Origin: Gimesia sp. | Lineage (GTDB): Bacteria > Planctomycetota > Planctomycetia > Planctomycetales > Planctomycetaceae | DNA length: 64,000 bases | Assembly: GCA_002706765.1 (NCBI GenBank) | Contig: PAJV01000013.1 | Location: 186,001-250,000, forward strand | Reading direction: 5' to 3' | In this document: positions 1 to 64,000 of the stretch, one piece after another | Position numbering within the stretch: position 1 is the stretch's first letter | Layout: each line of letters starts with the position of its first letter | Notes under the pieces: generated by a model | The model's database searches: none | The model's input: only the letters and a program-made list of their open reading frames with translations | Told to the model about the DNA's origin: nothing | Position numbers and translations under genes: made by a program

Positions 1-1023
1 ACACAGGGTGGGGAGGATATCGACTCCGCAGACGGGGACATCGCTGGTGGTTCCCGGTCTGACATGATCGGGCCACTGGATGATGCCGGGCACGCGAATG
101 CCCCCTTCATAAGTGGCCCCTTTTTTATCCCGCAAGGGACCGGAAGAACCGTGCGGATGGCGCCTGGTGATGGCCGGGCCGTTGTCGCTGGTAAAAATGA
201 TCAATGTATTCTCCCGCAGTTTCTGCTCGTCCAGTGTTTTCAGGATGCGCCCAAAGGCATCGTCCATCTGGGTGACATTGCCGTGATGGGCGGGCAGGGT
301 GGAGCCCTCGGGGGCGGTATACAGTTTACGAAAACGTTCTGCGCTGGCGATCGGTTCGTGTGGCTCATGAAAACAGACAAACATGAAGAACGGTTTTTCT
401 TTGTCGCGGAGTTCCGTCAGCCACTCGTCTGCTTCATCGGCCACGAGCTGTGACGCGAAACCCTGCAGCGGGCCAACCGGTTTGGCATTCCGCACGAAGT
501 TGAATGGGTTCTCATGGGTGGGCAGGGCGTTGTTCTGGGTCGAGAACCAGTGATCGAATCCATGATCGGAAGGCTGGGGCTGTCCCACCATATTGAACAT
601 GCCATTGAGGTGCCATTTCCCAACGTGGCAGGTCGCGTAACCGGCCTGTCGCAGTAAAGTGGCGATGGTAATTTCCCGTTTGCGGACATGCATGGGAGAG
701 AGCATGGGAATCCAATTGTAAACGCCGACGCGGAACGGCGTGCGACCCGTCATCAGGCCGGTGCGCGAGGGAGAACAGTTGGGGTGCGCGGCATAGCAGC
801 TGGTCAGTTTCAGTCCTTCCTGCGCGAAGCGGTCGATGTTCGGGCTTTGGATCACGGTATGACCGTAACAGGCCAGATCACCATATCCCAGGTCATCGCA
901 GAGGACGACCATGATGTTCGGTCGCTTGGGAGACGTAGGCTCTGCAGGCGGTGCTGCTGTTGTGGACCTGTTCGGGAAGAGAAGGCTGGCCAGTAATGCC
1001 AGCGCGAGGGAGAAGCTTCGCAT
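1..1023 (-). CDS. Secreted type I sulfatase, C-terminus outside window
   Basis: Predicted arylsulfatase-family hydrolase that would remove sulfate esters from sulfated glycans outside the cytoplasm. The ATG is at 1021-1023 and 341 codons are visible before the window edge; family members are usually 450-550 residues. Residues 1-24 form a signal peptide (MRSFSLALALLASLLF then a short Ala/Pro stretch). The metal-binding pair is Asp43-Asp44 in LCDDLGYGD. The motif CSPSRTG carries Cys83, which anaerobic or aerobic maturases convert to formylglycine. Further family marks are GKWHL and TSDNGP. Planctomycetes are known for very many such genes. No sulfatase-maturing enzyme or carbohydrate-binding partner is visible next to it, so the substrate cannot be inferred. 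Confidence 0.95.
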   Translation of the reverse strand, partial: MRSFSLALALLASLLFPNRSTTAAPPAEPTSPKRPNIMVVLCDDLGYGDLACYGHTVIQSPNIDRFAQEGLKLTSCYAAHPNCSPSRTGLMTGRTPFRVGVYNWIPMLSPMHVRKREITIATLLRQAGYATCHVGKWHLNGMFNMVGQPQPSDHGFDHWFSTQNNALPTHENPFNFVRNAKPVGPLQGFASQLVADEADEWLTELRDKEKPFFMFVCFHEPHEPIASAERFRKLYTAPEGSTLPAHHGNVTQMDDAFGRILKTLDEQKLRENTLIIFTSDNGPAITRRHPHGSSGPLRDKKGATYEGGIRVPGIIQWPDHVRPGTTSDVPVCGVDILPTLC

Positions 1024-1149
1024 GGTGGTTTGCCTTTCTGAATCTGCTGTCTGCCGCACCTGTTTTTTGTGGCGAGGGGACAGCGGTTGAGATTTGCCCG
1101 TAAGGAATACTTGAAAGCAAACTCATCTGAAAAGCAACACTAAGCTGTT

Positions 1150-1194
1150 ATTTCAATAAAAACAGCCCCTTGCACAAAACTCATGCAAGGGGCT
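1150..1194 (-). terminator. Rho-independent terminator of the pseudopilin gene
   Basis: An 11-base-pair perfect stem (1164-1174 with 1184-1194, arm AGCCCCTTGCA) with a 9-base loop is followed on the minus strand by a T-rich tract (GTTTTTATTGAAA). It sits 66 bases past the pseudopilin stop codon, in the right orientation to end that transcript before the sulfatase gene. Confidence 0.9.
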
Positions 1195-1259
1195 GATTCA
1201 GGTTACACTTTTTAATTCAAACGCTCAGCCGGGTTTTGAGGCCAAACCAAGGCGGGAGA

Positions 1260-1781
1260 TTATAATGTGTCCAGGTCTCTGCCGTCAGCGGCAGTTCCGG
1301 CGTTGTTACCTTTGATTTCTCCTGTGGCAGGATTATAAATCCAGCCCACAGTTTCCGTTCCGTCTTTGGCTGCTTCATCAGGTTCCGTACCGGCAACGTC
1401 GGTGACGATCATGATTCCACGTCCCCCGGTGAACGGGTTGGGAGGCACACTGCCAATCAGGTAAGGACCCAGTGGTTTGGTTCCCACGGCACCGGTGGTA
1501 CCATCTTTATCACTGGAAAGTAGCAAGGCATCACGGAAATCATCCGGCTCGGTAGAACCGTCTGCGGGATATTTGCCATCATGCTGGAACTTGTAGACTT
1601 GAATCTGGCTTCGCAGAGTCTGCAAGTCCTGAACGAGTACCGATTCCTTGGCATCATCGTTGGTGGAAATAAACTGTGGTAATACGGTTGCAGCCAGAAT
1701 TCCAAGAATTACGACCACAATCATCACTTCGACGAGTGTAAAACCAGCCCGTCGTGTCTGCTTTTGTGTTGTTTTAATCAT
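1260..1781 (-). CDS. Type II secretion / type IV pilus-like major pseudopilin (GspG-like)
   Basis: A 173-residue prepilin-like protein. Residues 13-35 carry the class III signal: G14 then FTLVEVM, with Phe as the mature +1 residue and Glu at +5, followed by a hydrophobic helix (VVILGILAATVLPQF). It would be cleaved by a prepilin peptidase and assembled into a pseudopilus. The C-terminal half contains GPYLIGSVPPNPFTGG, resembling the GspG calcium-loop region. The ATG has a good Shine-Dalgarno (GGAGAAGG) just upstream. It stands alone with its own terminator; no secretion ATPase, secretin or peptidase is nearby. GspG is likely but another pseudopilin class is possible. Confidence 0.85.
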   Translation of the reverse strand: MIKTTQKQTRRAGFTLVEVMIVVVILGILAATVLPQFISTNDDAKESVLVQDLQTLRSQIQVYKFQHDGKYPADGSTEPDDFRDALLLSSDKDGTTGAVGTKPLGPYLIGSVPPNPFTGGRGIMIVTDVAGTEPDEAAKDGTETVGWIYNPATGEIKGNNAGTAADGRDLDTL

Positions 1782-2301
1782 TGCCCTTCTCCGAGAGTTA
1801 CGAAAGTGCGATTCACTTCGTGTTGTTTAAAATGTTTCGAGGTGTTCCAGAATGAGTTCGCTTAAGGAACAGGTAACCCCGGTTTGTTACAGGATCAGAC
1901 TTGTGCTGGATTAAAAAAATTGAGTTACGTATCAGATCCTCTGTCCATTGGCCCGATCAGAGGGGACACCGACTGAGTGGCCACCCAAAACTTATGTTTT
2001 TTATCAAGCGAGTCAATTAAAATTCAGAAGAATAAACGGTTGGCAGCGTGTATTGTGATGGTTGTGCGGGTGGTGCAGGTTTACGGTTAAAACCTTAATC
2101 AAAATGCACTAAAAACACTGGTCAAGAGTGGATCATTTCAATCAATTACGTCGAAGCGGAGCGATGCCGGTCAATTCAATATTGCGGGATCTCCGGATTG
2201 TACGGGTGCCCGAGTTCACTTAAACCTGTGTTGATTCAATGAAACAGGCCACCAGAGTCAGCCCTGGTGGCCTGTTTTCAATTTAAGAAACGTCACACAT
2301 T
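1782..2301. other. Intergenic, about 520 bases upstream of the pseudopilin gene
   Basis: No credible coding region. The metG terminator lies at its right end. A 6-base-pair inverted repeat (CCTCTG at 1938-1943, CAGAGG at 1958-1963) and a GTAAC/GTTAC repeat near 1875-1892 are visible but too weak to name. The promoter of the pseudopilin gene must lie here; I could not place it. Confidence 0.5.
2242..2278 (-). terminator. Hairpin terminator downstream of metG
   Basis: A 14-base-pair inverted repeat (AAACAGGCCACCAG at 2242-2255, complement at 2264-2277) with an 8-base loop lies 24 bases beyond the metG stop. The T-run is short in both directions, so it could act on either strand; metG is the only gene reading into it. 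Confidence 0.75.
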
Positions 2302-4347
2302 TTAATGGACGCGTTGACCGGGTACCGCTCCTTCATCGGGTGAGAGCAGAAAGACGTCTTTCCCGCCCGGTCCGGAAGCCAGTACCATGCCTTCGCTCGT
2401 ACCAAATCGCATTTTGCGGGGTTTGAGATTCGCACAGCAGATGACCAGGCGACCGACCAGCTCTTCCGGATCATACGCGCTCTTGATTCCGGCAAACACG
2501 TTGCGGCGTTCATCGCCTCCCAGGCTTAATGTCAGCTGCAGCAGCTTATCTGCTTCGGGAACCGAGTTCGCTTCCACAATGCGGGCGACGCGCAGATCGA
2601 CTTTGACAAAATCATCAATCGTGCATTCTTCCGACATCGGCTCCTGCTCTAGGGCTGCTCCGCTGTCGTTCCATTGTGATGCAGCCGCTTCGCTCTCGGC
2701 GGCTTCTACTTCTTCTCTTGCTTCTTCAGTCATGGCTTGTACCTGTTTTTCTTCTATTCGTTTAAACATATGCTGGAATTTATTGACGGCTGTTCCCGCC
2801 AGGGGCGTCTGTGCCTGATCCCAGTTGGTAATCGGATCGTTCAACAGTTCTCCGGTCAGATCAGAAAGTTTCGGCAGCACCGGGCTCAGGTAGATCACAA
2901 TCTGCCGAAACAGATTGAGCGAGATCGAACAGATATTCTGCAGTTCTGCCTGTCGGCTCTCATCTTTGCGGAGTTCCCAAGGTTTCTGGTCTTCGACATA
3001 CTTGTTCGCGCGATCTGCCAGCGCGAGAATTTCTCGCATGGCGCCGTTGTAATCACAGGCTTCATAGGCGGCGGCAATCGCATCACTGCGACTGGCCGCA
3101 TGCGCGAACAGGCCGCCGTCTTCCGGATACGCGGCGGACAGTCCCGTATTCGCCACGAACTTCGCCGAACGACTCGCCAGATTGACCACCTTGCCGACCA
3201 GGTCGGAATTCACTTTCTGAATGAACTCATCCAGGTTCAGGTCCAGGTCATCCAGTCTCGGTCCCAGTTTGGAAGCGTAATAGTAACGCAGGCAGGCGGG
3301 ATCGAGGTGATTCAGATAGGTGGATGCTTTGACGAAGGTCCCTTTCGATTTGGACATTTTTTCGCCGTCCACCGTCAGGAAGCCATGAATGTGCACCTTC
3401 TCGGGCAGGTTGAAGCCCGCTGTCTTAAGCATGGCGGGCCAGAACAGCGTATGAAAATAGGTGATGTCTTTGCCGATGAAGTGATGCACTTCGGTTTCGG
3501 GGTTCTTCCACCACTGGTCGAAGTCTTCGCCGTTCTTTTCACACCATTCGAGGGTGGAGGCGATGTAACCGATGGGCGCGTCGAACCAGACATACCAGTA
3601 GTTGCCCGGGCTGTCCGGAATTTCAAACCCGAAGTAAGGCGCGGGGCGGGAAATATCCCAGTCACGCAGCGGGTCACCCAGGAAGTGCCCTTTCAGATAG
3701 TTGGCTACTTCGGACTGCAGATGTGCGCCCGACTGCGTCCATTCATCCAGGAAGCCATGCAGATCTTCAATGCGGACAAACAGATGGCTGGCGGTACGCA
3801 GTTCAGGCGTGGTATTCGACAGCGTGCTGATCGGATCAGCCAGGTCAGCAGGCGTGTAAGTGCTGCCGCATTTATCGCAGTTATCACCATACTGATCTGG
3901 GGCTTTACATTTGGGACAGGTCCCTTTGACAAAGCGATCGGCCAGAAACGTATTTTCCTGCACGTCGAACAGTTGAGTCACTTCTTTCTCAACGACCAGG
4001 TCGGCTTTACGTAATGCTTCCCAGATTTCATAACACAGCTTGCGATTCTGTTCGCTGTTGGTGCTGCCGTAATGATCGAATTCAATATTGAAACCGGCGA
4101 AGTCGGCGATATGTTTCTGCTGGACGTCGGCGATCAATGTTTCTTCCGAGCGACCTTCCTGGCGGGCGCGGATCATAATCGCTGTTCCATGCGTATCGTC
4201 TGCACAGAAGAAGCGGCAGGCATGGCCGCGCAGTTTCTGGAACCGCACCCAGATGTCAGTCTGGATGTATTCCACGAGATGGCCGATGTGAATATCACCG
4301 TTGGCATAAGGTAGAGCCGCGGTGACAAGGATGCGACGTTGGGTCAT
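2302..4347 (-). CDS. metG: Methionyl-tRNA synthetase with C-terminal tRNA-binding domain
   Basis: Charges tRNA-Met with methionine in the cytoplasm. The 681 residues fit the long bacterial form. The class I signature HIGH is at residues 20-23 and KMSKS at 330-334. A zinc knuckle with Cys144, Cys147, Cys157 and Cys160 lies in the connective region, as in the E. coli-type enzyme. An anticodon-binding helical domain follows, then a charged linker rich in Glu/Ala, and from about residue 575 an OB-fold EMAPII-like tRNA-binding domain (DLRVARI ... [10 protein letters not shown]) used for dimerisation and tRNA capture. The ATG start gives the normal N-terminus ([14 protein letters not shown]). It appears to be monocistronic. 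Confidence 0.98.
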
Positions 4348-4661
4348 AATAATTCCGGAAAAGGTAAAGTCGGGTCAGATCGAAATAAAAACATACTTAT
4401 ATTCAGACACGGATCTCGCTGCGGGGTTCTCTGGAATCGCTTGCCTGTGAATGCCCGCGAATACGAAATGGTGACCGGTTGGGTTCTCGTATTGCAATGG
4501 GCGTTGATTGTACGCCCCCCAGCCTGATCCCGCAATCCAGCCAGAAACAGTGAAAATCAGCCGCTCTGGAGCGTATCTGCTATTAATGTCGCGTCTTCAG
4601 GGGCATGAGAACCGGCTATTACAGTACGAGGGACGCCATGCTGAATGTGATGCGGATTTAG
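4348..4661. other. Intergenic between metG and the CNNM protein
   Basis: About 314 bases. Several short open frames cross it on both strands, but none has a convincing ribosome-binding site or recognisable product. No hairpin with a T-run was seen after the CNNM gene. Confidence 0.45.
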
Positions 4662-5669
4662 TTAGATCGTGGCGCGGGTCATCATCAGCGGGCTGTCTGA
4701 AGCACACAGGGCTTTCACCAGATCCAGCTGACTCACAATGCCCACCTGTTTATCATTTTCAAAAATGGCCCCGTACGCCGAGGAGGAGTTTCTCAAGATA
4801 TAGAGGGATTCCAGCATACTGAAATCAGCCTGCAGTCGAGGCATGTTATACACGGCTGGAATAATCGGAGCAGGCGATGTAATCAGATCGACCAGTTTCA
4901 GATAGGAAGTCCATTCAGTGGAATTACCCCGGGCACGAATGGGAATCGATGAGAGCTGGTTGCGTTGCGCCAGTTGAATAATTTCCGCTGCATCCGTAGT
5001 CCGTGTGACGCCGGTAATCTGATTCTGGGGGATCATCAGTTTCTTCACAGACTGGGCGGCGGTATTGAACATGCCGCGTACCAGCTGCTTCTGTGAATTA
5101 CTCAACAGGCCTTCCAGGTGCCCTTCTTCCAGCACCTTCACCAGGCGTTGTCGTCCCAGTACCAGTTGAGCCGGTTTGTTGCGATCCGGCGAAAAACGTT
5201 CCAGGTGGCGAGTAATCGAAACCAGGGGAGTGCTGATCAGCCAGAATGCGTAATAAAAGAAATCGAACCAGCGATGGTAGCGTTTCAGAAGCATCGAAGG
5301 CGAGCGGTAGTACAGATTTTTCGGGACCAGTTCGCCAAAGATGAAGATGATCGGCGTGAACAGGATCGTCGCCACGATTTCCGCCGAGCCTCCAGACTGA
5401 TGGAAGACCTCGGCAATTCCGATCGAAATGGCAATCGTTGTCAGATCATTGGCGAGGTTATTGCCGATGAGAGTTGTCGCGACAAAATAGCTTGGATTCT
5501 GCGCAAACCAGCAGAGGCGCTTGGCGATCGGATCTCCATCGTTGGCGTCGATATTCAAACGCAGAAAGCTGACGCGATAGAAGCCGGTTTCTGATCCACT
5601 GAACAGGGCCGACAGACGCAAGCCAATGGCGAACAATACCACTGCACCAAGAAGAGGAAGCCAGTTCAA
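4662..5669 (-). CDS. CNNM (DUF21) transmembrane protein with CBS-domain pair
   Basis: A 335-residue inner-membrane protein of the CNNM/CorC (HlyC-like) class, a family linked to magnesium and other divalent-cation transport. Residues 1-190 form the DUF21 core: an N-terminal helix with SALFSGSETGFY, conserved GNNLANDL, and GELVPKNLYYRSP at the end of the third helix. Residues about 205-330 look like two CBS motifs (MIPQNQITGV ... SSIPIRARG; YGAIFENDKQVGIVSQLDLVKAL), the first rather degenerate. The usual C-terminal CorC/HlyC domain is absent. The start codon must be TTG at 5667-5669, because later candidates would break the first helix. Confidence 0.88.
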   Translation of the reverse strand: MNWLPLLGAVVLFAIGLRLSALFSGSETGFYRVSFLRLNIDANDGDPIAKRLCWFAQNPSYFVATTLIGNNLANDLTTIAISIGIAEVFHQSGGSAEIVATILFTPIIFIFGELVPKNLYYRSPSMLLKRYHRWFDFFYYAFWLISTPLVSITRHLERFSPDRNKPAQLVLGRQRLVKVLEEGHLEGLLSNSQKQLVRGMFNTAAQSVKKLMIPQNQITGVTRTTDAAEIIQLAQRNQLSSIPIRARGNSTEWTSYLKLVDLITSPAPIIPAVYNMPRLQADFSMLESLYILRNSSSAYGAIFENDKQVGIVSQLDLVKALCASDSPLMMTRATI

Positions 5670-6030
5670 CTTTGAATTTAACCTTCAGCAGAATTTGAAA
5701 CAGAAACGCGCATTTGTCAGATGCACCACCTGACCGACATGGATTCTCTTGAAACCCGTGCCAACTTGCAAGAGGTGCTTGCTGAACCCTGCTGAAAATC
5801 AGTTACTATTTTCCGCTCACCGAATCCGGGGACTACCATTTTTGCGAATGATGACCTATGTTTTAGTAACAAGACAGTTGCCCAGCCTTCTCATTTTGAC
5901 ATGATATCAGTGAGAACGCCTGCCGCTCCGCTTCCGATTCGATTTTGAAATAAGGCTGCAGTGGGACGAATGACATAAGTCGCTACTAAATAAAGGTTTA
6001 ACCTGGTTCTGTTTATATGAGTGGAAGTTT
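5670..6030. other. Divergent intergenic region (CNNM gene / ATPase gene)
   Basis: About 361 bases between divergent genes, so promoters for both should lie here. A TTGACA occurs at 5896-5901 on the plus strand, but no -10 box is found at the right spacing. Nothing else can be named. Confidence 0.4.
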
Positions 6031-7527
6031 ATGAAAGTTCAGCAGTTTCTGGAACATCACGGAATCAAAGAGAATCCTTTCGGGCAGGAAGACGCGCAAA
6101 GCGATCATGTCTTCAAGGAATTCTGCCTCAATGGAACCCATCATCCGGTCTGGGACAAAATATTTTCCAATCCGACCAACCCGTCCACCTCGGTCGTATT
6201 CGGCGAAAAAGGAGCAGGCAAGACCGCCATCCGCATGCAGATGATTGAGCAATTGCAGAAGCATAATGCCAGTCATCCCGAGAATCGCGTGCTGGTAATT
6301 GAATACGATGACTTCAATCCTTTCCTGGACTGTTTCCGCGAACGCTATTCGGGCCGCAATCGACGCCCCGAACGCTTGCTTTCACACTGGCGGCTATGGG
6401 ACCACATGGATGCGATTCTGTCACTCGGCGTGACACAGCTGATCGGGCAGATCATCGAACCGAACGAATCGACTGATAACAATATCAAATCCGTTTCCAA
6501 AGCGCAGGTGGCAAACCTGACACACCTGGAAAAACGCGACCTGCTCCTGCTGGCTGCGTTCTATGACAACAGCCTCGATATGCCAGCCGTTCAGCGCTGG
6601 AATCGACTGCGAAAAAAACTGAAATTCTCCTACTGGAAAACGGAATGGGAACGGGCCCTGGGTTTTCTGGTGACGATCGTGACGGTCGGTCTGGTGTTTT
6701 ATCTGGGTAACTGGAAAGACTTCAGTCAGTGGTGGATCTGGTTGATCATGTTTGCCGGCTGGGCACCCTGGTTGTGGCGACAGGCGTCATTGTTCTGGAA
6801 AGCCTGGCGCGTCACACGTGAAGTGCGCGTCTTCGATCATCTGCCCAACGCGCTGCGAAAAATTCTTGCGCGGATTGAACGGCGGGAACTCGCCGGGCAA
6901 CCCATTCCCTCCCGGGACCGCAGTGATGACCGCTACGAACTGCTCACCAAATTTCAGGCGATCCTCAAAAAGCTGGATTTCACCAATATCGTGATCCTGG
7001 TTGACCGGGTCGATGAACCACATCTGGTCAACGGCTCGGCAGAGCGGATGCGGGATCTGCTCTGGCCGATGTTCGATAATAAACTGCTCAAACATCCGGG
7101 CGTCGCTTTTAAGCTGCTACTCCCATCTGACGTAGTGTATTATCTGCATCGGGAAGAAAAAGAATTCTACGAGCGTTCGCGGCTGGATAAACAGAACCTG
7201 GTCACCTCGCTGGACTGGACCGGCGAGTCATTGTACGACGTTGCCTGCGATCGGGTGCGGGCCTGCGCCACAGAGCCTGGAAAGAATCCGTCCATCAAAG
7301 ATCTGTTTGATGATTCGATCTCCGAACAGGAACTGATCGGTCAGTTCGCCCAGTTGCGGGTGCCCCGACATCTGTTCAAATTTCTGTATCGACTGATTGT
7401 GGATCACTGTAATCGCTATACCGTGGATAACCCCAGCTGGAAAATCAACCGGGAAACGCTGCAGAAGGTGCTCAGCCTGTTTCAGCGGGACCTGGAAGCG
7501 TTCGACCGAGGCATGGGAACAGGTTGA
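6031..7527 (+). CDS. Membrane-associated P-loop ATPase of unknown role
   Basis: A 498-residue protein with a clear Walker A motif (GEKGAGKT, residues 58-65) and a plausible Walker B in the second half (NIVILVDRVDEPH). Two adjacent hydrophobic segments at about residues 213-250 (LGFLVTIVTVGLVFYLG and WWIWLIMFAGWAPWLW) interrupt the NTPase region, so the protein is probably anchored in the membrane with both flanks in the cytoplasm. This layout recalls KAP-type NTPases, but I cannot assign it to that family with confidence. An N-terminal segment GIKENPFGQEDA precedes the P-loop, as in many AAA-like ATPases. The gene stands alone between a CNNM gene and an isomerase, and no effector partner is visible. 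Confidence 0.8.
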   Translation: MKVQQFLEHHGIKENPFGQEDAQSDHVFKEFCLNGTHHPVWDKIFSNPTNPSTSVVFGEKGAGKTAIRMQMIEQLQKHNASHPENRVLVIEYDDFNPFLDCFRERYSGRNRRPERLLSHWRLWDHMDAILSLGVTQLIGQIIEPNESTDNNIKSVSKAQVANLTHLEKRDLLLLAAFYDNSLDMPAVQRWNRLRKKLKFSYWKTEWERALGFLVTIVTVGLVFYLGNWKDFSQWWIWLIMFAGWAPWLWRQASLFWKAWRVTREVRVFDHLPNALRKILARIERRELAGQPIPSRDRSDDRYELLTKFQAILKKLDFTNIVILVDRVDEPHLVNGSAERMRDLLWPMFDNKLLKHPGVAFKLLLPSDVVYYLHREEKEFYERSRLDKQNLVTSLDWTGESLYDVACDRVRACATEPGKNPSIKDLFDDSISEQELIGQFAQLRVPRHLFKFLYRLIVDHCNRYTVDNPSWKINRETLQKVLSLFQRDLEAFDRGMGTG

Positions 7528-7597
7528 AAATGGTCTGCGCTTCCGGTAGCTTTAATGGATAACCAACCCGCATCAACGGCCCACCGGAATCACTCGC

Positions 7598-8572
7598 ATG
7601 CAAACCAATCTCAATCGACGCGAAATGCTGGCAACCGCCGGCGGTCTACTGGCAGCAGGAATCGCTGCTCCCGCAACCGTGATGGCCGGGACGAGCCGTA
7701 CCCGCACAGCCGCGGAACCCTTTGGCTACTGTTTCAATACCAGTACCATTCGTGGTCAGAAACTGGGAATCGTCGAACAGATTAACCTGACTTCCCAGGC
7801 CGGCTACGATTCGATTGAGCCCTGGCTGCGTGATATCGACGAGTATGTCAAGGCGGGCGGCTCCCTGTCGGATCTCAGAAAACGCATCAACGATGCCGGT
7901 CTGACCGTCGAAAGTGCCATCGGCTTTGCCCAGTGGATCGTCGACGATGAAGCTGAACGAAAACAGGGACTGGAAGTCGCCAAGCGGGACATGGACACGC
8001 TTCGCCAGATTGGGGGCATCCGCATTGCTGCCCCTCCCACCGGCGCGACAAAACAGACCGACTTGAATCTGTTCGCAGCCGCGAAACGGTACCGCGCACT
8101 ACTGGAACTGGGTGACCAGATGGATGTGATTCCCCAGGTCGAGGTCTGGGGGTTTTCCAGTTCCCTCTCCAGGCTGGGCGAATCGGTGTTCGTTGCCATT
8201 GAGAGCGGGCATCCCAAAGCGTGTCTGCTGCCCGACCTTTACCACATCTACAAAGGGGGTTCCGACTTTGCCGGGCTCGGTCTGCTCAGCGGGTCTGCCG
8301 TCCAGGTCTTTCATGTGAATGACTACCCCGCCGATCCTCCTCGCGAGACGATCAACGATTCGCATCGCGTCTATCCCGGTGATGGGGTCGCGCCCCTGAC
8401 CGACATTTTCCGGATGATCTTTCAGGCCGGTTTCCGCGGTACGTTATCGCTGGAGCTGTTCAACCGGGATTACTGGCAGCAGGATCCACTGGAAGTGGCC
8501 CGCATCGGACTGCAAAAGACAAAAGCAGCCGTACTGCAGGCGAAACTCGATCAACCAGGGAAAACCGGCTGA
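7598..8572 (+). CDS. Tat-exported sugar phosphate isomerase/epimerase-like TIM barrel
   Basis: A 324-residue protein of the AP-endonuclease-2/xylose-isomerase-like TIM-barrel superfamily, whose members isomerise or epimerise sugars with a bound divalent metal. The N-terminus is a twin-arginine signal ([11 protein letters not shown]) followed by a hydrophobic Ala-rich stretch and AxA-type cleavage near residue 30, so it acts outside the cytoplasm. Candidate metal ligands are Glu in PQVEVWGF, Asp/His in [11 protein letters not shown], His/Asp in [11 protein letters not shown], and Glu in [11 protein letters not shown]. It lies 3 bases before a glycosyltransferase gene and is probably co-transcribed with it. 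The substrate is unknown. Confidence 0.88.
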
Positions 8573-8575
8573 GCT

Positions 8576-9697
8576 GTGAAACGAATTGCCCTCCTGTTTG
8601 AATTCGGTTCGCTCAACGGCGGCGAACATTCGATGCTGGCAGTACTCTCGCGCCTGCATGCGAAGTCGTTCCTCTTCACAGCCTTCTGTCCTCCTGGAAG
8701 TCTGTTGCAGTCGGCACTGGAACAGACCGGCATTCCCTGTCATCCTGTGTTGTTTCACGATGATCAGGGGCAGCGACTGTCGCGGGAAGCGGTCGTGGAA
8801 CAGATTGTCCCCCTCATTTCAGCGGGTGACTTCGATCTGCTGCATGCCAACAGTCTCTCGATGTCGCGGCTGACAGGGGCGCTCGCCGATCAGATACCGG
8901 TGCCCTGCTCAGGGCATCTGCGTGATATCATCAAGCTCAGTCGCGCAGCGAATTGCGATCTGAATCAGAATCAACGCCTGGCGGCGGTCTCTGCAGCAAC
9001 ACGTGAGTTTCACATCAGTCGAGGTCTTGATCCTGCCCGTGTCACCGTCTGCTATAACGGCGTCGATATCGAACGCTTTCAGCCACGACCGGCGAGCGGG
9101 GTATTGAAACAGCAACTGGGGCTGGCGCCAGAGACTCAGCTCTGTCTGACCATCGGACAGATCGGCCTGCGCAAAGGACAGGATGTTCTGGCGGAAGCGG
9201 CTTTGAAACTGGCAGAGCAGGGGGATCAGCGGACGCATTATTTACTGGTGGGAGAGCGACATTCACAAAAGCAGGAAAGCATCGAGTTTGATCAGGCGCT
9301 CCATGACGCCTTTGATCGGCCCGACTTGAAAGGCAGGCTGCATCGACTCGGATATCGCGAGGATATTCCCTGGCTCATGAACGAGGCCGACCTGCTTGTG
9401 CATCCTGCTAAACAGGAGCCCCTGGGACGGGTGCTGCTGGAGGCGATTGCCAGTGGTTTGCCCGTCGTCGCGACAGACGTGGGCGGGACAAAAGAAATCG
9501 TGACGCACACTGTCTCTGCGTTACTGGTGCCCCCCGGTGATGCCGGTTCGCTGGCAGACGCGATGTCGCGGGTATTGAACGACCCGGAGCTCGGACAGTC
9601 GCTCGCGCAGGCTGCGCGGCTGCAGTCTCTGGAACGGTTCACCAGCGAACAGGCGGCTGCACGTCTGGAAGTGTTCTGGCAGGAAGTCATCGGCTGA
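8576..9697 (+). CDS. GT4-family glycosyltransferase (group 1)
   Basis: A 373-residue cytoplasmic GT-B enzyme that would transfer a sugar from a nucleotide donor. The N-terminal half carries GGEHSMLAVLSRL; the C-terminal donor-binding half has the family signature (EADLLVHPAKQEPLGRV, then LLEAIASGLPVVATDVGG), including the E-x7-E element contributed by Glu-Pro-Leu-Gly...Glu-Ala. The start is GTG at 8576, three bases after the upstream stop, and gives the usual beta-strand N-terminus KRIALLFEFG. Coupling to a Tat-exported isomerase is unexpected for a cytoplasmic enzyme, and the acceptor is not evident. Confidence 0.93.
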   Translation: MKRIALLFEFGSLNGGEHSMLAVLSRLHAKSFLFTAFCPPGSLLQSALEQTGIPCHPVLFHDDQGQRLSREAVVEQIVPLISAGDFDLLHANSLSMSRLTGALADQIPVPCSGHLRDIIKLSRAANCDLNQNQRLAAVSAATREFHISRGLDPARVTVCYNGVDIERFQPRPASGVLKQQLGLAPETQLCLTIGQIGLRKGQDVLAEAALKLAEQGDQRTHYLLVGERHSQKQESIEFDQALHDAFDRPDLKGRLHRLGYREDIPWLMNEADLLVHPAKQEPLGRVLLEAIASGLPVVATDVGGTKEIVTHTVSALLVPPGDAGSLADAMSRVLNDPELGQSLAQAARLQSLERFTSEQAAARLEVFWQEVIG

Positions 9698-9750
9698 GTT
9701 TCCTGACTCGTTCGCTGGCTCGTTTCGGTGTCTTGTTTCAGCGGTTCATG

Positions 9751-10155
9751 TCAGGCGCGATCCTGGGGATGGAACTCTTCCCAGCGCTTCCAGGCGTAAT
9801 CCCATTCCATCCAGAGGCGTAATACGGACCAGAGGATTCGCATTTTGCTGAGTTGGTCGGGAGGCAGTTTAGCCTGAGATTCGACGGCAGTCTGGGTGGC
9901 GGATGCCAGTCCCCAGTGGCTGGCCAGTTCCCGGCAGAGATTGTCGGCGGTGAGATCGATTTCAGCCTCTTCAGAGATAAAGCCGGCGGCATCCGCCATC
10001 ACGAACAGTTCAAACAGCTGACCGCGATACGGGTCCAGTTCCAGTGGTTTGGTTTCCGCTTCTGCTTCACTGACCAGCTTTGCCACACGCTGAATGATAT
10101 CGTTGGCCAGTTCACGGGAGGCAGAAGAAACATTGTTGGCTGAGTCACGAGACAT
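9751..10155 (-). CDS. Small acidic protein of unknown function
   Basis: A 134-residue, mostly helical, soluble protein. I prefer the ATG at 10153-10155 (MSRDSANN); the longer reading would need a TTG at 10174-10176. It has no signal peptide or membrane segment. Conserved-looking stretches are LDPYRGQLFELFVMADAAGFIS and, near the C-terminus, a Trp-rich helix (LWMEWDYAWKRWEEFHP). It lies just after the terminator of the guaB unit and is convergent with the glycosyltransferase gene. I do not recognise a family. Confidence 0.7.
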   Translation of the reverse strand: MSRDSANNVSSASRELANDIIQRVAKLVSEAEAETKPLELDPYRGQLFELFVMADAAGFISEEAEIDLTADNLCRELASHWGLASATQTAVESQAKLPPDQLSKMRILWSVLRLWMEWDYAWKRWEEFHPQDRA

Positions 10156-10196
10156 GGTACTGAAAATCACTCTCAAAAGCGCAGACTGGTGGGGAC

Positions 10197-10240
10197 AAAA
10201 AACAAAAACACACCCTGGTCCTGTGGATCAAGGTGTGTTT
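10197..10240 (-). terminator. Rho-independent terminator of the guaB unit
   Basis: A 9-base-pair stem (AAACACACC at 10206-10214 with GGTGTGTTT at 10232-10240), followed on the minus strand by a long T-rich tract (TTTTTGTTTTTTG). It lies 64 bases after the stop of the exported protein gene that follows guaB. Confidence 0.9.
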
Positions 10241-10303
10241 AGAGAATATCGAATTTGTCATCATTCAGCAACTACCACTTGCCTGCGAATCCCCTCTCTG
10301 AGC

Positions 10304-11527
10304 TTAAGGAAGCAGGAAAATCAGGCCGGTTGCTGTAAGTCCTTCTGTAACTGCTGCTTTGGTATTCCAGGGAATTCCATTGATGCGTTTCGGAATGTTG
10401 TCTTCACCCGGACGATAATATCCCAGAGGATAGATGTCTTTTCTGACCGGGTCGATGCTCATCTGGTAAGGCAGCGCGAGCAGCTGACCGGTGAACCGAC
10501 CCATGGAAACAAAGGGCTGTATCAGATCCCGTCGTGAATAACCATAGCGTTCCAGTTTGGGATCTTCGAAGTAAAGCGGGTTATAATGGATGTCCGAAGC
10601 TTCCCAGGTATAAATGCTTTCTGTGAAGTTCCGGCCTGAATAGGGTTCGTGGCTCAATTGAAATTCGCGGGGACAGGCGAGAATGTGTTCCCCTTCTTCA
10701 TCGGTCGTTTTACAGGGTTTGCCATCCGGTCGCGGGCACAGGTTGCGACACGGTTCATTTTTGGCAATTTCCGGATCAGGTTCATAGTCAAAGAACGGAT
10801 TGATGCCGGCAATTTTTTTCAGCAAGTGTGGCGTTTCGTCTTCCAGAAAATCCGGAGAATTGGGATCCAGGCCTGGTACGGGTTCAGCGGGTTCATAAGA
10901 TTTTTGACTGCTGATGTAAGCCGAACCGGTTGTCACCGTGTCCGGGAAAACCGGAACAATCTGCTGAGGCTGGCTGACAGGCGCCGGTCCTTTGAATTCC
11001 AGATTTTTCGCCGTTGTCGCCGGTGCTGCCGGGTTCTGTTCCAGGCCGATTGTCTTGTATGGTTTCACACCCGGCTCGGCGGGGGCACTGACTGGTGTGC
11101 TGAAGCCGGTTCCATTGCTGGCAGGGGGAGTGTTTTTGAGGGTCGCTGTGACAGCCGGTGTTTCCGGCATATCATCGGGGATCTGGCGGAATACAGGAAC
11201 CTGTTCCAGTTCATCATTGTTTCGAGTGGTCTTGCGCTGCTCGCGCCGGTCTTTGCGTTCCTGTTTTTTCAGATCGCGTTTGTTCTCTTTCGCCAGCGAT
11301 TCCCAGCGTTGTTCGGGAGAGCGGGTTTTGAGCTCTTCCCAGGTCTGTGCGGTCGAGCTGGACTGGGACAGGAACGGATCGGTGGATGTCGCAGGCTCAC
11401 CAGCAAATGAGAAAGGGCATGCTCCCAGCGCGAGCGCCATGGTTAACAGACACCGCAGGCGGCGACTATTCCATGGGCGAATGTTCGGCTGTGTAATTTG
11501 GTGCTTCTTGTGTAACTGCAATATCAT
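10304..11527 (-). CDS. Exported planctomycete-type protein with Cys-rich segment, function unknown
   Basis: A 407-residue protein. The chosen ATG at 11525-11527 has a good ribosome-binding site (GGGAG ten bases upstream) and overlaps the end of guaB by 62 bases. Residues about 20-45 form a long signal sequence ([21 protein letters not shown]); LGAC could alternatively be a lipobox. A Lys/Glu-rich helical stretch (about 65-105) and a Pro/Ala-rich disordered middle follow. The C-terminal 150 residues look structured, with clustered cysteines ([15 protein letters not shown] ... ILACP) and [15 protein letters not shown], ending in a hydrophobic tail. I recall NPLYFED...LERYG segments in several planctomycete exported proteins; the function is unknown. 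Confidence 0.82.
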
Positions 11528-12950
11528 GCGGATGGTTCTCCCTGACCGTTGCTGCTGAGACCTGGATGAATCGAGCCTCGGTACGCATTTCCGCGATAGA
11601 CTGGACACCCAGATAACCCATGCCGGCCCGTAGTCCTCCTACAAGCTGATAGAGCAGATTTTGCAATGGGCCTTTATAGGGCACACGACCTTCCACTCCT
11701 TCCGGAACGAGTTTTTTAGCAGTGTCCTTTCCATCTTGATTAATTGAACTTTGACGGTAGCGTTCGCTGCTACCTTTAACCATTGCTCCCATCGATCCCA
11801 TACCGCGATAACGCTTGAAACTGCGCCCCTGGTATAAAATCAATTCGCCCGGACTCTCATCCAGACCTGCGAGCAAACCTCCCAACATTACCGTATGGGC
11901 ACCCGCTGCCAGTGCCTTGGCAATATCTCCACTGTAACGAATGCCTCCATCGGCGATGACCGGAACTCCCGACCCCTGTAATGCCTTGGCAGCATTTGAG
12001 ATCGCCGTTAACTGCGGCACACCGACGCCGGAAATAATTCGTGTTGTACAGATTGAACCAGGACCGATGCCGACCTTGACGGCATCTGCACCTGCATCTG
12101 CCAGATCGCGGGCACCCTGTTCTGTCGCCACATTACCGGCGACTACATCGATGTCCCATCGTTTTTTGATTTCTCTCACGGTCTGTATCACATTGCCTGA
12201 ATGGCCATGTGCACTGTCAACAACCAGGAGATCAACCCCTTTTTCAATCAGTAAAGCGGCTCGTTCGTAATCGTGGACACCAACGGCAGCTCCCACTCGC
12301 AGCCGGCCTCGTGAATCTTTGGAGGCCAGAGGGAACTGCATCGTCTTGTCGATGTCTTTGATTGTTATAAGCCCCTTCAGTTGATAATTTTCGTCAACCA
12401 GCAGAAGTTTCTCGACCTTATTTTCCAATAATATCCGCTGAGCCGCTTCAAGCGTTGTATCTTCTTTAGCCGTTACAAGCTTGTCTTTCGTCATAATCTC
12501 CGAAATTGACTTGTCGGGCGTGTCAAAAAATCGTAAGTCCCTACTCGTTAAAATTCCTACAAGCTTCCCATTTTTCGTGACAGGGACCCCGCCGATATTC
12601 CTGCGCTTCATGATTTCGGCGGCTTCGGCGACCGTGGCTTCCGGGGGCAGGGTCACAGGATCGACAATCACGCCGTGCTCACTCCGTTTCACGACATCCA
12701 CCAGCATCGCCTGCTGATCGGCGGGCATATTCTTGTGAATAATGCCGATGCCCCCCTCCTGGGCCATCCCGATTGCCATATCACTTTCCGTCACGGTATC
12801 CATGGGACTGCTGATGATGGGAACATTCAGAGGAATATTTCTGGTAAGCTGAGTGGCTACACTGACTTCCGATGGCATTACTTCACTGTATGCGGGTTGC
12901 AGTAAGACGTCATCAAAGGTTATTCCCTGACAGATAATGCGATCTTCCAT
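11466..12950 (-). CDS. guaB: Inosine-5'-monophosphate dehydrogenase
   Basis: Oxidises IMP to XMP with NAD+, the committed step of GMP synthesis. The 494 residues match the usual size. The TIM-barrel core is split at about residues 93-205 by a tandem CBS (Bateman) module ([16 protein letters not shown] ... LITIKDID). The catalytic loop is GPGSICTTR with nucleophilic Cys301, and the flap region contains [10 protein letters not shown]. The start has a strong Shine-Dalgarno (GAAGGAGAGGAACA before ATG). The end overlaps the following exported-protein gene, so the two are likely on one transcript, ending at the terminator near 10.2 kb. Confidence 0.98.
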
Positions 12951-13061
12951 TGTTCCTCTCCTTCACGCGACACTTGAATGTTTTTGCTGTTGATCTGTGA
13001 TTTATTTTAAAGTTTTTATGATGAACGCATTTTAGACACGGACTGGGAGGCTGGCAATTTG

Positions 13062-13991
13062 TTACCGGTTTGCCTGCAGTGCGATCTGTTCCTGAAACGA
13101 GTTCGACAGTTCGATCAATTCGGGGATACTTAATTCTTCCGCCCGTGCTTTTTCTTTATCAATCCCGTGTGACAGTAATAATGAATCCACGTCCGCCTTG
13201 GGTAATTGTTTGCTGTACATCCCTACCAGGGTACTTCGCATCAGTTTGCGGCGGTGCTGAAAAACCCGGCGGAGAAAGTCCTGGAAGAAGACCCGGTCGC
13301 CAATCTGCTGTTTGAGTGGTGGATTGGGTGTGAGCTGGACGATGGCCGAATCGACCTTGGGGCGCGGCCAGAAGACGGTGGGCCCCAGTTTCTTCAGCAG
13401 TTTCACAAAACACTGCGACTGCAGCCAGACCGACAAGGCACCGTAATTCGAACTCGACGGTTTACACGACATTTTCAACCCGAGTTCGTACTGGATCGTC
13501 ACGACCATGCGATTCCAGGGCAGATCGGAGGCCACGATATTTGAGATGATCGGCGTTGCGACGTTGTAAGGCAGGTTCGCAACCAGCTTAAGCTGGCTGC
13601 CCGGATGCGCTGCGAGTTGTGCCGCGATTTCGTCGAGCACGATGGGGGACATCCGGTTTTTGTTTTTTAAGGCATCACAGTTCAGCAGCGTGATGTTATC
13701 GTATTTCCGGGTCGCTTCCTGTGCCAGCGTATGCATGTTGCGGTCGTATTCGACGGTGATCACATGCGCCGCCTGCTGGGCCATGAAGGTGGTCATGCCA
13801 CCGGTGCCGGTTCCCACTTCGAGGACAATATCGGTCGGCTGGATATGCCCATGTTCCACGACGTATTCGATGATATTCAGATCGATCAGAAAGTTCTGGC
13901 CCAGATCAGAGCGCGGGTTAAAGCCATGCCGCTCAAAAAGCTGCATTAAATAAGATCGAGTCTGCCTTTCATCTTCTTTCATTGAAACCAT
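13062..13991 (-). CDS. rsmA: 16S rRNA dimethyladenosine transferase
   Basis: KsgA/RsmA transfers four methyl groups from S-adenosylmethionine to two adjacent adenines near the 3' end of 16S rRNA. The 309-residue protein has DLGQNFL at the N-terminus, the SAM-binding glycine motif LEVGTGTGGMT, an acidic ribose-binding residue in ITVEYDRNM, and the catalytic NLPYN. The C-terminal helical domain contains FWPRPKVDSAIV, typical of the family. Two ATGs are possible (13991 and 13982); both overlap the end of ribE by at least 14 bases, implying translational coupling. Confidence 0.96.
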   Translation of the reverse strand: MVSMKEDERQTRSYLMQLFERHGFNPRSDLGQNFLIDLNIIEYVVEHGHIQPTDIVLEVGTGTGGMTTFMAQQAAHVITVEYDRNMHTLAQEATRKYDNITLLNCDALKNKNRMSPIVLDEIAAQLAAHPGSQLKLVANLPYNVATPIISNIVASDLPWNRMVVTIQYELGLKMSCKPSSSNYGALSVWLQSQCFVKLLKKLGPTVFWPRPKVDSAIVQLTPNPPLKQQIGDRVFFQDFLRRVFQHRRKLMRSTLVGMYSKQLPKADVDSLLLSHGIDKEKARAEELSIPELIELSNSFQEQIALQANR

Positions 13992-14586
13992 CTGATGTTA
14001 TGGGAATCAGTTTCTGTACATACTTCCCGAGGATATCCGTTTCGATATTCACAACGCTGCCCACCTGCTTCTGGCCCAGGGTGGTTACCTCCAGCGTATG
14101 CGGTATCAAGGCGATACTGAATGCCGCCGGCTGGCTGTCCACAATCGTCAGGCTGATCCCGTCAATCGTGACCGACCCTTTTGCGACCATCTGCAGGGCT
14201 AATGCTTCCGGCACATCGAACCACATTGTGATCCACTCCCCATCCCTGTCGATCGATTTGATCGTCGCCACGCCATCCACGTGACCCTGGACAAAATGCC
14301 CGCCCAGTCGGCCGTTGGCTGCCAGGGGGCGTTCCAGGTTGACCTCGTTACCCGGTGCCAGCAGACCCAAGTTGGTCCTGGCAAGGGTTTCCGCACCTGC
14401 CTGAAATTTCAGGAAGCCGACTTCGATTTCAACAACCGTCAGGCAGCATCCGTTGATGGCCACACTGTCTCCCAGGTGGGCATCAATCGTCATCCATTCC
14501 GGAATCGCAAGCGTTAAATCGATGGCGGAGCCGTTCTTCTCCAGAAGATGAACGGTACCTCGACCCTCGACCAGTCCCGTAAACAT
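13969..14586 (-). CDS. ribE: Riboflavin synthase alpha chain
   Basis: Dismutates two 6,7-dimethyl-8-ribityllumazine molecules into riboflavin and a pyrimidine. The protein is 205 residues from the ATG at 14584-14586, which gives the invariant N-terminus MFTGLVEGRG; a TTG six codons upstream is unlikely. It shows the internal duplication of two lumazine-binding barrels: the first with GDSVAINGCCLTV, the second with GSVTIDGISLTIVD, and GHFVQGHVDG between them. It sits between pssA and rsmA with a short overlap with rsmA. No FMN riboswitch was seen upstream, and no other rib gene is in the window. Confidence 0.96.
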   Translation of the reverse strand: MFTGLVEGRGTVHLLEKNGSAIDLTLAIPEWMTIDAHLGDSVAINGCCLTVVEIEVGFLKFQAGAETLARTNLGLLAPGNEVNLERPLAANGRLGGHFVQGHVDGVATIKSIDRDGEWITMWFDVPEALALQMVAKGSVTIDGISLTIVDSQPAAFSIALIPHTLEVTTLGQKQVGSVVNIETDILGKYVQKLIPITSDGFNERR

Positions 14587-14639
14587 CGGCGACAGTACCT
14601 TCAAGGTTCGATTGTTAAGGAGTTAAACGTGCCAGTTTC

Positions 14640-15527
14640 TCAAATTTGTTTTGATTTGTATAGTCGTCCAGAGACAACTTCTTCCCAAAAAGCACGAATT
14701 GGAGACGAAAACGCGAAATAACAGAACAGGACCGGGATGGCCAGTTCCTGAACCAGAAACACCAGCGCCATGGAAAACACGAGTTGCAATACATGGCGAC
14801 GGCTGCGTTGCCCCCTGAACAATTGATTAAACACATGCGAATAATGAATCCGCGAGACCATTAACGCTGCGACAGCCAGGGTGATCCAGGGGAGTGTCCA
14901 GACGACCGCTGGAATCAGCCAGTCCGCGATCGTTTTTGCCAGTGATGCCTGGTCTGTCTCCGCCAGTTTGTAAACCCCCCGCATGGCGATGGGAAAGGAA
15001 GCGACAACGCCGGCTGCCGCCGGTGAAGGGAGTCCGCTGAATCCTTCGTGGGTATCTTCTTCATCGGTTTCCACATTGAAACGGGCCAGTCTCAGGATGG
15101 TACAGACGGCAAACAACAGGGCGATGACCCATAATAAGCGGGGGTGGTACTGCGTGCGGAACTGCACCATCTGCAGCATCAGAAAGGCCGGTGCGATTCC
15201 AAAACTGATCGCGTCGCACAGGCTGTCGAGTTGGGCGCCGAATTCACTGGTCTGATTGGCCCAGCGGGCAGCGCTGCCATCGAGGGCATCAAAGAGCATG
15301 GCGACAAAGATCAGGACGGCAGCGACAAACAGGTGTTGATTTTCAAATGAATTAAACAGGCCCGGTGAAGTACCCAGCATGCGGGTCAATCCACCGCTGT
15401 TGGCTGCCTGCCCCAGATATTCCGGACCGACCTTCGCGGCATAGGTGATGGCACCAAATCCGCAGGCGGCATTTCCCAGCGTCAGCAATGTCGGAAGCAC
15501 GGCGATCAGTTTACGCTTTTTCTTCAT
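14640..15527 (-). CDS. pssA: CDP-diacylglycerol-serine O-phosphatidyltransferase
   Basis: Integral membrane enzyme making phosphatidylserine from CDP-diacylglycerol and serine. The 295-residue protein carries the CDP-alcohol phosphotransferase signature D-G-x2-A-R-x8-G-x3-D-x3-D (DGSAARWANQ, then FGAQLDSLCD). The N-terminus (KRKLIAVLPTLLTLGNAACG) matches the bacterial type II PssA family, and about seven hydrophobic helices are visible. Its start lies inside the 3' end of psd (17-base overlap), so phosphatidylserine synthesis and decarboxylation are genetically coupled. Confidence 0.96.
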   Translation of the reverse strand: MKKKRKLIAVLPTLLTLGNAACGFGAITYAAKVGPEYLGQAANSGGLTRMLGTSPGLFNSFENQHLFVAAVLIFVAMLFDALDGSAARWANQTSEFGAQLDSLCDAISFGIAPAFLMLQMVQFRTQYHPRLLWVIALLFAVCTILRLARFNVETDEEDTHEGFSGLPSPAAAGVVASFPIAMRGVYKLAETDQASLAKTIADWLIPAVVWTLPWITLAVAALMVSRIHYSHVFNQLFRGQRSRRHVLQLVFSMALVFLVQELAIPVLFCYFAFSSPIRAFWEEVVSGRLYKSKQI

Positions 15528-16581
15528 CGGATGCCTCCGCCGCTGGTGTCACACTCTCCGAGTCAGCCTTGTATTTTGCCAGAATTGTCGAACCCGCGAG
15601 TAGCTTGTCACCCGGCTTTGACAGAATTTCCAGCCCCGGTTCGCGGGGAAACACGATCACCGTTCTTGAGCCCAGCTTAATCATACCGAACTGCTGACCC
15701 CTGGTTAATTCATCCCCCGGTTTAATACGGCAGACAATGCGCCGGGCGATCGCGCCGGTGATCTGCTGCACCAGCATGGGGCGGTTCGTCGGTTCCGGCA
15801 TCTGCAGGTAGACTTCCAGACGCTCGTTCTCGCGCGTGGATTCGGGGCGCAACGCGTTCAGACATTTGCCCGGCCGGTAAGCGAGTTTGATAATTTTTCC
15901 GGCGACCGGTGTGCGATTGATGTGTACGTTAAAAATGGAGAGAAAAATGCCGATCTCAATCGCCGGACCGCCAATGTATTCATGATGTTCAATTTCTTCG
16001 ATCGTATCCAGGGTCCCGTCAGCGGGTGAGACGACGACTCCTGGTTCGGTCGGAATCTTCCGATTCGGATTACGAAAGAACCAGACGATTTCCAGACCCA
16101 GCAGTAACAGGGTCAGCGTCAGCAACCAGCCGAAGTTCGCGATGTATCCCGCTGCCCCGGTCACCAGCAACAATCCAGTCGTCAGAGCTGCACCGCCGAA
16201 GAACAGGGTGGAGAGCACGATCAGTTCCGCCAGTCCTTCCCGGGCGAATGGGAGTCGGCTGCGATAAGCAAACGGATCGTCTGCCGGATCCCAGTAATAC
16301 CCGCCCTGGTTTTCATGGTACTTCAGATCACGGGGATCGAGTACCTCATGCGGACAGGGATTGAAATCACCTTTTCGCTTGCTCTGCATCTTCTGCACGT
16401 AGCCCCGGCGGAACGTCTTCAGCCAGAACCGGCGCCAGCGCCCCCAGAGCATCTCGAGGTTGATAATAATCCCGCCACCCGGCTGGATCGTGGTCAACTG
16501 AGGGTCCATGGCTTCCACGTTCAAGCGGGGGTAGGACGTGCCAGATTTCTGTGAATGATTATGTTGTGAAGTGGAACTCAT
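15511..16581 (-). CDS. psd: Phosphatidylserine decarboxylase with long N-terminal extension
   Basis: Converts phosphatidylserine to phosphatidylethanolamine using a pyruvoyl group made by self-cleavage. The short-form psd core starts near residue 165: WFFRNPNRKIPTEPG, VVSPADG, then FLSIFNVHINRTPVAG. The autocleavage site is MIKLGSRT, between Gly and Ser, near the C-terminus. Before it come a helical pair at about residues 120-165 and a ~110-residue extension containing WDPADDPFAYRSRLPF that is not part of the standard enzyme. Short psd enzymes are about 215 residues, so the 356 here is notable. It is the first gene of the psd-pssA-ribE-rsmA group. Confidence 0.94.
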   Translation of the reverse strand: MSSTSQHNHSQKSGTSYPRLNVEAMDPQLTTIQPGGGIIINLEMLWGRWRRFWLKTFRRGYVQKMQSKRKGDFNPCPHEVLDPRDLKYHENQGGYYWDPADDPFAYRSRLPFAREGLAELIVLSTLFFGGAALTTGLLLVTGAAGYIANFGWLLTLTLLLLGLEIVWFFRNPNRKIPTEPGVVVSPADGTLDTIEEIEHHEYIGGPAIEIGIFLSIFNVHINRTPVAGKIIKLAYRPGKCLNALRPESTRENERLEVYLQMPEPTNRPMLVQQITGAIARRIVCRIKPGDELTRGQQFGMIKLGSRTVIVFPREPGLEILSKPGDKLLAGSTILAKYKADSESVTPAAEASDEEKA

Positions 16582-18349
<1,768 letters not shown>

Positions 18350-18376
18350 TCGCTACTGCAAAGTCGAATAAAAATC

Positions 18377-18412
18377 ACTCCTCTCTGGTTCACTTCAGAG
18401 GGGAGTTTTTTT
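18377..18412 (+). terminator. Rho-independent terminator of eno
   Basis: An 11-base stem (ACTCCTCTCTG at 18377-18387 with CAGAGGGGAGT at 18396-18406, one G-T pair), 8-base loop, followed by seven T residues. It starts 28 bases after the eno stop. Confidence 0.95.
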
Positions 18413-18544
18413 GCGCCCGTATATTCTGCCCGATGACTCAAGCCTGGCTTGCCAACCGTTAGAAAGGGAGCAGTCTGGATAACCCGTACTGTTTTACAGC
18501 GCATGAAGAAGGCTGTGTGTCGTGGTCGATTTTGATTAAAGAGA

Positions 18545-19192
18545 ATGACGGTGTTGTTTTCCTGCAGTTTTTCCCTGTTGAAATCGGGCGTGCTTATTGT
18601 GTCAGTCAATCAGAATCAGAATGAAGAATCCCGCCTGGGCTGGATGATCTCGCTGACATTCTGGATCCTGTTATTCATTGCAGCCAGCCTGTTTGCGGCG
18701 GTGGTTCTGGCGCCCCGCTACCTGTCTTATCTGAACTTGCGCAATGAGTATCTGACTAACCAGGTGCAATTGGTTTCGCTGGAAAATCAGGTGGAATACC
18801 TGAAAGAGATCGCGCATTCGCTGGAGAATGACCCGGAGTTCCGTTCTGAAGTGGCCCGCATCGACTTTGATGCCGCCAGTCCCGGGGAAGAACGCATTGC
18901 CGTCGAGCCGGATCATGCCCTGGATGTTCCCGAGTGGAATCCCCATCTCAAAGCGTCTGTCACCAGTCGCGCCTGGTATATTCCCATGCTGGGGGTACTC
19001 AGCGAAAATCAGAAAGTGCGTTCTTCCATCCTGTTGACGGCGGCGGTGATCATCGTTTTGGCATTTACCTTTCTGCACGAGTCCCAGACGCCTCAGCTGG
19101 AAACCGTTACCAGGTCGACGCGAAATCTGTTTTCGGTACTGCTTTCACGCTATCGGGTCAGTGACGAAGACCCGGAAGAAGAAGAATGCTGA
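18545..19192 (+). CDS. Membrane protein with periplasmic coiled coil
   Basis: A 215-residue protein with one hydrophobic helix near residues 35-55 (ISLTFWILLFIAASLFAAVVL), a leucine-rich coiled coil at about 60-95 (LRNEYLTNQVQLVSLENQVEYLKEI), and a second hydrophobic segment at about 160-178 (SSILLTAAVIIVLAFTFL), ending in an acidic tail. The helix followed by a short coiled coil resembles FtsB/DivIC septum proteins, but the second helix does not fit, so I leave it unnamed. The ATG at 18545 has no strong ribosome-binding site; GTG codons at 18590 and 18599 are alternatives. Confidence 0.75.
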   Translation: MTVLFSCSFSLLKSGVLIVSVNQNQNEESRLGWMISLTFWILLFIAASLFAAVVLAPRYLSYLNLRNEYLTNQVQLVSLENQVEYLKEIAHSLENDPEFRSEVARIDFDAASPGEERIAVEPDHALDVPEWNPHLKASVTSRAWYIPMLGVLSENQKVRSSILLTAAVIIVLAFTFLHESQTPQLETVTRSTRNLFSVLLSRYRVSDEDPEEEEC

Positions 19193-19533
19193 TTGTACTG
19201 ATTTTGAGCGTCGCGCCGGGTTGCAGGGTTCCGTTTGATTATGCGGCGTAGTCTCTTATTTGTGGTCCTGACCATTCTTCTCAACAACCATGTTCTTCGG
19301 GTTGTGTCTGCAATAGCTGCCTGCCGCGGGAATCTCACTGAATGCCGATGAACGAAAACAAAATCATTCTGGCTGATGTAAGATTCCAGACGATCTGATT
19401 AGTAGTCACATTTAAGCCTGTGTCCAGGTTTGCTGCAGCGTCTATCGGTTTCTTGAAACCGGGACCATCCAGATCAGGACGCGCCTGGAAATGGGGCGTG
19501 CATCAGAAGATTCATCAAAGAGGATAGCGCAGT
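19193..19533. other. Intergenic, nothing recognised
   Basis: About 341 bases between two plus-strand genes. The only feature seen is an AGAGGAT ribosome-binding site before the next ATG at its right end. Confidence 0.4.
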
Positions 19534-19866
19534 ATGATCAAGGAGTTGGACAGTACGATCTCTCTGGTTAAAGAATTGAGATTGCGGAGCTGGGCCCGGA
19601 CACATTATGTCTCAGCCGAACAGCGGAAAGAAACTTGGAATCCTGTCGTGTTAGATGAAATGAAGATAAAGGATCAGGAAATGTCTGAATCAGAAGAGAA
19701 CAGTATGGACGCCCGCGTTACATCGATGTTCGTACCCCTGGCTCCTGCTGTCAACAGACGCCTGGATGAAGCCCACATCGAAGCTTCCGCACCGCATATC
19801 ATCAAAATGCACGACGCAGCCACCCGCCGTCGCGCATACCAGGTCGAAGATCTGATGGCAGAGTAA
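19534..19866 (+). CDS. Small protein of unknown function
   Basis: A 110-residue soluble protein, charged and probably helical, with a good ribosome-binding site (AAAGAGGAT, about eight bases before the ATG). A recognisable stretch is ATRRRAYQVEDLMAE at the C-terminus, and a Ser/Glu-rich low-complexity piece lies near residue 50. No signal peptide, cysteine cluster or known fold is visible. It converges on the MotB-like gene. Confidence 0.65.
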   Translation: MIKELDSTISLVKELRLRSWARTHYVSAEQRKETWNPVVLDEMKIKDQEMSESEENSMDARVTSMFVPLAPAVNRRLDEAHIEASAPHIIKMHDAATRRRAYQVEDLMAE

Positions 19867-19896
19867 AACTTTCAGGACACAGCCTGGTATTGACTG

Positions 19897-20613
19897 TTAC
19901 TTTCTGGGGCCGACATAATCGTTCACGAAAGCATCCAGGAGTAACACATCCAGGCGATCCATCTGCTCCGACTTTTCATCACCGGTCTGCAATGGTGGTT
20001 CATAGTCGGCAGCGGAGGTAATGCGAATCCGTTTCGGTTCGATGCCTTTCTGGATCAGGTACATCATCACGTTCCGCCCCCGCTGATAGGTCAGAACCAG
20101 CTTGTCATGAATCGGCGAGTCAGCGGGCAACGGTTTGACTGAGGTATGCGAGCGGAGTTCGATTTTGTTCGGTTTCCCGGCCAGTTCAGGGATCATCTGG
20201 TCCAGTTTTTCCCGGCGTGCGGGATCCAGATCGATGTCGATCTGGTTGTAATACAGGGTACGTCCCACCTGTACGGGTACCCCTTCACGCGTCCGGTAAA
20301 CGCGCACATCCTTGCCTTCCAGGGAACGGGTTTTGATTCCCCCGCGACCACGATCGGGGCTGTCTGTGTAGGCTCCCAGCATACTCATTTGTTCCACCAG
20401 CGAGTTCATCGGGAAATACTTTCCCGGCGGTGAGATCGGACCGGTCCGATATCCCGTGTAGGTCTGAATGGATTCCAGGATGGCCCGGTATTTTTCATCA
20501 TTCACGATTTCACTCAATGAAACCAGCATGATGAAGAAGGTGAGCAACAGTGACATCATATCACCGTAAGTCACCACCCACTCCGGGACTCCCGGTGGGG
20601 CCTCGTCTTCCAT
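19897..20613 (-). CDS. MotB/OmpA-like membrane protein without a MotA partner
   Basis: A 238-residue protein with a MotB-type N-terminus: GVPEWVVTYGDMMSLLLTFF, containing the conserved plug-helix Asp (YGDMMSLL) used for proton binding in stators. Residues 100-235 form an OmpA-like peptidoglycan-binding domain (IELRSHTSVKP, then LTYQRGRNVMMYLIQKGI ... RIRITSAADYEP). I choose the ATG at 20611-20613, which has AGGAG nine bases upstream; a longer reading would need TTG at 20655. In flagellar and ExbB/TolQ-like systems the partner membrane subunit is normally adjacent; none is present in this window. Confidence 0.88.
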   Translation of the reverse strand: MEDEAPPGVPEWVVTYGDMMSLLLTFFIMLVSLSEIVNDEKYRAILESIQTYTGYRTGPISPPGKYFPMNSLVEQMSMLGAYTDSPDRGRGGIKTRSLEGKDVRVYRTREGVPVQVGRTLYYNQIDIDLDPARREKLDQMIPELAGKPNKIELRSHTSVKPLPADSPIHDKLVLTYQRGRNVMMYLIQKGIEPKRIRITSAADYEPPLQTGDEKSEQMDRLDVLLLDAFVNDYVGPRK

Positions 20614-20957
20614 GACAGTCTGCTCCTGGAGCGGCTTTTTAAAGTAGGTTAACAATCGGCAGATTCTGCCGCTCAGATTTGAGCCACAGGATCTTCTATA
20701 AACAGAATCGACAGAGCAGGCGGCGAAACTTATACGGTTTTTTTCAATCCTGTCGACTTCAACGGGTTTTTAATCCCTGTGAACGCCCCTTTCAGGAGGC
20801 TGACAATAACTGACACCGGCACAAAATGTGCCTGAGTTCATTGACGAATCCGATAAATATCTACAACATTAGGGTTTAAGCGGGAACAGGCAAGTCGGCG
20901 CAGTCAAGTCAGACGAAGTTCTGAGCTTCGGGTCAAAGAAAAGGAAGTGGTTAAAGG
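20614..20957. other. Divergent intergenic region with a perfect inverted repeat
   Basis: About 344 bases between the MotB-like gene and the RNase D gene. It holds a 15-base perfect inverted repeat with 6-base arms (20818-20832, GGCACA-AAA-TGTGCC). The remainder is unremarkable. Confidence 0.5.
20818..20832. repeat. Perfect inverted repeat, possible operator
   Basis: GGCACA followed by AAA and TGTGCC. The symmetry is that of a dimeric regulator site, or of a small hairpin. It lies 126 bases before the rnd start, and no regulator gene is adjacent. Confidence 0.4.
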
Positions 20958-22145
20958 ATGTCGAGCCCCCTCATCGTGCAGCAGTCCGAGTTTATCGCGT
21001 TATGTGATCAAATCCTGGACGCGGGCATCGTCGCATTCGATACCGAATTTGTTTCAGAGTTCACCTATCGGCCGGAACTGTCCCTGTTGCAGTTTGCCGT
21101 CAATGGCCAGGCTGTTGCCGTTGATCCTTATGAAATCGATGATTTATCTCCCTGGTGGGATATCATGACGAACGATACCACAACCGTCGTCGTACACGGC
21201 GGTCGTGAAGAGGTTCGATTTTGTCGTCATTTTTCCGGGAAAAAACCTCAACAACTGATCGATCTGCAGATCGCCGAAGGCCTGCGTTCCCGCAGCTTTC
21301 CCATTTCGTATACCGCACTGGTGGCGCGTGTGCTGAATGAAAAAGCAGGTAGTAAAGAGACCCGCACCGACTGGCGTCGTCGTCCGCTCACTCAGCAACA
21401 GATCAAATATGCTCTGGATGACGTCAAGTTCGTGCTCAAGATCTGGAAAATTCAGGAAAAAGAATTGATCGAACTGGGTCGACTCGACTGGGCTGAAGCC
21501 GAGTTTCAACGCATGATTGACGAGGTCGATTCTGAATTCCATCGGGAAAACTGGCGCCGTGTTTCCGGTTTGCACAAGTTGAAACCGCGCGAGCTGGCCA
21601 TTGTGCGTGAACTGTTTGACTGGCGGGATGAAGTGGCTCAGGAAAAGAACCAGCCGGCACGGAGGATTCTCCGTGATGACCTCCTGATTGAACTCGCACG
21701 TCGCAAACCGGCCACCCCCCAGGATCTGACGGCCACACGTGATCTGAACCGCAAGAATATGTTCAAGCTGGCACCCGAAGTGGTACAGCGGATCGCCAAA
21801 GCACAACAGACGCCCAGCGATCAGCTGCCTCAACTCACGGAAAACCCCAATACCCAACAGAACCAGGATGAACAGGTGATTGGCAAGCTGCTGGGAATCG
21901 CTCTGGCCAATCGCTGTGCCGAAATGAATGTCTCCCAGACGCTCGTGGGAACTGCCGCCGACTTAAGACACCTGGTTCGCTACCATGTCTACAAAGAAAT
22001 CTCAGAGGAACGTCCCCGCCTGATGGCCGGTTGGCGAGCCGACGTCTGTGGCGATTTGTTAACCGATGTTCTCGACGGGAAAATCTCGATGCGGGTGGCA
22101 GATCCGGAATCCGATCACCCTCTGCATTTCGAACGACTCAGCTGA
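20958..22145 (+). CDS. rnd: Ribonuclease D-like 3'-5' exoribonuclease
   Basis: A 395-residue DEDD-type exonuclease that trims tRNA and other structured RNA 3' ends. The N-terminal exonuclease domain holds the acidic residues: AFDTEF (Asp28, Glu30), the second motif around VVHGGREEVRF, and the DEDDy motif YALDDVKF. TDWRRRPLTQQQIKYA is characteristic of RNase D. An HRDC-like helical module follows (LKPRELAIVRELFDWRDEVAQ). The ATG has AAAGG directly upstream. The gene ends 43 bases before the ATG of a small exported protein, likely the same operon. Confidence 0.95.
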   Translation: MSSPLIVQQSEFIALCDQILDAGIVAFDTEFVSEFTYRPELSLLQFAVNGQAVAVDPYEIDDLSPWWDIMTNDTTTVVVHGGREEVRFCRHFSGKKPQQLIDLQIAEGLRSRSFPISYTALVARVLNEKAGSKETRTDWRRRPLTQQQIKYALDDVKFVLKIWKIQEKELIELGRLDWAEAEFQRMIDEVDSEFHRENWRRVSGLHKLKPRELAIVRELFDWRDEVAQEKNQPARRILRDDLLIELARRKPATPQDLTATRDLNRKNMFKLAPEVVQRIAKAQQTPSDQLPQLTENPNTQQNQDEQVIGKLLGIALANRCAEMNVSQTLVGTAADLRHLVRYHVYKEISEERPRLMAGWRADVCGDLLTDVLDGKISMRVADPESDHPLHFERLS

Positions 22146-22188
22146 CACTCAGAAATCAGGTCTCCGATTCAAAACAGGGAGGTTTCAG

Positions 22189-22644
22189 ATGAAGTCTGTA
22201 ACAGCGATGGCAGCGCTGCTGCTGTGGGCCGTTGTGAGTACCGCAGCAGAACCGGCACCCGAGGAAGACTATGAAGCAGTAGCCGGTATCTGGGTCCGCA
22301 ACGATCAGGATGCAAAAGGCTCTCCGCTGCGCATCGAACAAGAACTCACCCGCGATCTCTCAAAAGTGACTGTCTACGACAGGCTGGGCCGTCGCGTTCA
22401 CCAGCATCAGGCAAAGTATCGCCTGCAGCGCATGAGCGACGCCAACCTCTTTATCTATTACGATCTTGAAGTTCTGAAAGGCCCGAATAAAGGCAAAAAA
22501 TCACCGGCGCCGCAGTCGTTCATTTATCGCATCAAGGAGGACCGGTTTATTCAGGTGGAAGGTGTTCTTGAAGGCGACAAATTATCTCCGCGGCTGATGA
22601 TCTGGTGGAAGAACAAACCGGCAGCGTCCCCCCGTGAGGGTTGA
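22189..22644 (+). CDS. Small secreted protein of unknown function
   Basis: A 151-residue protein from the ATG at 22189, chosen because AGGGAGG lies six bases upstream and the product then starts with a clear signal peptide (MKSVTAMAALLLWAVVSTAA). The mature part begins with an acidic stretch and has GIWVRNDQDAKG and later SFIYRIKEDRFIQVEG. It has the look of small lipocalin-like planctomycete secreted proteins (TIGR03067-like), but that is only an impression. Confidence 0.75.
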   Translation: MKSVTAMAALLLWAVVSTAAEPAPEEDYEAVAGIWVRNDQDAKGSPLRIEQELTRDLSKVTVYDRLGRRVHQHQAKYRLQRMSDANLFIYYDLEVLKGPNKGKKSPAPQSFIYRIKEDRFIQVEGVLEGDKLSPRLMIWWKNKPAASPREG

Positions 22645-22659
22645 CGATTCGCAGATGCG

Positions 22660-22977
22660 TTATTCTAAATCTGCGATGATTTTGGCGGCCAGCGTTTTCC
22701 GGTCTTCCGGCTTACCGGCTTTCATCAGTGCATTATAGTCTTTCTCAACGGCAGCGGCTTTTTCGGGCGCCTGTTTCTGCAGTTCTTCAAAGTCCGAGCG
22801 CAGTACATCCAGCCCGCTGCCCCCCTCGCCGGTATCAACGACAACCTGCAGATTCGATTTGAAGGAAGAGATGATAGCCGCGGAAGTTGGAACTTCAGGT
22901 TCTGCTTCGCCGGAACAGCCAGTCATTACAGGTAAAATCAACGCCAGACCAGTCAGGAGCGCAAAGAGTGATTTCAT
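22660..22977 (-). CDS. Small lipoprotein downstream of the DUF1559 gene
   Basis: A 105-residue protein from the ATG at 22975-22977, starting MKSLFALLTGLALILPV and a lipobox-like MTGC, so it is probably lipid-anchored after residue 19. The mature part is short and helical with a coiled-coil-like segment (LRSDFEELQKQAPEKAAAVEKDY) and no catalytic motif. A small lipoprotein immediately after a DUF1559 gene is a common planctomycete arrangement. A terminator hairpin separates the two, so it may depend on read-through or its own promoter. Confidence 0.8.
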   Translation of the reverse strand: MKSLFALLTGLALILPVMTGCSGEAEPEVPTSAAIISSFKSNLQVVVDTGEGGSGLDVLRSDFEELQKQAPEKAAAVEKDYNALMKAGKPEDRKTLAAKIIADLE

Positions 22978-23022
22978 ATAGCTTGCTTTCAAATAAATAG
23001 GGGAGGTATCCGCCACCTGTGG

Positions 23023-23055
23023 AAAAACAGCATGAGAGTCGAAACTCCCATGCTG
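23023..23055 (-). terminator. Rho-independent terminator after the DUF1559 gene
   Basis: A hairpin of 7 plus 4 base pairs with one mismatch and a four-base loop (arms CAGCATG at 23028-23034 and CATGCTG at 23049-23055), followed on the minus strand by TTTTT. It lies 131 bases beyond the DUF1559 stop and 46 bases before the small lipoprotein start. Confidence 0.85.
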
Positions 23056-23186
23056 CTCATATCTCAAAAATCTTTTAACATCTGATAGAACGGTCTGGAA
23101 CACGTCGCATTTCACCAGAGCGTGTCCCAATCTATTAGACTCGCTCCCAATGACCCGGGAGACGCTTGAGTAAAACTGGACTCAGT

Positions 23187-24266
23187 TTAGAATTCACCCA
23201 GAACGTTTCCGTCCTGAATGCCGCCCAGGTTCTGCCAGGTGGTATTGTCAATGTTGTCACTGATAAATCGCGTGGCGCCATCGCCCATCAGAATATGCAC
23301 ACCACCGGCGTGACGACTGCGGGCAGGAAACAGTCCAGGGGCATCGTTCGTACCACAACTGGAACAGGTCACACAGTTAGGATACTCGGAGTTCGGGTTG
23401 AGCAGTGTATTGAACACGGTCAGACCGCCGTTACCGTAAACCCAGTTGGAACCGGTGTCACCCCGGGGCGCAGGAGAAGCCGGCGGCGAATTCTTTTTCG
23501 CCAGGCAGGAGGCACCCCAGTTTTTCACATCGTTATAGTTAGGGAATGAACTTGCTGTGCTTCCTCTCGCACCACCGCGGATGGTATCGCCATCCCCGAT
23601 AAGGGAGGCATCGTTATTACCGTCGCCCATCATCAGTTCACTGGCGGCGATGATATTGGAACTGCCGTCGGTCAGATCACGGATGCGGATCGCTTTGCGA
23701 TAGTTGAACATCCCGACCTGGTGTTGCATGTTCTGTGGGGTGGTGTTGGTTGAGGGAGCAAAACCAAACCAGAAGATCGAAGGGCCCGCACTGACCGCAT
23801 AGCTGTTTCCCGGACCGGAGCCATAACCGCCCCCATTCTGGATACCACGCGGGTCCGAGGGACACAGAAAGGCCGGAATGACGGCGCGTTTGGCAGCATC
23901 GTTGGGGGCCTGGTTGGGTCCCAGTGAGAAGTTGAACTGGTTGTAAACGTTAGCCTGATCCATGAACGGCAGCAGCATGGCCTGGGCTGAGAACGAGAAG
24001 TACGAATAGTTTCCATACCCGTAGGTCGCGTCGTTCTGTTTTTCGAAGTTCGCACGAGGGAAAAGACCATGGGTTTCATGATAGTTGTGCATTGCCAGCC
24101 CGAGTTGTTTCAGGTTGTTCTTACACGCGCTGCGGCGGGCGGCTTCACGGGCCTGCTGGACCGCAGGCAATAACAGGGCAATTAAAATCGCGATAATGGC
24201 AATCACCACCAGCAGTTCGATCAGGGTAAAACCCCGATGATGACGAGACGAAATCTGAGCATTCAT
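23187..24266 (-). CDS. DUF1559 protein with prepilin-type N-terminus (H-X9-DG family)
   Basis: A 359-residue member of the large planctomycete DUF1559 family. The ATG at 24264-24266 has GGAGAG upstream. Residues 11-35 are a prepilin cleavage and methylation motif ([24 protein letters not shown]), so the protein should be processed by a prepilin peptidase and sit in the inner membrane or a pilus-like structure. RREAARRS-type basic region and [16 protein letters not shown] follow, both family hallmarks. The C-terminal signature His-x9-Asp-Gly is seen as [17 protein letters not shown]. The family's role is unresolved. Confidence 0.95.
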
Positions 24267-24823
24267 GACAGGCTCTCTCCAGTTTGCAGGATAAATAGCA
24301 GGAAATTGTCGGGCTTTGTGAGCGAACAAGACCCGGTAGGAAAGCTGGTAAAAAAATTGGGGGGGATCCAGGAAGGTATCAGTTGGACTGTCGCTCAACC
24401 ATCAATCTTAGCATCCGCAAAGACCTGTGAACAGCAGCCAATTTCGAAAATTGCTGACCCCACATGGGGTGTTTATATTAGCAATTCTTAAGACAGGCAA
24501 GAATCTGATAATTAGGATTGTTTATTTATCAGGGCTTCTGTCGATTTTGTCTCATTTTCAAAACGTTCTTCAGCTTTGCTTTCGATAAAACGTCGATTCT
24601 CCAGTAGGAGATACAGATAAATATAGCAGCCAGTGCAATTACTGTTCACTTGGATAAATTCAATGGCTTTTCAATACACATAGTGTCTCCCTGTTTTTTG
24701 ATGACAGGATTGCTTCGAGAGTAGACACTTCTATGTTCATTTTCTGAAGTGGAGAAAAGTACTCACGGCAGGTTCTCGAGAGAGACACTCAGTCTGGTCA
24801 GGCGCGCACAGCAGATGTCCCAT
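24267..24823. other. Intergenic, about 557 bases upstream of the DUF1559 gene
   Basis: AT-rich compared with its neighbours, with no convincing coding frame. It must contain the DUF1559 promoter. A 70-codon plus-strand frame at 24749-24958 overlaps the GYF gene end and has no family features. Confidence 0.45.
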
Positions 24824-26326
24824 CTACTTCTGATTGATGAGTCGTTCGGCTTCCTGCAGACACTTTTCAAATTTTTCCTGGTCGCGTGTGGGCTCCGTTC
24901 CCGGATTCTCCAGCATCTTGGGAAGATAATCGCGGCCCGCCCAGAGCAGTTGCTGTAAGGCAGGGTAGTCTGAACCGGCAGTGCTTTCCAGTTCTTTGAT
25001 GACCGGCCCCAGTTCGGTATCCGCCTTGTTTTTCAGGCTGGTATATTCCGCGGGACCTGCCTGCTTCGACTGTAATGCCTTGTATTCCTGGTAGAAGGCC
25101 TGAAACTTGGCAAATTCGTCTTCACCACTGGGGGAAAACAAATCGCCCAGGGGGACAAAAAAGAAAATCGCCACAATGGCAATGACTCCGGCCACTCCAC
25201 CTAAAATTTTGGGATCCATCAACGGACCCAGCGCTTCGAGGGGATTGGAACGCTGTACTTGAATTTTCGGTTTCGGTCGTGCCGCGGGCGGAACTGCAGC
25301 GGCAACCGGAGCTGAAGAACTCGGCGGCATTGACACCGACGCTGTCGCGGCGGGCGAGACGCCGGCTGCCGGAGTCGCCGCTGGTTTCGCCTCTGTCCCG
25401 GCAGATGTCGTTTCTGCTGCTGTTTCCGTTTTTTTCGGAGCCGGTTTTTTCAGCTGTAAGGCTTCAATCTGCCAGGCTTCAAACCATTCCCCTTTGCGGC
25501 CCAGCTTTAACAGGTCGGTCGGTTCGACTCGGTCCTGTTCAGCCCACATTTTGATCTTGTGTGCTTCAATCGGGCCGTAGCCCATGCCTCCGAGCTTGCA
25601 GTACCACTTCTGTTTGGAACGGACTTTCAGAATCGGTGGTGGCGGAGGCTCTGTCGTTTTTTCTGGTTCAACAACTTTTTCTTCTGTTTTTTCTTCTGTT
25701 GCCGCCGACTGCTCGGAAACGGTGTCGCCTGAAGCCGGGACCAGCTCTTCGACGGAATCCTCTTCCGTGTCGATGACATCCAGGTCACTGCCGGACGAAC
25801 TCAGGAACACCACCGTTCGCGCGGGCACCCACTCCGGTTCGGCAGAAGATTTCACTTCATCGTTCGGTGCCAGCTCGCCGTCGAACAGCATGTGCATCAG
25901 ATCATCGGCTGACATGGGCCCCAGCTCATGATTCAGAACGCGACAGTACCACTGGATCTTCTGGTGCTTGCTCCGTACGGCTTCCAGTGTGGCAAACCGC
26001 GGGAGCTGCGATTCCAGTTCGCTTGAGAGTTTGTCTTCCTCTTCGACAATCGAAAAGCCATCCAGGTTGGGAACATCGGGTTCCGGTTCGACGCCAAATG
26101 AGGAGTCCACAATGGAAAAATCGTCCAGTGAAGGCAGCTCACCACTCGAGGAGGAATCGAACAGACCACCCATGTCCTCGGCAGGAAACCAGTTTCCGGT
26201 TTCACCGCTGCGGATTTCCATTTGAGGAGTCAATTCGCCCTGTTGCGCCATGGCAAATAATTCTTCAAATGAAATGGGACCTTCGGTTGCCGTTGAACGC
26301 TTAATGTACCAGCTGTCGCGTGCCAT
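24824..26326 (-). CDS. Membrane protein with three GYF-type domains
   Basis: A 500-residue protein. Three GYF_2-like modules, small domains that read short proline-rich peptides, lie at about residues 5-55 (WYIKRSTATEGPISFEEL), 125-175 (WYCRVLNHELGPMSADDL) and 240-290 (WYCKLGGMGYGPIEAHKI). They are joined by acidic Ser/Glu-rich and Pro-rich linkers. Residues about 295-360 are Ala/Pro-rich. A single hydrophobic helix at about 375-397 (GGVAGVIAIVAIFFFVPLG) puts the GYF modules on the cytoplasmic side, with a helical C-terminal tail of about 100 residues outside. There is no catalytic motif. It probably acts as a scaffold; the partners are unknown. Confidence 0.88.
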   Translation of the reverse strand: MARDSWYIKRSTATEGPISFEELFAMAQQGELTPQMEIRSGETGNWFPAEDMGGLFDSSSSGELPSLDDFSIVDSSFGVEPEPDVPNLDGFSIVEEEDKLSSELESQLPRFATLEAVRSKHQKIQWYCRVLNHELGPMSADDLMHMLFDGELAPNDEVKSSAEPEWVPARTVVFLSSSGSDLDVIDTEEDSVEELVPASGDTVSEQSAATEEKTEEKVVEPEKTTEPPPPPILKVRSKQKWYCKLGGMGYGPIEAHKIKMWAEQDRVEPTDLLKLGRKGEWFEAWQIEALQLKKPAPKKTETAAETTSAGTEAKPAATPAAGVSPAATASVSMPPSSSAPVAAAVPPAARPKPKIQVQRSNPLEALGPLMDPKILGGVAGVIAIVAIFFFVPLGDLFSPSGEDEFAKFQAFYQEYKALQSKQAGPAEYTSLKNKADTELGPVIKELESTAGSDYPALQQLLWAGRDYLPKMLENPGTEPTRDQEKFEKCLQEAERLINQK

Positions 26327-26624
26327 TTTGATTTAACAATCTTCGTCCGCTTGAAATGAGGGTGTATATTCAAATTCGAGTAGGCACACGCTTTGACGGG
26401 CGCGCCCCGACTTTTATTTTAGCGGGCAGGGTAGGGCGCTTATCTATCGTTTTTCACCCTATTTTTCCAAAAACCGGTAAAAACCAGTCAGAACCATGCG
26501 GATCGGTTCAATCGGGCCAGAAACACCCGGATTTGTCTGCATCGCCTCGTGGATCTCAGGCGGTCAGCGAAGTCACCGGAAACGGACGATCAGTTCAGCC
26601 CGGTGGGTGCCTCGCGTTTCAGGC

Positions 26625-28520
26625 TTACGATTTTACTTCAGCAGCTGTTCGTTTCCAGGTGAGCACGCTCATAAAGAACAGAAACAGCACACAGAAACAA
26701 CAGCCGCCTGCAAACCAGTCTCCAAATCTTGTGTAGAGGCTGCTGCGGTTATCCAGGGGAACCGAGTCGACAATCACGGCGTTCAACGATTTGTTCCAGC
26801 GTCCGGTTTTCGGGTTCACCATTGTGCTCCGTCTCTGGTTGTCCCAGTCGAGAAACAAGTCCGGCTCGATAACCATGCCGTCACCATCAATGATCGCGGA
26901 GACTCCCGTGTTGACGGCTCTGACCATGGGAGTCCTGTTTTCAACACAACGGAACGCAGAAGTAATCAGGTGCTGGTCCAGTTCACTCGAACCGTGGAAC
27001 CAGCCATCGTTGGTGAGATTGACCAGGCAGTCAACAGGTTTGGTTGTGGCATTCGGAGTTGCCGCCGGTTTCAGCATCGAGCGAACCAGGTGCGGCACCG
27101 TATCTTCAAAACAGATCAACGGTGCGAAGTTCCAGTTTTTGTATTCGAAGTTGGCAGCATGTTTGCCCGGCTCAATTCCAAAGGAGGCACCATAGGGTGA
27201 GAAAATCTGCAGGAAAGGCAGGCTGTCTTTTAAAGGCATGTATTCGCCAAACGGCACGCGATGAATTTTATCGTAACGACCATGCACACCATAATCGGGG
27301 CGGACAAACACGGCGGAATTGTATTGCTCTATTTTTTCATCACCGGCGGCAATCACATCCAGCCCCATCACCAGCGCCGCGTTGGCTTCCTGGCTCATAT
27401 TCGTCAGAACCTTGCGAACGGAAGGATCTTTCCATTTCTCGAGCGGAACTTCCGGGGCGACCTCACCGAGTTCTTCAGCCGTCTTCCCGTTGCTTTCCAG
27501 TAACGGCCAGCGGAACATAGTTTCCGGCCAGACAATCAGGTCAGGCTGATCCCGCACGGCGGCGCCCATCAGCTCCAGATGTTTCAGGTAGATCGATCGC
27601 CATTCATTCGGGTTATGTTTCACTGAAGAAGTAAAATTCCCCTGAATCAAAGCAGTGCGCGGGCCATCCTGAAATTCTGCCTGCGAACGACGGACATAAC
27701 CATAACCGAGGACCGCAAAAAACAGACTCAGGCAAACGGCAGTCTGTAGGATCTGCTTTCCGCCGATCTCATTCAGTTTCTGATCGTCGGCTGTCAGTTT
27801 CATCGGAAACAGTTTCAGGCGAATCAACAGTGAATTCGGTAACAGGCAGGCAAAGCAGGCTGCCATCATGACCACGATAAAACTGACACCGTAAGCACCG
27901 GTAAGATCGCTGATCTGTATCAGCTCAATCCAGCGGTACTGGGTATGGCCGATGTAGTACCAGGAGAAGCCGGTCAGCAGATAGGCGCGGATGTATTCCA
28001 GGCCGACCCACACCACCGGCGCGGCCACAGGCAGGGGAACTCGAAACTGATGCACGGCTATGCGTGACAGTAAAACAAATACAGGGAAGTAACACGCCAC
28101 ATAAATCGCCAATGCGATCCAGGCGACGTACATGGTCGGGTGTCCCAGTCGCATCCATTGAAAGGCGGCGACGGTAAACAGCAGACCGCCGGAATAAATG
28201 GCCGTATACATCAATCGCGTTCTGCGCGGAATCCGCACCAGCAGTAACAGCGGGATCAGGCAGACCCAGCCCAGCGGACCAATATCTACCGGTGTGAAAC
28301 TGGCCCACATCAGCACGGCGGTCAGCAGTGAAACAAAAAAGGCACCCCGCGCCGGCGCGGGAGAGGTTCGAGCCGTATTGATGATATTTTGAACGTCCTC
28401 ACCCAGAGGCTGGTTGTTCGGCTGTTTCGATTGTGAGGGGAGTTGCTCAGACACAGGATGTGGTTCCAGCACTGGTTCATCAGAGGAAGTTTGATCGAAG
28501 GTCGATGTCGTTAAGCTCAT
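26625..28520 (-). CDS. lnt: Apolipoprotein N-acyltransferase
   Basis: Adds the third acyl chain to the N-terminal cysteine of lipoproteins in the inner membrane. The 631-residue protein begins at the ATG 28518-28520, which has AGGATGG just upstream; two earlier in-frame ATGs are less well placed. An ~80-residue N-terminal hydrophilic extension precedes seven or eight hydrophobic helices. A nitrilase-like domain follows, with the catalytic triad as Glu in VWPETMF, Lys in RYDKIHRVPFGEY and Cys in PLICFED. Lnt is usually about 510 residues, so the extension is unusual. It fits the several predicted lipoproteins in this window. Confidence 0.96.
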   Translation of the reverse strand: MSLTTSTFDQTSSDEPVLEPHPVSEQLPSQSKQPNNQPLGEDVQNIINTARTSPAPARGAFFVSLLTAVLMWASFTPVDIGPLGWVCLIPLLLLVRIPRRTRLMYTAIYSGGLLFTVAAFQWMRLGHPTMYVAWIALAIYVACYFPVFVLLSRIAVHQFRVPLPVAAPVVWVGLEYIRAYLLTGFSWYYIGHTQYRWIELIQISDLTGAYGVSFIVVMMAACFACLLPNSLLIRLKLFPMKLTADDQKLNEIGGKQILQTAVCLSLFFAVLGYGYVRRSQAEFQDGPRTALIQGNFTSSVKHNPNEWRSIYLKHLELMGAAVRDQPDLIVWPETMFRWPLLESNGKTAEELGEVAPEVPLEKWKDPSVRKVLTNMSQEANAALVMGLDVIAAGDEKIEQYNSAVFVRPDYGVHGRYDKIHRVPFGEYMPLKDSLPFLQIFSPYGASFGIEPGKHAANFEYKNWNFAPLICFEDTVPHLVRSMLKPAATPNATTKPVDCLVNLTNDGWFHGSSELDQHLITSAFRCVENRTPMVRAVNTGVSAIIDGDGMVIEPDLFLDWDNQRRSTMVNPKTGRWNKSLNAVIVDSVPLDNRSSLYTRFGDWFAGGCCFCVLFLFFMSVLTWKRTAAEVKS

Positions 28521-28580
28521 GATTTCCATCCTTGGAATTCGGTGACTGCCCACGGAGGATGATGATCTCCTGTCGGCCAG

Positions 28581-28618
28581 GGAAACGTCCTGTTTCCTCG
28601 AAACCGGTCCGGTTTTTT
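28581..28618. repeat. Two adjacent short inverted repeats, the second terminator-like
   Basis: GGAAAC-GTCCT-GTTTCC (28581-28597) is followed directly by AAACC-GGTCC-GGTTT (28601-28615) and a T-run on the plus strand. No plus-strand gene reads into it, because moeA and lnt are both minus, so it may end an antisense transcript or simply mark the lnt upstream region. Confidence 0.4.
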
Positions 28619-28766
28619 AATTCGTCCTACGTGACATACTACGTTATTTTCTTGATCCTGATGGGGGACAATGACAGGGATTGCCCACCTTTTTGGTCTG
28701 ATTGGCGTGATTTTTAATGAAATCTGCGATTTAAGAGTAGATCAATCAGGACGGAAAGTGCTGCTG

Positions 28767-29981
28767 CTACCATAAAAAGACGTCAACCTTAAAACCCGCC
28801 TGATAATGTTGATTGCCCGTCGCGAACAAGGCCACCGCATTGGCCTGGACGGTGGAATGCAGATCGGCAGAACCCATTGTCTTCAAAGGAGAAACAATGG
28901 CTTCACCCGCTTCCCATTTCACTTGCGCCGGCTGATAAGTGGGCCGGTTTCCGCTGGAATGAAAATCGTTACAGAGCCGCGCCGGCAGGATTTGAGGTTT
29001 GGGTGAGGGAAATCCCATAAACTGGCGGATCGCCGTTCGGACGAATAATTCGAAGCAAACCATGCTGCTGACTGGGTTTCCGGGCAATCCAAAGATATAG
29101 CAGGGATTCCCGTCCGCCCGTTCCAGCACCCCGAACCAGAGGGGTTTCCCCGGCTTCAGATTGACTTTATGAAATACCTGTCTGACTCCCGACTGTTCCA
29201 GTTCGTCAGGCACCAGGTCCCGTTCTCCCGCAGAAACGCCGCCGGACAGCAGCAGGAAATCACTATTTAAGCCTTCCTGAATTTTGGAACGCAGATGGTC
29301 CCGTTCATCTCGGGCGATACCCAGGGGCCGCGGCAGAGCATCCGCCTGCTGGATCTGTGTGTGCAGCATGACCTCATTGGAGTTGCGGATCTGTCCCGCT
29401 TGCGGGCTCTCTTCAGGAGCCACCAGTTCGTCTCCCGTCGCCAGAATCGCGACTGTGGGAGCAGGTCTGACCATCACCGTCGGGCTGCCGGTCTCTGCCA
29501 GGGCTCCAATTTCCTGAGGTCTCAGAAAGGTGCCAGCGGCGAGAACTGGCGCACCCGCTTCAAGCACCGATGATTGGGGAAGCATGTTCTTACCCGGAGA
29601 CATCGGCCCCGTATCGATTTTCACCGAGCGGGCTGCTTCATCAATCTGGCAGTGTTCGATCTGCACGACGGCATCCGCTCCCTCAGGCAGAGGCGCGCCT
29701 GTCATGATCTGTGAAGTCTGACCTGACTGCAGCGCGATCGTGGGCACGGAGCCGGCATAAATGGTTTCCTGGATCTGCAGCGTGGCTTTCCCATCCCGAA
29801 AATCGCTACTCTTAACGGCAAAACCATCCATCAACGCTTTATCAAACGGGGGGATATTCAAATCGCTGACCGTGCCTTCAGCCAGGACGCAATGCCAGGC
29901 ATCGAAAAGCGAACGCTGCACGGGAGGGGCTGGTTTCACAGTTTTCAGGATCAGTTGAAATGCTTCTTGAGCTGACAGCAT
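28767..29981 (-). CDS. moeA: Molybdopterin molybdenumtransferase
   Basis: Inserts molybdate into adenylylated molybdopterin, the last step of molybdenum-cofactor synthesis. The 404-residue protein shows the MoeA N-terminal substrate region (DLNIPPFDKALMDGFAV), the central MogA-like domain (ILATGDELV ... GQIRNSNEVML, then LLSGGVSAGERD), and the C-terminal GLPGNPVSSMVCFE and RPTYQPAQV segments. The ATG has GAGAGGG ten bases upstream. It is 15 bases after the TrpG/PabA gene. No other molybdenum-cofactor gene is in the window. Confidence 0.96.
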   Translation of the reverse strand: MLSAQEAFQLILKTVKPAPPVQRSLFDAWHCVLAEGTVSDLNIPPFDKALMDGFAVKSSDFRDGKATLQIQETIYAGSVPTIALQSGQTSQIMTGAPLPEGADAVVQIEHCQIDEAARSVKIDTGPMSPGKNMLPQSSVLEAGAPVLAAGTFLRPQEIGALAETGSPTVMVRPAPTVAILATGDELVAPEESPQAGQIRNSNEVMLHTQIQQADALPRPLGIARDERDHLRSKIQEGLNSDFLLLSGGVSAGERDLVPDELEQSGVRQVFHKVNLKPGKPLWFGVLERADGNPCYIFGLPGNPVSSMVCFELFVRTAIRQFMGFPSPKPQILPARLCNDFHSSGNRPTYQPAQVKWEAGEAIVSPLKTMGSADLHSTVQANAVALFATGNQHYQAGFKVDVFLW

Positions 29982-29996
29982 GCGCGCTGTTCCCTC

Positions 29997-30608
29997 TCAT
30001 GGTTTAAGTAGTGCTGAGTGTTCTGCCGGAAGTTGCAGGAAGTTCTTCAGTAACGTCAGGCCTTCCAGCGTCAGAAAACTTTCAGGATGGAACTGAACGC
30101 CGTGAATCGAAAAATCCCGATGTTTCAGCCCCATGATTTCTTTGGGATGGCCTTCTTCTTCAACCCAGGCACAGATTTCCAGTTCGTCCGGACAGGATTC
30201 CTCCGGAACAATCAGGCTGTGGTAACGGGTCGCCTGGAAGGGAGAAGGGAGATTCTGAAAAACGCCCGTCCCGTTGTGGTGTACCAGCGAGACTTTGCCA
30301 TGCATCAGACGCGGGGCACGCACTACCTGGGCTCCGAAGACTTCCGCAATACACTGATGCCCCAGGCAAACACCGAGAATCGGAATTTTACCCGCAAAAT
30401 GCGCGATGATCTCTTTGGAAAGTCCGGCTTCGCCCGGCGTACACGGGCCCGGGGAGATGATGATTTTCTCTGGCGCAGCGGTTTCGATGTCGGCGATCGT
30501 GGTCTGATCGTTCCGGGCCACCTCCATCTTCAGGCTGGGATCAATTTCACCGAAGCGTTGTACCAGATTATAGGTAAATGAATCGTAGTTATCGAGAACG
30601 AATATCAC
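29997..30608 (-). CDS. trpG: Anthranilate / aminodeoxychorismate synthase glutaminase subunit
   Basis: A 203-residue class I glutamine amidotransferase that supplies ammonia to chorismate-based synthesis of anthranilate or p-aminobenzoate. The N-terminus LDNYDSFTYNLVQ is diagnostic. The nucleophile is Cys81 in GVCLGHQ, and the His/Glu pair lies in GVQFHPES. The start is GTG at 30606-30608. TrpG and PabA cannot be separated by reading; in many bacteria one protein serves both pathways. No TrpE or PabB partner is visible, and it precedes moeA instead. Confidence 0.93.
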   Translation of the reverse strand: MIFVLDNYDSFTYNLVQRFGEIDPSLKMEVARNDQTTIADIETAAPEKIIISPGPCTPGEAGLSKEIIAHFAGKIPILGVCLGHQCIAEVFGAQVVRAPRLMHGKVSLVHHNGTGVFQNLPSPFQATRYHSLIVPEESCPDELEICAWVEEEGHPKEIMGLKHRDFSIHGVQFHPESFLTLEGLTLLKNFLQLPAEHSALLKP

Positions 30609-30994
30609 GTTACACCTTATCAGTAAAGTGGTTACAGTTTCGCTACAGTTGTACCCCAGAGCACGCAGGGGACGGTATTACCAGCCGAACAGAGGACTAT
30701 GGATGCCGTATTCCAGACGGAAAATGGCTTGATTCCCAACTATCATAATCAACTGTTTGGGGAAAAGCGACTTGAGCCAGAGGTTTCATCTCAGCCTGCA
30801 GTTAAGGCTCCTTGACAGTAATAGTAGACAAGCTGTTAACTGCTTTGTTCTTAAGAATTTTGATGTTGACGAAAAATAGCCAAAATTGTTATGACCCCGC
30901 TCCTTAACTGAGCAAATCATTTCAGACTGTGTGTTTATGTATATTGTTTCTGGCCGCGTTGAACCGCAGTCAGAAAGGAATCCTCTGGGGATTA
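30609..30994. other. Divergent intergenic region (trpG / epimerase)
   Basis: About 386 bases. TTGACA at 30812-30817 and TTGACG at 30866-30871 are visible on the plus strand; the second is followed 18 bases later by TATGAC. A short GTG-initiated extension of the epimerase gene starts at 30929. Confidence 0.45.
30866..30895 (+). promoter_or_regulatory. Possible sigma70-type promoter of the epimerase gene
   Basis: TTGACG (30866-30871), an 18-base spacer, and TATGAC (30890-30895, four of six consensus bases). The spacing is acceptable, the match modest. Confidence 0.35.
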
Positions 30995-32914
30995 ATGTTG
31001 AACTCCATATCGAAATCGAAATGGCTGCGGAATTATTCCGTCACGCGTCGCCAGCTCTTTTGGATGGTCGTATTTTTGCCTATTTTTTGCGCGATTTACT
31101 ACCTTGCTTTCTGGCTGCGCTTCGAAGGCTCGCTCAATACAGATGGTGTGCTGGGGGATCAGGGATTTCGCATGTTTCGTTCGACGGTTCTCTGGGCAGT
31201 CGGGTTGAAAACATTTACTTTCTGGAGCACAGGCGTTTATAAAATTCGCAGTCGGTATATTACTACGCGGGATGGTTTTAATCTGGCACAAGCGGCGACC
31301 ATCAGCTCAGCAGCCCTGGTCATCGTTGACTATCTGTTCTTTCCCCAGTTTATGCTGCCCCGTTCCGTATTTCTGATCGACTGGGGTTCCACCATTCTCG
31401 TAGTCTGTGGCTTCTGCGCGGTGATTCGCATGGTGCAGGACAGTGGCCGGATTCTGCGACAGCAGGAAAACTGTAAACCGACTTTCATTATCGGCGCCAA
31501 CGAATCCGGTGCCGCGTTACTCCGCATCATTGAGCGTAATAAAAACTCCTGTCTGCGGGTTGTCGGTTTCCTGGATGATCACCCCAGTCGTATTGGAACG
31601 CGAATTAATAATATCCCAGTTCTCGGTTCACTCCATGAAATGTGTGATCTGGCGGAAAGATACGAAGTTTCAGATATCCTGTTGCCAGCAGATGAGTTTC
31701 CGGGCAAAACGATCCGACAACTGGTTGAGGCTGGAAACTCTGCTGAGATTCGCGTACAGGTTCTTCCCAGTTATCAGCAACTGCTCTCGGGCAAAGTGGA
31801 AATGAAACCGCGACCCGTCTGTATTGAAGACCTGCTGGGGCGCGAACCGGTGGAGCTCGATATGCCCGGCATCCGCAACTGGATGGACGATCGCGTGCTC
31901 ATGGTCACAGGCAGTGCAGGAAGTATCGGCTCGGAAATCTGTCGTCAACTCCTGCTGTTTTCACCCAGTAAACTGATTCTGGTTGACCGTTCCGAGAACA
32001 GTCAGTTTTATCTGGAACGCGAGCTGAACAAACTGGGATATGCCGGCCGGTTTGATGTGGTGATCGCGGACATCAATGATTCCAAACGCATTCGTGCTGT
32101 CATGCAGGAATATCAACCCGATATTCTGTTCCATGCCGCTGCCTACAAACATGTACCGCTGATGGAAAGCAACCCGGGCGAGGCTGTGAAAAATATTGCC
32201 CTCGCAACCAAACGTCTGGCAGATCTGGCTGAGGAATTCGAAGTTGGTTCTTTTGTGATGATCTCCTCTGATAAAGCAGTGAATCCCACGAACGTCATGG
32301 GGGCCAACAAACGCATTGCCGAACTGTATGTGCAATCGCTGGCCGCGCGTTCGAAATGTCATTTCGTTACAGTCCGCTTTGGAAACGTGCTGGGCTCTGC
32401 CGGAAGTGTGGTGCCGATCTTTACTCAGCAGATTCAGAATGGCGGCCCGATTACCGTCACCGACGAACGCATGCAGCGTTTCTTCATGACCATTCCCGAA
32501 GCCTCCCAACTGGTGATCCAGGCAGGCGCCATGGGGCGGGGCGGTGAAATCTTTGTCCTCGACATGGGCGAGCCGGTCCGGATTACCGACCTCGCAGCCG
32601 ACCTGGTCCACCTCTCCGGACTCAAACTGGGCGAAGATATCGAAATCGAATTTACCGGTCTCAGACCGGGAGAAAAGCTTTATGAAGAACTACATGTCGA
32701 CGGCGAAAAGCATCTCTCGACATGCCATCCCAAAATCATGGTCGCCGAAAAAGTCAGTTTCAGCGAACAGTTCATTCTGGAAGCCTTCGAGAGACTCTCC
32801 GAGATGACGGAGCAGCCTTCTCCTCTGATTCTCGCTGAGATTCAACGCATCCTGCCGGAGTTTCAGTCTTCTGCAATCAAAACTGCTCTGGAGACGCTCA
32901 AACGCGCTGCCTGA
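30995..32914 (+). CDS. Membrane-bound UDP-sugar 4,6-dehydratase/epimerase (FlaA1/CapD/WbpM type)
   Basis: Polysaccharide-biosynthesis enzyme acting on a UDP-N-acetyl-hexosamine at the inner membrane. From the preferred ATG (MLNSISKSK) it has 639 residues; a GTG 22 codons upstream is possible. The N-terminus carries four hydrophobic helices (first LFWMVVFLPIFCAIYYLAFWL). A CoA-binding-like Rossmann domain follows (TFIIGANESGAALLRI), then the catalytic short-chain dehydrogenase domain with TGSAGSIGSEICRQLL, and VMISSDKAVNPTNVMGANKR, the characteristic FlaA1 signature. There is no glycan cluster around it, so the product sugar is unknown. Confidence 0.94.
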   Translation: MLNSISKSKWLRNYSVTRRQLFWMVVFLPIFCAIYYLAFWLRFEGSLNTDGVLGDQGFRMFRSTVLWAVGLKTFTFWSTGVYKIRSRYITTRDGFNLAQAATISSAALVIVDYLFFPQFMLPRSVFLIDWGSTILVVCGFCAVIRMVQDSGRILRQQENCKPTFIIGANESGAALLRIIERNKNSCLRVVGFLDDHPSRIGTRINNIPVLGSLHEMCDLAERYEVSDILLPADEFPGKTIRQLVEAGNSAEIRVQVLPSYQQLLSGKVEMKPRPVCIEDLLGREPVELDMPGIRNWMDDRVLMVTGSAGSIGSEICRQLLLFSPSKLILVDRSENSQFYLERELNKLGYAGRFDVVIADINDSKRIRAVMQEYQPDILFHAAAYKHVPLMESNPGEAVKNIALATKRLADLAEEFEVGSFVMISSDKAVNPTNVMGANKRIAELYVQSLAARSKCHFVTVRFGNVLGSAGSVVPIFTQQIQNGGPITVTDERMQRFFMTIPEASQLVIQAGAMGRGGEIFVLDMGEPVRITDLAADLVHLSGLKLGEDIEIEFTGLRPGEKLYEELHVDGEKHLSTCHPKIMVAEKVSFSEQFILEAFERLSEMTEQPSPLILAEIQRILPEFQSSAIKTALETLKRAA

Positions 32915-33062
32915 TCGTCTGCCGTGTATTCTCTGCATGAGTGTATTGCCTGTTTTGCTGCCCTGCGCTTTTCATCGCTGACGGAATTTGTTAGTTATAA
33001 GAAGATGAGAAGTGATCGTTTGATGGGGAAATTTCAATCTTCCACGGAAACGAAGGTCGGTT

Positions 33063-34028
33063 ATGAACAGTGCGCTACGGTTTCTGATCCCGCTTATTCT
33101 GCTGACACCGGTTAGTTCTGGATGCAGCGAGAGTCCCGATTCTGATTCATCCCAGCCAGCATCTGCAGAAACGACAGGCAGGTTATTCGGCGCCTCTTTT
33201 CAGACGATGAACAATCCCTTCTTTGTCGATCTCGGTGCAGGATTGAAAAACGAGCTCGAAGCCAATGGCGATCGCCTGGTGATCCTGGATGCGCAGTTCA
33301 ATTCCCTCAAACAGAAGAACGATCTGTCCGATCTGATTCTCCAGGGCGTGGCCGGTATTTTTGTGAATCCGGTCAACTGGGAAGGGCTCAAAGGATCATT
33401 GCTTGAAGCCAGTCGAAAAAAAGTTCCTGTCATCATCGTCGATGCGCCGGTGAAAAAAGCAGATGAAGAACTGATTGTCTGCACGGTGGCCTCTGATAAT
33501 GTTCGTGCCGGAGAACTGGCGGCCCAGGCACTTGCCAAAGTGAACCCCCAGGCCAGGCTGGTTATCCTGCATCTGTCGGTCAATAAAGCCTGTATTGATC
33601 GGGTTGCAGGTTTCAAAACGGAACTGGAAAAACATCCGGAGATGAAAATTCTGGATGTCCAGGAAGCCCAAGGCACAACCGAGGGGGCACGACCCGTGAT
33701 GCGCGATCTGATCGGTCGCTATCCCGATCTGAATTCGGTCTTCGCGATCAATGACCCCAATGCGCTCGGCGTCATTTCTGCGCTCGACTCAGCCAATAAA
33801 CTGGACCAGGTGACCATCGTCACGGTGGATGGTTCGCAGGCCGGAATCAAGGCAATCCAGGCGGGTAAACTGCATTCGACGTCGGCGCAGTTTCCCCGGG
33901 AGATCGGCCAGATCGCTGCGGAAAAAATGCTGGCACACCTCCGGGGTGAACCGGTTGACAAAGATGTGAAAGTGCGCGTGGAACTGATTACTGCCGAAAA
34001 TGCGGAGCAGTATCTGGAGTCGAATTAA
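33063..34028 (+). CDS. Sugar ABC transporter substrate-binding lipoprotein
   Basis: A 321-residue periplasmic-binding protein of the ribose/galactose (Peripla_BP_4) type. The N-terminus is a lipoprotein signal (LILLTPVSSGCSES), so it is lipid-anchored. The fold shows GASFQTMNNPFFVDLGAGL, GIFVNPVNWEG, and hinge elements with VDAPVKK and VASDNVRAGELAA, ending FPREIGQIAAEKML. It is the first gene of a three-gene importer operon, with the ATPase 3 bases downstream. The sugar cannot be read from the sequence. Confidence 0.94.
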   Translation: MNSALRFLIPLILLTPVSSGCSESPDSDSSQPASAETTGRLFGASFQTMNNPFFVDLGAGLKNELEANGDRLVILDAQFNSLKQKNDLSDLILQGVAGIFVNPVNWEGLKGSLLEASRKKVPVIIVDAPVKKADEELIVCTVASDNVRAGELAAQALAKVNPQARLVILHLSVNKACIDRVAGFKTELEKHPEMKILDVQEAQGTTEGARPVMRDLIGRYPDLNSVFAINDPNALGVISALDSANKLDQVTIVTVDGSQAGIKAIQAGKLHSTSAQFPREIGQIAAEKMLAHLRGEPVDKDVKVRVELITAENAEQYLESN

Positions 34029-34031
34029 ATC

Positions 34032-35537
34032 ATGTCAGTTGTCCATGCCGCGCCGCTGCTTCGCCTTGAGGGGATTACCAGACGTTTTGGAAACGTAACG
34101 GCCCTGGACAATGTCAGCTTTGCTGTGGAAGCCGGCGAAATTCATACCCTGCTGGGAGAAAACGGTGCCGGCAAAAGTACGCTGATTAAAATTCTGGGCG
34201 GGATCTACCAGCCCGACGCCGGCGAAATCTGGTCGGGTGAAAAACGGGTGGAACTCCGCCAGGTCAGTGACGCTGATCAACTCAAGATCCGCCTGATTCA
34301 TCAGGAACTTTCGCTGGCCCCCAATCTCACGGTCGCCGAAAATATATTTCTCGGTCGCGAACCAGTGCGATTTGGATTACTGCAGAGGGGGGAAATGAAT
34401 CGTCAGGTCGAAGCGTTACTGTCGCGACTGGGGCTCACGGAAATCAGGGATGTCACGGCAGTCGTCTCTCAGCTCAGCACGGCACACCAGCAACTGGTGG
34501 AAATCGCCCGTGCACTCTCTCAGGAGGCGCGGGTTTTAATTCTGGATGAGCCGACATCGTCGCTGTCGGAATCGGAAGTCGAAGCACTCTTCACTACCCT
34601 GCGACAACTGAAAGCGCAGGGGGTCGGCATCATTTATATTTCGCATCGCATGGAAGAGATCACGCGTCTCTCAGATCGAATTACGGTACTGCGGGATGGC
34701 AAGACCGTCGGGACAGCAAGAACCGGAGAGATCAAACCGGCGACCCTCATCGAGTGGATGGTGGGCCGCGACATCAAAGAGCATTTTCCCCGCCCTCCGT
34801 ATAAGCCAGGCGAAATCGCATTGAAAGTCACCGGGCTCAGTTCTGCCTGTGTGCACGATGTTTCGTTCGAAGTACGCTACGGGGAGGTGCTGGGGCTGTC
34901 CGGACTCGTAGGAGCAGGTCGTACGGAACTGGCTCGCGCCCTGTTCGGCGTGGATCGCATTCATGCAGGCACGATTTCCATCGATGGGAAAATCGTGTCG
35001 ATCAACGGCCCCCGTGATGCATTAAGACAGGGGCTGGTGCTGGTTCCCGAAGATCGTAAACATCAGGGCTTGATCACCGAACAGTCCGTGGCGTTTAATA
35101 TTACACTCCCCTGGTTGAAGAAATGGATCCATGGATTACGCTTTGATGATCGGGGCAGAAACGAAATTGTAGCACGTACCATCAAGGGCTTCGATGTGCG
35201 TCTGTCCGATCCGGAACAGCCCATGCGCGACCTGTCCGGCGGCAATCAGCAGAAAGTACTCGTCGGTCGCTGGATGGAAGAGCCGCCCAAAATCTTAATC
35301 CTGGACGAACCCACGCGCGGCATTGATGTCGGCGCACGCGAAGACCTGTATCGCCTGATTGGTAAACTGGTCAGACAGGGCATGGCGTTGATTCTGATTT
35401 CCTCTGACCTGGATGAAGTCCTGAATATTTCGCACCAGGTGGGCACGTTTCAGGCAGGACGACTGACGGGCGTTTATCCGGCTGAACAGATCACGGCAGC
35501 CCAGATCATGCAGAAGCTGACAGGAGAAGAAGCGTGA
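34032..35537 (+). CDS. Sugar ABC importer ATPase, double-domain (RbsA/MglA type)
   Basis: A 501-residue protein with two fused nucleotide-binding domains. Domain 1: Walker A GENGAGKST, signature SQLSTAHQQLVEIARAL (an atypical C-loop common in this family), Walker B VLILDEPTSSLS. Domain 2: the first motif is GLVGAGRTE, a degenerate Walker A as is usual in RbsA proteins, with signature LSGGNQQKV and Walker B ILILDEPTRGIDVGA. The asymmetry suggests one active and one weak ATP site. It overlaps the permease gene by four bases (GTGA). Confidence 0.96.
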   Translation: MSVVHAAPLLRLEGITRRFGNVTALDNVSFAVEAGEIHTLLGENGAGKSTLIKILGGIYQPDAGEIWSGEKRVELRQVSDADQLKIRLIHQELSLAPNLTVAENIFLGREPVRFGLLQRGEMNRQVEALLSRLGLTEIRDVTAVVSQLSTAHQQLVEIARALSQEARVLILDEPTSSLSESEVEALFTTLRQLKAQGVGIIYISHRMEEITRLSDRITVLRDGKTVGTARTGEIKPATLIEWMVGRDIKEHFPRPPYKPGEIALKVTGLSSACVHDVSFEVRYGEVLGLSGLVGAGRTELARALFGVDRIHAGTISIDGKIVSINGPRDALRQGLVLVPEDRKHQGLITEQSVAFNITLPWLKKWIHGLRFDDRGRNEIVARTIKGFDVRLSDPEQPMRDLSGGNQQKVLVGRWMEEPPKILILDEPTRGIDVGAREDLYRLIGKLVRQGMALILISSDLDEVLNISHQVGTFQAGRLTGVYPAEQITAAQIMQKLTGEEA

Positions 35538-36484
35538 AAGTAGTCAGACAAATGATACCCCTGCTGGCAGCGATCATTATTCTGCTGCTGTTGTTCCGCA
35601 TCTGGGTTCCCACATTTTTAACTCCGGAAAACATGCTGGACCTGACGCAACAGATCTCCGTCAATACGATCCTCGCACTGGGCATGACCCTGGTCATCCT
35701 GATTGGCGGCATTGATCTGTCCGTCGGTGCGATCGTGGCTCTGGTCGGAACCACAACAGTGTACTGCCTCTCAGCCATTTCCGGTGATACGCAAAATGTA
35801 TTCTATCTCCTGCTCTCGATACTGGCAGGCCTGGGAGCAGCTGCGGTGTTTGGAACCTTTCATGGGATCGCCGCTTCCAAAACGGCAATGCCTCCCTTTA
35901 TTATCACCCTGGCATCCATGCTGATTGCGCGCGGCTGTGCTCTCCGCTTTAACAACGGATTACCGATACCGATTGGCGATCAGCAGACCATTTTGCTGGC
36001 GGTGGGCAATGGGCGACTTTTTGGCGTAGTACCTGTCCCCGTGGTTATCATGCTTACTCTGTTTGTACTGATGGCGCTGCTTCTGCATCGGACCCGCTTT
36101 GGACAGCATGTCTATGCGCTGGGAGGCAATCGCGAAGCAGCCCTGTATACAGGCATTCCTGTAATTCGTGTGGAGGTAATGGTTTACCTGATCTGCTCGG
36201 TTCTGGCGGGGGTGGCAGGCATGATTCACACTTCCCAACTGTACTCGGCGGAACCTGGATCAGGCGAAATGTTCGAGCTAACTGCTATCGCTGCCGTAGT
36301 TGTCGGCGGCACCAGCTTTACCGGGGGGCGGGGAACCATATTTGGCACCTTGATTGGTGCTGTCATCATCGGTATACTTGATAAAGGTCTAAATCAGGCT
36401 GGCATTCATTACTCGCTGCAATACATAGTAAAAGGGGCAGTGATTCTGATGGCCGTTTATCTGGATGTGAGACGCAATCGATAG
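35534..36484 (+). CDS. Sugar ABC importer permease (RbsC type)
   Basis: A 316-residue inner-membrane permease, probably with eight to ten helices. The family signatures are GMTLVILIGGIDLSVGAIVAL and the cytoplasmic loop GGNREAALYTGIPV, where the ATPase couples, followed by AVVVGGTSFTGGRGT near the C-terminus. Translation starts at a GTG that overlaps the ATPase stop, indicating coupled synthesis. It completes the importer; no sugar kinase or regulator lies in the operon. Confidence 0.96.
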   Translation: MKVVRQMIPLLAAIIILLLLFRIWVPTFLTPENMLDLTQQISVNTILALGMTLVILIGGIDLSVGAIVALVGTTTVYCLSAISGDTQNVFYLLLSILAGLGAAAVFGTFHGIAASKTAMPPFIITLASMLIARGCALRFNNGLPIPIGDQQTILLAVGNGRLFGVVPVPVVIMLTLFVLMALLLHRTRFGQHVYALGGNREAALYTGIPVIRVEVMVYLICSVLAGVAGMIHTSQLYSAEPGSGEMFELTAIAAVVVGGTSFTGGRGTIFGTLIGAVIIGILDKGLNQAGIHYSLQYIVKGAVILMAVYLDVRRNR

Positions 36485-36665
36485 ACGGTATGTAAATCAG
36501 AATCATTTCTTTGTGTGTGTTGTAGGGGTTTTGTGGACGACGAAGTCTGCAAAAAAGTTGTCATTTTTTATGACGGGTGCCAGGACGTGAGCTAGGCTTG
36601 CTGTGTACGGATGGGCTGGGATTGCCTTGATGTACCTGTGATTGTGTTTTGCCCCTTACACAAAG

Positions 36666-39014
36666 ATGTTCGCCATGACAGCTTCAAAACCGCATTATAT
36701 TCGTCGTTACCTCGTAACGGTTATCTTACTCGTTCTCATCACGCCATTTCTGATTTATGGTGCCCACAAAAGTGTGGAAAGCATGAGTATCGCCCCCGAA
36801 AAGTGGGCGCCCGACTTCATGCAGTCCCGGAAGAATTACGATCAGTTCTCCAAAGATTTTGAGAGTAACGATCTGATTCTCATCAGCTGGCCGGGTTGTA
36901 CCGTCGATGATCCGCGATTGATCGAATTTGAAAAGCAGATCAACGCACCGCGCAAAACCGATTTCGGCGAAACACATGAAACACTGTTTGACCGGATCGT
37001 CAGTGGTGCCGGGACCCTGGATGCACTGACTTCCCCGCCTCTCAAACTGCCGCGCGAAGAAGCGCTGGAACGGTTGAAGGGTGTGCTGGTCGGAAAAAAT
37101 CTCGAAGACAGTTGCGCTGTCATTATTTTAACTTATCGCGGAAATGAACTGAGAACACAGTCCATAAACCATGTGCTGGATGTGGCGGAGGAAGTCTGCC
37201 AGATCCCCCGTGAAGACTTTCACATTACCGGCCCTCCCGTCGACGGTGTCGCCATCGATCAGGCAAGTATCCATAGCATCAACCTGTTTGGTGCCATCTC
37301 TGCAGTCGTGGCAACACTCCTCTGCTGGTTTTGTATTCGCTCATGGATGCTGACAGGTACGATTCTGCTGGCCGGGCTCTTCGGTCAGGGACTGGTGCTG
37401 GCGATGGTTTATTACCTGGGATATTCACTGGATGCCGTGCTGATTATCACACCCACGCTGATTTTCGTACTGACTATTTCAGCCGGCGTGCATCTGGTCA
37501 ATTATTATTACGACGAATTAGTCTCTGAGCGTACACAGACAAAAGCGGATGCCGAAGCTGCAGTCCGCAACGGCTTTGCTAAAGGCTGGTATCCCTGTCT
37601 GCTGGCAGCTGTAACAACGGCGATTGGCCTGGGTTCGCTGATGGTCAGCCAGATCAGCCCGGTTGCACTGTTTGGTCTGATCGCTTCCGTCGGATTACTC
37701 ATCACATTGGGAGTGCTGCTGCTGTTACTGCCCGGTGCCATGCAGCTCTGGCCTCCACAACAGATATTGAAAATGAACCGCGAAGGAAAATCCGTCCATT
37801 TGACAGGTTATTTCCCGCGTATCTCCGCGAAACTGGAAAAAGTACCTCGCCAGCTGGAACGCTATTCGGCTCCGATATTTCTTTCACTGCTGCTGCTGAT
37901 GGCATTCTCAGCATATGGTCTGCTTTCGATTCGCTCGTCAGTCGATGTGCCTTCCCTGTTTCCACCCGGAAGCCAGGTGCTCAACGACTACAAGTTTAAC
38001 GAAGATCGCATGGGACCACTGATTCCGGTCGAAGTGATTATTGAATTCGATGAGGACTGTAAAAAAACTTTTCTGCAGCGATTACGGATTATCGATGAGA
38101 TCGAACAGACCATCGGTCAGATTGATGGCTACACCGGTACCATGTCGGCAGCGACCTTTGGACCTAATCCGGTGGAGCATAATGGATTTGAATCCATCTT
38201 CCGAAAAGTGGTCACGAATAAAAAGTTACAGGAAAATCGCGAAGCGGTGATCAATTCCGTGTATCTGTCTGATAATGGCGGCAATGAATCATGGCGGATC
38301 AGTGCCCGTGTTCCCGCGCTGGGGAAAGTTGATTACGGTGCCGCCCTGGCAAAGCTCAAGTCAACCTTGCAGCCGGCCTTGCAGAAATATGAAGAACAGG
38401 ACGTCCATTTGACCGCGTACTACACCGGGATTATGCCGCTCATTCATACCGTACAACAGTTGATTCTACAGGATCTGACCTGGAGCTTTCTGACCGCCTT
38501 CGTGCTGGTGGCGCTGATGATTATTCTCGTGCAGCGCAGCATCGTGACCGGTTTGCTCAGCATGCTGCCGAACATTTTCCCGATTGTGGTTGTGTTCGGA
38601 ATCATGGGCTGGCTGGATATTCCTCTCGATATTGGTGCTGTGATGACAGCCAGTGTCGCGCTGGGCATTGCCATTGATGACACGCTGCATTTTCTCGCAT
38701 GGTTCCGTCGTGAAAAGGGAATGAACCAGAGCAGCGAACAGGCAGTTCGCTCAGCCATGAAGCATTGCGGTCGTGCGATGATTCACACCACCTTTATCTG
38801 TGGGCTGGGATTACTGGTCTTTGCCTTCAGTGATTTCATTCCAACACAACGTTTTGCCTGGATGATGCTGGCCTTGCTGACGACGGCGTTAATTGGAGAT
38901 TTGCTCTTCCTGCCAGCAATGTTGATTCAGCCATTTGTGAAACATCTGCAGTTTGCCGGCGCACGGTTCCCCAAAGGAATGAAAATCAGGACAACCACTT
39001 ATTCCACAGAGTGA
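36666..39014 (+). CDS. RND/MMPL-family membrane transporter
   Basis: A 782-residue protein from the ATG at 36666 (an ATG at 36675 is equally possible; the longer reading needs TTG). It has the two-fold RND architecture: a first helix (YLVTVILLVLITPFLIYG), a large periplasmic domain, a five-helix bundle with the SSD-like ISAGVHLVNYYYDEL, a second helix near residue 410, a second periplasmic domain, and a final bundle with ALGIAIDDTLHFLAWF. The pattern fits MMPL/HpnN-like exporters of lipids or hydrophobic compounds rather than tripartite drug pumps, as no adaptor or outer-membrane channel gene is adjacent. It ends nine bases from the convergent secA-like gene. Confidence 0.9.
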   Translation: MFAMTASKPHYIRRYLVTVILLVLITPFLIYGAHKSVESMSIAPEKWAPDFMQSRKNYDQFSKDFESNDLILISWPGCTVDDPRLIEFEKQINAPRKTDFGETHETLFDRIVSGAGTLDALTSPPLKLPREEALERLKGVLVGKNLEDSCAVIILTYRGNELRTQSINHVLDVAEEVCQIPREDFHITGPPVDGVAIDQASIHSINLFGAISAVVATLLCWFCIRSWMLTGTILLAGLFGQGLVLAMVYYLGYSLDAVLIITPTLIFVLTISAGVHLVNYYYDELVSERTQTKADAEAAVRNGFAKGWYPCLLAAVTTAIGLGSLMVSQISPVALFGLIASVGLLITLGVLLLLLPGAMQLWPPQQILKMNREGKSVHLTGYFPRISAKLEKVPRQLERYSAPIFLSLLLLMAFSAYGLLSIRSSVDVPSLFPPGSQVLNDYKFNEDRMGPLIPVEVIIEFDEDCKKTFLQRLRIIDEIEQTIGQIDGYTGTMSAATFGPNPVEHNGFESIFRKVVTNKKLQENREAVINSVYLSDNGGNESWRISARVPALGKVDYGAALAKLKSTLQPALQKYEEQDVHLTAYYTGIMPLIHTVQQLILQDLTWSFLTAFVLVALMIILVQRSIVTGLLSMLPNIFPIVVVFGIMGWLDIPLDIGAVMTASVALGIAIDDTLHFLAWFRREKGMNQSSEQAVRSAMKHCGRAMIHTTFICGLGLLVFAFSDFIPTQRFAWMMLALLTTALIGDLLFLPAMLIQPFVKHLQFAGARFPKGMKIRTTTYSTE

Positions 39015-39023
39015 ACTTTCCGA

Positions 39024-40982
39024 TCAAAGTGCATCCAGGCTCGCATGCTGACCCATTTTGTGCAGCATCTCACGGCGTTCCTGGATGCGTTTAACCAGAT
39101 CAATGCGTTGCCGTTCATGGCGTTTTTCAATACGCCGTTGTGCCTGGTAAAATGCACGCAGGATAGATTTCTGATCCTGGCTGCCGTCCTTGAATTTGAT
39201 CGCCAGCTCTGCGACCGCTTCCGGCCCCAGACTGTTTACCAGGATTTCATCTTCCATAGATAGAAAAATCCGCGCACTGCCCGGATCTCCCTGGCGTGCA
39301 GTCCGGCCCGTTAATTGCCGGTCAATCCGCGCGGATTCATGGAGTTCAGAACAGATGACGTGCAGTCCGCCCCGTTCCGCTACACCTTCACCCAGCAGGA
39401 TGTCAGTCCCGCGCCCCGCCATGTTCGTGGCAACGGTAATGCGGCCTGGCTGGCCTGCCTCTTTGATGATGGCAGCTTCATTTTCATGATTTAAGGCATG
39501 CAGCACTTCATGCTCCAGTCCGGCCTGCAACAGCAGAGCAGAGAGCTCATTCGACAGGTTTACTGATCGCGTTCCAATCAGAACGGGTCTGCCCTGGCGA
39601 TGCATTTCTGCCGTTTCCTGTACGATCGCATTCCATTTTTCTGCGGCTGTCAGAAAGATCTCTTCCGGATATATTTCTCGTCGGCTGGGCTGATTTGTGG
39701 GAATATGAATGACGGGAGTCGAGTAGACTTTTTTCAGTTCACTGGCGGCCGATTTTGCGGTACCTGTCATGCCGGACATCCGGGGATAGCGGGCAAACAG
39801 TTCCTGCACCGTCGTCTGGGCACCGACTTTGGTGGGGGTGGTAATCTCCACGTCTTCTTTGGCTTCAATTGCCTGATGGATCCCGTTCTGCCACATGCGA
39901 CCTTCTGCGATGCGCCCCGTGAATTCATCGACGATTGCTACCTTCCCGTCCCGGACGACATATTCGCGTCCTTTGTGAAAGTAGTTCTGCACGCGAAGTG
40001 CCCGTTCGGAAGCCAGGTAGGCCGTTCCCGTATCTAAAGCCGACGGGGCATCTTCTTCCAGCAGCATTTCGCGTACGAGGCGGCGGCCTGCTTCTGTCAA
40101 CTCCATGCCCTTTTGCGGTCCATGGTCGATATAATGTTCGTTTTTCAATAACCGCGAAACATGCAAAGCACCCCAGCGGCAGACGCTTTTCAGCTGACGT
40201 TCTTCACGACTGTCCTGCTGACCGATAATCAGGGGCGTGCGCGCTTCATCGATCAGAATACTGTCCGCTTCGTCAATGATAACCATATAGGGAGCGCGGG
40301 GATTGACCAGCAGCTTTGCTGTTTTGTCGCTGCGTCGACCGAATAACTGCTGGCGGCGCGTGTTAATCGACGTTTTCTGGCCCGGGATACTCAGCAGGTC
40401 TCGCAGATAATCAAAACCAAATTCCCGCGCGGTGCCATATGTGATATCACAATCATAAGCATCCCGCCGTTCATAAGTGGAAGAGTCTGAAATGACCACT
40501 CCCACGGTCATCCCCAGCGAGTGATACACGGGGCTCAACCAGGCTGCATCGCGTTCTGCCAGATAATCGTTGGCCGTCGCAATATGGATACCCGCTTCAG
40601 GGAGTGCATTCAGGCAGAGTGCCAGAGCTGCTGTCAGTGTTTTACCTTCTCCCGTCTGCATCTCGGCGATTGCACCTTCATGTATCGCGAAGGCACCCAG
40701 GTATTGTACCGGGTAAGGGGTCAGGCCCAGATGCCTCTGCATCTGTTCGCTGACGATGGCAAACGCTTCCGGCATGAGATTCGTCAGCGACTCTCCGCTC
40801 TGAACCCGGTATCGCAGGGAATGCCATTCATCAAACAGCTGGGAATCGGTCTGCGAATGGTATTCGTCTCGCAGGCTCTGGACCTGGTAGACCATGTCCC
40901 ACCAGAGAGACGGAACTTCATTTTCGCCTGTCAGCAGGAAACCGCGAATTCGATTCTTCAGTGAGGTGATAAAGTTCGCCAC
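39024..40982 (-). CDS. Short SecA-like preprotein translocase ATPase
   Basis: A 652-residue SecA paralogue, against about 850-900 for housekeeping SecA. The first ATPase fold (MQTGEGKTLTAALAL, DEADSILIDEARTPLI) and the preprotein-crosslinking region (TGTAYLASERALRVQNYF ... VDEFTGR) are intact. The second fold carries VATNMAGRGTDILLG and LTGRTARQGDPGSARI. The sequence ends soon after the start of the helical scaffold, so the helical wing and the C-terminal zinc/SecB-binding tail are missing. The start is GTG. It may be a dedicated secondary export motor, as in accessory SecA2 systems, but no accessory SecY or substrate gene is beside it. Confidence 0.93.
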   Translation of the reverse strand: MANFITSLKNRIRGFLLTGENEVPSLWWDMVYQVQSLRDEYHSQTDSQLFDEWHSLRYRVQSGESLTNLMPEAFAIVSEQMQRHLGLTPYPVQYLGAFAIHEGAIAEMQTGEGKTLTAALALCLNALPEAGIHIATANDYLAERDAAWLSPVYHSLGMTVGVVISDSSTYERRDAYDCDITYGTAREFGFDYLRDLLSIPGQKTSINTRRQQLFGRRSDKTAKLLVNPRAPYMVIIDEADSILIDEARTPLIIGQQDSREERQLKSVCRWGALHVSRLLKNEHYIDHGPQKGMELTEAGRRLVREMLLEEDAPSALDTGTAYLASERALRVQNYFHKGREYVVRDGKVAIVDEFTGRIAEGRMWQNGIHQAIEAKEDVEITTPTKVGAQTTVQELFARYPRMSGMTGTAKSAASELKKVYSTPVIHIPTNQPSRREIYPEEIFLTAAEKWNAIVQETAEMHRQGRPVLIGTRSVNLSNELSALLLQAGLEHEVLHALNHENEAAIIKEAGQPGRITVATNMAGRGTDILLGEGVAERGGLHVICSELHESARIDRQLTGRTARQGDPGSARIFLSMEDEILVNSLGPEAVAELAIKFKDGSQDQKSILRAFYQAQRRIEKRHERQRIDLVKRIQERREMLHKMGQHASLDAL

Positions 40983-41364
40983 GATGACTGTTATAATCCT
41001 GACAATAAAAAAGAAAGATTGTATCTGTCTAGTTTAACTGAATGGCAGTACTGTTTCGATCCTTTTTATCCTACTTGCGGATTGCTGCCTCCGAAAACCG
41101 GGCCCTGTGGAATTTTGGCAACACTGCCTGTGAACCAATGTGGTTTTAAGGCAACAATTTAGGGATTTAGAATACGAAAACGGATCATTTCCAGGGAATG
41201 ACAGAAAAACGCATCTTTCGTGCCGCTGGACAGACTGCGGTCAGAGAAGTGGAGGCAGCGCAGGGGCAAGGTGCCAGTAGTCGCAGGTACCAAGGGTCCT
41301 CAGTGAAGAAGCGTCACTGCAGGAGTGGCTCTCGGCTTTGATTCCGATCCCGGCAGGCAGTCTT
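40983..41364. other. Intergenic between the DNA methyltransferase and the SecA-like gene
   Basis: About 382 bases, AT-rich near 41000-41040. A weak hairpin (GCCGC/GCGGT, about 41221-41242) was seen but has no T-run. I assign nothing. Confidence 0.4.
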
Positions 41365-42285
41365 TTATTTGCGGGACGGGATCTGTGGGGAATCCGTCGA
41401 TTTCTCGTGGCGGTCAGCGAGTCGCTTTCCGTTTCTGGTCGAAGGTGCGCTGACCAGGGGATTTTCTGCGCCGTCCAGTGGCTGGCCGGGTTTGATATCA
41501 GCCAGTCGCTGTTGCGCGCGTGCTCCATATTCCTGGGAGAGTTCGAAGCCCACAAACTGTCGCTCCAGTTTTTTCGCAACTGCCAGGGTGGTTCCACTTC
41601 CCGAAAAAGGATCCAGAACGACTTCCTCGGGATGAGAACAGGCGCGGATGATGCGACCGAGCAGCTGTTCGGGCATCTGGCAGCCATGCCAGCCCTGTCG
41701 CTCTTTAAACGTCCCATTGATCCGGGGGAAGTACCACGTATCTTCCTCCGACTGGAAACTCTCGGGGATGTCCTGTGGCCTTAAGATCCAGGTATCATCG
41801 GGCAGACGTCCTTTCGGGTTCGCGCGTTTATCGCCGTAGACCAGTTGTCGGGCCGAGGGAACACGGATGGCCGGATCATCTGCATTGAAAGTAAACTGCT
41901 TTGGATCTTTCACCATGTAAAACAGGTGAGCGTGTGAACGGCTGAATTTATTTTTGCAGTTCACACCAAAAGTATAATACCAGATGACCCAGCTGCGACA
42001 GGTCAGGCCCAGCTCGCGCTGCATCATGACTTTCAACTCTGCAGCATATTCATCTCCAATCGCCAGCCAGAAAGTGCCATCCGGTTTTAACAGCCGCTCG
42101 ACCTCTTTCAGCCAGAGCTGGCACCAGTCCAGGTACTGTTCACTCTCCAGCCGATCTTCGTACTGATCGTATTCGTAACCGATATTGAAGGGAGGATCGG
42201 CAAATGCCAGATCAATGGACTCCGCTTCCAGTTCCTGCATGCCTGTGATGCAGTCCTGAATATGTATCTGATTGAATTTCGTCAT
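41365..42285 (-). CDS. Orphan DNA methyltransferase, DPPF beta-class
   Basis: A 306-residue SAM-dependent DNA (cytosine-N4/adenine-N6) methyltransferase. The catalytic motif IV is ADPPF at residues 29-33, and the SAM-binding motif I is [10 protein letters not shown] at about residues 224-233, near the C-terminus: the beta-class order, as in the MboIIA/RsrI type. A variable target-recognition stretch lies between. DPPF favours N6-adenine. No restriction endonuclease or specificity gene is adjacent, so it looks solitary and may be regulatory or a remnant. It follows the thioredoxin-like gene by 35 bases. Confidence 0.94.
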
Positions 42286-42320
42286 GGGAGACCGTCGTGC
42301 CGGAGGGAGAGAGCAGGTAA

Positions 42321-42959
42321 TCAGTTTTTTCTACGAATGCGTTTGTAGCGAACATTACAGCCGATCGCAATGGTTTCCGTCGTTTCCGGCTGCTTCCCGT
42401 TTAAGATTGCTTCGATTGCCTCACTCACGTAGTTCTGACTGACTTTGCTGGCATCGGTCGAGTCGTCCATGGCGCCCATGTACACAATTTTGCGTTCCTT
42501 ATTTAACACAAAAAATTCGGGAGTCCGAGTAGCACCGAACTTCTGCCCGATTTTCTGGCTTTCATCGAACAGATACGGAAACACGAACTGCTTTTCTGTC
42601 GCCCGTTCTTTCATTTTTTCCAGGCTGTCTGCGGGCACCAGATTGACATTTACGGCGATCACCGCCACGGGTGAATCTTTGGCAGAATATTTTTTCGCCA
42701 GCTGGTTCAACCGGCCTTCATAATCCACCGCATACGGGCAGCTGTTACAGGTAAACGCGATCACCAGGACCGGTTTGTCCTGAAACGAATCACTTGAGTA
42801 CGATTTGCCATCCGTTGCCGGCAGTTTGTCCCAGGTCGGTGCCTGATCTCCCACGTCCAGTACGGGATTGTATTTCCCCGCTCTGAGTGACGATTCACTG
42901 GTAAGCAGACAGCAGGCAGAGACAGCCAGAAGTAATAAAAATTGTCGTGAAGCAGACAT
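42321..42959 (-). CDS. Exported thioredoxin-fold protein (AhpC/TSA-like)
   Basis: A 212-residue redoxin from the ATG at 42957-42959, which has GAGG nine bases upstream. Residues 1-30 are a signal sequence ([16 protein letters not shown]). The fold starts [13 protein letters not shown], and the active site is [14 protein letters not shown], a C-x2-C followed by Pro-Tyr, typical of the CNSCPYA subgroup of exported redoxins. [16 protein letters not shown] matches the cis-proline region. It probably reduces or oxidises proteins in the periplasm. The Ldh-family gene lies 45 bases upstream on the same strand. Confidence 0.93.
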
Positions 42960-43004
42960 CCGATTCAACCTCAAAAATAGTCTGGAAAAATATCAGGCGT
43001 CGAT

Positions 43005-44075
43005 TTACCAGGGAACGTCAAAATGAACTCGAGCCGCCAGCGCTTTCAACTGGTTTGCATGATCACGGTGCACGAGCAACCCTTCACTTAAAGCACGCTG
43101 TGTCTGTTCCCACTCGAATTCTCCTGGCAAGCGGACGGGTTCATTTTCGCTGACCGTACTCAACTGGTGGATGGCTTTGATTGCCGAATCCAGTTCATCA
43201 TGAAAGTGTTCTTCTTCGACAAACTGTTTCAGGTCGATCACGTAAAAGAAATGTTCCGAGCCTTCGATTTCCGGCGGTCTGGTTTTATTGATCGGCAGTT
43301 TTCCCCCGGCCAGGGCACCGGTCAGAATTGAACTGACCATTGCCAGACCATAACCCCGCGGGCCGGCAGCGGGCAGCAATGTTTTGACTGCGGTGGAATC
43401 AGTGGTCTCTTTGCCTTCGCTGTCCAGTGCATAACCGGACGGGACAGGCAGCCCATACATGGCCTGCGTTTCCAGTTTACCCCATGATGTTTTTGCGCAC
43501 GCCATATCCAGGACAAAGGGCGCCCCTTCACGGGTCGGCACACCCCAGGCGATGGCATTATTTGCGGTGGCACCCTGGGTGCTGCCGTGGGCGGCGACCG
43601 TCGCTCTGCCTGTGTTGGTGGTGCAGTATCCGATCATGCCGGCACGAACCGCCATCAGCACATACACGGCGGCAGCGCCAAAATGATGGCTGTTGCGAAC
43701 CACAACCGTTCCCGTTCCAACTTCCCCCGCTTTTTTGATCGCCAGTTCCATGGCGCGGGTCGCCGCGACGTGTCCCATCGACTTGCTGCCGTCCAATACT
43801 GCGATGGCGGGTGTTTCTTTGAGGGTCAGAATCTGTGCCCGGGGATCGATGTCCCCCATGTCCATTGAATCGAGATAACGTTCCGCGGTGCGACTGCCGT
43901 GCGAGTGAATGCCGCGGAGGTCGGCTTCGATTAACCGGTCGGCCGCAATTTCCGCTTCGACCTCAAACATACCCATCCGCACGAACAGCTTGACCAGCAG
44001 TGCTTTCAGCGGTTTCAGGGGAATCTGAACTTCCTGGGTTGGATCCTGAGGCGGTGCAAAATGATCCGACGACAT
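43005..44075 (-). CDS. Ldh-family (malate/L-lactate/sulfolactate type) dehydrogenase
   Basis: A 356-residue NAD(P)-dependent 2-hydroxyacid dehydrogenase of the YlbC/ComC type, unrelated to classical LDH. It contains IHSHGSRTAERYLD, the catalytic-region motif NSHHFGAAAVYVLMA, GYCTTNTGRATVAAHGS, and the conserved DMACAKTSWGKLE, and later GPRGYGLAMV. The enzymes use various 2-hydroxyacids (malate, lactate, sulfolactate, ureidoglycolate), which cannot be separated from the sequence. It is first in a minus-strand cluster with the redoxin and methyltransferase. Confidence 0.93.
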   Translation of the reverse strand: MSSDHFAPPQDPTQEVQIPLKPLKALLVKLFVRMGMFEVEAEIAADRLIEADLRGIHSHGSRTAERYLDSMDMGDIDPRAQILTLKETPAIAVLDGSKSMGHVAATRAMELAIKKAGEVGTGTVVVRNSHHFGAAAVYVLMAVRAGMIGYCTTNTGRATVAAHGSTQGATANNAIAWGVPTREGAPFVLDMACAKTSWGKLETQAMYGLPVPSGYALDSEGKETTDSTAVKTLLPAAGPRGYGLAMVSSILTGALAGGKLPINKTRPPEIEGSEHFFYVIDLKQFVEEEHFHDELDSAIKAIHQLSTVSENEPVRLPGEFEWEQTQRALSEGLLVHRDHANQLKALAARVHFDVPW

Positions 44076-44259
44076 AATTGTGGCTCTTTTAGTAGGGTGT
44101 AGTACCCGCGTTCATCATCACGACCGCGGGCCGGGAACTCGTCTCTTCATCATATAATAACCACCCGCCAATTCCAGCCTGATTCCCCTCCAGCCGGAGG
44201 ACTCGAAAAAAGTTTTCCGATTCACAATCTTCATGATAAAAGTTCAGCAATATTGATTT

Positions 44260-45570
44260 TTATTCCGCTGACAGATCGACGCGGATGATTTCTTTGTCGT
44301 TGCGGGCAAACACACTTTTCATGGCAAAGGCAGGATGCGACCAGATTGTCATTCGCCGCTGGACAGGCCTCGTCGGTTCGATCAGTTTGGCGCGGCTCAG
44401 TTCTTCGTAGCCCGCTGGTGTCAGGTTCGCGATGATCAGATCTCCCTGTTCGTTGTGCAGAAAGTAGCGGTCTTCGTGGGGAATGATAAACGCGTTCCAC
44501 CAGCGGCCTTTGCCTGTCGCCTGTTCGGTTTCCCACAGTCGTTTACCATTACTCGCATCCAGGCCTCTCAATTGCCCGTAACTGTCGACGCCGTAAATGT
44601 TCTTTCCATCAAAAACAGGCGTCATCATAATCGGATGCAGCCCGTCGGTATTGATTTCGCTGTCACTGGTGCCTGCCCAGACGATTTTTGCCTGGCTGCC
44701 GTCCGGCGAGACTTCAATCATTCGCGGGCCGTTATAAAAGCTGGCGACAAACAGCCGGTTTCCCGCTTTGCGAGGCGTGGCAATCGTCAGGCCATAACGA
44801 ACGCCATAGGGGACTTCCCAGATCAGTTTTCCGTTCTCCGGGTCGAGTGCCGAGACCGCCGTTGGATGCCAGACGATCAGTTCCCGCCGACCGCCAAATT
44901 CAAAGATGACGGGCGGTGCATAACCGACGGCGGCATCTTCCAGCGAACGCCACAGCTCTTTTCCAGTCTGCTTGTCAAAACTGACCACCAGCGAGTTCTG
45001 CTGTCCTCCCACCAGCGTGATGAGTTGCTCTCCCTCCACCAGGGGTGAAGCGACCATCCCCCAGGTGGGAAGCTGCGTTCCAAATTCCGTGACAAAATTC
45101 TTTTCCCAGAGCACGGTTCCATTTTTCGCATCCAGGCAGAGCAGATGGCCCTGCGCACCAACGGTATAGACGCGACCGTCATTAATCACAGGCGTCGAAC
45201 GCGGGCCAGCCGGATAACTGACCGAGTACTCGACCGGGTACTCATATTTCCAGATGATTTTTCCCGTGTCCGCGTCGAGACATAAAACGCGTTCGAAGCT
45301 GACGCGCTGTTTAAAAACGCGATCGGTTACGAATACGCACCAGCGCGAATTCACTTCTGCAACAGCCGGTCCTGCGTAACCTTCACCGATGGGAGTCGAC
45401 CAGACACGGGGAAGAACTCCGGTCGTGGGCAGGGTTTTGACGATACCGGTTTCCCGCCAGACCAGATCGTGTTCTGGTCCTCCCCATTGAGGCCAGTCGT
45501 CGGAGAAAGCCTGCTGCGAGACGAAACTGAAACAGAGTAGAAACGCGAGCAGGCTGCGTGTAATGATCAT
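44260..45570 (-). CDS. Exported PQQ-like beta-propeller protein
   Basis: A 436-residue protein with a signal peptide (LLAFLLCFSFVSQQAFS) and a WPQWGGPEHD start typical of planctomycete outer-membrane/periplasmic PQQ-propeller proteins. Repeats of the YVTN/PQQ kind are seen as LCLDADTGKIIWKYEYP, LCLDAKNGTVLWEKNF, SFDKQTGKELWRSLED, ALDPENGKLIWEVPYG and GLDASNGKRLWETEQ. They lack an obvious catalytic residue, so it may be a scaffold or binding protein rather than a dehydrogenase. It follows pyk by 29 bases. Confidence 0.9.
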   Translation of the reverse strand: MIITRSLLAFLLCFSFVSQQAFSDDWPQWGGPEHDLVWRETGIVKTLPTTGVLPRVWSTPIGEGYAGPAVAEVNSRWCVFVTDRVFKQRVSFERVLCLDADTGKIIWKYEYPVEYSVSYPAGPRSTPVINDGRVYTVGAQGHLLCLDAKNGTVLWEKNFVTEFGTQLPTWGMVASPLVEGEQLITLVGGQQNSLVVSFDKQTGKELWRSLEDAAVGYAPPVIFEFGGRRELIVWHPTAVSALDPENGKLIWEVPYGVRYGLTIATPRKAGNRLFVASFYNGPRMIEVSPDGSQAKIVWAGTSDSEINTDGLHPIMMTPVFDGKNIYGVDSYGQLRGLDASNGKRLWETEQATGKGRWWNAFIIPHEDRYFLHNEQGDLIIANLTPAGYEELSRAKLIEPTRPVQRRMTIWSHPAFAMKSVFARNDKEIIRVDLSAE

Positions 45571-45599
45571 GCTTACCTCAAGGGTTGAACGGATAAAAA

Positions 45600-47069
45600 T
45601 TATTTCACTTCATGGACCAGCAGCATGTCATGACCCTGCGAGGTCCAGTCGGTTCCGGAGATCAGGACAATCTGACTTCCCGTTGACAGGAATCCATGCT
45701 TTTTGCCGTAGTTGTCGATGAATTTTAAAATTTTGGAAGGGGATTTATCGACGACATCGGTCAACAGCGAAGTCACACCCCAGTACAGCGTCATCCGCCG
45801 CGCGGTTTCAGGTCGATCGGTCAATGCCACGGTCGGCACGGTTCGCCTCTGTTTGGATAAAGCCATTGCGGTTTTGCCTTCATGGGTACAGGTCACCATC
45901 AGATCCGCATCCAGTTTTTCTGCAGTAATCCCGGCGCCCATCGTGACGGCTTCTGTCACTTCGCGGGCATACAGTCGGCGGTTACTGGTGATTTCATCGG
46001 AATGCAGATTGGAAGACAGAATGCGGGCCGCCTCGCGGACGATGCGGCTCATCATCTCGACTGCAGCCAGGGGGCTCACACCGACTGCCGTTTCGCCCGA
46101 AAGCATGACGGCATCGCTGCCGTCCAGCACGGCATTGGCAACATCGCTGGCTTCCGCCCGGGTGGGGAAGGTGTTGAACTGCATGCTGTCGAGCATCTGT
46201 GTGGCTGTGATCACCGGGATGCGGTATTGATTGCAGAGATGAATAATCCGTTTCTGGATCACGGGCACGCGTTCGATATCGACTTCGACTCCCAGGTCAC
46301 CGCGGGCCACCATGACGGCATCCGTCAGCTTGAGAATCTGTTCGATATCACTGACCGCTTCGATCTTTTCAATCTTGGCGACAATATGCGGGGCGACTTC
46401 AGGATTCAGCTTTTCAATTTCTTCCTTCAGCCGGGTGATATCGTGGGCAGAACGCACAAAACTGAGTCCGATATAATCCAGTCCGTGTGAGACAGCCCAG
46501 GCCAGATCGTTCAGATCCTTCTCTGTGAGGCAGGGGGTGCTCAACTGCACGCCGGGCAGATTGACTCCCTGTTTGCTGCGGATGATGCCTTCCCGTTCCA
46601 CGACACACTCCACGAATGCATCATCGGGTGATTTTTCTACCACGCGCATCGCGACCATGCCATCGGCCAGCAAGACGGGATCACCCACGCGCAGGTCGCC
46701 GATCAGCGATTCGTAAGTGCACGTTAATTCCTGGGGGTTATCGGATTCCTCTCCCTGAATGAAGCGGAACCGCATGTTCTTTCGACACGTGATTTCATTC
46801 CCTGGCAGCACACCCAGGCGGATCTTGGGACCGGAGAGATCACCGAGAATCCCAATCGGTTTTTCCATTTCCGTCGAGATCTCATGAATGTTTTTGACAA
46901 TCTCTGCCAGCGCTTCATGTTTGCCGTGTGCAAAGTTCAGGCGAAACAGATCTACGCCTGCAATAATCAGATTCTGCAACATCTCCCGCGAATCGGAAGC
47001 GGGCCCGACCGTGGCTATAATTTTCGTTTTTACGAGAGGATGTTCTGCATAGTGCTTGTCGTTCATCAT
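45600..47069 (-). CDS. pyk: Pyruvate kinase
   Basis: Transfers phosphate from phosphoenolpyruvate to ADP. The 489-residue protein starts with KTKIIATVGPASDS, has FRLNFAHGK in the substrate site, the catalytic Lys in IVAKIEKIEAV, the metal ligand Glu in MVARGDLGVEV, and TQMLDSMQFNTFPTRAEASDVANAVLDG, the family signature. Start ATGs are at 47069 and 47066. A strong hairpin lies between the upstream YyaL-like stop and this start. The C-terminal domain is the usual allosteric domain, so the enzyme may be regulated by phosphosugars. Confidence 0.97.
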   Translation of the reverse strand: MMNDKHYAEHPLVKTKIIATVGPASDSREMLQNLIIAGVDLFRLNFAHGKHEALAEIVKNIHEISTEMEKPIGILGDLSGPKIRLGVLPGNEITCRKNMRFRFIQGEESDNPQELTCTYESLIGDLRVGDPVLLADGMVAMRVVEKSPDDAFVECVVEREGIIRSKQGVNLPGVQLSTPCLTEKDLNDLAWAVSHGLDYIGLSFVRSAHDITRLKEEIEKLNPEVAPHIVAKIEKIEAVSDIEQILKLTDAVMVARGDLGVEVDIERVPVIQKRIIHLCNQYRIPVITATQMLDSMQFNTFPTRAEASDVANAVLDGSDAVMLSGETAVGVSPLAAVEMMSRIVREAARILSSNLHSDEITSNRRLYAREVTEAVTMGAGITAEKLDADLMVTCTHEGKTAMALSKQRRTVPTVALTDRPETARRMTLYWGVTSLLTDVVDKSPSKILKFIDNYGKKHGFLSTGSQIVLISGTDWTSQGHDMLLVHEVK

Positions 47070-47094
47070 GAACCTTTAAAAGAATATTTCCCTC

Positions 47095-47124
47095 GGCAGG
47101 TTCCTGTGTGCGCACAGACCTGCC
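47095..47124 (-). promoter_or_regulatory. Strong stem-loop in the pyk leader
   Basis: Stem GGCAGGT (47095-47101) with ACCTGCC (47118-47124), plus an inner TGTG/CACA helix (47105-47108 with 47113-47116). There is no T-run on the minus strand, so it is not a classical terminator. It lies 26-55 bases before the pyk start and may be a leader structure or processing site. Confidence 0.55.
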
Positions 47125-47139
47125 TGTAAGCAGAAGAGC

Positions 47140-49764
47140 TCAGTTTTGACCATCCGTCTGAAACCATTTCTGATTTACCTGTTTGACTGGCTCTCCAGGT
47201 CCGGCGACCTGAAATTTGCCTTTCAGACTGACGGTCGTCGGGCGAATGCAGGTTTTATCATTGCAGGCCTGGTACTTGACATTCAGTTCCAGCTGCTCTG
47301 CTTTGCCGGCGGCGGCAGCGGGAATTGTCAGAGTGCCACGGATGACTGCCTGTTTCTCGTAAACCTGCAGTGGTTCATCGAAGCCTTCGACGGTAAATGC
47401 ATGGCCTGCCGGATATTTGATTTGAGACAGTTTGACCTGCTGATTCGATTTCACAGTAAACGTGGTGGGTACCATGAAATCGGGGCTGGCAGGATTCGCA
47501 TTGATGTGCCAGCCTTCTTCGATGGTGAGCACAATCGCGACCTGACAGGTTTTGCCCGCGGGCAGTTTATCGACAGAGAGATAAGCTTTTGCTGCAACCA
47601 GATTTTTCTTTGGAGTCACCTGTCCCAGTCCGGCAAATGCCAGCAGTTCCAGTCCCGGTGTGACGCTGGCCAGCTGTGCTGCGTTTTCTGTGAACTGTTC
47701 CAGCGATCCTTGTGCAAAACCGGCTTCTGCTGGGGAGATCATCAACGATGATTGTTTCTGATCAGCGGGCGTTTCCAGGAACTCTCCCACTGCCTGTACC
47801 AGCTGGGCACAGCGATTGGGATAGCGCTTGATTACCCGCCCGAACAGCTGCAGCGTCTGATCGGCATGCTCGCGATATCGGGGATCGCCTGTCAGTCGGG
47901 TTAACTCAATCAGGTTCCGCGTACTGATGCTGTTGCCGGAGGGAATCGCAGCATCGTAGGCATTTTTGGTACGGGCAATCAGCTGTTCGTGATCATGCGT
48001 GGTGAAGAAGAATCCATGTTCTTTCTGGTCCCAGAACAGTTTGATCTGCAGGTCGGTCAATGCCTGTGCCTGCTCCAGCCATTGCTGTTTGCCGGTTGCT
48101 TCATAGAGCGCGAGCAGTCCCTGCACGAGGAAGGCATAATCATCCAGGTAGGCATTCAACCGCGCCTGATCGGCCCGATAGCTGCGATACAGGTGCCCCT
48201 GATCGTCGCGCATCTGATCTAGAATGAACTGAGCCGCTTTCTCGGCGGCTGCCGTATATTCCGGACGTTTCAGGATCCGGCCTGCGGTGGCCATGCCGGT
48301 GATCATCAGACCGTTCCAGCTGGTCAGAATCTTGTCATCTTTCAGCAGTGGCTGACGCTGGTTGCGGACGGTGTGCAGTTTGTCGCGCATCGTCGCCAGT
48401 TGTGACTCCAATGCTGCGGGAGTTGTCTTCTGCTTTTCAGCGAGTGCTTTGAGCGTAGTCACACGATGCAGTACGTAGCCGTGTTCGAAGCGAACCGGAT
48501 CGTTTAAACCATAAAATTCCGCGAACAGGGGATAGCCTTCACCCAGGATCTGTTTCAGTTCTTCCTGTGACCAGGCGTAATGTTCGCCTTCCACGCCATC
48601 GGTTTCCGCGTCCAGGGCGGAATAGAAGCCTCCGCGGGGATCAGTCAGTTCGCGCAATACAAAATCAATGATGCCTTCGGCGACCTGTTTATATTGAATG
48701 TTGCCTGTCTGCTCATACGCCTGAGAGTAAAGTAACGCCAGTTGACCGTTGTCGTAGAGCATCTTTTCAAAGTGGGGGACATGCCAGTAACGGTCGGTAC
48801 TGTAACGGTGAAAGCCGCCCCCCAGATGATCATAGATACCACCATTGGCCATCGCGTCGAGTGTCTGGTACAGCACCTTTGCCGATTCCGCCGACGTACT
48901 TTCGGCAACCGGCGATTCAATATCGTACTGCAGTAATACGAGCTTGGAAGAGGTGGGGAACTTTGGCCCATTCGGACTGACTTCCGAAAAGTCGATTCCA
49001 CCATATTCCGCGTCAAAGCTGGCATTGATGGAACGCACGCCGGCTTTGACCAGTTTGTCTTCGAGGGGAATTGCTTCGGTCGCCGCTTCTTCTTTCTGCA
49101 GCCGGGCAACTTCTTTGGCAATGATGGTGGCACTTTGTTGTACCTTCGCTTTATCACCGCTCCACAGTTCATTCACTTTCTGTAAAACGCGGGGAAAGCT
49201 CATCTGCCCTCCCTGGTCGGTGGGGGGGAAATAGGTGCCACCAGCGAAAGGCTCACGATCGGGTGTTAAAAACATCGAAAGGGGCCAGCCGCCATTATCG
49301 GGAGCACCGATCAGATGAAAGTAGACGCTGAGCGAGGTCATATAAATATCATCGATGTCCGGCCGTTCTTCGCGATCAACTTTGATATTCACAAAGTTCT
49401 CGTTCATGTACTTTGCGATGTCAGGATTCTCGAAAACCAGCCGCTCCATCACGTGGCACCAGTAGCAGCTGCTGTAGCCGACAGACAGAAAAATGATTTT
49501 GTTTTCCTGCTTTGCTTTTTCGAATGCTTCCGGACCCCAGGGATACCAGTCGACAGGGTTGTGCTGATGTAACAGCAGATAGGGGCTGGTCTCTTTGGAA
49601 AGACGGTTCGTAAACATGGCTTCGTTTTTCGTCTTTTCGGTTTCGGTTGCTTTTGTTTTCGCATCTTCACTGGCAGATACGTTTTCTGGTTTCCAGTTGG
49701 AAACGAAGAATAAGATGGTCAACAGCAGGACAATCCACCATTTCATGTTTTTATGCAAATCCAT
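47140..49764 (-). CDS. YyaL-type thioredoxin / six-hairpin protein fused to a DsbD-alpha-like domain
   Basis: An 874-residue exported protein from the ATG at 49762-49764, preceded by GGAGG nine bases upstream. One hydrophobic segment ([13 protein letters not shown]) is followed by a Lys/Glu-rich linker. Residues about 60-210 are the DsbH/thioredoxin-like domain with [10 protein letters not shown] and the redox pair SSCYWCHVM. An alpha/alpha-barrel, sugar-hydrolase-like YyaL domain follows ([19 protein letters not shown]-type motif, [24 protein letters not shown]). The last ~110 residues resemble the DsbD N-terminal domain with the pair in [12 protein letters not shown]. The combination suggests periplasmic thiol chemistry. 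Confidence 0.93.
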
Positions 49765-49953
49765 TTTTAAATTCCTCCAGAGTCGGACAGTGAACTCAAT
49801 GCCCGTTGTATAATTCAGTCTGCGTCGTTCAGCAGATCCAGCGGTGGGTAGCATTATCTTATCCGATACCCGTCCAGTCGACTATTTAATATTAACAGAA
49901 GAATAGAAATTCAGCACATCACCGCGGCATTGTCTGAGACCGGATAACCCGAT

Positions 49954-50907
49954 TTATGCAGGAACCGGGATCTGCTGGAGAATCTGGCGAATGATCTCCG
50001 TAGCGCGGTTTCGCTGGCTCTCACGCACCAGAGACCGGGTGATGACGCGATGTGCTAACACCGGTACTGCCAACTGTTTGATGTCATCGGGGATGACATA
50101 ATCTCGCCCTTCGGTAAACGCTTTTCCCTGAACCGCATGCGAAAACGTAATCGCACCGCGGGTACTCACACCCAGTGTTAACTCGGGGTGATTGCGGGTC
50201 ACATCCACGATTTCCAATATATAATCGGTCAGGGAATCGTCGACCCGGACATTGCGAACCGCCTGTTGCATCTCTCGCAGTTGCTTTACCGAGAGCACCG
50301 ACTGCAGCGTTTCCACAGGCTCGCCAGAACGATGCTGAATCAGTACTTCACGCTCGATGGATCGTTCCGGGTAGCCGATATCAATACACATCATAAAACG
50401 GTCGAGCTGGTTTTCCGGCAGGGGATAGGTGCCTTCGAACTCGTAAGGGTTTTGTGTTGCCAGTACGAAGAAGGGGGGCTGCAGGGTAATTGTCTGGCCT
50501 TCCACACTGACCTGGCCTTCATTCATCGCTTCCAGCAACGCACTTTGTGTGCGGGGAGGTGTGCGGTTAATTTCATCTGCCAGCAATACATTGGAGAAGA
50601 TCGGGCCTCTGCGGAATTCAAATTCGCCCAGGCTCGGCAGAAAGACGTTCGATCCCAGAATATCAGAGGGCAACATATCCGGGGTGAACTGCACTCGTGT
50701 GTAGTTACAGTCGAGGCTCTTGGCAATCGCTTTCGCGAGTGAAGTTTTACCGACGCCGGGTGCATCTTCGATGAGCACATGACCTTCGGACAGCAGAGTG
50801 ACAATCGCCAGTTGTACCACATCCGGTTTGCCGATGAGGACGCTGGAGATGTTGTCATGCAGTGTCTTGACCAGGCTGGCGGTTTCTTGCTGGGAGCTGA
50901 CTTCCAT
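49954..50907 (-). CDS. MoxR-family AAA+ ATPase
   Basis: A 317-residue AAA+ ATPase from the ATG at 50905-50907 (the longer reading starts with TTG). The Walker A motif is EDAPGVGKTSLAKA, the Walker B LLADEINRTPP, and sensor-type residues occur in LATQNPYEFEGTYPLPE. MoxR proteins act as chaperones that assemble or activate partner proteins, often with VWA-domain or DUF58 proteins. Here it is alone, reading away from a second, complete MoxR-DUF58-BatA operon 2.5 kb to the right. Confidence 0.94.
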   Translation of the reverse strand: MEVSSQQETASLVKTLHDNISSVLIGKPDVVQLAIVTLLSEGHVLIEDAPGVGKTSLAKAIAKSLDCNYTRVQFTPDMLPSDILGSNVFLPSLGEFEFRRGPIFSNVLLADEINRTPPRTQSALLEAMNEGQVSVEGQTITLQPPFFVLATQNPYEFEGTYPLPENQLDRFMMCIDIGYPERSIEREVLIQHRSGEPVETLQSVLSVKQLREMQQAVRNVRVDDSLTDYILEIVDVTRNHPELTLGVSTRGAITFSHAVQGKAFTEGRDYVIPDDIKQLAVPVLAHRVITRSLVRESQRNRATEIIRQILQQIPVPA

Positions 50908-51265
50908 TAAAGATCCATTTTCTGAAGGGCATTGGGGCTGATACAACGGAGCACAGTCGGAGTATCAACATTCAGAAATACAGGATTCCCACATTGATTT
51001 CAACTGACAGTCTAACTGGTTTCGGGGGGATCTGGAATTATGTAAAAACAGAGAAAATACTTCTGTACAATTGTCGGACTAAGTTCCATTATAGAGATGC
51101 CAATTGTAAAGAAAACAAAAATTTGATAACAATCACTGCTGGTAGCAATCATTTATGAAATTCAGGTGCTTTGTCTGAGTGTTCAGTCCTTTCACTGACT
51201 GTCAACACGCGTGCTCCTTCATTTCGATGTCATCATAAATTATCAATTCATCAGGATTATACTGC
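50908..51265. other. Divergent intergenic region (MoxR / hydrolase)
   Basis: About 358 bases, AT-rich between 51040 and 51180, and probably carrying both divergent promoters. I found no box pair good enough to name. Confidence 0.4.
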
Positions 51266-53368
51266 ATGTCGGGCTCAAATCAGTCGATCGACCAGTTCGC
51301 ATCTCTCACACGACGATCTTTTCTCCAGTCAGGGGGGATAACCCTGGCCGGCCTGAGTCTGTTAGACCATCTGGTACTTCAGGAACTGGTGGCTGCTCCT
51401 GCAGATCAGAAGGTAGAAACATTAAACCGCTTCCCGCGGATGGTGCAGGAATACTTTGTCGAGCGTGTCCGGGAACAGGAAGTCAAAACGATCCAGCGTC
51501 TGGATGCTCTGAAAACAAAAGCAGACGCGGAAGAATATGTCGCCTCCGTGCAAAAACGGATTCGAGAAGCCTTTGGCCCTGAGCCCGAACGGACTCCACT
51601 CAACGCGCGTGTCACCCGAACAACTGATCGCGATACTTATACGATCGAAAATGTCATCTTTGAAAGCCGTCCCGGTTTTCTGGTGACTGCGAATCTGTAC
51701 GTTCCCAAAGGGATCACCGGCCCCGTGCCCGGCGTCGTGGGAACCTGCGGGCATTCGCATAACGGAAAAGCAGAGACCGCTTATCAGGCATTTTCACAAG
51801 GACTCGCCCGCAAAGGTTACGTGGTTTTAATCTACGATCCCATCGGCCAGGGAGAACGCGTGCAATACAGCGGTGATGATCTCAAATCGACAGTGGGAGT
51901 CGGTGTCCGCGAGCATCTGCATGGCGGGAATCAGCAGTTTCTGGTTGGTGAGAACCTGTCAATGTGGCGCGCCTGGGACGGAATTCGCGCCCTCGATTAT
52001 CTGCTGACCCGGAAAGAAGTCGATCCCAAGCAGGTGGGTGTCACCGGGAATTCGGGAGGCGGTACCATGACCACCTGGCTGTGTGGTGTGGAGCCACGCT
52101 GGACGATGGCCGCTCCCAGTTGTTTCGTTACTACCTTCCGTCGCAACATGGAGAACGAACTTCCCGCCGATACCGAACAGTGTCCGCCCAAAGTTCTGGC
52201 GCTGGAACTGGATCACGCCGACTTCCTCGCAGCACAGGCACCGAATCCGGTGCGAATCCTCAGTAAAGAACGTGATTATTTTGATGTGCGGGGTGCGCGG
52301 GAAGCCTATCTGCGACTGAAGCGACTCTACAAACTGCTGGGCCGCGAAGAAAATGTTTCTCACTTTGTCGGTCCCACCTATCACGGTTATTCGCAGGAAA
52401 ATCGTGAAGCCATGTATGAATGGTTTAACCAGGCCACCGGCGTTTCCAGTGAATCCCGGGAACCCAAACTGGTCATTGAAAAAGATGAAACTCTGTGGTG
52501 TACCCCTAAAGGATCCGTCGCAGACATCGGCTCCAAACCACTGCATGTATTTACCGCGGAACAGTCAAAAGCACTGGCCGCGAAGCGAAAGCCAAAGACC
52601 GGCGCTGCCCTGCAGTCGGCTGTCGCGGAAACATTACGTTTAAAACATCTGGAAGGAACACCCGATTATCGCATCCTCAGAAACCGGGGCGGCAAAAATT
52701 ATCCGCTGAAATATACGATCGCTTATGCCGTGGAAACAGAACCAGGCATTCAGGCAATCGTCTACCGTGTGTCCGATGAAAAACTTTATTCCAGGCCGCC
52801 TCAAGACGCCGGCAAGCAGGCGACCCTGTATATCTCGCATGTCTCTTCCGATGCGGAACTGCGCGAAGAGCCTTTATTAAAAACTGCCAGCCAGGATAAA
52901 GATCGCATTCTGTATACCTGCGATGTGCGTGGCGTCGGGGAATCGATGCCGGACACTACGAATCCGAATTCCTTTTTCACTCCGTATGGCAGTGATTATT
53001 TTTACGCGGCTCATGCGGTCATGCTGGATGACCCTTATACAGGTCAGAAGACATTTGATGTGCTCAGGGTTCTCGACTGGATGGCCGCCAACGGACATAC
53101 CGATATCCATCTGATCGGTCGAGGCTGGGGTGCTCTGCCGGCGACGTTTGCTGCCCTGTTTTCGCCTCACGTAACACAGATTACATTGAAAAATGCTCTC
53201 ACTTCTTATAGTGATATCGCAGAAACAGAACATTACGAATGGCCTCTTTCCACGCTCGTTCCGAACGTATTGACCTCTTTTGATATGCCAGAATGCTATG
53301 CTGAACTGAAAGCGAATAAAGGGCTTACGCAAATTGCTCCCTGGGGAGCAAAAGGCGCGGACAGCTGA
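51266..53368 (+). CDS. Tat-exported tandem alpha/beta hydrolase (acetylxylan-esterase-like)
   Basis: A 700-residue protein with a twin-arginine signal (LTRRSFLQSGGITLAGLSLL). The first half, about residues 90-400, is an acetylxylan-esterase/prolyl-oligopeptidase-type hydrolase: GTCGHSHNGKAE, VLIYDPIGQGERV, and the nucleophile elbow GNSGGG in the segment VGVTGNSGGGTM, with His later in FVGPTYHGYS. The second half, from about residue 470, repeats the fold (LYTCDVRGVGESMPDT), but its nucleophile elbow reads GRGWG, with Trp where Ser is expected, so it may be inactive. It likely deacylates a polysaccharide outside the cytoplasm. Confidence 0.9.
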   Translation: MSGSNQSIDQFASLTRRSFLQSGGITLAGLSLLDHLVLQELVAAPADQKVETLNRFPRMVQEYFVERVREQEVKTIQRLDALKTKADAEEYVASVQKRIREAFGPEPERTPLNARVTRTTDRDTYTIENVIFESRPGFLVTANLYVPKGITGPVPGVVGTCGHSHNGKAETAYQAFSQGLARKGYVVLIYDPIGQGERVQYSGDDLKSTVGVGVREHLHGGNQQFLVGENLSMWRAWDGIRALDYLLTRKEVDPKQVGVTGNSGGGTMTTWLCGVEPRWTMAAPSCFVTTFRRNMENELPADTEQCPPKVLALELDHADFLAAQAPNPVRILSKERDYFDVRGAREAYLRLKRLYKLLGREENVSHFVGPTYHGYSQENREAMYEWFNQATGVSSESREPKLVIEKDETLWCTPKGSVADIGSKPLHVFTAEQSKALAAKRKPKTGAALQSAVAETLRLKHLEGTPDYRILRNRGGKNYPLKYTIAYAVETEPGIQAIVYRVSDEKLYSRPPQDAGKQATLYISHVSSDAELREEPLLKTASQDKDRILYTCDVRGVGESMPDTTNPNSFFTPYGSDYFYAAHAVMLDDPYTGQKTFDVLRVLDWMAANGHTDIHLIGRGWGALPATFAALFSPHVTQITLKNALTSYSDIAETEHYEWPLSTLVPNVLTSFDMPECYAELKANKGLTQIAPWGAKGADS

Positions 53369-53475
53369 GAACACCTGCCAACAGCCTTGCATCTTCCCCG
53401 GTGCGCCCGTCACAATAGTAAGAATCAACACCGGCGGGCTTCATTCTTTTCTCTGAATAAGAAACTGGCATCATT

Positions 53476-54564
53476 GTGAGCAGCGATCCTACGATGGAAA
53501 CTTCCGATCTGGAAGCCGTTGAAAATTTACACCAGTCATACCAGCGGCTTCTGCAGGAAGTCAACCGGGTGATCATCGGCCAGCAGCAGGTGGTTGAAGA
53601 ATTATTGATCTCCCTGCTGGCAGGCGGACACAGCCTGCTGGTCGGCGTTCCGGGACTTGCGAAAACGCTCATCGTGCATACGCTGGCGGATACTCTTAAT
53701 CTTTCCTTTAATCGCGTGCAGTTTACGCCGGATCTGATGCCGGCTGACATCACCGGTACCGATGTGATTCAGGAAGATAAGAGCACGGGCAATCGCGATT
53801 TCAAATTTCTGCCCGGCCCGATCTTTTCGAATGTAGTGCTGGCAGATGAAATCAATCGCACGCCTCCCAAAACCCAGGCCGCCCTGCTGGAAGCGATGCA
53901 GGAACACCAGGTGACAGCCGGCGGACGGAAACACAAACTTCCGGTCCCGTTTTTTGTACTGGCGACTCAAAATCCGATTGAGCAGGAAGGGACATATCCA
54001 CTGCCGGAAGCGCAGCTCGACCGTTTCATGTTCGAGATCAAAGTTCAGTATCCCAGCGAAGAAGAAGAGTTCGCAATCGTCAGACAGACCACGTCAGATG
54101 AATCATACGCCGTCAAGAAAATACTGGAACTGGATGAACTGTTGTCCTTTCAGTCACTCGTGAGAAAAGTTCCCGTTGCCGATCATGTGATTCGTTATGC
54201 GATGCAGTTTGCCCGCATGACGCGTATCATTCCCGGCAGCGATACACAGGCGGAAGAGGTTCCCGACTTTATTCGCGAGTTTGTCAGCTGGGGTGCCGGC
54301 CCCCGCGCCAGCCAGAATCTGGTACTGGGTGCAAAAGCCCGCGCGATTCTGCAGGGTCGGATGTATGTGAGTACCGATGATATCCGCGCTGTCGCGCATC
54401 CCGTGCTCCGGCATCGCATTATTACCAATTTCAATGCGGAAGCCGAGGGGATGACTCCCGATAAAATCGTGGATCGACTGATTCAACTTATCTCGGTTGA
54501 CTCCTCTCAGGAAAAACTTGATGGACGATTACCGCAAGTATTTAGATCCGCAGACGCTCGCTAA
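53476..54564 (+). CDS. MoxR-family AAA+ ATPase, first gene of a MoxR-DUF58-BatA operon
   Basis: A 362-residue AAA+ ATPase. Walker A is VGVPGLAKTL, Walker B VLADEINRTPPKTQAALLEAM, sensor 1 ATQNPIEQEGTYPLPEAQ, and the lid region contains SWGAGPRASQNLVLGAKARA. The start given is GTG at 53476; an ATG at 53494 is possible. The 3' end overlaps the DUF58 gene by 44 bases. In known operons the MoxR ATPase acts on the VWA/DUF58 proteins encoded next to it, here both present. Confidence 0.96.
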   Translation: MSSDPTMETSDLEAVENLHQSYQRLLQEVNRVIIGQQQVVEELLISLLAGGHSLLVGVPGLAKTLIVHTLADTLNLSFNRVQFTPDLMPADITGTDVIQEDKSTGNRDFKFLPGPIFSNVVLADEINRTPPKTQAALLEAMQEHQVTAGGRKHKLPVPFFVLATQNPIEQEGTYPLPEAQLDRFMFEIKVQYPSEEEEFAIVRQTTSDESYAVKKILELDELLSFQSLVRKVPVADHVIRYAMQFARMTRIIPGSDTQAEEVPDFIREFVSWGAGPRASQNLVLGAKARAILQGRMYVSTDDIRAVAHPVLRHRIITNFNAEAEGMTPDKIVDRLIQLISVDSSQEKLDGRLPQVFRSADAR

Positions 54565-55426
54565 GGTTCAGAACCTGGATCTGGCGGCGCGACAGATCGT
54601 GGAAGGCTATGTTGCCGGGGCACATAAAAGCCCTTTTCACGGCTTTTCCGCCGAGTTCGCCCAGCATCGGGAATACGCGTCCGGCGATGACCTGCGCTAC
54701 GTTGACTGGAAAGTGTACGCCAAATCAGATCGTTACTATCTGAAACAGTATGAAGCCGAGACCAATTTTACCTGCTATCTGCTGCTCGACTGCAGTGAGT
54801 CCATGCGGTATCGCTCCGAGGGAACGGCGCTCTCCAAGTGGGAATATGCCCGGCTGGTAGCCGCCGCCCTGGCTTATGTAGTTATCAAACAGCAGGATGC
54901 CGCCGGGCTGTGTACGGTGAATGATCGCGTGGTGGATTTTCTCAGGCCCGCCAGCCAGCCAACACATCTGAAACAGATATATTATACTCTGGAACACACG
55001 GAAGCCGCGGGTGAATCGGGACTTGGTAAAGTCTTTCACGAACTGGCAGAACGCATCAACCGCCGCAGCCTGATCATTATTATCAGCGATCTGTTTGATG
55101 ATCTCGATGCAGTCATGCTGGGGTTAAAACATTTTCGACATCGCAAACATGATGTCAGCCTGCTGCAGGTAATTGACCCCGCAGAACAGGACTTCCCTTT
55201 CCAGGAGCCGGTATTGTTCCGCGGTCTGGAAAATCTGCCCGAGCAGATGGCGGAACCACGGTCGCTTAAAAAAGCCTATCAGGCCGAGTTTGAAAAATTT
55301 CTGAAAGCAGCGCAGCGTGGCTGTCGCGATCTGAATATGGACTACGGGCTGGTTCGTACCGATCAGTCACTGGATATGGCGCTGTCAACTTTCCTTTCTC
55401 ACCGTCAGTCCCGGGTTGGTTTTTAA
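54521..55426 (+). CDS. DUF58 (VWA-like) protein
   Basis: A 301-residue protein from the ATG at 54521, which has CAGGAAAAA eight bases upstream and lies inside the MoxR gene. The DUF58 signature is EYASGDDLRYVDWKVYAKSDRYYLKQYE. A von Willebrand A-like fold follows: LLLDCSESMRY is the MIDAS-like DxSxS, then LIIIISDLFDDLD. No transmembrane segment is seen, so it is cytoplasmic or held by partners. It sits between the MoxR and BatA genes. Confidence 0.95.
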   Translation: MDDYRKYLDPQTLAKVQNLDLAARQIVEGYVAGAHKSPFHGFSAEFAQHREYASGDDLRYVDWKVYAKSDRYYLKQYEAETNFTCYLLLDCSESMRYRSEGTALSKWEYARLVAAALAYVVIKQQDAAGLCTVNDRVVDFLRPASQPTHLKQIYYTLEHTEAAGESGLGKVFHELAERINRRSLIIIISDLFDDLDAVMLGLKHFRHRKHDVSLLQVIDPAEQDFPFQEPVLFRGLENLPEQMAEPRSLKKAYQAEFEKFLKAAQRGCRDLNMDYGLVRTDQSLDMALSTFLSHRQSRVGF

Positions 55427-55447
55427 TTCGCATAGAGTCGAAATTTC

Positions 55448-57697
55448 ATGAACGTATTTTTCTTTCAGCCTCTGTTTGCATTTGGATTTGCCAGTCCCTG
55501 GCTGCTGATGGGACTGCTGGCGGCTGGAATTCCCATTCTGATTCATCTGCTGCACAAGCGAAAGTTTATTGAAACCGAATGGGCGGCCATGAAGTTCCTG
55601 ATGGCAGCAACCAGAAAATATTCCCGACGCGTGCGGTTCGAGCAACTGTTGATTCTGCTGGTCCGGTGTCTGATATTATTGCTGCTGGCGGTCGCGTTTT
55701 CGCGCCCCTACTGGTCGCTGCAAGGTGCCTTTTTTGAAACCGCGGCTCCCGTACATCGGATCCTGGTTGTCGATACCTCCTTCAGCATGCGCTGGCAGGG
55801 AGATGAAGAGACGCTGTTCGAGGAAGCCCGGGAAATCGCGCGTTCGATTGTTGCTTCTTCCCGGCAGGGAGATGCATTTCAGCTGATTCAGATTTCCAGC
55901 GCTTCGCCGCAGAAACTGATCACCCGCCCTTCACGCCAGCAGGCTTATATTCTTGAAGAAATTTCAAAACTGCAACCGACACAGGAATTCGGTAACGCCG
56001 GCCAGGCGCTGCAGGCGGCTCTGGAATTTCTGGGACAGGCACAGGAACTGGCGCAGAAAGAAGTGATCGTTATCAGTGATTTCCAGGCGGAGAGCTGGGC
56101 GCCCCAGCAGGCGGAACAGGGAAAATCGCGAATCCTGTCATTGATGGAGGCGTTATCCAAAAAAGCGACGCTGATTCTCAAAGACGTGGGCGTAGCGGAA
56201 GAATCGAATCTCGCCATTGTCGATTTCAACAGCAAGTCGGTATTTGCCACGCTGAATCAGCCGGTTCGCTTGAGTGTGACTCTGCATAATTATGGTCTTC
56301 TAAACCAGGATGCCGTCAACCTGCAGTTGTATGTGGATCAGCAACTGGTCAATCAGAAGCAGGTGGATCTGCCGGCAAATGCTGACACACAGGCAGAGTT
56401 TACCCATCAGTTTACCAGGGTTGGCGACCATCGACTGGAAGTTCGACTCGCCGACGATCGACTCCCCCTGGATAACCATCGCTGGAAAGTGATGCCCGTT
56501 AAAAAGGAGATCAACGTCCTGCTGGTCAATGGCAGACGCTCGACCGAAGCCATGGGCCGCGCGACTGATTTTCTGGAACTGGCGCTGTCTCCTTCATTGC
56601 AGGAGCAGCCCTGGCAGGGAATTATCAAACCACATGTGATCAATGAAGGCGAGCTGGCAACAACAGAGCTCAGCCTGTATGACGCGGTCGTGATCTGTGA
56701 TGTCGCGCTGTTTACAGATCATGAACGCGATCTGTTAAAACGTTACGTCAGCCGGGGAGGCGGATTGATCGTCAGTCTGGGCGAGCAGGTGAATGTCAAG
56801 AATTATAACCAGACGATCCTTCAACCAGAGCAGGGGCTGTTAGCTCTGAAACTGCTGGACCGTCGAGGCGATGCCCGCAAGCATACGACCCTGTTTGAGT
56901 TTGATCCGCTGCAGTATCAGCATCCGGTCATTGAAATCTTCAAGGGGAATCCTGATGCCGGGCTGGAAACGACTCATATCTACGAATACTTTCAGACAGA
57001 ACATCCCCCCGACACAAATACGCGGCCTGTATTGAATTATGATACGAACGACCCGGCGATCATCGAGGGGACACTCGGGCGGGGAAAAGTGGTTCTGATT
57101 ACGACTTCCCTCGATCGGCTCTGGGGGACGTGGGCAATCTGGCCCAGTTTTCCGCCGATGGTGAATGAACTTGTGCTCTATGTCGCAACCGGTAAATGGG
57201 GCAGCCGCGCTGTCCGAGTGGGACAGCCCCTGGAAATCATGACGCGGGAAAACCAGCTTACGCTCACTCCTCAGATGATTGCCCCGGACCAGGAAAAGTA
57301 TCCGCTCAGAAGTGTCCTCGACAGCAGCAATGAGTCCCGCACGATCACCTTTTCACAGACTCTGCTGTCTGGTTTCTATGAATTAGACTGGGGCTCCGCT
57401 GCCACCGAAAATACGCTCTACGCGGTGAATGTTTCTCCGCAGGAAAGTAATTTGACTCATATTGGGCCGCAGCTCATTCCAGCGCAGTATTTTCGTCGAC
57501 CCGAAGGAACGGAAAGCCAGCAGATGGAAGTACCCGAGGATCGCACCACACAGGCAGGCCTGGCGGAAAACCTGTTGTTGACCGTGCTGGCACTGATCGT
57601 GGTTGAACAGCTATTGCTCTGGCGGTTTTCAGCCGGCGCCTTGACGTTTCTGGTGGTCATGCTGATCTCCAGCCTGAGCCTGTTTTTCCTCCGCTGA
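55448..57697 (+). CDS. BatA-type membrane protein with VWA domain
   Basis: A 749-residue protein. The aerotolerance BatA N-terminal segment is clear: FASPWLLMGLLAAGIPILIHLL, then TEWAAMKFLMAATRKYSRRVR, and a second helix LLILLVRCLILLLLAVAFSRPYW. The VWA domain begins at about residue 100 with ILVVDTSFSMRW (MIDAS DxSxS). After it come a beta-rich part (residues 250-340) and a glutamine-amidotransferase-like fold with a class-I-like VICDVALFTDHERDLLKRYVSRGGGLIV, and a last helix pair near the C-terminus. It likely receives MoxR/DUF58 activity at the inner membrane. Confidence 0.93.
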   Translation: MNVFFFQPLFAFGFASPWLLMGLLAAGIPILIHLLHKRKFIETEWAAMKFLMAATRKYSRRVRFEQLLILLVRCLILLLLAVAFSRPYWSLQGAFFETAAPVHRILVVDTSFSMRWQGDEETLFEEAREIARSIVASSRQGDAFQLIQISSASPQKLITRPSRQQAYILEEISKLQPTQEFGNAGQALQAALEFLGQAQELAQKEVIVISDFQAESWAPQQAEQGKSRILSLMEALSKKATLILKDVGVAEESNLAIVDFNSKSVFATLNQPVRLSVTLHNYGLLNQDAVNLQLYVDQQLVNQKQVDLPANADTQAEFTHQFTRVGDHRLEVRLADDRLPLDNHRWKVMPVKKEINVLLVNGRRSTEAMGRATDFLELALSPSLQEQPWQGIIKPHVINEGELATTELSLYDAVVICDVALFTDHERDLLKRYVSRGGGLIVSLGEQVNVKNYNQTILQPEQGLLALKLLDRRGDARKHTTLFEFDPLQYQHPVIEIFKGNPDAGLETTHIYEYFQTEHPPDTNTRPVLNYDTNDPAIIEGTLGRGKVVLITTSLDRLWGTWAIWPSFPPMVNELVLYVATGKWGSRAVRVGQPLEIMTRENQLTLTPQMIAPDQEKYPLRSVLDSSNESRTITFSQTLLSGFYELDWGSAATENTLYAVNVSPQESNLTHIGPQLIPAQYFRRPEGTESQQMEVPEDRTTQAGLAENLLLTVLALIVVEQLLLWRFSAGALTFLVVMLISSLSLFFLR

Positions 57698-57730
57698 CAG
57701 GCGGGGAGTCTGTGATTTTCTCATCTCCTG

Positions 57731-57739
57731 TGCTATAAT
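57731..57739 (+). promoter_or_regulatory. Extended -10 promoter of the small coiled-coil gene
   Basis: TG-C-TATAAT, a perfect extended -10 element, lies about 40 bases before the first ATG at 57781. The -35 region is poor, as expected for extended -10 promoters. It gives the tiny gene its own transcript apart from the BatA operon. Confidence 0.6.
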
Positions 57740-57780
57740 GAACCGTCCGAAAAGTTGGTTCGTCTCCTGAATATGAGGAA

Positions 57781-57972
57781 ATGCAGTCCGTAATGAGCCT
57801 GAATAAGAAGCAGAAAAAACAGATCGACATCGCGCGTCAGAAAATCCAGAAACTGCGCCAGCGTTTAACCGGTGCCAAAGAGCAGATGGATGATCCCCAG
57901 GAAGTCAAAAGTCTGGAGCAGGAAATTGCCGTCCAGGAAGATCTGATCAAGAAGGCCCAGGAAGCTTCCTGA
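57781..57972 (+). CDS. Small coiled-coil protein
   Basis: A 63-residue, highly charged protein (MSLNKKQKKQIDIARQKI, then LRQRLTGAKEQMD and EQEIAVQEDLIKKA) predicted to form a single long coiled coil or helical hairpin. ATGs at 57781 and 57793 are both possible; GAGGAA sits directly before the first. Size and charge suggest an RNA- or protein-binding accessory, but I cannot assign a role. A strong promoter element lies just upstream. Confidence 0.72.
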   Translation: MQSVMSLNKKQKKQIDIARQKIQKLRQRLTGAKEQMDDPQEVKSLEQEIAVQEDLIKKAQEAS

Positions 57973-58055
57973 ACCGCGCCTATCAGAAACCATTTCTATT
58001 AATCAGGTTCTGCTGAAGCGGAATAGCAAGCATTTCATCTGAAAAGACCGAAGCA

Positions 58056-58514
58056 GTGTCTGGCTCACATCCTCCCACCGTGATCGTGGTACACCCCAAA
58101 GAACGCAAAAGCAAATGCACCGTGCAGCCTCTGCGCACGCATGAGAAGTTTGTCTTCTGGAAGTATCCCCGCAAAGAAGCCGACTTCCTACAGGGGTATG
58201 TGCGCCTGGGCCTGGAAGGTCCGTTAATCAGTCCGGCGGATGCCGATTCTGGTCTGCTGGTTCTTGATGGAACCTGGCGGCTGGCAGAGAAAATGGAACC
58301 TGATTATCAGGAGTTGCCCGTTCGCAGCCTGCCGGCCTGGAAAACAGCATATCCCCGGGTCTCAAAACAGTATGCAGATCCTTCAACCGGTCTTGCCACC
58401 ATTGAGGCCATTTACATCGCTTATTATCTGATGGGCCTCGATACAACGGGCCTGCTGGAAGGTTACTACTGGGCCGACCAGTTTCTGGAACTGAATCGCG
58501 ATCAACTGTCGTAA
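58056..58514 (+). CDS. DTW/Tsr3-superfamily aminocarboxypropyltransferase-like protein
   Basis: A 152-residue protein. The N-terminus has [19 protein letters not shown], the middle [12 protein letters not shown], which is the DTW-type DxTW motif, and the C-terminus [18 protein letters not shown]. Members transfer the 3-amino-3-carboxypropyl group of S-adenosylmethionine to a uridine in tRNA (TapT) or to a pseudouridine in small-subunit rRNA (Tsr3). The start is GTG at 58056, the only sensible one. I cannot choose between a tRNA and an rRNA substrate. Confidence 0.82.
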
Positions 58515-58536
58515 TTCGCACTCATTGCTGCGTGAA

Positions 58537-61191
58537 TCATTCCGTGATCAACTCTGGCTCAGCATGACATTGATACTTCACCACGATATTACGGAGTTTC
58601 TCCCGATTGACCGGTTTGGTTGTGTAATCCGTGCAGCCGGCATCAATACATTTTTGTCGATCTCCGGTCATGGCATGCGCGGTCAATGCTATAATAGGAG
58701 TCTCAATTCCCAGTTCACGCAGTTTTCTGGTGGCGCCATATCCATCCAGAACCGGCATCGACATATCCATCAGAATGACATCAAACGGTTTCCCCTGTTG
58801 CTCGGCATTCAGTGCCCGCCTGACAGCGATGTCACCGTTTTCCGCCAGCACTACATGTGCTTTTTCTTTTTTCAGCAGCGTGGAAATCAGTCGCTGGTTA
58901 TCTACACCATCTTCTGCCAGCAGTACCGAGCAGCTACCCCTGATGATCATTTCTGAATCCGATTCAGTGATTCCCGACTCCTGCAGGTTCACGGGAATCT
59001 GTTTGAAGTCGACCTGTGGATTTGTATGAAATTCCAATGGTGCCGGGTTGCCAATACCAATGGTCAGTGTGAAGACGGTCCCTTCACCGGGCACGCTTTC
59101 GCAATACAGATCACCACCCAGCATCTCAGCCAGTCGCTTGCTGATAGCCAGCCCCAGGCCGGTTCCACCAAACTTACGCGTCGTGGAAGAGTCTGCCTGG
59201 ACGAACGGCTGATAGAGCATGTCGATCTGCCCGGCGGTCATGCCGATGCCCGTGTCACGGATTTTGAATTCCAGCAGTGGTTCATTGGAACTGGAATTCA
59301 AAAGCGATGTTTCCACCGAAACTTTTCCCCCGTCTGGTGTGAATTTGATCGCGTTCCCGATCAGGTTGATCAGGATCTGTTTGAACCGTGTTGGATCGCT
59401 CTGAATCTCAACAGGGATATTACCATTAAAGGACAGTTTGAACTGTAATTTCTGATATTCAGCCCTGACTTTCATCAGCGCCTGAATTTCTTTCAGTTTT
59501 TCCAGCAGCGGAAACGGAATGGTTTCGATACTCAGATTTCCCGATTCAATTTTGGAGAGATCGAGAATATCGTTGATCAGTTCCAGCAGATAGTTCCCGT
59601 TGCGTTTGATCACGTCCAGTAATTCGATACTGCCCGGGCGGCCCCAGCTTTCTTCCAGCAGCAAATCGGTATACCCCAGGACGGCGGTCATCGGCGTGCG
59701 GATTTCATGGCTCATGTTTGCCAGGAATTCACTTTTGGCCCGCGATGCTGCTTCGGCGTCGGTATTGGCCTGTTTTAATCGCTCGGCTTTTTCTTCCAGT
59801 TCGCGGCGGGTCAGCTCGAGGTTTTCCGTGCGGTCTTTTAATTCATTCAATGCCAGATCCCTTATTTGTGTTACTCTATTATATTGTCTGGCAATCAGGC
59901 CGACATCGCTGTTTTCATCCAGATCTTCGCCCAGATGGGAATTGCCTTTGATATGCAACTCCATCAGGTTCAACAGTTCGTACATTTCTGAAGTGGCACC
60001 ATGTTCCGCCATATTCAGTCCCTGCTTTTCTTCGTCTTCGGTCGCCCGCAGTCGAATGTATTTACTGATGACTCGCAACGTGATCCAGCAGAAAGAAAAG
60101 CACCAGATGAAGCAGACAGCACAGCCCAGTAACTGAACCAGAAACTGTTCCAGGCGGGAGTGTGCCAGGAATTCCGCTGGAATAAACAAGGCAACCGCCA
60201 GTGTCCCCCAGACTCCGGCAAAGCCATGAACGGGAATCACGCCAATCGTGTCGTCAAGCTGGAAGTGATCCAGAACGCGGACACCTGCTTGCATGACGAT
60301 CGCTGCCACAATTCCTATCACCACTGCAGATGCCGGCGAGACCACATCACAGCTGGCACTGCTCGCGACCAGCCCTGCCAGCAGACCATTCAGAACAGGT
60401 TCGATCTCGATCTGTTTACGCAGGTAATACTGCCAGATCAGCATGGTGATGGCACCACAGGCAGAAGCCAGAAAGGTATTAATGAAGATTTGTGGGACAT
60501 GCGAGGTGAAACCAAATTCACTGCCGCCGTTGAATCCAAACCAGCCCATCCAGAGGATGAAGACCCCCATGGTCGCCAGGGTCAGATTGTGACCTCGCAA
60601 TTTTCGAGAAGAGGTACGTTGATCAAATTTTCCAATTCGGGGCCCGATAATCACGATCGATGCCAGTGCAGCCCATGCTCCCAGAGAATGGACAACCGTT
60701 GAACCGCTGAAGTCCCGGAAACCCAGTGACTCCAGCCAGCCGGGTGCTTTCCCGACAAAATGGCTGGTCCAGGCCCAGTGACCAAACACGGGATAAATGA
60801 TTCCCCCCAGAACAATCGAAAGAATCACGTAAGCCGTAAAACGCATCCGTTCGGCTGAGGCGCCCGATGCGATTGTGGCGGCCGTCGTACACAGCATCAG
60901 TTGAAACAGGAAAAACGCGGATAGAAATATATCGGAACCGGAATTCGTAAAGGGAAAATAAGTGGTGCCGATCAGGCCCCCGGTCGTCGCTCCAAACATC
61001 AGGCCGAAACCGAAAATCCAATACAATATCCCCACAGTACTTACGTCGACAACATTTTTGATGGCGACGTGAATACTGTTTTTGGAACGCGAAAGTCCCG
61101 ATTCCAGACAGCAGAATCCCGCCTGCATAAACAGGACAAATATACTGCAGACTAAAATCCAGAGAATGTCAATTTGTTGATTGAGTTCCAT
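58537..61191 (-). CDS. Ammonium transporter-histidine kinase-receiver fusion
   Basis: An 884-residue single chain. Residues 1-400 are a complete Amt transporter with about eleven helices: Asp160 and His168 in DFSGSTVVH and His322 in PVHGFAG are the pore twin-histidine residues, and ASGASAERMRF and the cytoplasmic GLNMAEHG are present. A coiled linker (residues 430-485) leads to a HisKA dimerisation motif with His495 (MSHEIRTP), N-box Asn613, and G-boxes DTGIG (646-650) and GGTGLG (675-680). A C-terminal receiver has phosphoacceptor Asp809 (LMDMSMP), Thr837 and Lys859. It is a candidate ammonium-sensing hybrid kinase. Confidence 0.95.
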   Translation of the reverse strand: MELNQQIDILWILVCSIFVLFMQAGFCCLESGLSRSKNSIHVAIKNVVDVSTVGILYWIFGFGLMFGATTGGLIGTTYFPFTNSGSDIFLSAFFLFQLMLCTTAATIASGASAERMRFTAYVILSIVLGGIIYPVFGHWAWTSHFVGKAPGWLESLGFRDFSGSTVVHSLGAWAALASIVIIGPRIGKFDQRTSSRKLRGHNLTLATMGVFILWMGWFGFNGGSEFGFTSHVPQIFINTFLASACGAITMLIWQYYLRKQIEIEPVLNGLLAGLVASSASCDVVSPASAVVIGIVAAIVMQAGVRVLDHFQLDDTIGVIPVHGFAGVWGTLAVALFIPAEFLAHSRLEQFLVQLLGCAVCFIWCFSFCWITLRVISKYIRLRATEDEEKQGLNMAEHGATSEMYELLNLMELHIKGNSHLGEDLDENSDVGLIARQYNRVTQIRDLALNELKDRTENLELTRRELEEKAERLKQANTDAEAASRAKSEFLANMSHEIRTPMTAVLGYTDLLLEESWGRPGSIELLDVIKRNGNYLLELINDILDLSKIESGNLSIETIPFPLLEKLKEIQALMKVRAEYQKLQFKLSFNGNIPVEIQSDPTRFKQILINLIGNAIKFTPDGGKVSVETSLLNSSSNEPLLEFKIRDTGIGMTAGQIDMLYQPFVQADSSTTRKFGGTGLGLAISKRLAEMLGGDLYCESVPGEGTVFTLTIGIGNPAPLEFHTNPQVDFKQIPVNLQESGITESDSEMIIRGSCSVLLAEDGVDNQRLISTLLKKEKAHVVLAENGDIAVRRALNAEQQGKPFDVILMDMSMPVLDGYGATRKLRELGIETPIIALTAHAMTGDRQKCIDAGCTDYTTKPVNREKLRNIVVKYQCHAEPELITE

Positions 61192-61904
61192 GGCATTGAC
61201 TCATACATCAGAAGAGGCAGAAGATTTTAAGCTTCCTGTATTTTCCCAAGGCTTGCATATACAAACTCAGGGAAGAGGATTGGTGATTCACAGGAAACAA
61301 AGCGATGTTTCATTCTGGAAAAGCTTATGTTTTTTTCTGTCAACATGTGCCAGAGATCAACAATTTCGCATGACCAGTTCAGCCTGTAGACTTATCTGCG
61401 TGAAATCCCTATATCCTTATGGAGGGAAACGTTTTAACTTGAACAGATGGACGGAAGAGAGCAGTAGAAAACCTCCTCGATTTGAAAATACTTTCTAAAT
61501 CATCACTTAGGATCATTCCTCGGAGAGGGATCTGACCGTCAGGATCGATTCAAGCCATCAATCCGTTTCCATTGTTCTGACAGGCAGTGTGATAAAAAAA
61601 TAGGACGTTCCTTACTCCTCCAATGAACGAATCAGCGCCATTACTCCTCAATGGTTCGAATACTTACGGTACAAAAGTATCCAGGCGAATCGGTTTGTGC
61701 CCGGAAATTCTCAGTTGCCACTGCGAAAGATTGTTCGTGATCGTGTGGCTCTCGAACCATGACGTTTCAAAGCCTGTTCTGGGACTTTCTGGTCTGCCTT
61801 GCTTGATTATTTTGCTGTGCTTGTTAACGTTGGGAAGATTTGCGCAGATAAAGGTCTCAGAGCCAGAATACAATGTACATTTGCTGTGAAAGTGATCCGA
61901 GAAA
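61192..61904. other. Long divergent intergenic region between Amt-kinase and carB
   Basis: About 713 bases with no convincing gene. An imperfect direct repeat (TTACTCCTCCAATG at 61612-61625; TTACTCCTCAATGG at 61641-61654) lies about 250 bases before carB. An 88-codon frame at 61623-61889 has no ribosome-binding site. No sigma54 box was found on either strand. Confidence 0.5.
61612..61654. repeat. Imperfect direct repeat upstream of carB
   Basis: Two copies of TTACTCCTC(C)AATG spaced 29 bases start to start. They could be a regulator's operator pair in the carB leader; there is no further support. Confidence 0.35.

Positions 61905-64000
<2,096 letters not shown>

Follow-up and report, generated by a model that had tools for sequence, protein, structure and literature searches.

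A candidate ammonium-sensor kinase of Gimesia in which an Amt domain is joined to a hybrid histidine kinase by a HAMP-like linker

Proteins of the Amt family are found not only as transporters but also joined to signaling domains, and the introduction to the report on Ks-Amt5 states that fusions of Amts with other domains had been noticed earlier (PMC5764959). We found two Amt-output fusion receptors with solved structures, Ks-Amt5 and Sd-Amt1. According to its report, Ks-Amt5, which is kust_3690 of Candidatus Kuenenia stuttgartiensis (PDB 6EU6), hardly translocates, low ammonium steeply raises its phosphorylation and high ammonium lowers it, and the Amt C-terminal region is located at the neighboring protomer (PMC5764959). 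A further report on Kuenenia describes two Amt-kinase genes, each at a low level that did not change across the conditions tested (PMC7438415). The Sd-Amt1 receptor of Shewanella denitrificans is represented by PDB entries 8QJ3 (OFF state), 8QJ4 (ON state), and 8QPF. Fungal Mep2 transceptors also signal, and they do so without an Amt-output fusion. Signaling of related kinds has been reported for CrbS-type hybrid kinases, in which an SLC5 transporter domain serves as the sensor, with a STAC linker and a known response regulator (PMC5715377), and for GrtK of Burkholderia, an ammonia-sensing kinase that has no Amt (PMC12918730). In the titles and opening abstracts that we searched, mainly those of open-access papers, we found no description of an Amt-HAMP receptor family.

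Here, we analyzed a gene in a 64,000-nucleotide stretch of a Gimesia sp. genome (GenBank assembly GCA_002706765.1, contig PAJV01000013.1, positions 186,001 to 250,000; hereafter, the window, with C13 denoting the contig). A first-pass annotation of the letters alone had compared the encoded protein to the Amt-kinase fusion of Kuenenia, and the comparison with Ks-Amt5 (PMC5764959) bears this out: the closest solved sequences are those of Amt receptors, namely, Sd-Amt1, at 43% identity and a TM to target of 0.95, and Ks-Amt5, at 41% and 0.95. Of that earlier interpretation, the likeness to Kuenenia, the sensor role proposed for the Amt part, and the absence of an HPt from the window are supported, and the suggestion that hybrid forms with a receiver are less common is not. 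We read the protein as an orphan hybrid ammonium-sensor kinase with an Amt receptor, a HAMP-like linker, and a phosphate path from H495 to D809 and on to a separate HPt, and we give this reading a probability of about 0.74.

Gene, pore, and proposed mechanism

The gene is a single ATG-started open reading frame (ORF) of 884 codons for amino acids, running from window position 61191 to 58537 on the minus strand (ORF list). Its features and its neighbors are as follows.

58537..61191, minus strand: whole gene, 884 aa, in the order Amt, HAMP-like linker, HisKA, HATPase_c, REC (ORF list, Pfam, residue check)
59992..61191, minus strand: Amt module, the putative sensor, residues 1-400 (Pfam, alignments, AF2 helices)
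60892..60894, minus strand: L100, Leu at the first Phe-gate position, F103 in Ks-Amt5 (alignment counts)
60013..60021, minus strand: C-terminal motif of the Amt part, G391-L392-N393 (alignment counts)
59827..59991, minus strand: HAMP-like linker, residues 401-455, with a helix (402-414), a loop (415-428), and a long helix from 429 into the DHp helix (profiles, AF2)
59539..59739, minus strand: HisKA (DHp), residues 485-551, with phospho-acceptor H495 (Pfam, residue check)
59059..59397, minus strand: HATPase_c, residues 599-711, with N613, DTGIG, and GGTGLG (Pfam, residue check)
58927..59058, minus strand: variable linker, residues 712-755 (orthologue comparison, AF2)
58582..58926, minus strand: REC, residues 756-870, with E760, D761, D809, T837, and K859 (Pfam, residue check)
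61905..63998, plus strand: divergent neighbor, running off the window end (ORF list, genus loci)
58056..58514, plus strand: convergent neighbor (ORF list, genus loci)

All four Pfam domains (Ammonium_transp, HisKA, HATPase_c, and Response_reg) lie above their curated cut-offs. Ammonium_transp spans residues 10-400 (E 2.9e-115, 385.6 bits, profile positions 1-397 of 399), and this full-length match, together with D160, H168, H322, W139/W141, and S224, places the protein in the Amt/Mep/Rh family (PF00909). HisKA, HATPase_c, and REC all have intact active sites, with H495 in HEIRTP, DTGIG at 646, GGTGLG at 675, and the acidic pair E760/D761, and make it a hybrid histidine kinase. The ORF list and Pfam confirm the one uninterrupted frame of Amt, HisKA/HATPase, and receiver that the first-pass annotation had described, and all of the residues that it named are present (D160, H168, H322, H495, N613, the two G-boxes, D809, T837, and K859). 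Its "complete" Amt pore holds for the Asp and the twin His; the Phe gate is altered, L100 replacing one Phe, and this Leu, the HAMP-like linker, and a second fused paralogue about 97 kb away had been overlooked. Between HATPase_c and REC, residues 712-755 share 22-59% identity with five orthologues, and pLDDT is below 50 over residues 717-751 of the AF2 model.

In the orphan-sensor reading, the Amt part would be a former transporter retained as a receptor, with ammonium as its likely ligand by analogy with Ks-Amt5. Ammonium bound in or below the pore would shift the C-terminal region, which holds the GLN motif, against the neighboring protomer, and the HAMP-like two-helix linker would relay this shift to the kinase domain by HAMP-type switching. 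The kinase domains would then pair, the HATPase domain would phosphorylate H495, and D809 of the fused receiver would take over the phosphate. From D809, it would reach an HPt on another protein and, finally, a regulator whose gene lies elsewhere in the genome. In favor of this reading, we count the domains and catalytic residues, the closeness to the two solved Amt receptors, the position in the tree, N393, the HAMP-like linker with its modeled helix-loop-helix, the HPts and REC-HD-GYP genes of relatives, and the place of the PII genes next to a stand-alone Amt gene.

The Amt part departs from a transport-type Amt channel at two marks of the class, the two-Phe gate (here L100 and F220, the second gate residue) and the C-terminal GLD/GMD motif of most short-tailed Amts (here GLN). 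At position 100, 60 of 65 sensors and 17/17 stand-alone Amts have Phe. In alignment A1 (38 proteins picked by similarity to the window protein, a biased choice that includes at least four stand-alone Amts), the residue is Leu in all six window-type orthologues, the window protein included, and Phe in all five paralogue B sequences. The bulky pore-closing residues F27, Y30, and F34 of Ks-Amt5 correspond to F26, L29, and L33 here, and we file the window protein as a variant, rather than a strict member, of the Ks-Amt5-type sensor kinases; an equivalent of F26 is also found in 16/17 stand-alone Amts.

The genome holds four Amts, two stand-alone (on C76 and C4) and two fused. The stand-alone gene on C76 adjoins two PII genes, and the contig that carries the fused genes has none. 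Paralogue B, the second fused protein (996 aa, Amt-PAS-HK-REC, L005:7545-10535, minus strand), is encoded on C13 too, at a distance of about 97 kb. Like the window protein, paralogue B and its orthologues have the order Amt, HAMP-like linker, HK, and REC, but they differ from it by a PAS domain added before HisKA, an intact Phe gate, and other gene neighbors, presumably comM, dus, thiE, and a clpC-like gene.

We consider it unlikely that the protein is a transceptor, its Amt part still conducting ammonium and its kinase reading the flux, so that transport and signaling are combined. In favor of this role, Asp160, the twin His, and the entry-site Trp and Ser are all kept, and L29 and L33, in place of Y30 and F34 as reported for Ks-Amt5 (PMC5764959), together with L100 might make the pore more open than in Ks-Amt5. 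However, two stand-alone Amts already exist in the genome, one of them with two PII genes, and the window protein groups with fused Amts, as do look-alikes of Ks-Amt5, a protein that is reported to hardly translocate (PMC5764959).

Linker and candidate phosphorelay partners

Residues 401-455 of the window protein follow a linker pattern that kinase and MCP forms have in common, "GLNxAEHGAxTExxDLLxxM..GD...TEVGxIAxxYNxV". A profile of 19 linkers chosen from alignment A1, when compared to the HAMP domains of the genome, gave an hhalign probability of 90 and a score of 32.8, and its controls reached at most 16.4 in 200 column shuffles and 9.8 with the reversed profile. With 80 linkers (79 of 83, after L143, L197, and both of L215 were left out, plus that of the window), the HAMP probability was 96. 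Pfam HAMP (PF00672) matched 10 of the 19 linkers (E up to 10, best 6.7e-4) and 39 of the 80 (E up to 0.1, best 2e-7). Judged from these profiles, the linker family is kin to HAMP. Nevertheless, we term it HAMP-like only, because the window's own linker has no Pfam HAMP match even at E 10 and because the linkers have no conserved proline to match the AS1 proline that is invariant in 11/11 HAMPs of the genome. Of the Ks-Amt5-type linkers, 0/4 gave HAMP, and their profile, of four sequences only, had a probability of 0.2.

In the AF2 model (mean pLDDT, 86; pTM, 0.59), the long helix 429-513 enters the DHp domain, and pLDDT is 77-87 over residues 401-460 and 63-75 over residues 461-510. This last range and the pTM were counted against an orphan sensor, as were the window linker's lack of a Pfam HAMP match, the missing AS1 proline, V50 and S109 at the ammonium site, and the damaged gene copies in 2/16 genus relatives. 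Furthermore, Amts are trimers, and HAMP and HisKA domains are usually dimers, which we likewise counted against that reading.

The sole REC match in the window (C13:186001-250000) is the sensor's own, and none of the eight HPt matches in the genome lies on C13; the earlier statement that no HPt is encoded nearby is supported for the window, and a second REC is absent from it as well. Since the genome has 78 REC and 37 HisKA matches, pairing by elimination is impossible. Two stand-alone HPt genes are above the cut-off, C76:26677 and C16:292673, the latter in a run of HPt, REC, and PilZ genes, and we offer both as leads only. Gene neighborhood yielded no partner, and generic kinases dominated the matches listed in a plasmid tblastn search, which added nothing.

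Among relatives of the protein, an HPt is fused in L071, L072, L077, L078, and L115 (Pfam) and in L154 (home-made model), and a REC-HD-GYP gene with HD and GYP motifs directly adjoins the kinase gene in five loci (L071, L072, L074, L077, and L154), where the output is probably the breakdown of c-di-GMP. L078 and L115 have no REC-HD-GYP neighbor in the stretch examined, L115 being at a contig end. These fused HPts and neighboring REC-HD-GYP genes support the proposed relay step. A REC-HD-GYP partner in the Gimesia genome was sought with the L072 protein as the query and rejected; no match spans the REC and HD parts, and six HD_5 genes exist.

An unlikely alternative for the receiver is that it acts as a brake or phosphate sink, the true partner being a response regulator that H495 phosphorylates directly. 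The same contig has no HPt match, and REC went undetected in 17 of 27 kinase-type relatives (some of these frames are cut by contig ends), both of which suit a brake or sink. Against it, the REC active site is complete and is conserved about like the kinase, relatives also carry an HPt, and the genome has the two stand-alone HPt genes above the cut-off.

Ammonium site, orthologues, and a possible receptor family

Of the two-ion site of Ks-Amt5 (Q24, E31, N47, D50, T51, T109, and T112), the window protein keeps Q23, E30, N46, D49, and T106, with V50 in place of T51 and S109 in place of T112. The kept residues occur in 92-100% of sensors versus 76-94% of stand-alone Amts (65 versus 17 sequences). 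Because most stand-alone Amts have them as well, we dropped the site residues as a mark of sensors, and their presence is no proof of a receptor. Where the window protein has S109, Ser is the common choice of sensors and stand-alone Amts alike, and where it has V50, even sensors seldom have Thr. The authors of the Ks-Amt5 report describe the site as absent from assimilatory Amts (PMC5764959); this may hold against Archaeoglobus Amt1, with which they compared it, but most stand-alone Amts of this subfamily appear to carry the residues.

We think it very unlikely that the protein responds to something other than ammonium, be it another small molecule or ion in the Amt vestibule (e.g., methylammonium) or a membrane or pH signal. 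The two substitutions and the altered Phe gate point in that other direction, but the selectivity residues W139/W141, S224, D160, and the twin His are kept, and the substitutions themselves lose weight, given how common S109 is in both groups and how rare Thr is at the V50 position.

We searched 39 genomes of relatives, 16 of which are other genomes of the genus. Among the matches listed, 13 of these 16 carry the gene over its full length as one stop-free frame. Damaged copies are present in 2/16: G001 has two overlapping frames, with a frame shift in the Amt part, and the match in G007 is restricted to residues 354-876 and includes one TAA stop; G006, a genome 76% complete, has no such match among the matches listed. 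Four of five orthologue comparisons gave a whole-gene dN/dS of 0.06-0.12 (dS was not estimable in the fifth), which shows purifying selection on Amt, kinase, and REC. REC is conserved about as well as the kinase across the orthologues.

The divergent neighbor is, we assume, carbamoyl-phosphate synthase large-subunit-like (carB-like), and the convergent neighbor is presumably Tsr3/DTW-like. Such genes flank the sensor gene or its remnant, in the same orientations, in 15/15 fetched genus loci, the window's own genome excluded. Lying between them, the sensor gene forms a single-gene unit with no adjoining regulator. No Rfam match at gathering scores was found in positions 57500-64000, and a crude pattern found no sigma-54-like promoter in the amt direction in the 713-bp intergenic stretch. 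An erroneous joining of two neighboring genes by sequencing or assembly, which the first-pass annotation had named as a refuting condition, can be dismissed; we found no point in its support, and it is contradicted by the one-frame copies in 13 other genomes, the shared gene order, purifying selection, and the second such fusion in the same genome (paralogue B).

The C-terminal motif largely separates fused from stand-alone Amts. Position 393 is Asn in 63/65 sensors and Asp in 17/17 stand-alone Amts, in a set that includes loci selected by a GLN pattern. Because the pattern of the 80-locus scan described below contained GLN and a DD[VAT] stretch, that scan is unfit to prove the N393 signature, and the residue was recounted in pattern-free loci. 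There, 46 of 49 fused Amts have Asn, and 42 of 43 short-tailed Amts (tail of <60 aa) have Asp. Among fused Amts, L093 and the Amt-PII fusion L124 deviate by having Asp, and L089 has lost the motif; among short-tailed Amts, only L033 deviates, which runs off its contig. Orthologues of the two fused genus genes account for 27 of the 49 fused rows (14 of the window gene and 13 of paralogue B), and without them the count of Asn is 19/22.

Outputs behind the Amt part are diverse. The 38 proteins of the similarity-biased alignment A1 comprise 28 with HisKA, 22 with REC, 6 with HPt, 2 with MCP, and 1 with PII. We also scanned 84,980 species genomes for an Amt C-terminal pattern and took the best 80 of at least 587 confirmed loci (from at least 595 stretches), and a tail of more than 60 aa is present in 83/85 Amt frames of those best 80. 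Home-made models assigned these 83 tails to kinase (27, of which 10 have REC), GGDEF with or without EAL (25), SpoIIE (13), MCP (12), and cyclase (2) and left 4 unassigned; the cyclase model matched one of the kinase tails as well. Pfam confirmed each kind of output in examples, and of ten proteins, L147 gave Amt only. REC in 22/38 versus HisKA in 28/38 of alignment A1, and in 10/27 kinase-type tails of the pattern-selected set, gives no support to the view that receiver-bearing hybrids are less common; both sets are biased.

In the tree, one branch (support, 100/99; present in 200/200 bootstrap trees) splits 59 sensor from 20 stand-alone rows, the latter from Planctomycetota genomes only and with the Amt-PII protein L124 counted among stand-alone Amts. 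The tree holds 79 of 86 rows, L123, L122, L078, L115, L212, L162, and L206 having been left out as long, odd, or mislabeled (L123 was judged to be wrongly labeled as fused); before this, 18 name prefixes of near-copies and rows with too little Amt coverage had been dropped. The window protein falls in the sensor group, as do the Ks-Amt5 look-alikes L117-L120, and window-type rows, paralogue B rows, and a protein of G018 make up one starred set of seven rows. Within this sampling, the tree fits one receptor origin followed by an exchange of outputs.

We lean slightly toward a broader proposal, namely, that signaling Amts are one ancient receptor family rather than scattered fusions. Its main branch would have a HAMP-like converter directly behind the Amt trimer, a single Asp-to-Asn change would mark the passage from transporter to receptor, and outputs (His kinase with or without REC and HPt, GGDEF/EAL, MCP, SpoIIE phosphatase, or nucleotide cyclase) would have been swapped behind this shared unit. 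If so, the published two-ion site would not be what makes a receptor, and the proposal predicts which residues do and which do not. Should sensor Amts indeed go back to a single origin and have both the residue signature and the HAMP-like converter in common, sensors could be distinguished from transporters by sequence, the coupling of a trimer to a dimer would become testable in many systems, and annotations that read "ammonium transporter" would mislead.

Comparison with known receptors

Ks-Amt5 resembles the window protein in having Amt and HisKA/HATPase in one chain, the GLN motif, and most of the ammonium-site residues, and its loop 5 aligns without gaps. It differs in its length of 679 aa, in its complete Phe gate, and in having no REC. 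In addition, its authors describe a short helical link and no HAMP (PMC5764959), in contrast to the HAMP-like linker found here. The genomes of L117-L121 are taken as those of anammox bacteria because the proteins resemble Ks-Amt5.

Sd-Amt1 aligns to residues 10-450 of the window protein, the linker included, with no kinase or REC part aligned; its structure holds about 400 residues and so probably lacks a resolved linker. A protein of Vibrio, whose tail is GGDEF by motif and by home-made model, aligns to Sd-Amt1 over residues 9-630 of 644, and from this nearly end-to-end alignment we judge the output of Sd-Amt1 to be GGDEF. The CrbS-type kinases are similar in that a transporter domain is the sensor of a hybrid kinase but belong to another transporter family and have a STAC linker. 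The window protein is, then, a variant of the known Amt receptors that differs from them by the type of its linker and by an extra relay domain.

Probable sensor genes of the Gimesia genome and its relatives

In two relatives of the genus, the orthologue of the window gene, which encodes the probable Amt-kinase-receiver sensor, is broken: G001 carries a frameshift in it, and G007 has a truncated copy (loci L057 and L061). Because the listed neighbors match well in both, we conclude that this gene can be lost. The second fused sensor gene of the same genome, paralogue B, adjoins a comM-like fragment, directly beside which lies what we take to be a serine-recombinase-like gene (L005:5216-7537); this is possibly an integrated element. 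Elsewhere in this genome, HPt, REC, and PilZ genes form a run (L043:1402-3010), a possible downstream branch.

Other domains joined to Amt

Amt is also fused to other signaling modules. In L210, L214, and L215, all from SAR11 single-cell genomes, two adjacent genes each join Amt and a HAMP-like linker to a SpoIIE-type phosphatase. A home-made model recognized 13 Amt-SpoIIE frames among tails from the best 80 of 587 loci, and Pfam confirmed the domain in both L214 frames. Chemoreceptor signaling domains are joined to Amt in L073, L076, L157, and L216, which possibly encode ammonium chemoreceptors. Home-made models placed a tandem pair of Amt-PAS-HK-REC genes in a Chloroflexi MAG (L161:5092-11734).

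Further Amt fusions
L202:3464-5530, Leptospiraceae MAG: Amt, same HAMP-like linker, adenylate/guanylate cyclase (Pfam)
L169, Oscillatoriales MAG: same arrangement (home-made model only)
L124:5269-7002 (-): Amt-PII, with transporter-type GLD motif

Regulator genes near Amt kinases

Examined stretches of three other loci with genes like Ks-Amt5, the Kuenenia Amt-kinase receptor, showed no single-domain REC gene similar to the two, themselves alike, at L118:11026-11403 (of this pair, the copy checked by Pfam) and L120:1247-1639, which lie 3 to 4 kb from a Ks-Amt5-like gene. In the first five loci below, judged from gene order, each long Amt kinase and its adjoining REC-HD-GYP protein are a predicted ready partner pair.

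Regulator genes
Directly adjoining a long Amt kinase gene, REC-HD-GYP:
L071:9758-10822
L072:4171-5244
L074:1966-3027
L077:10600-11706
L154:8690-10042
Just downstream of an Amt-PAS-GAF-HK fusion, NtrC-like REC-sigma54-HTH:
L116:6280-7695
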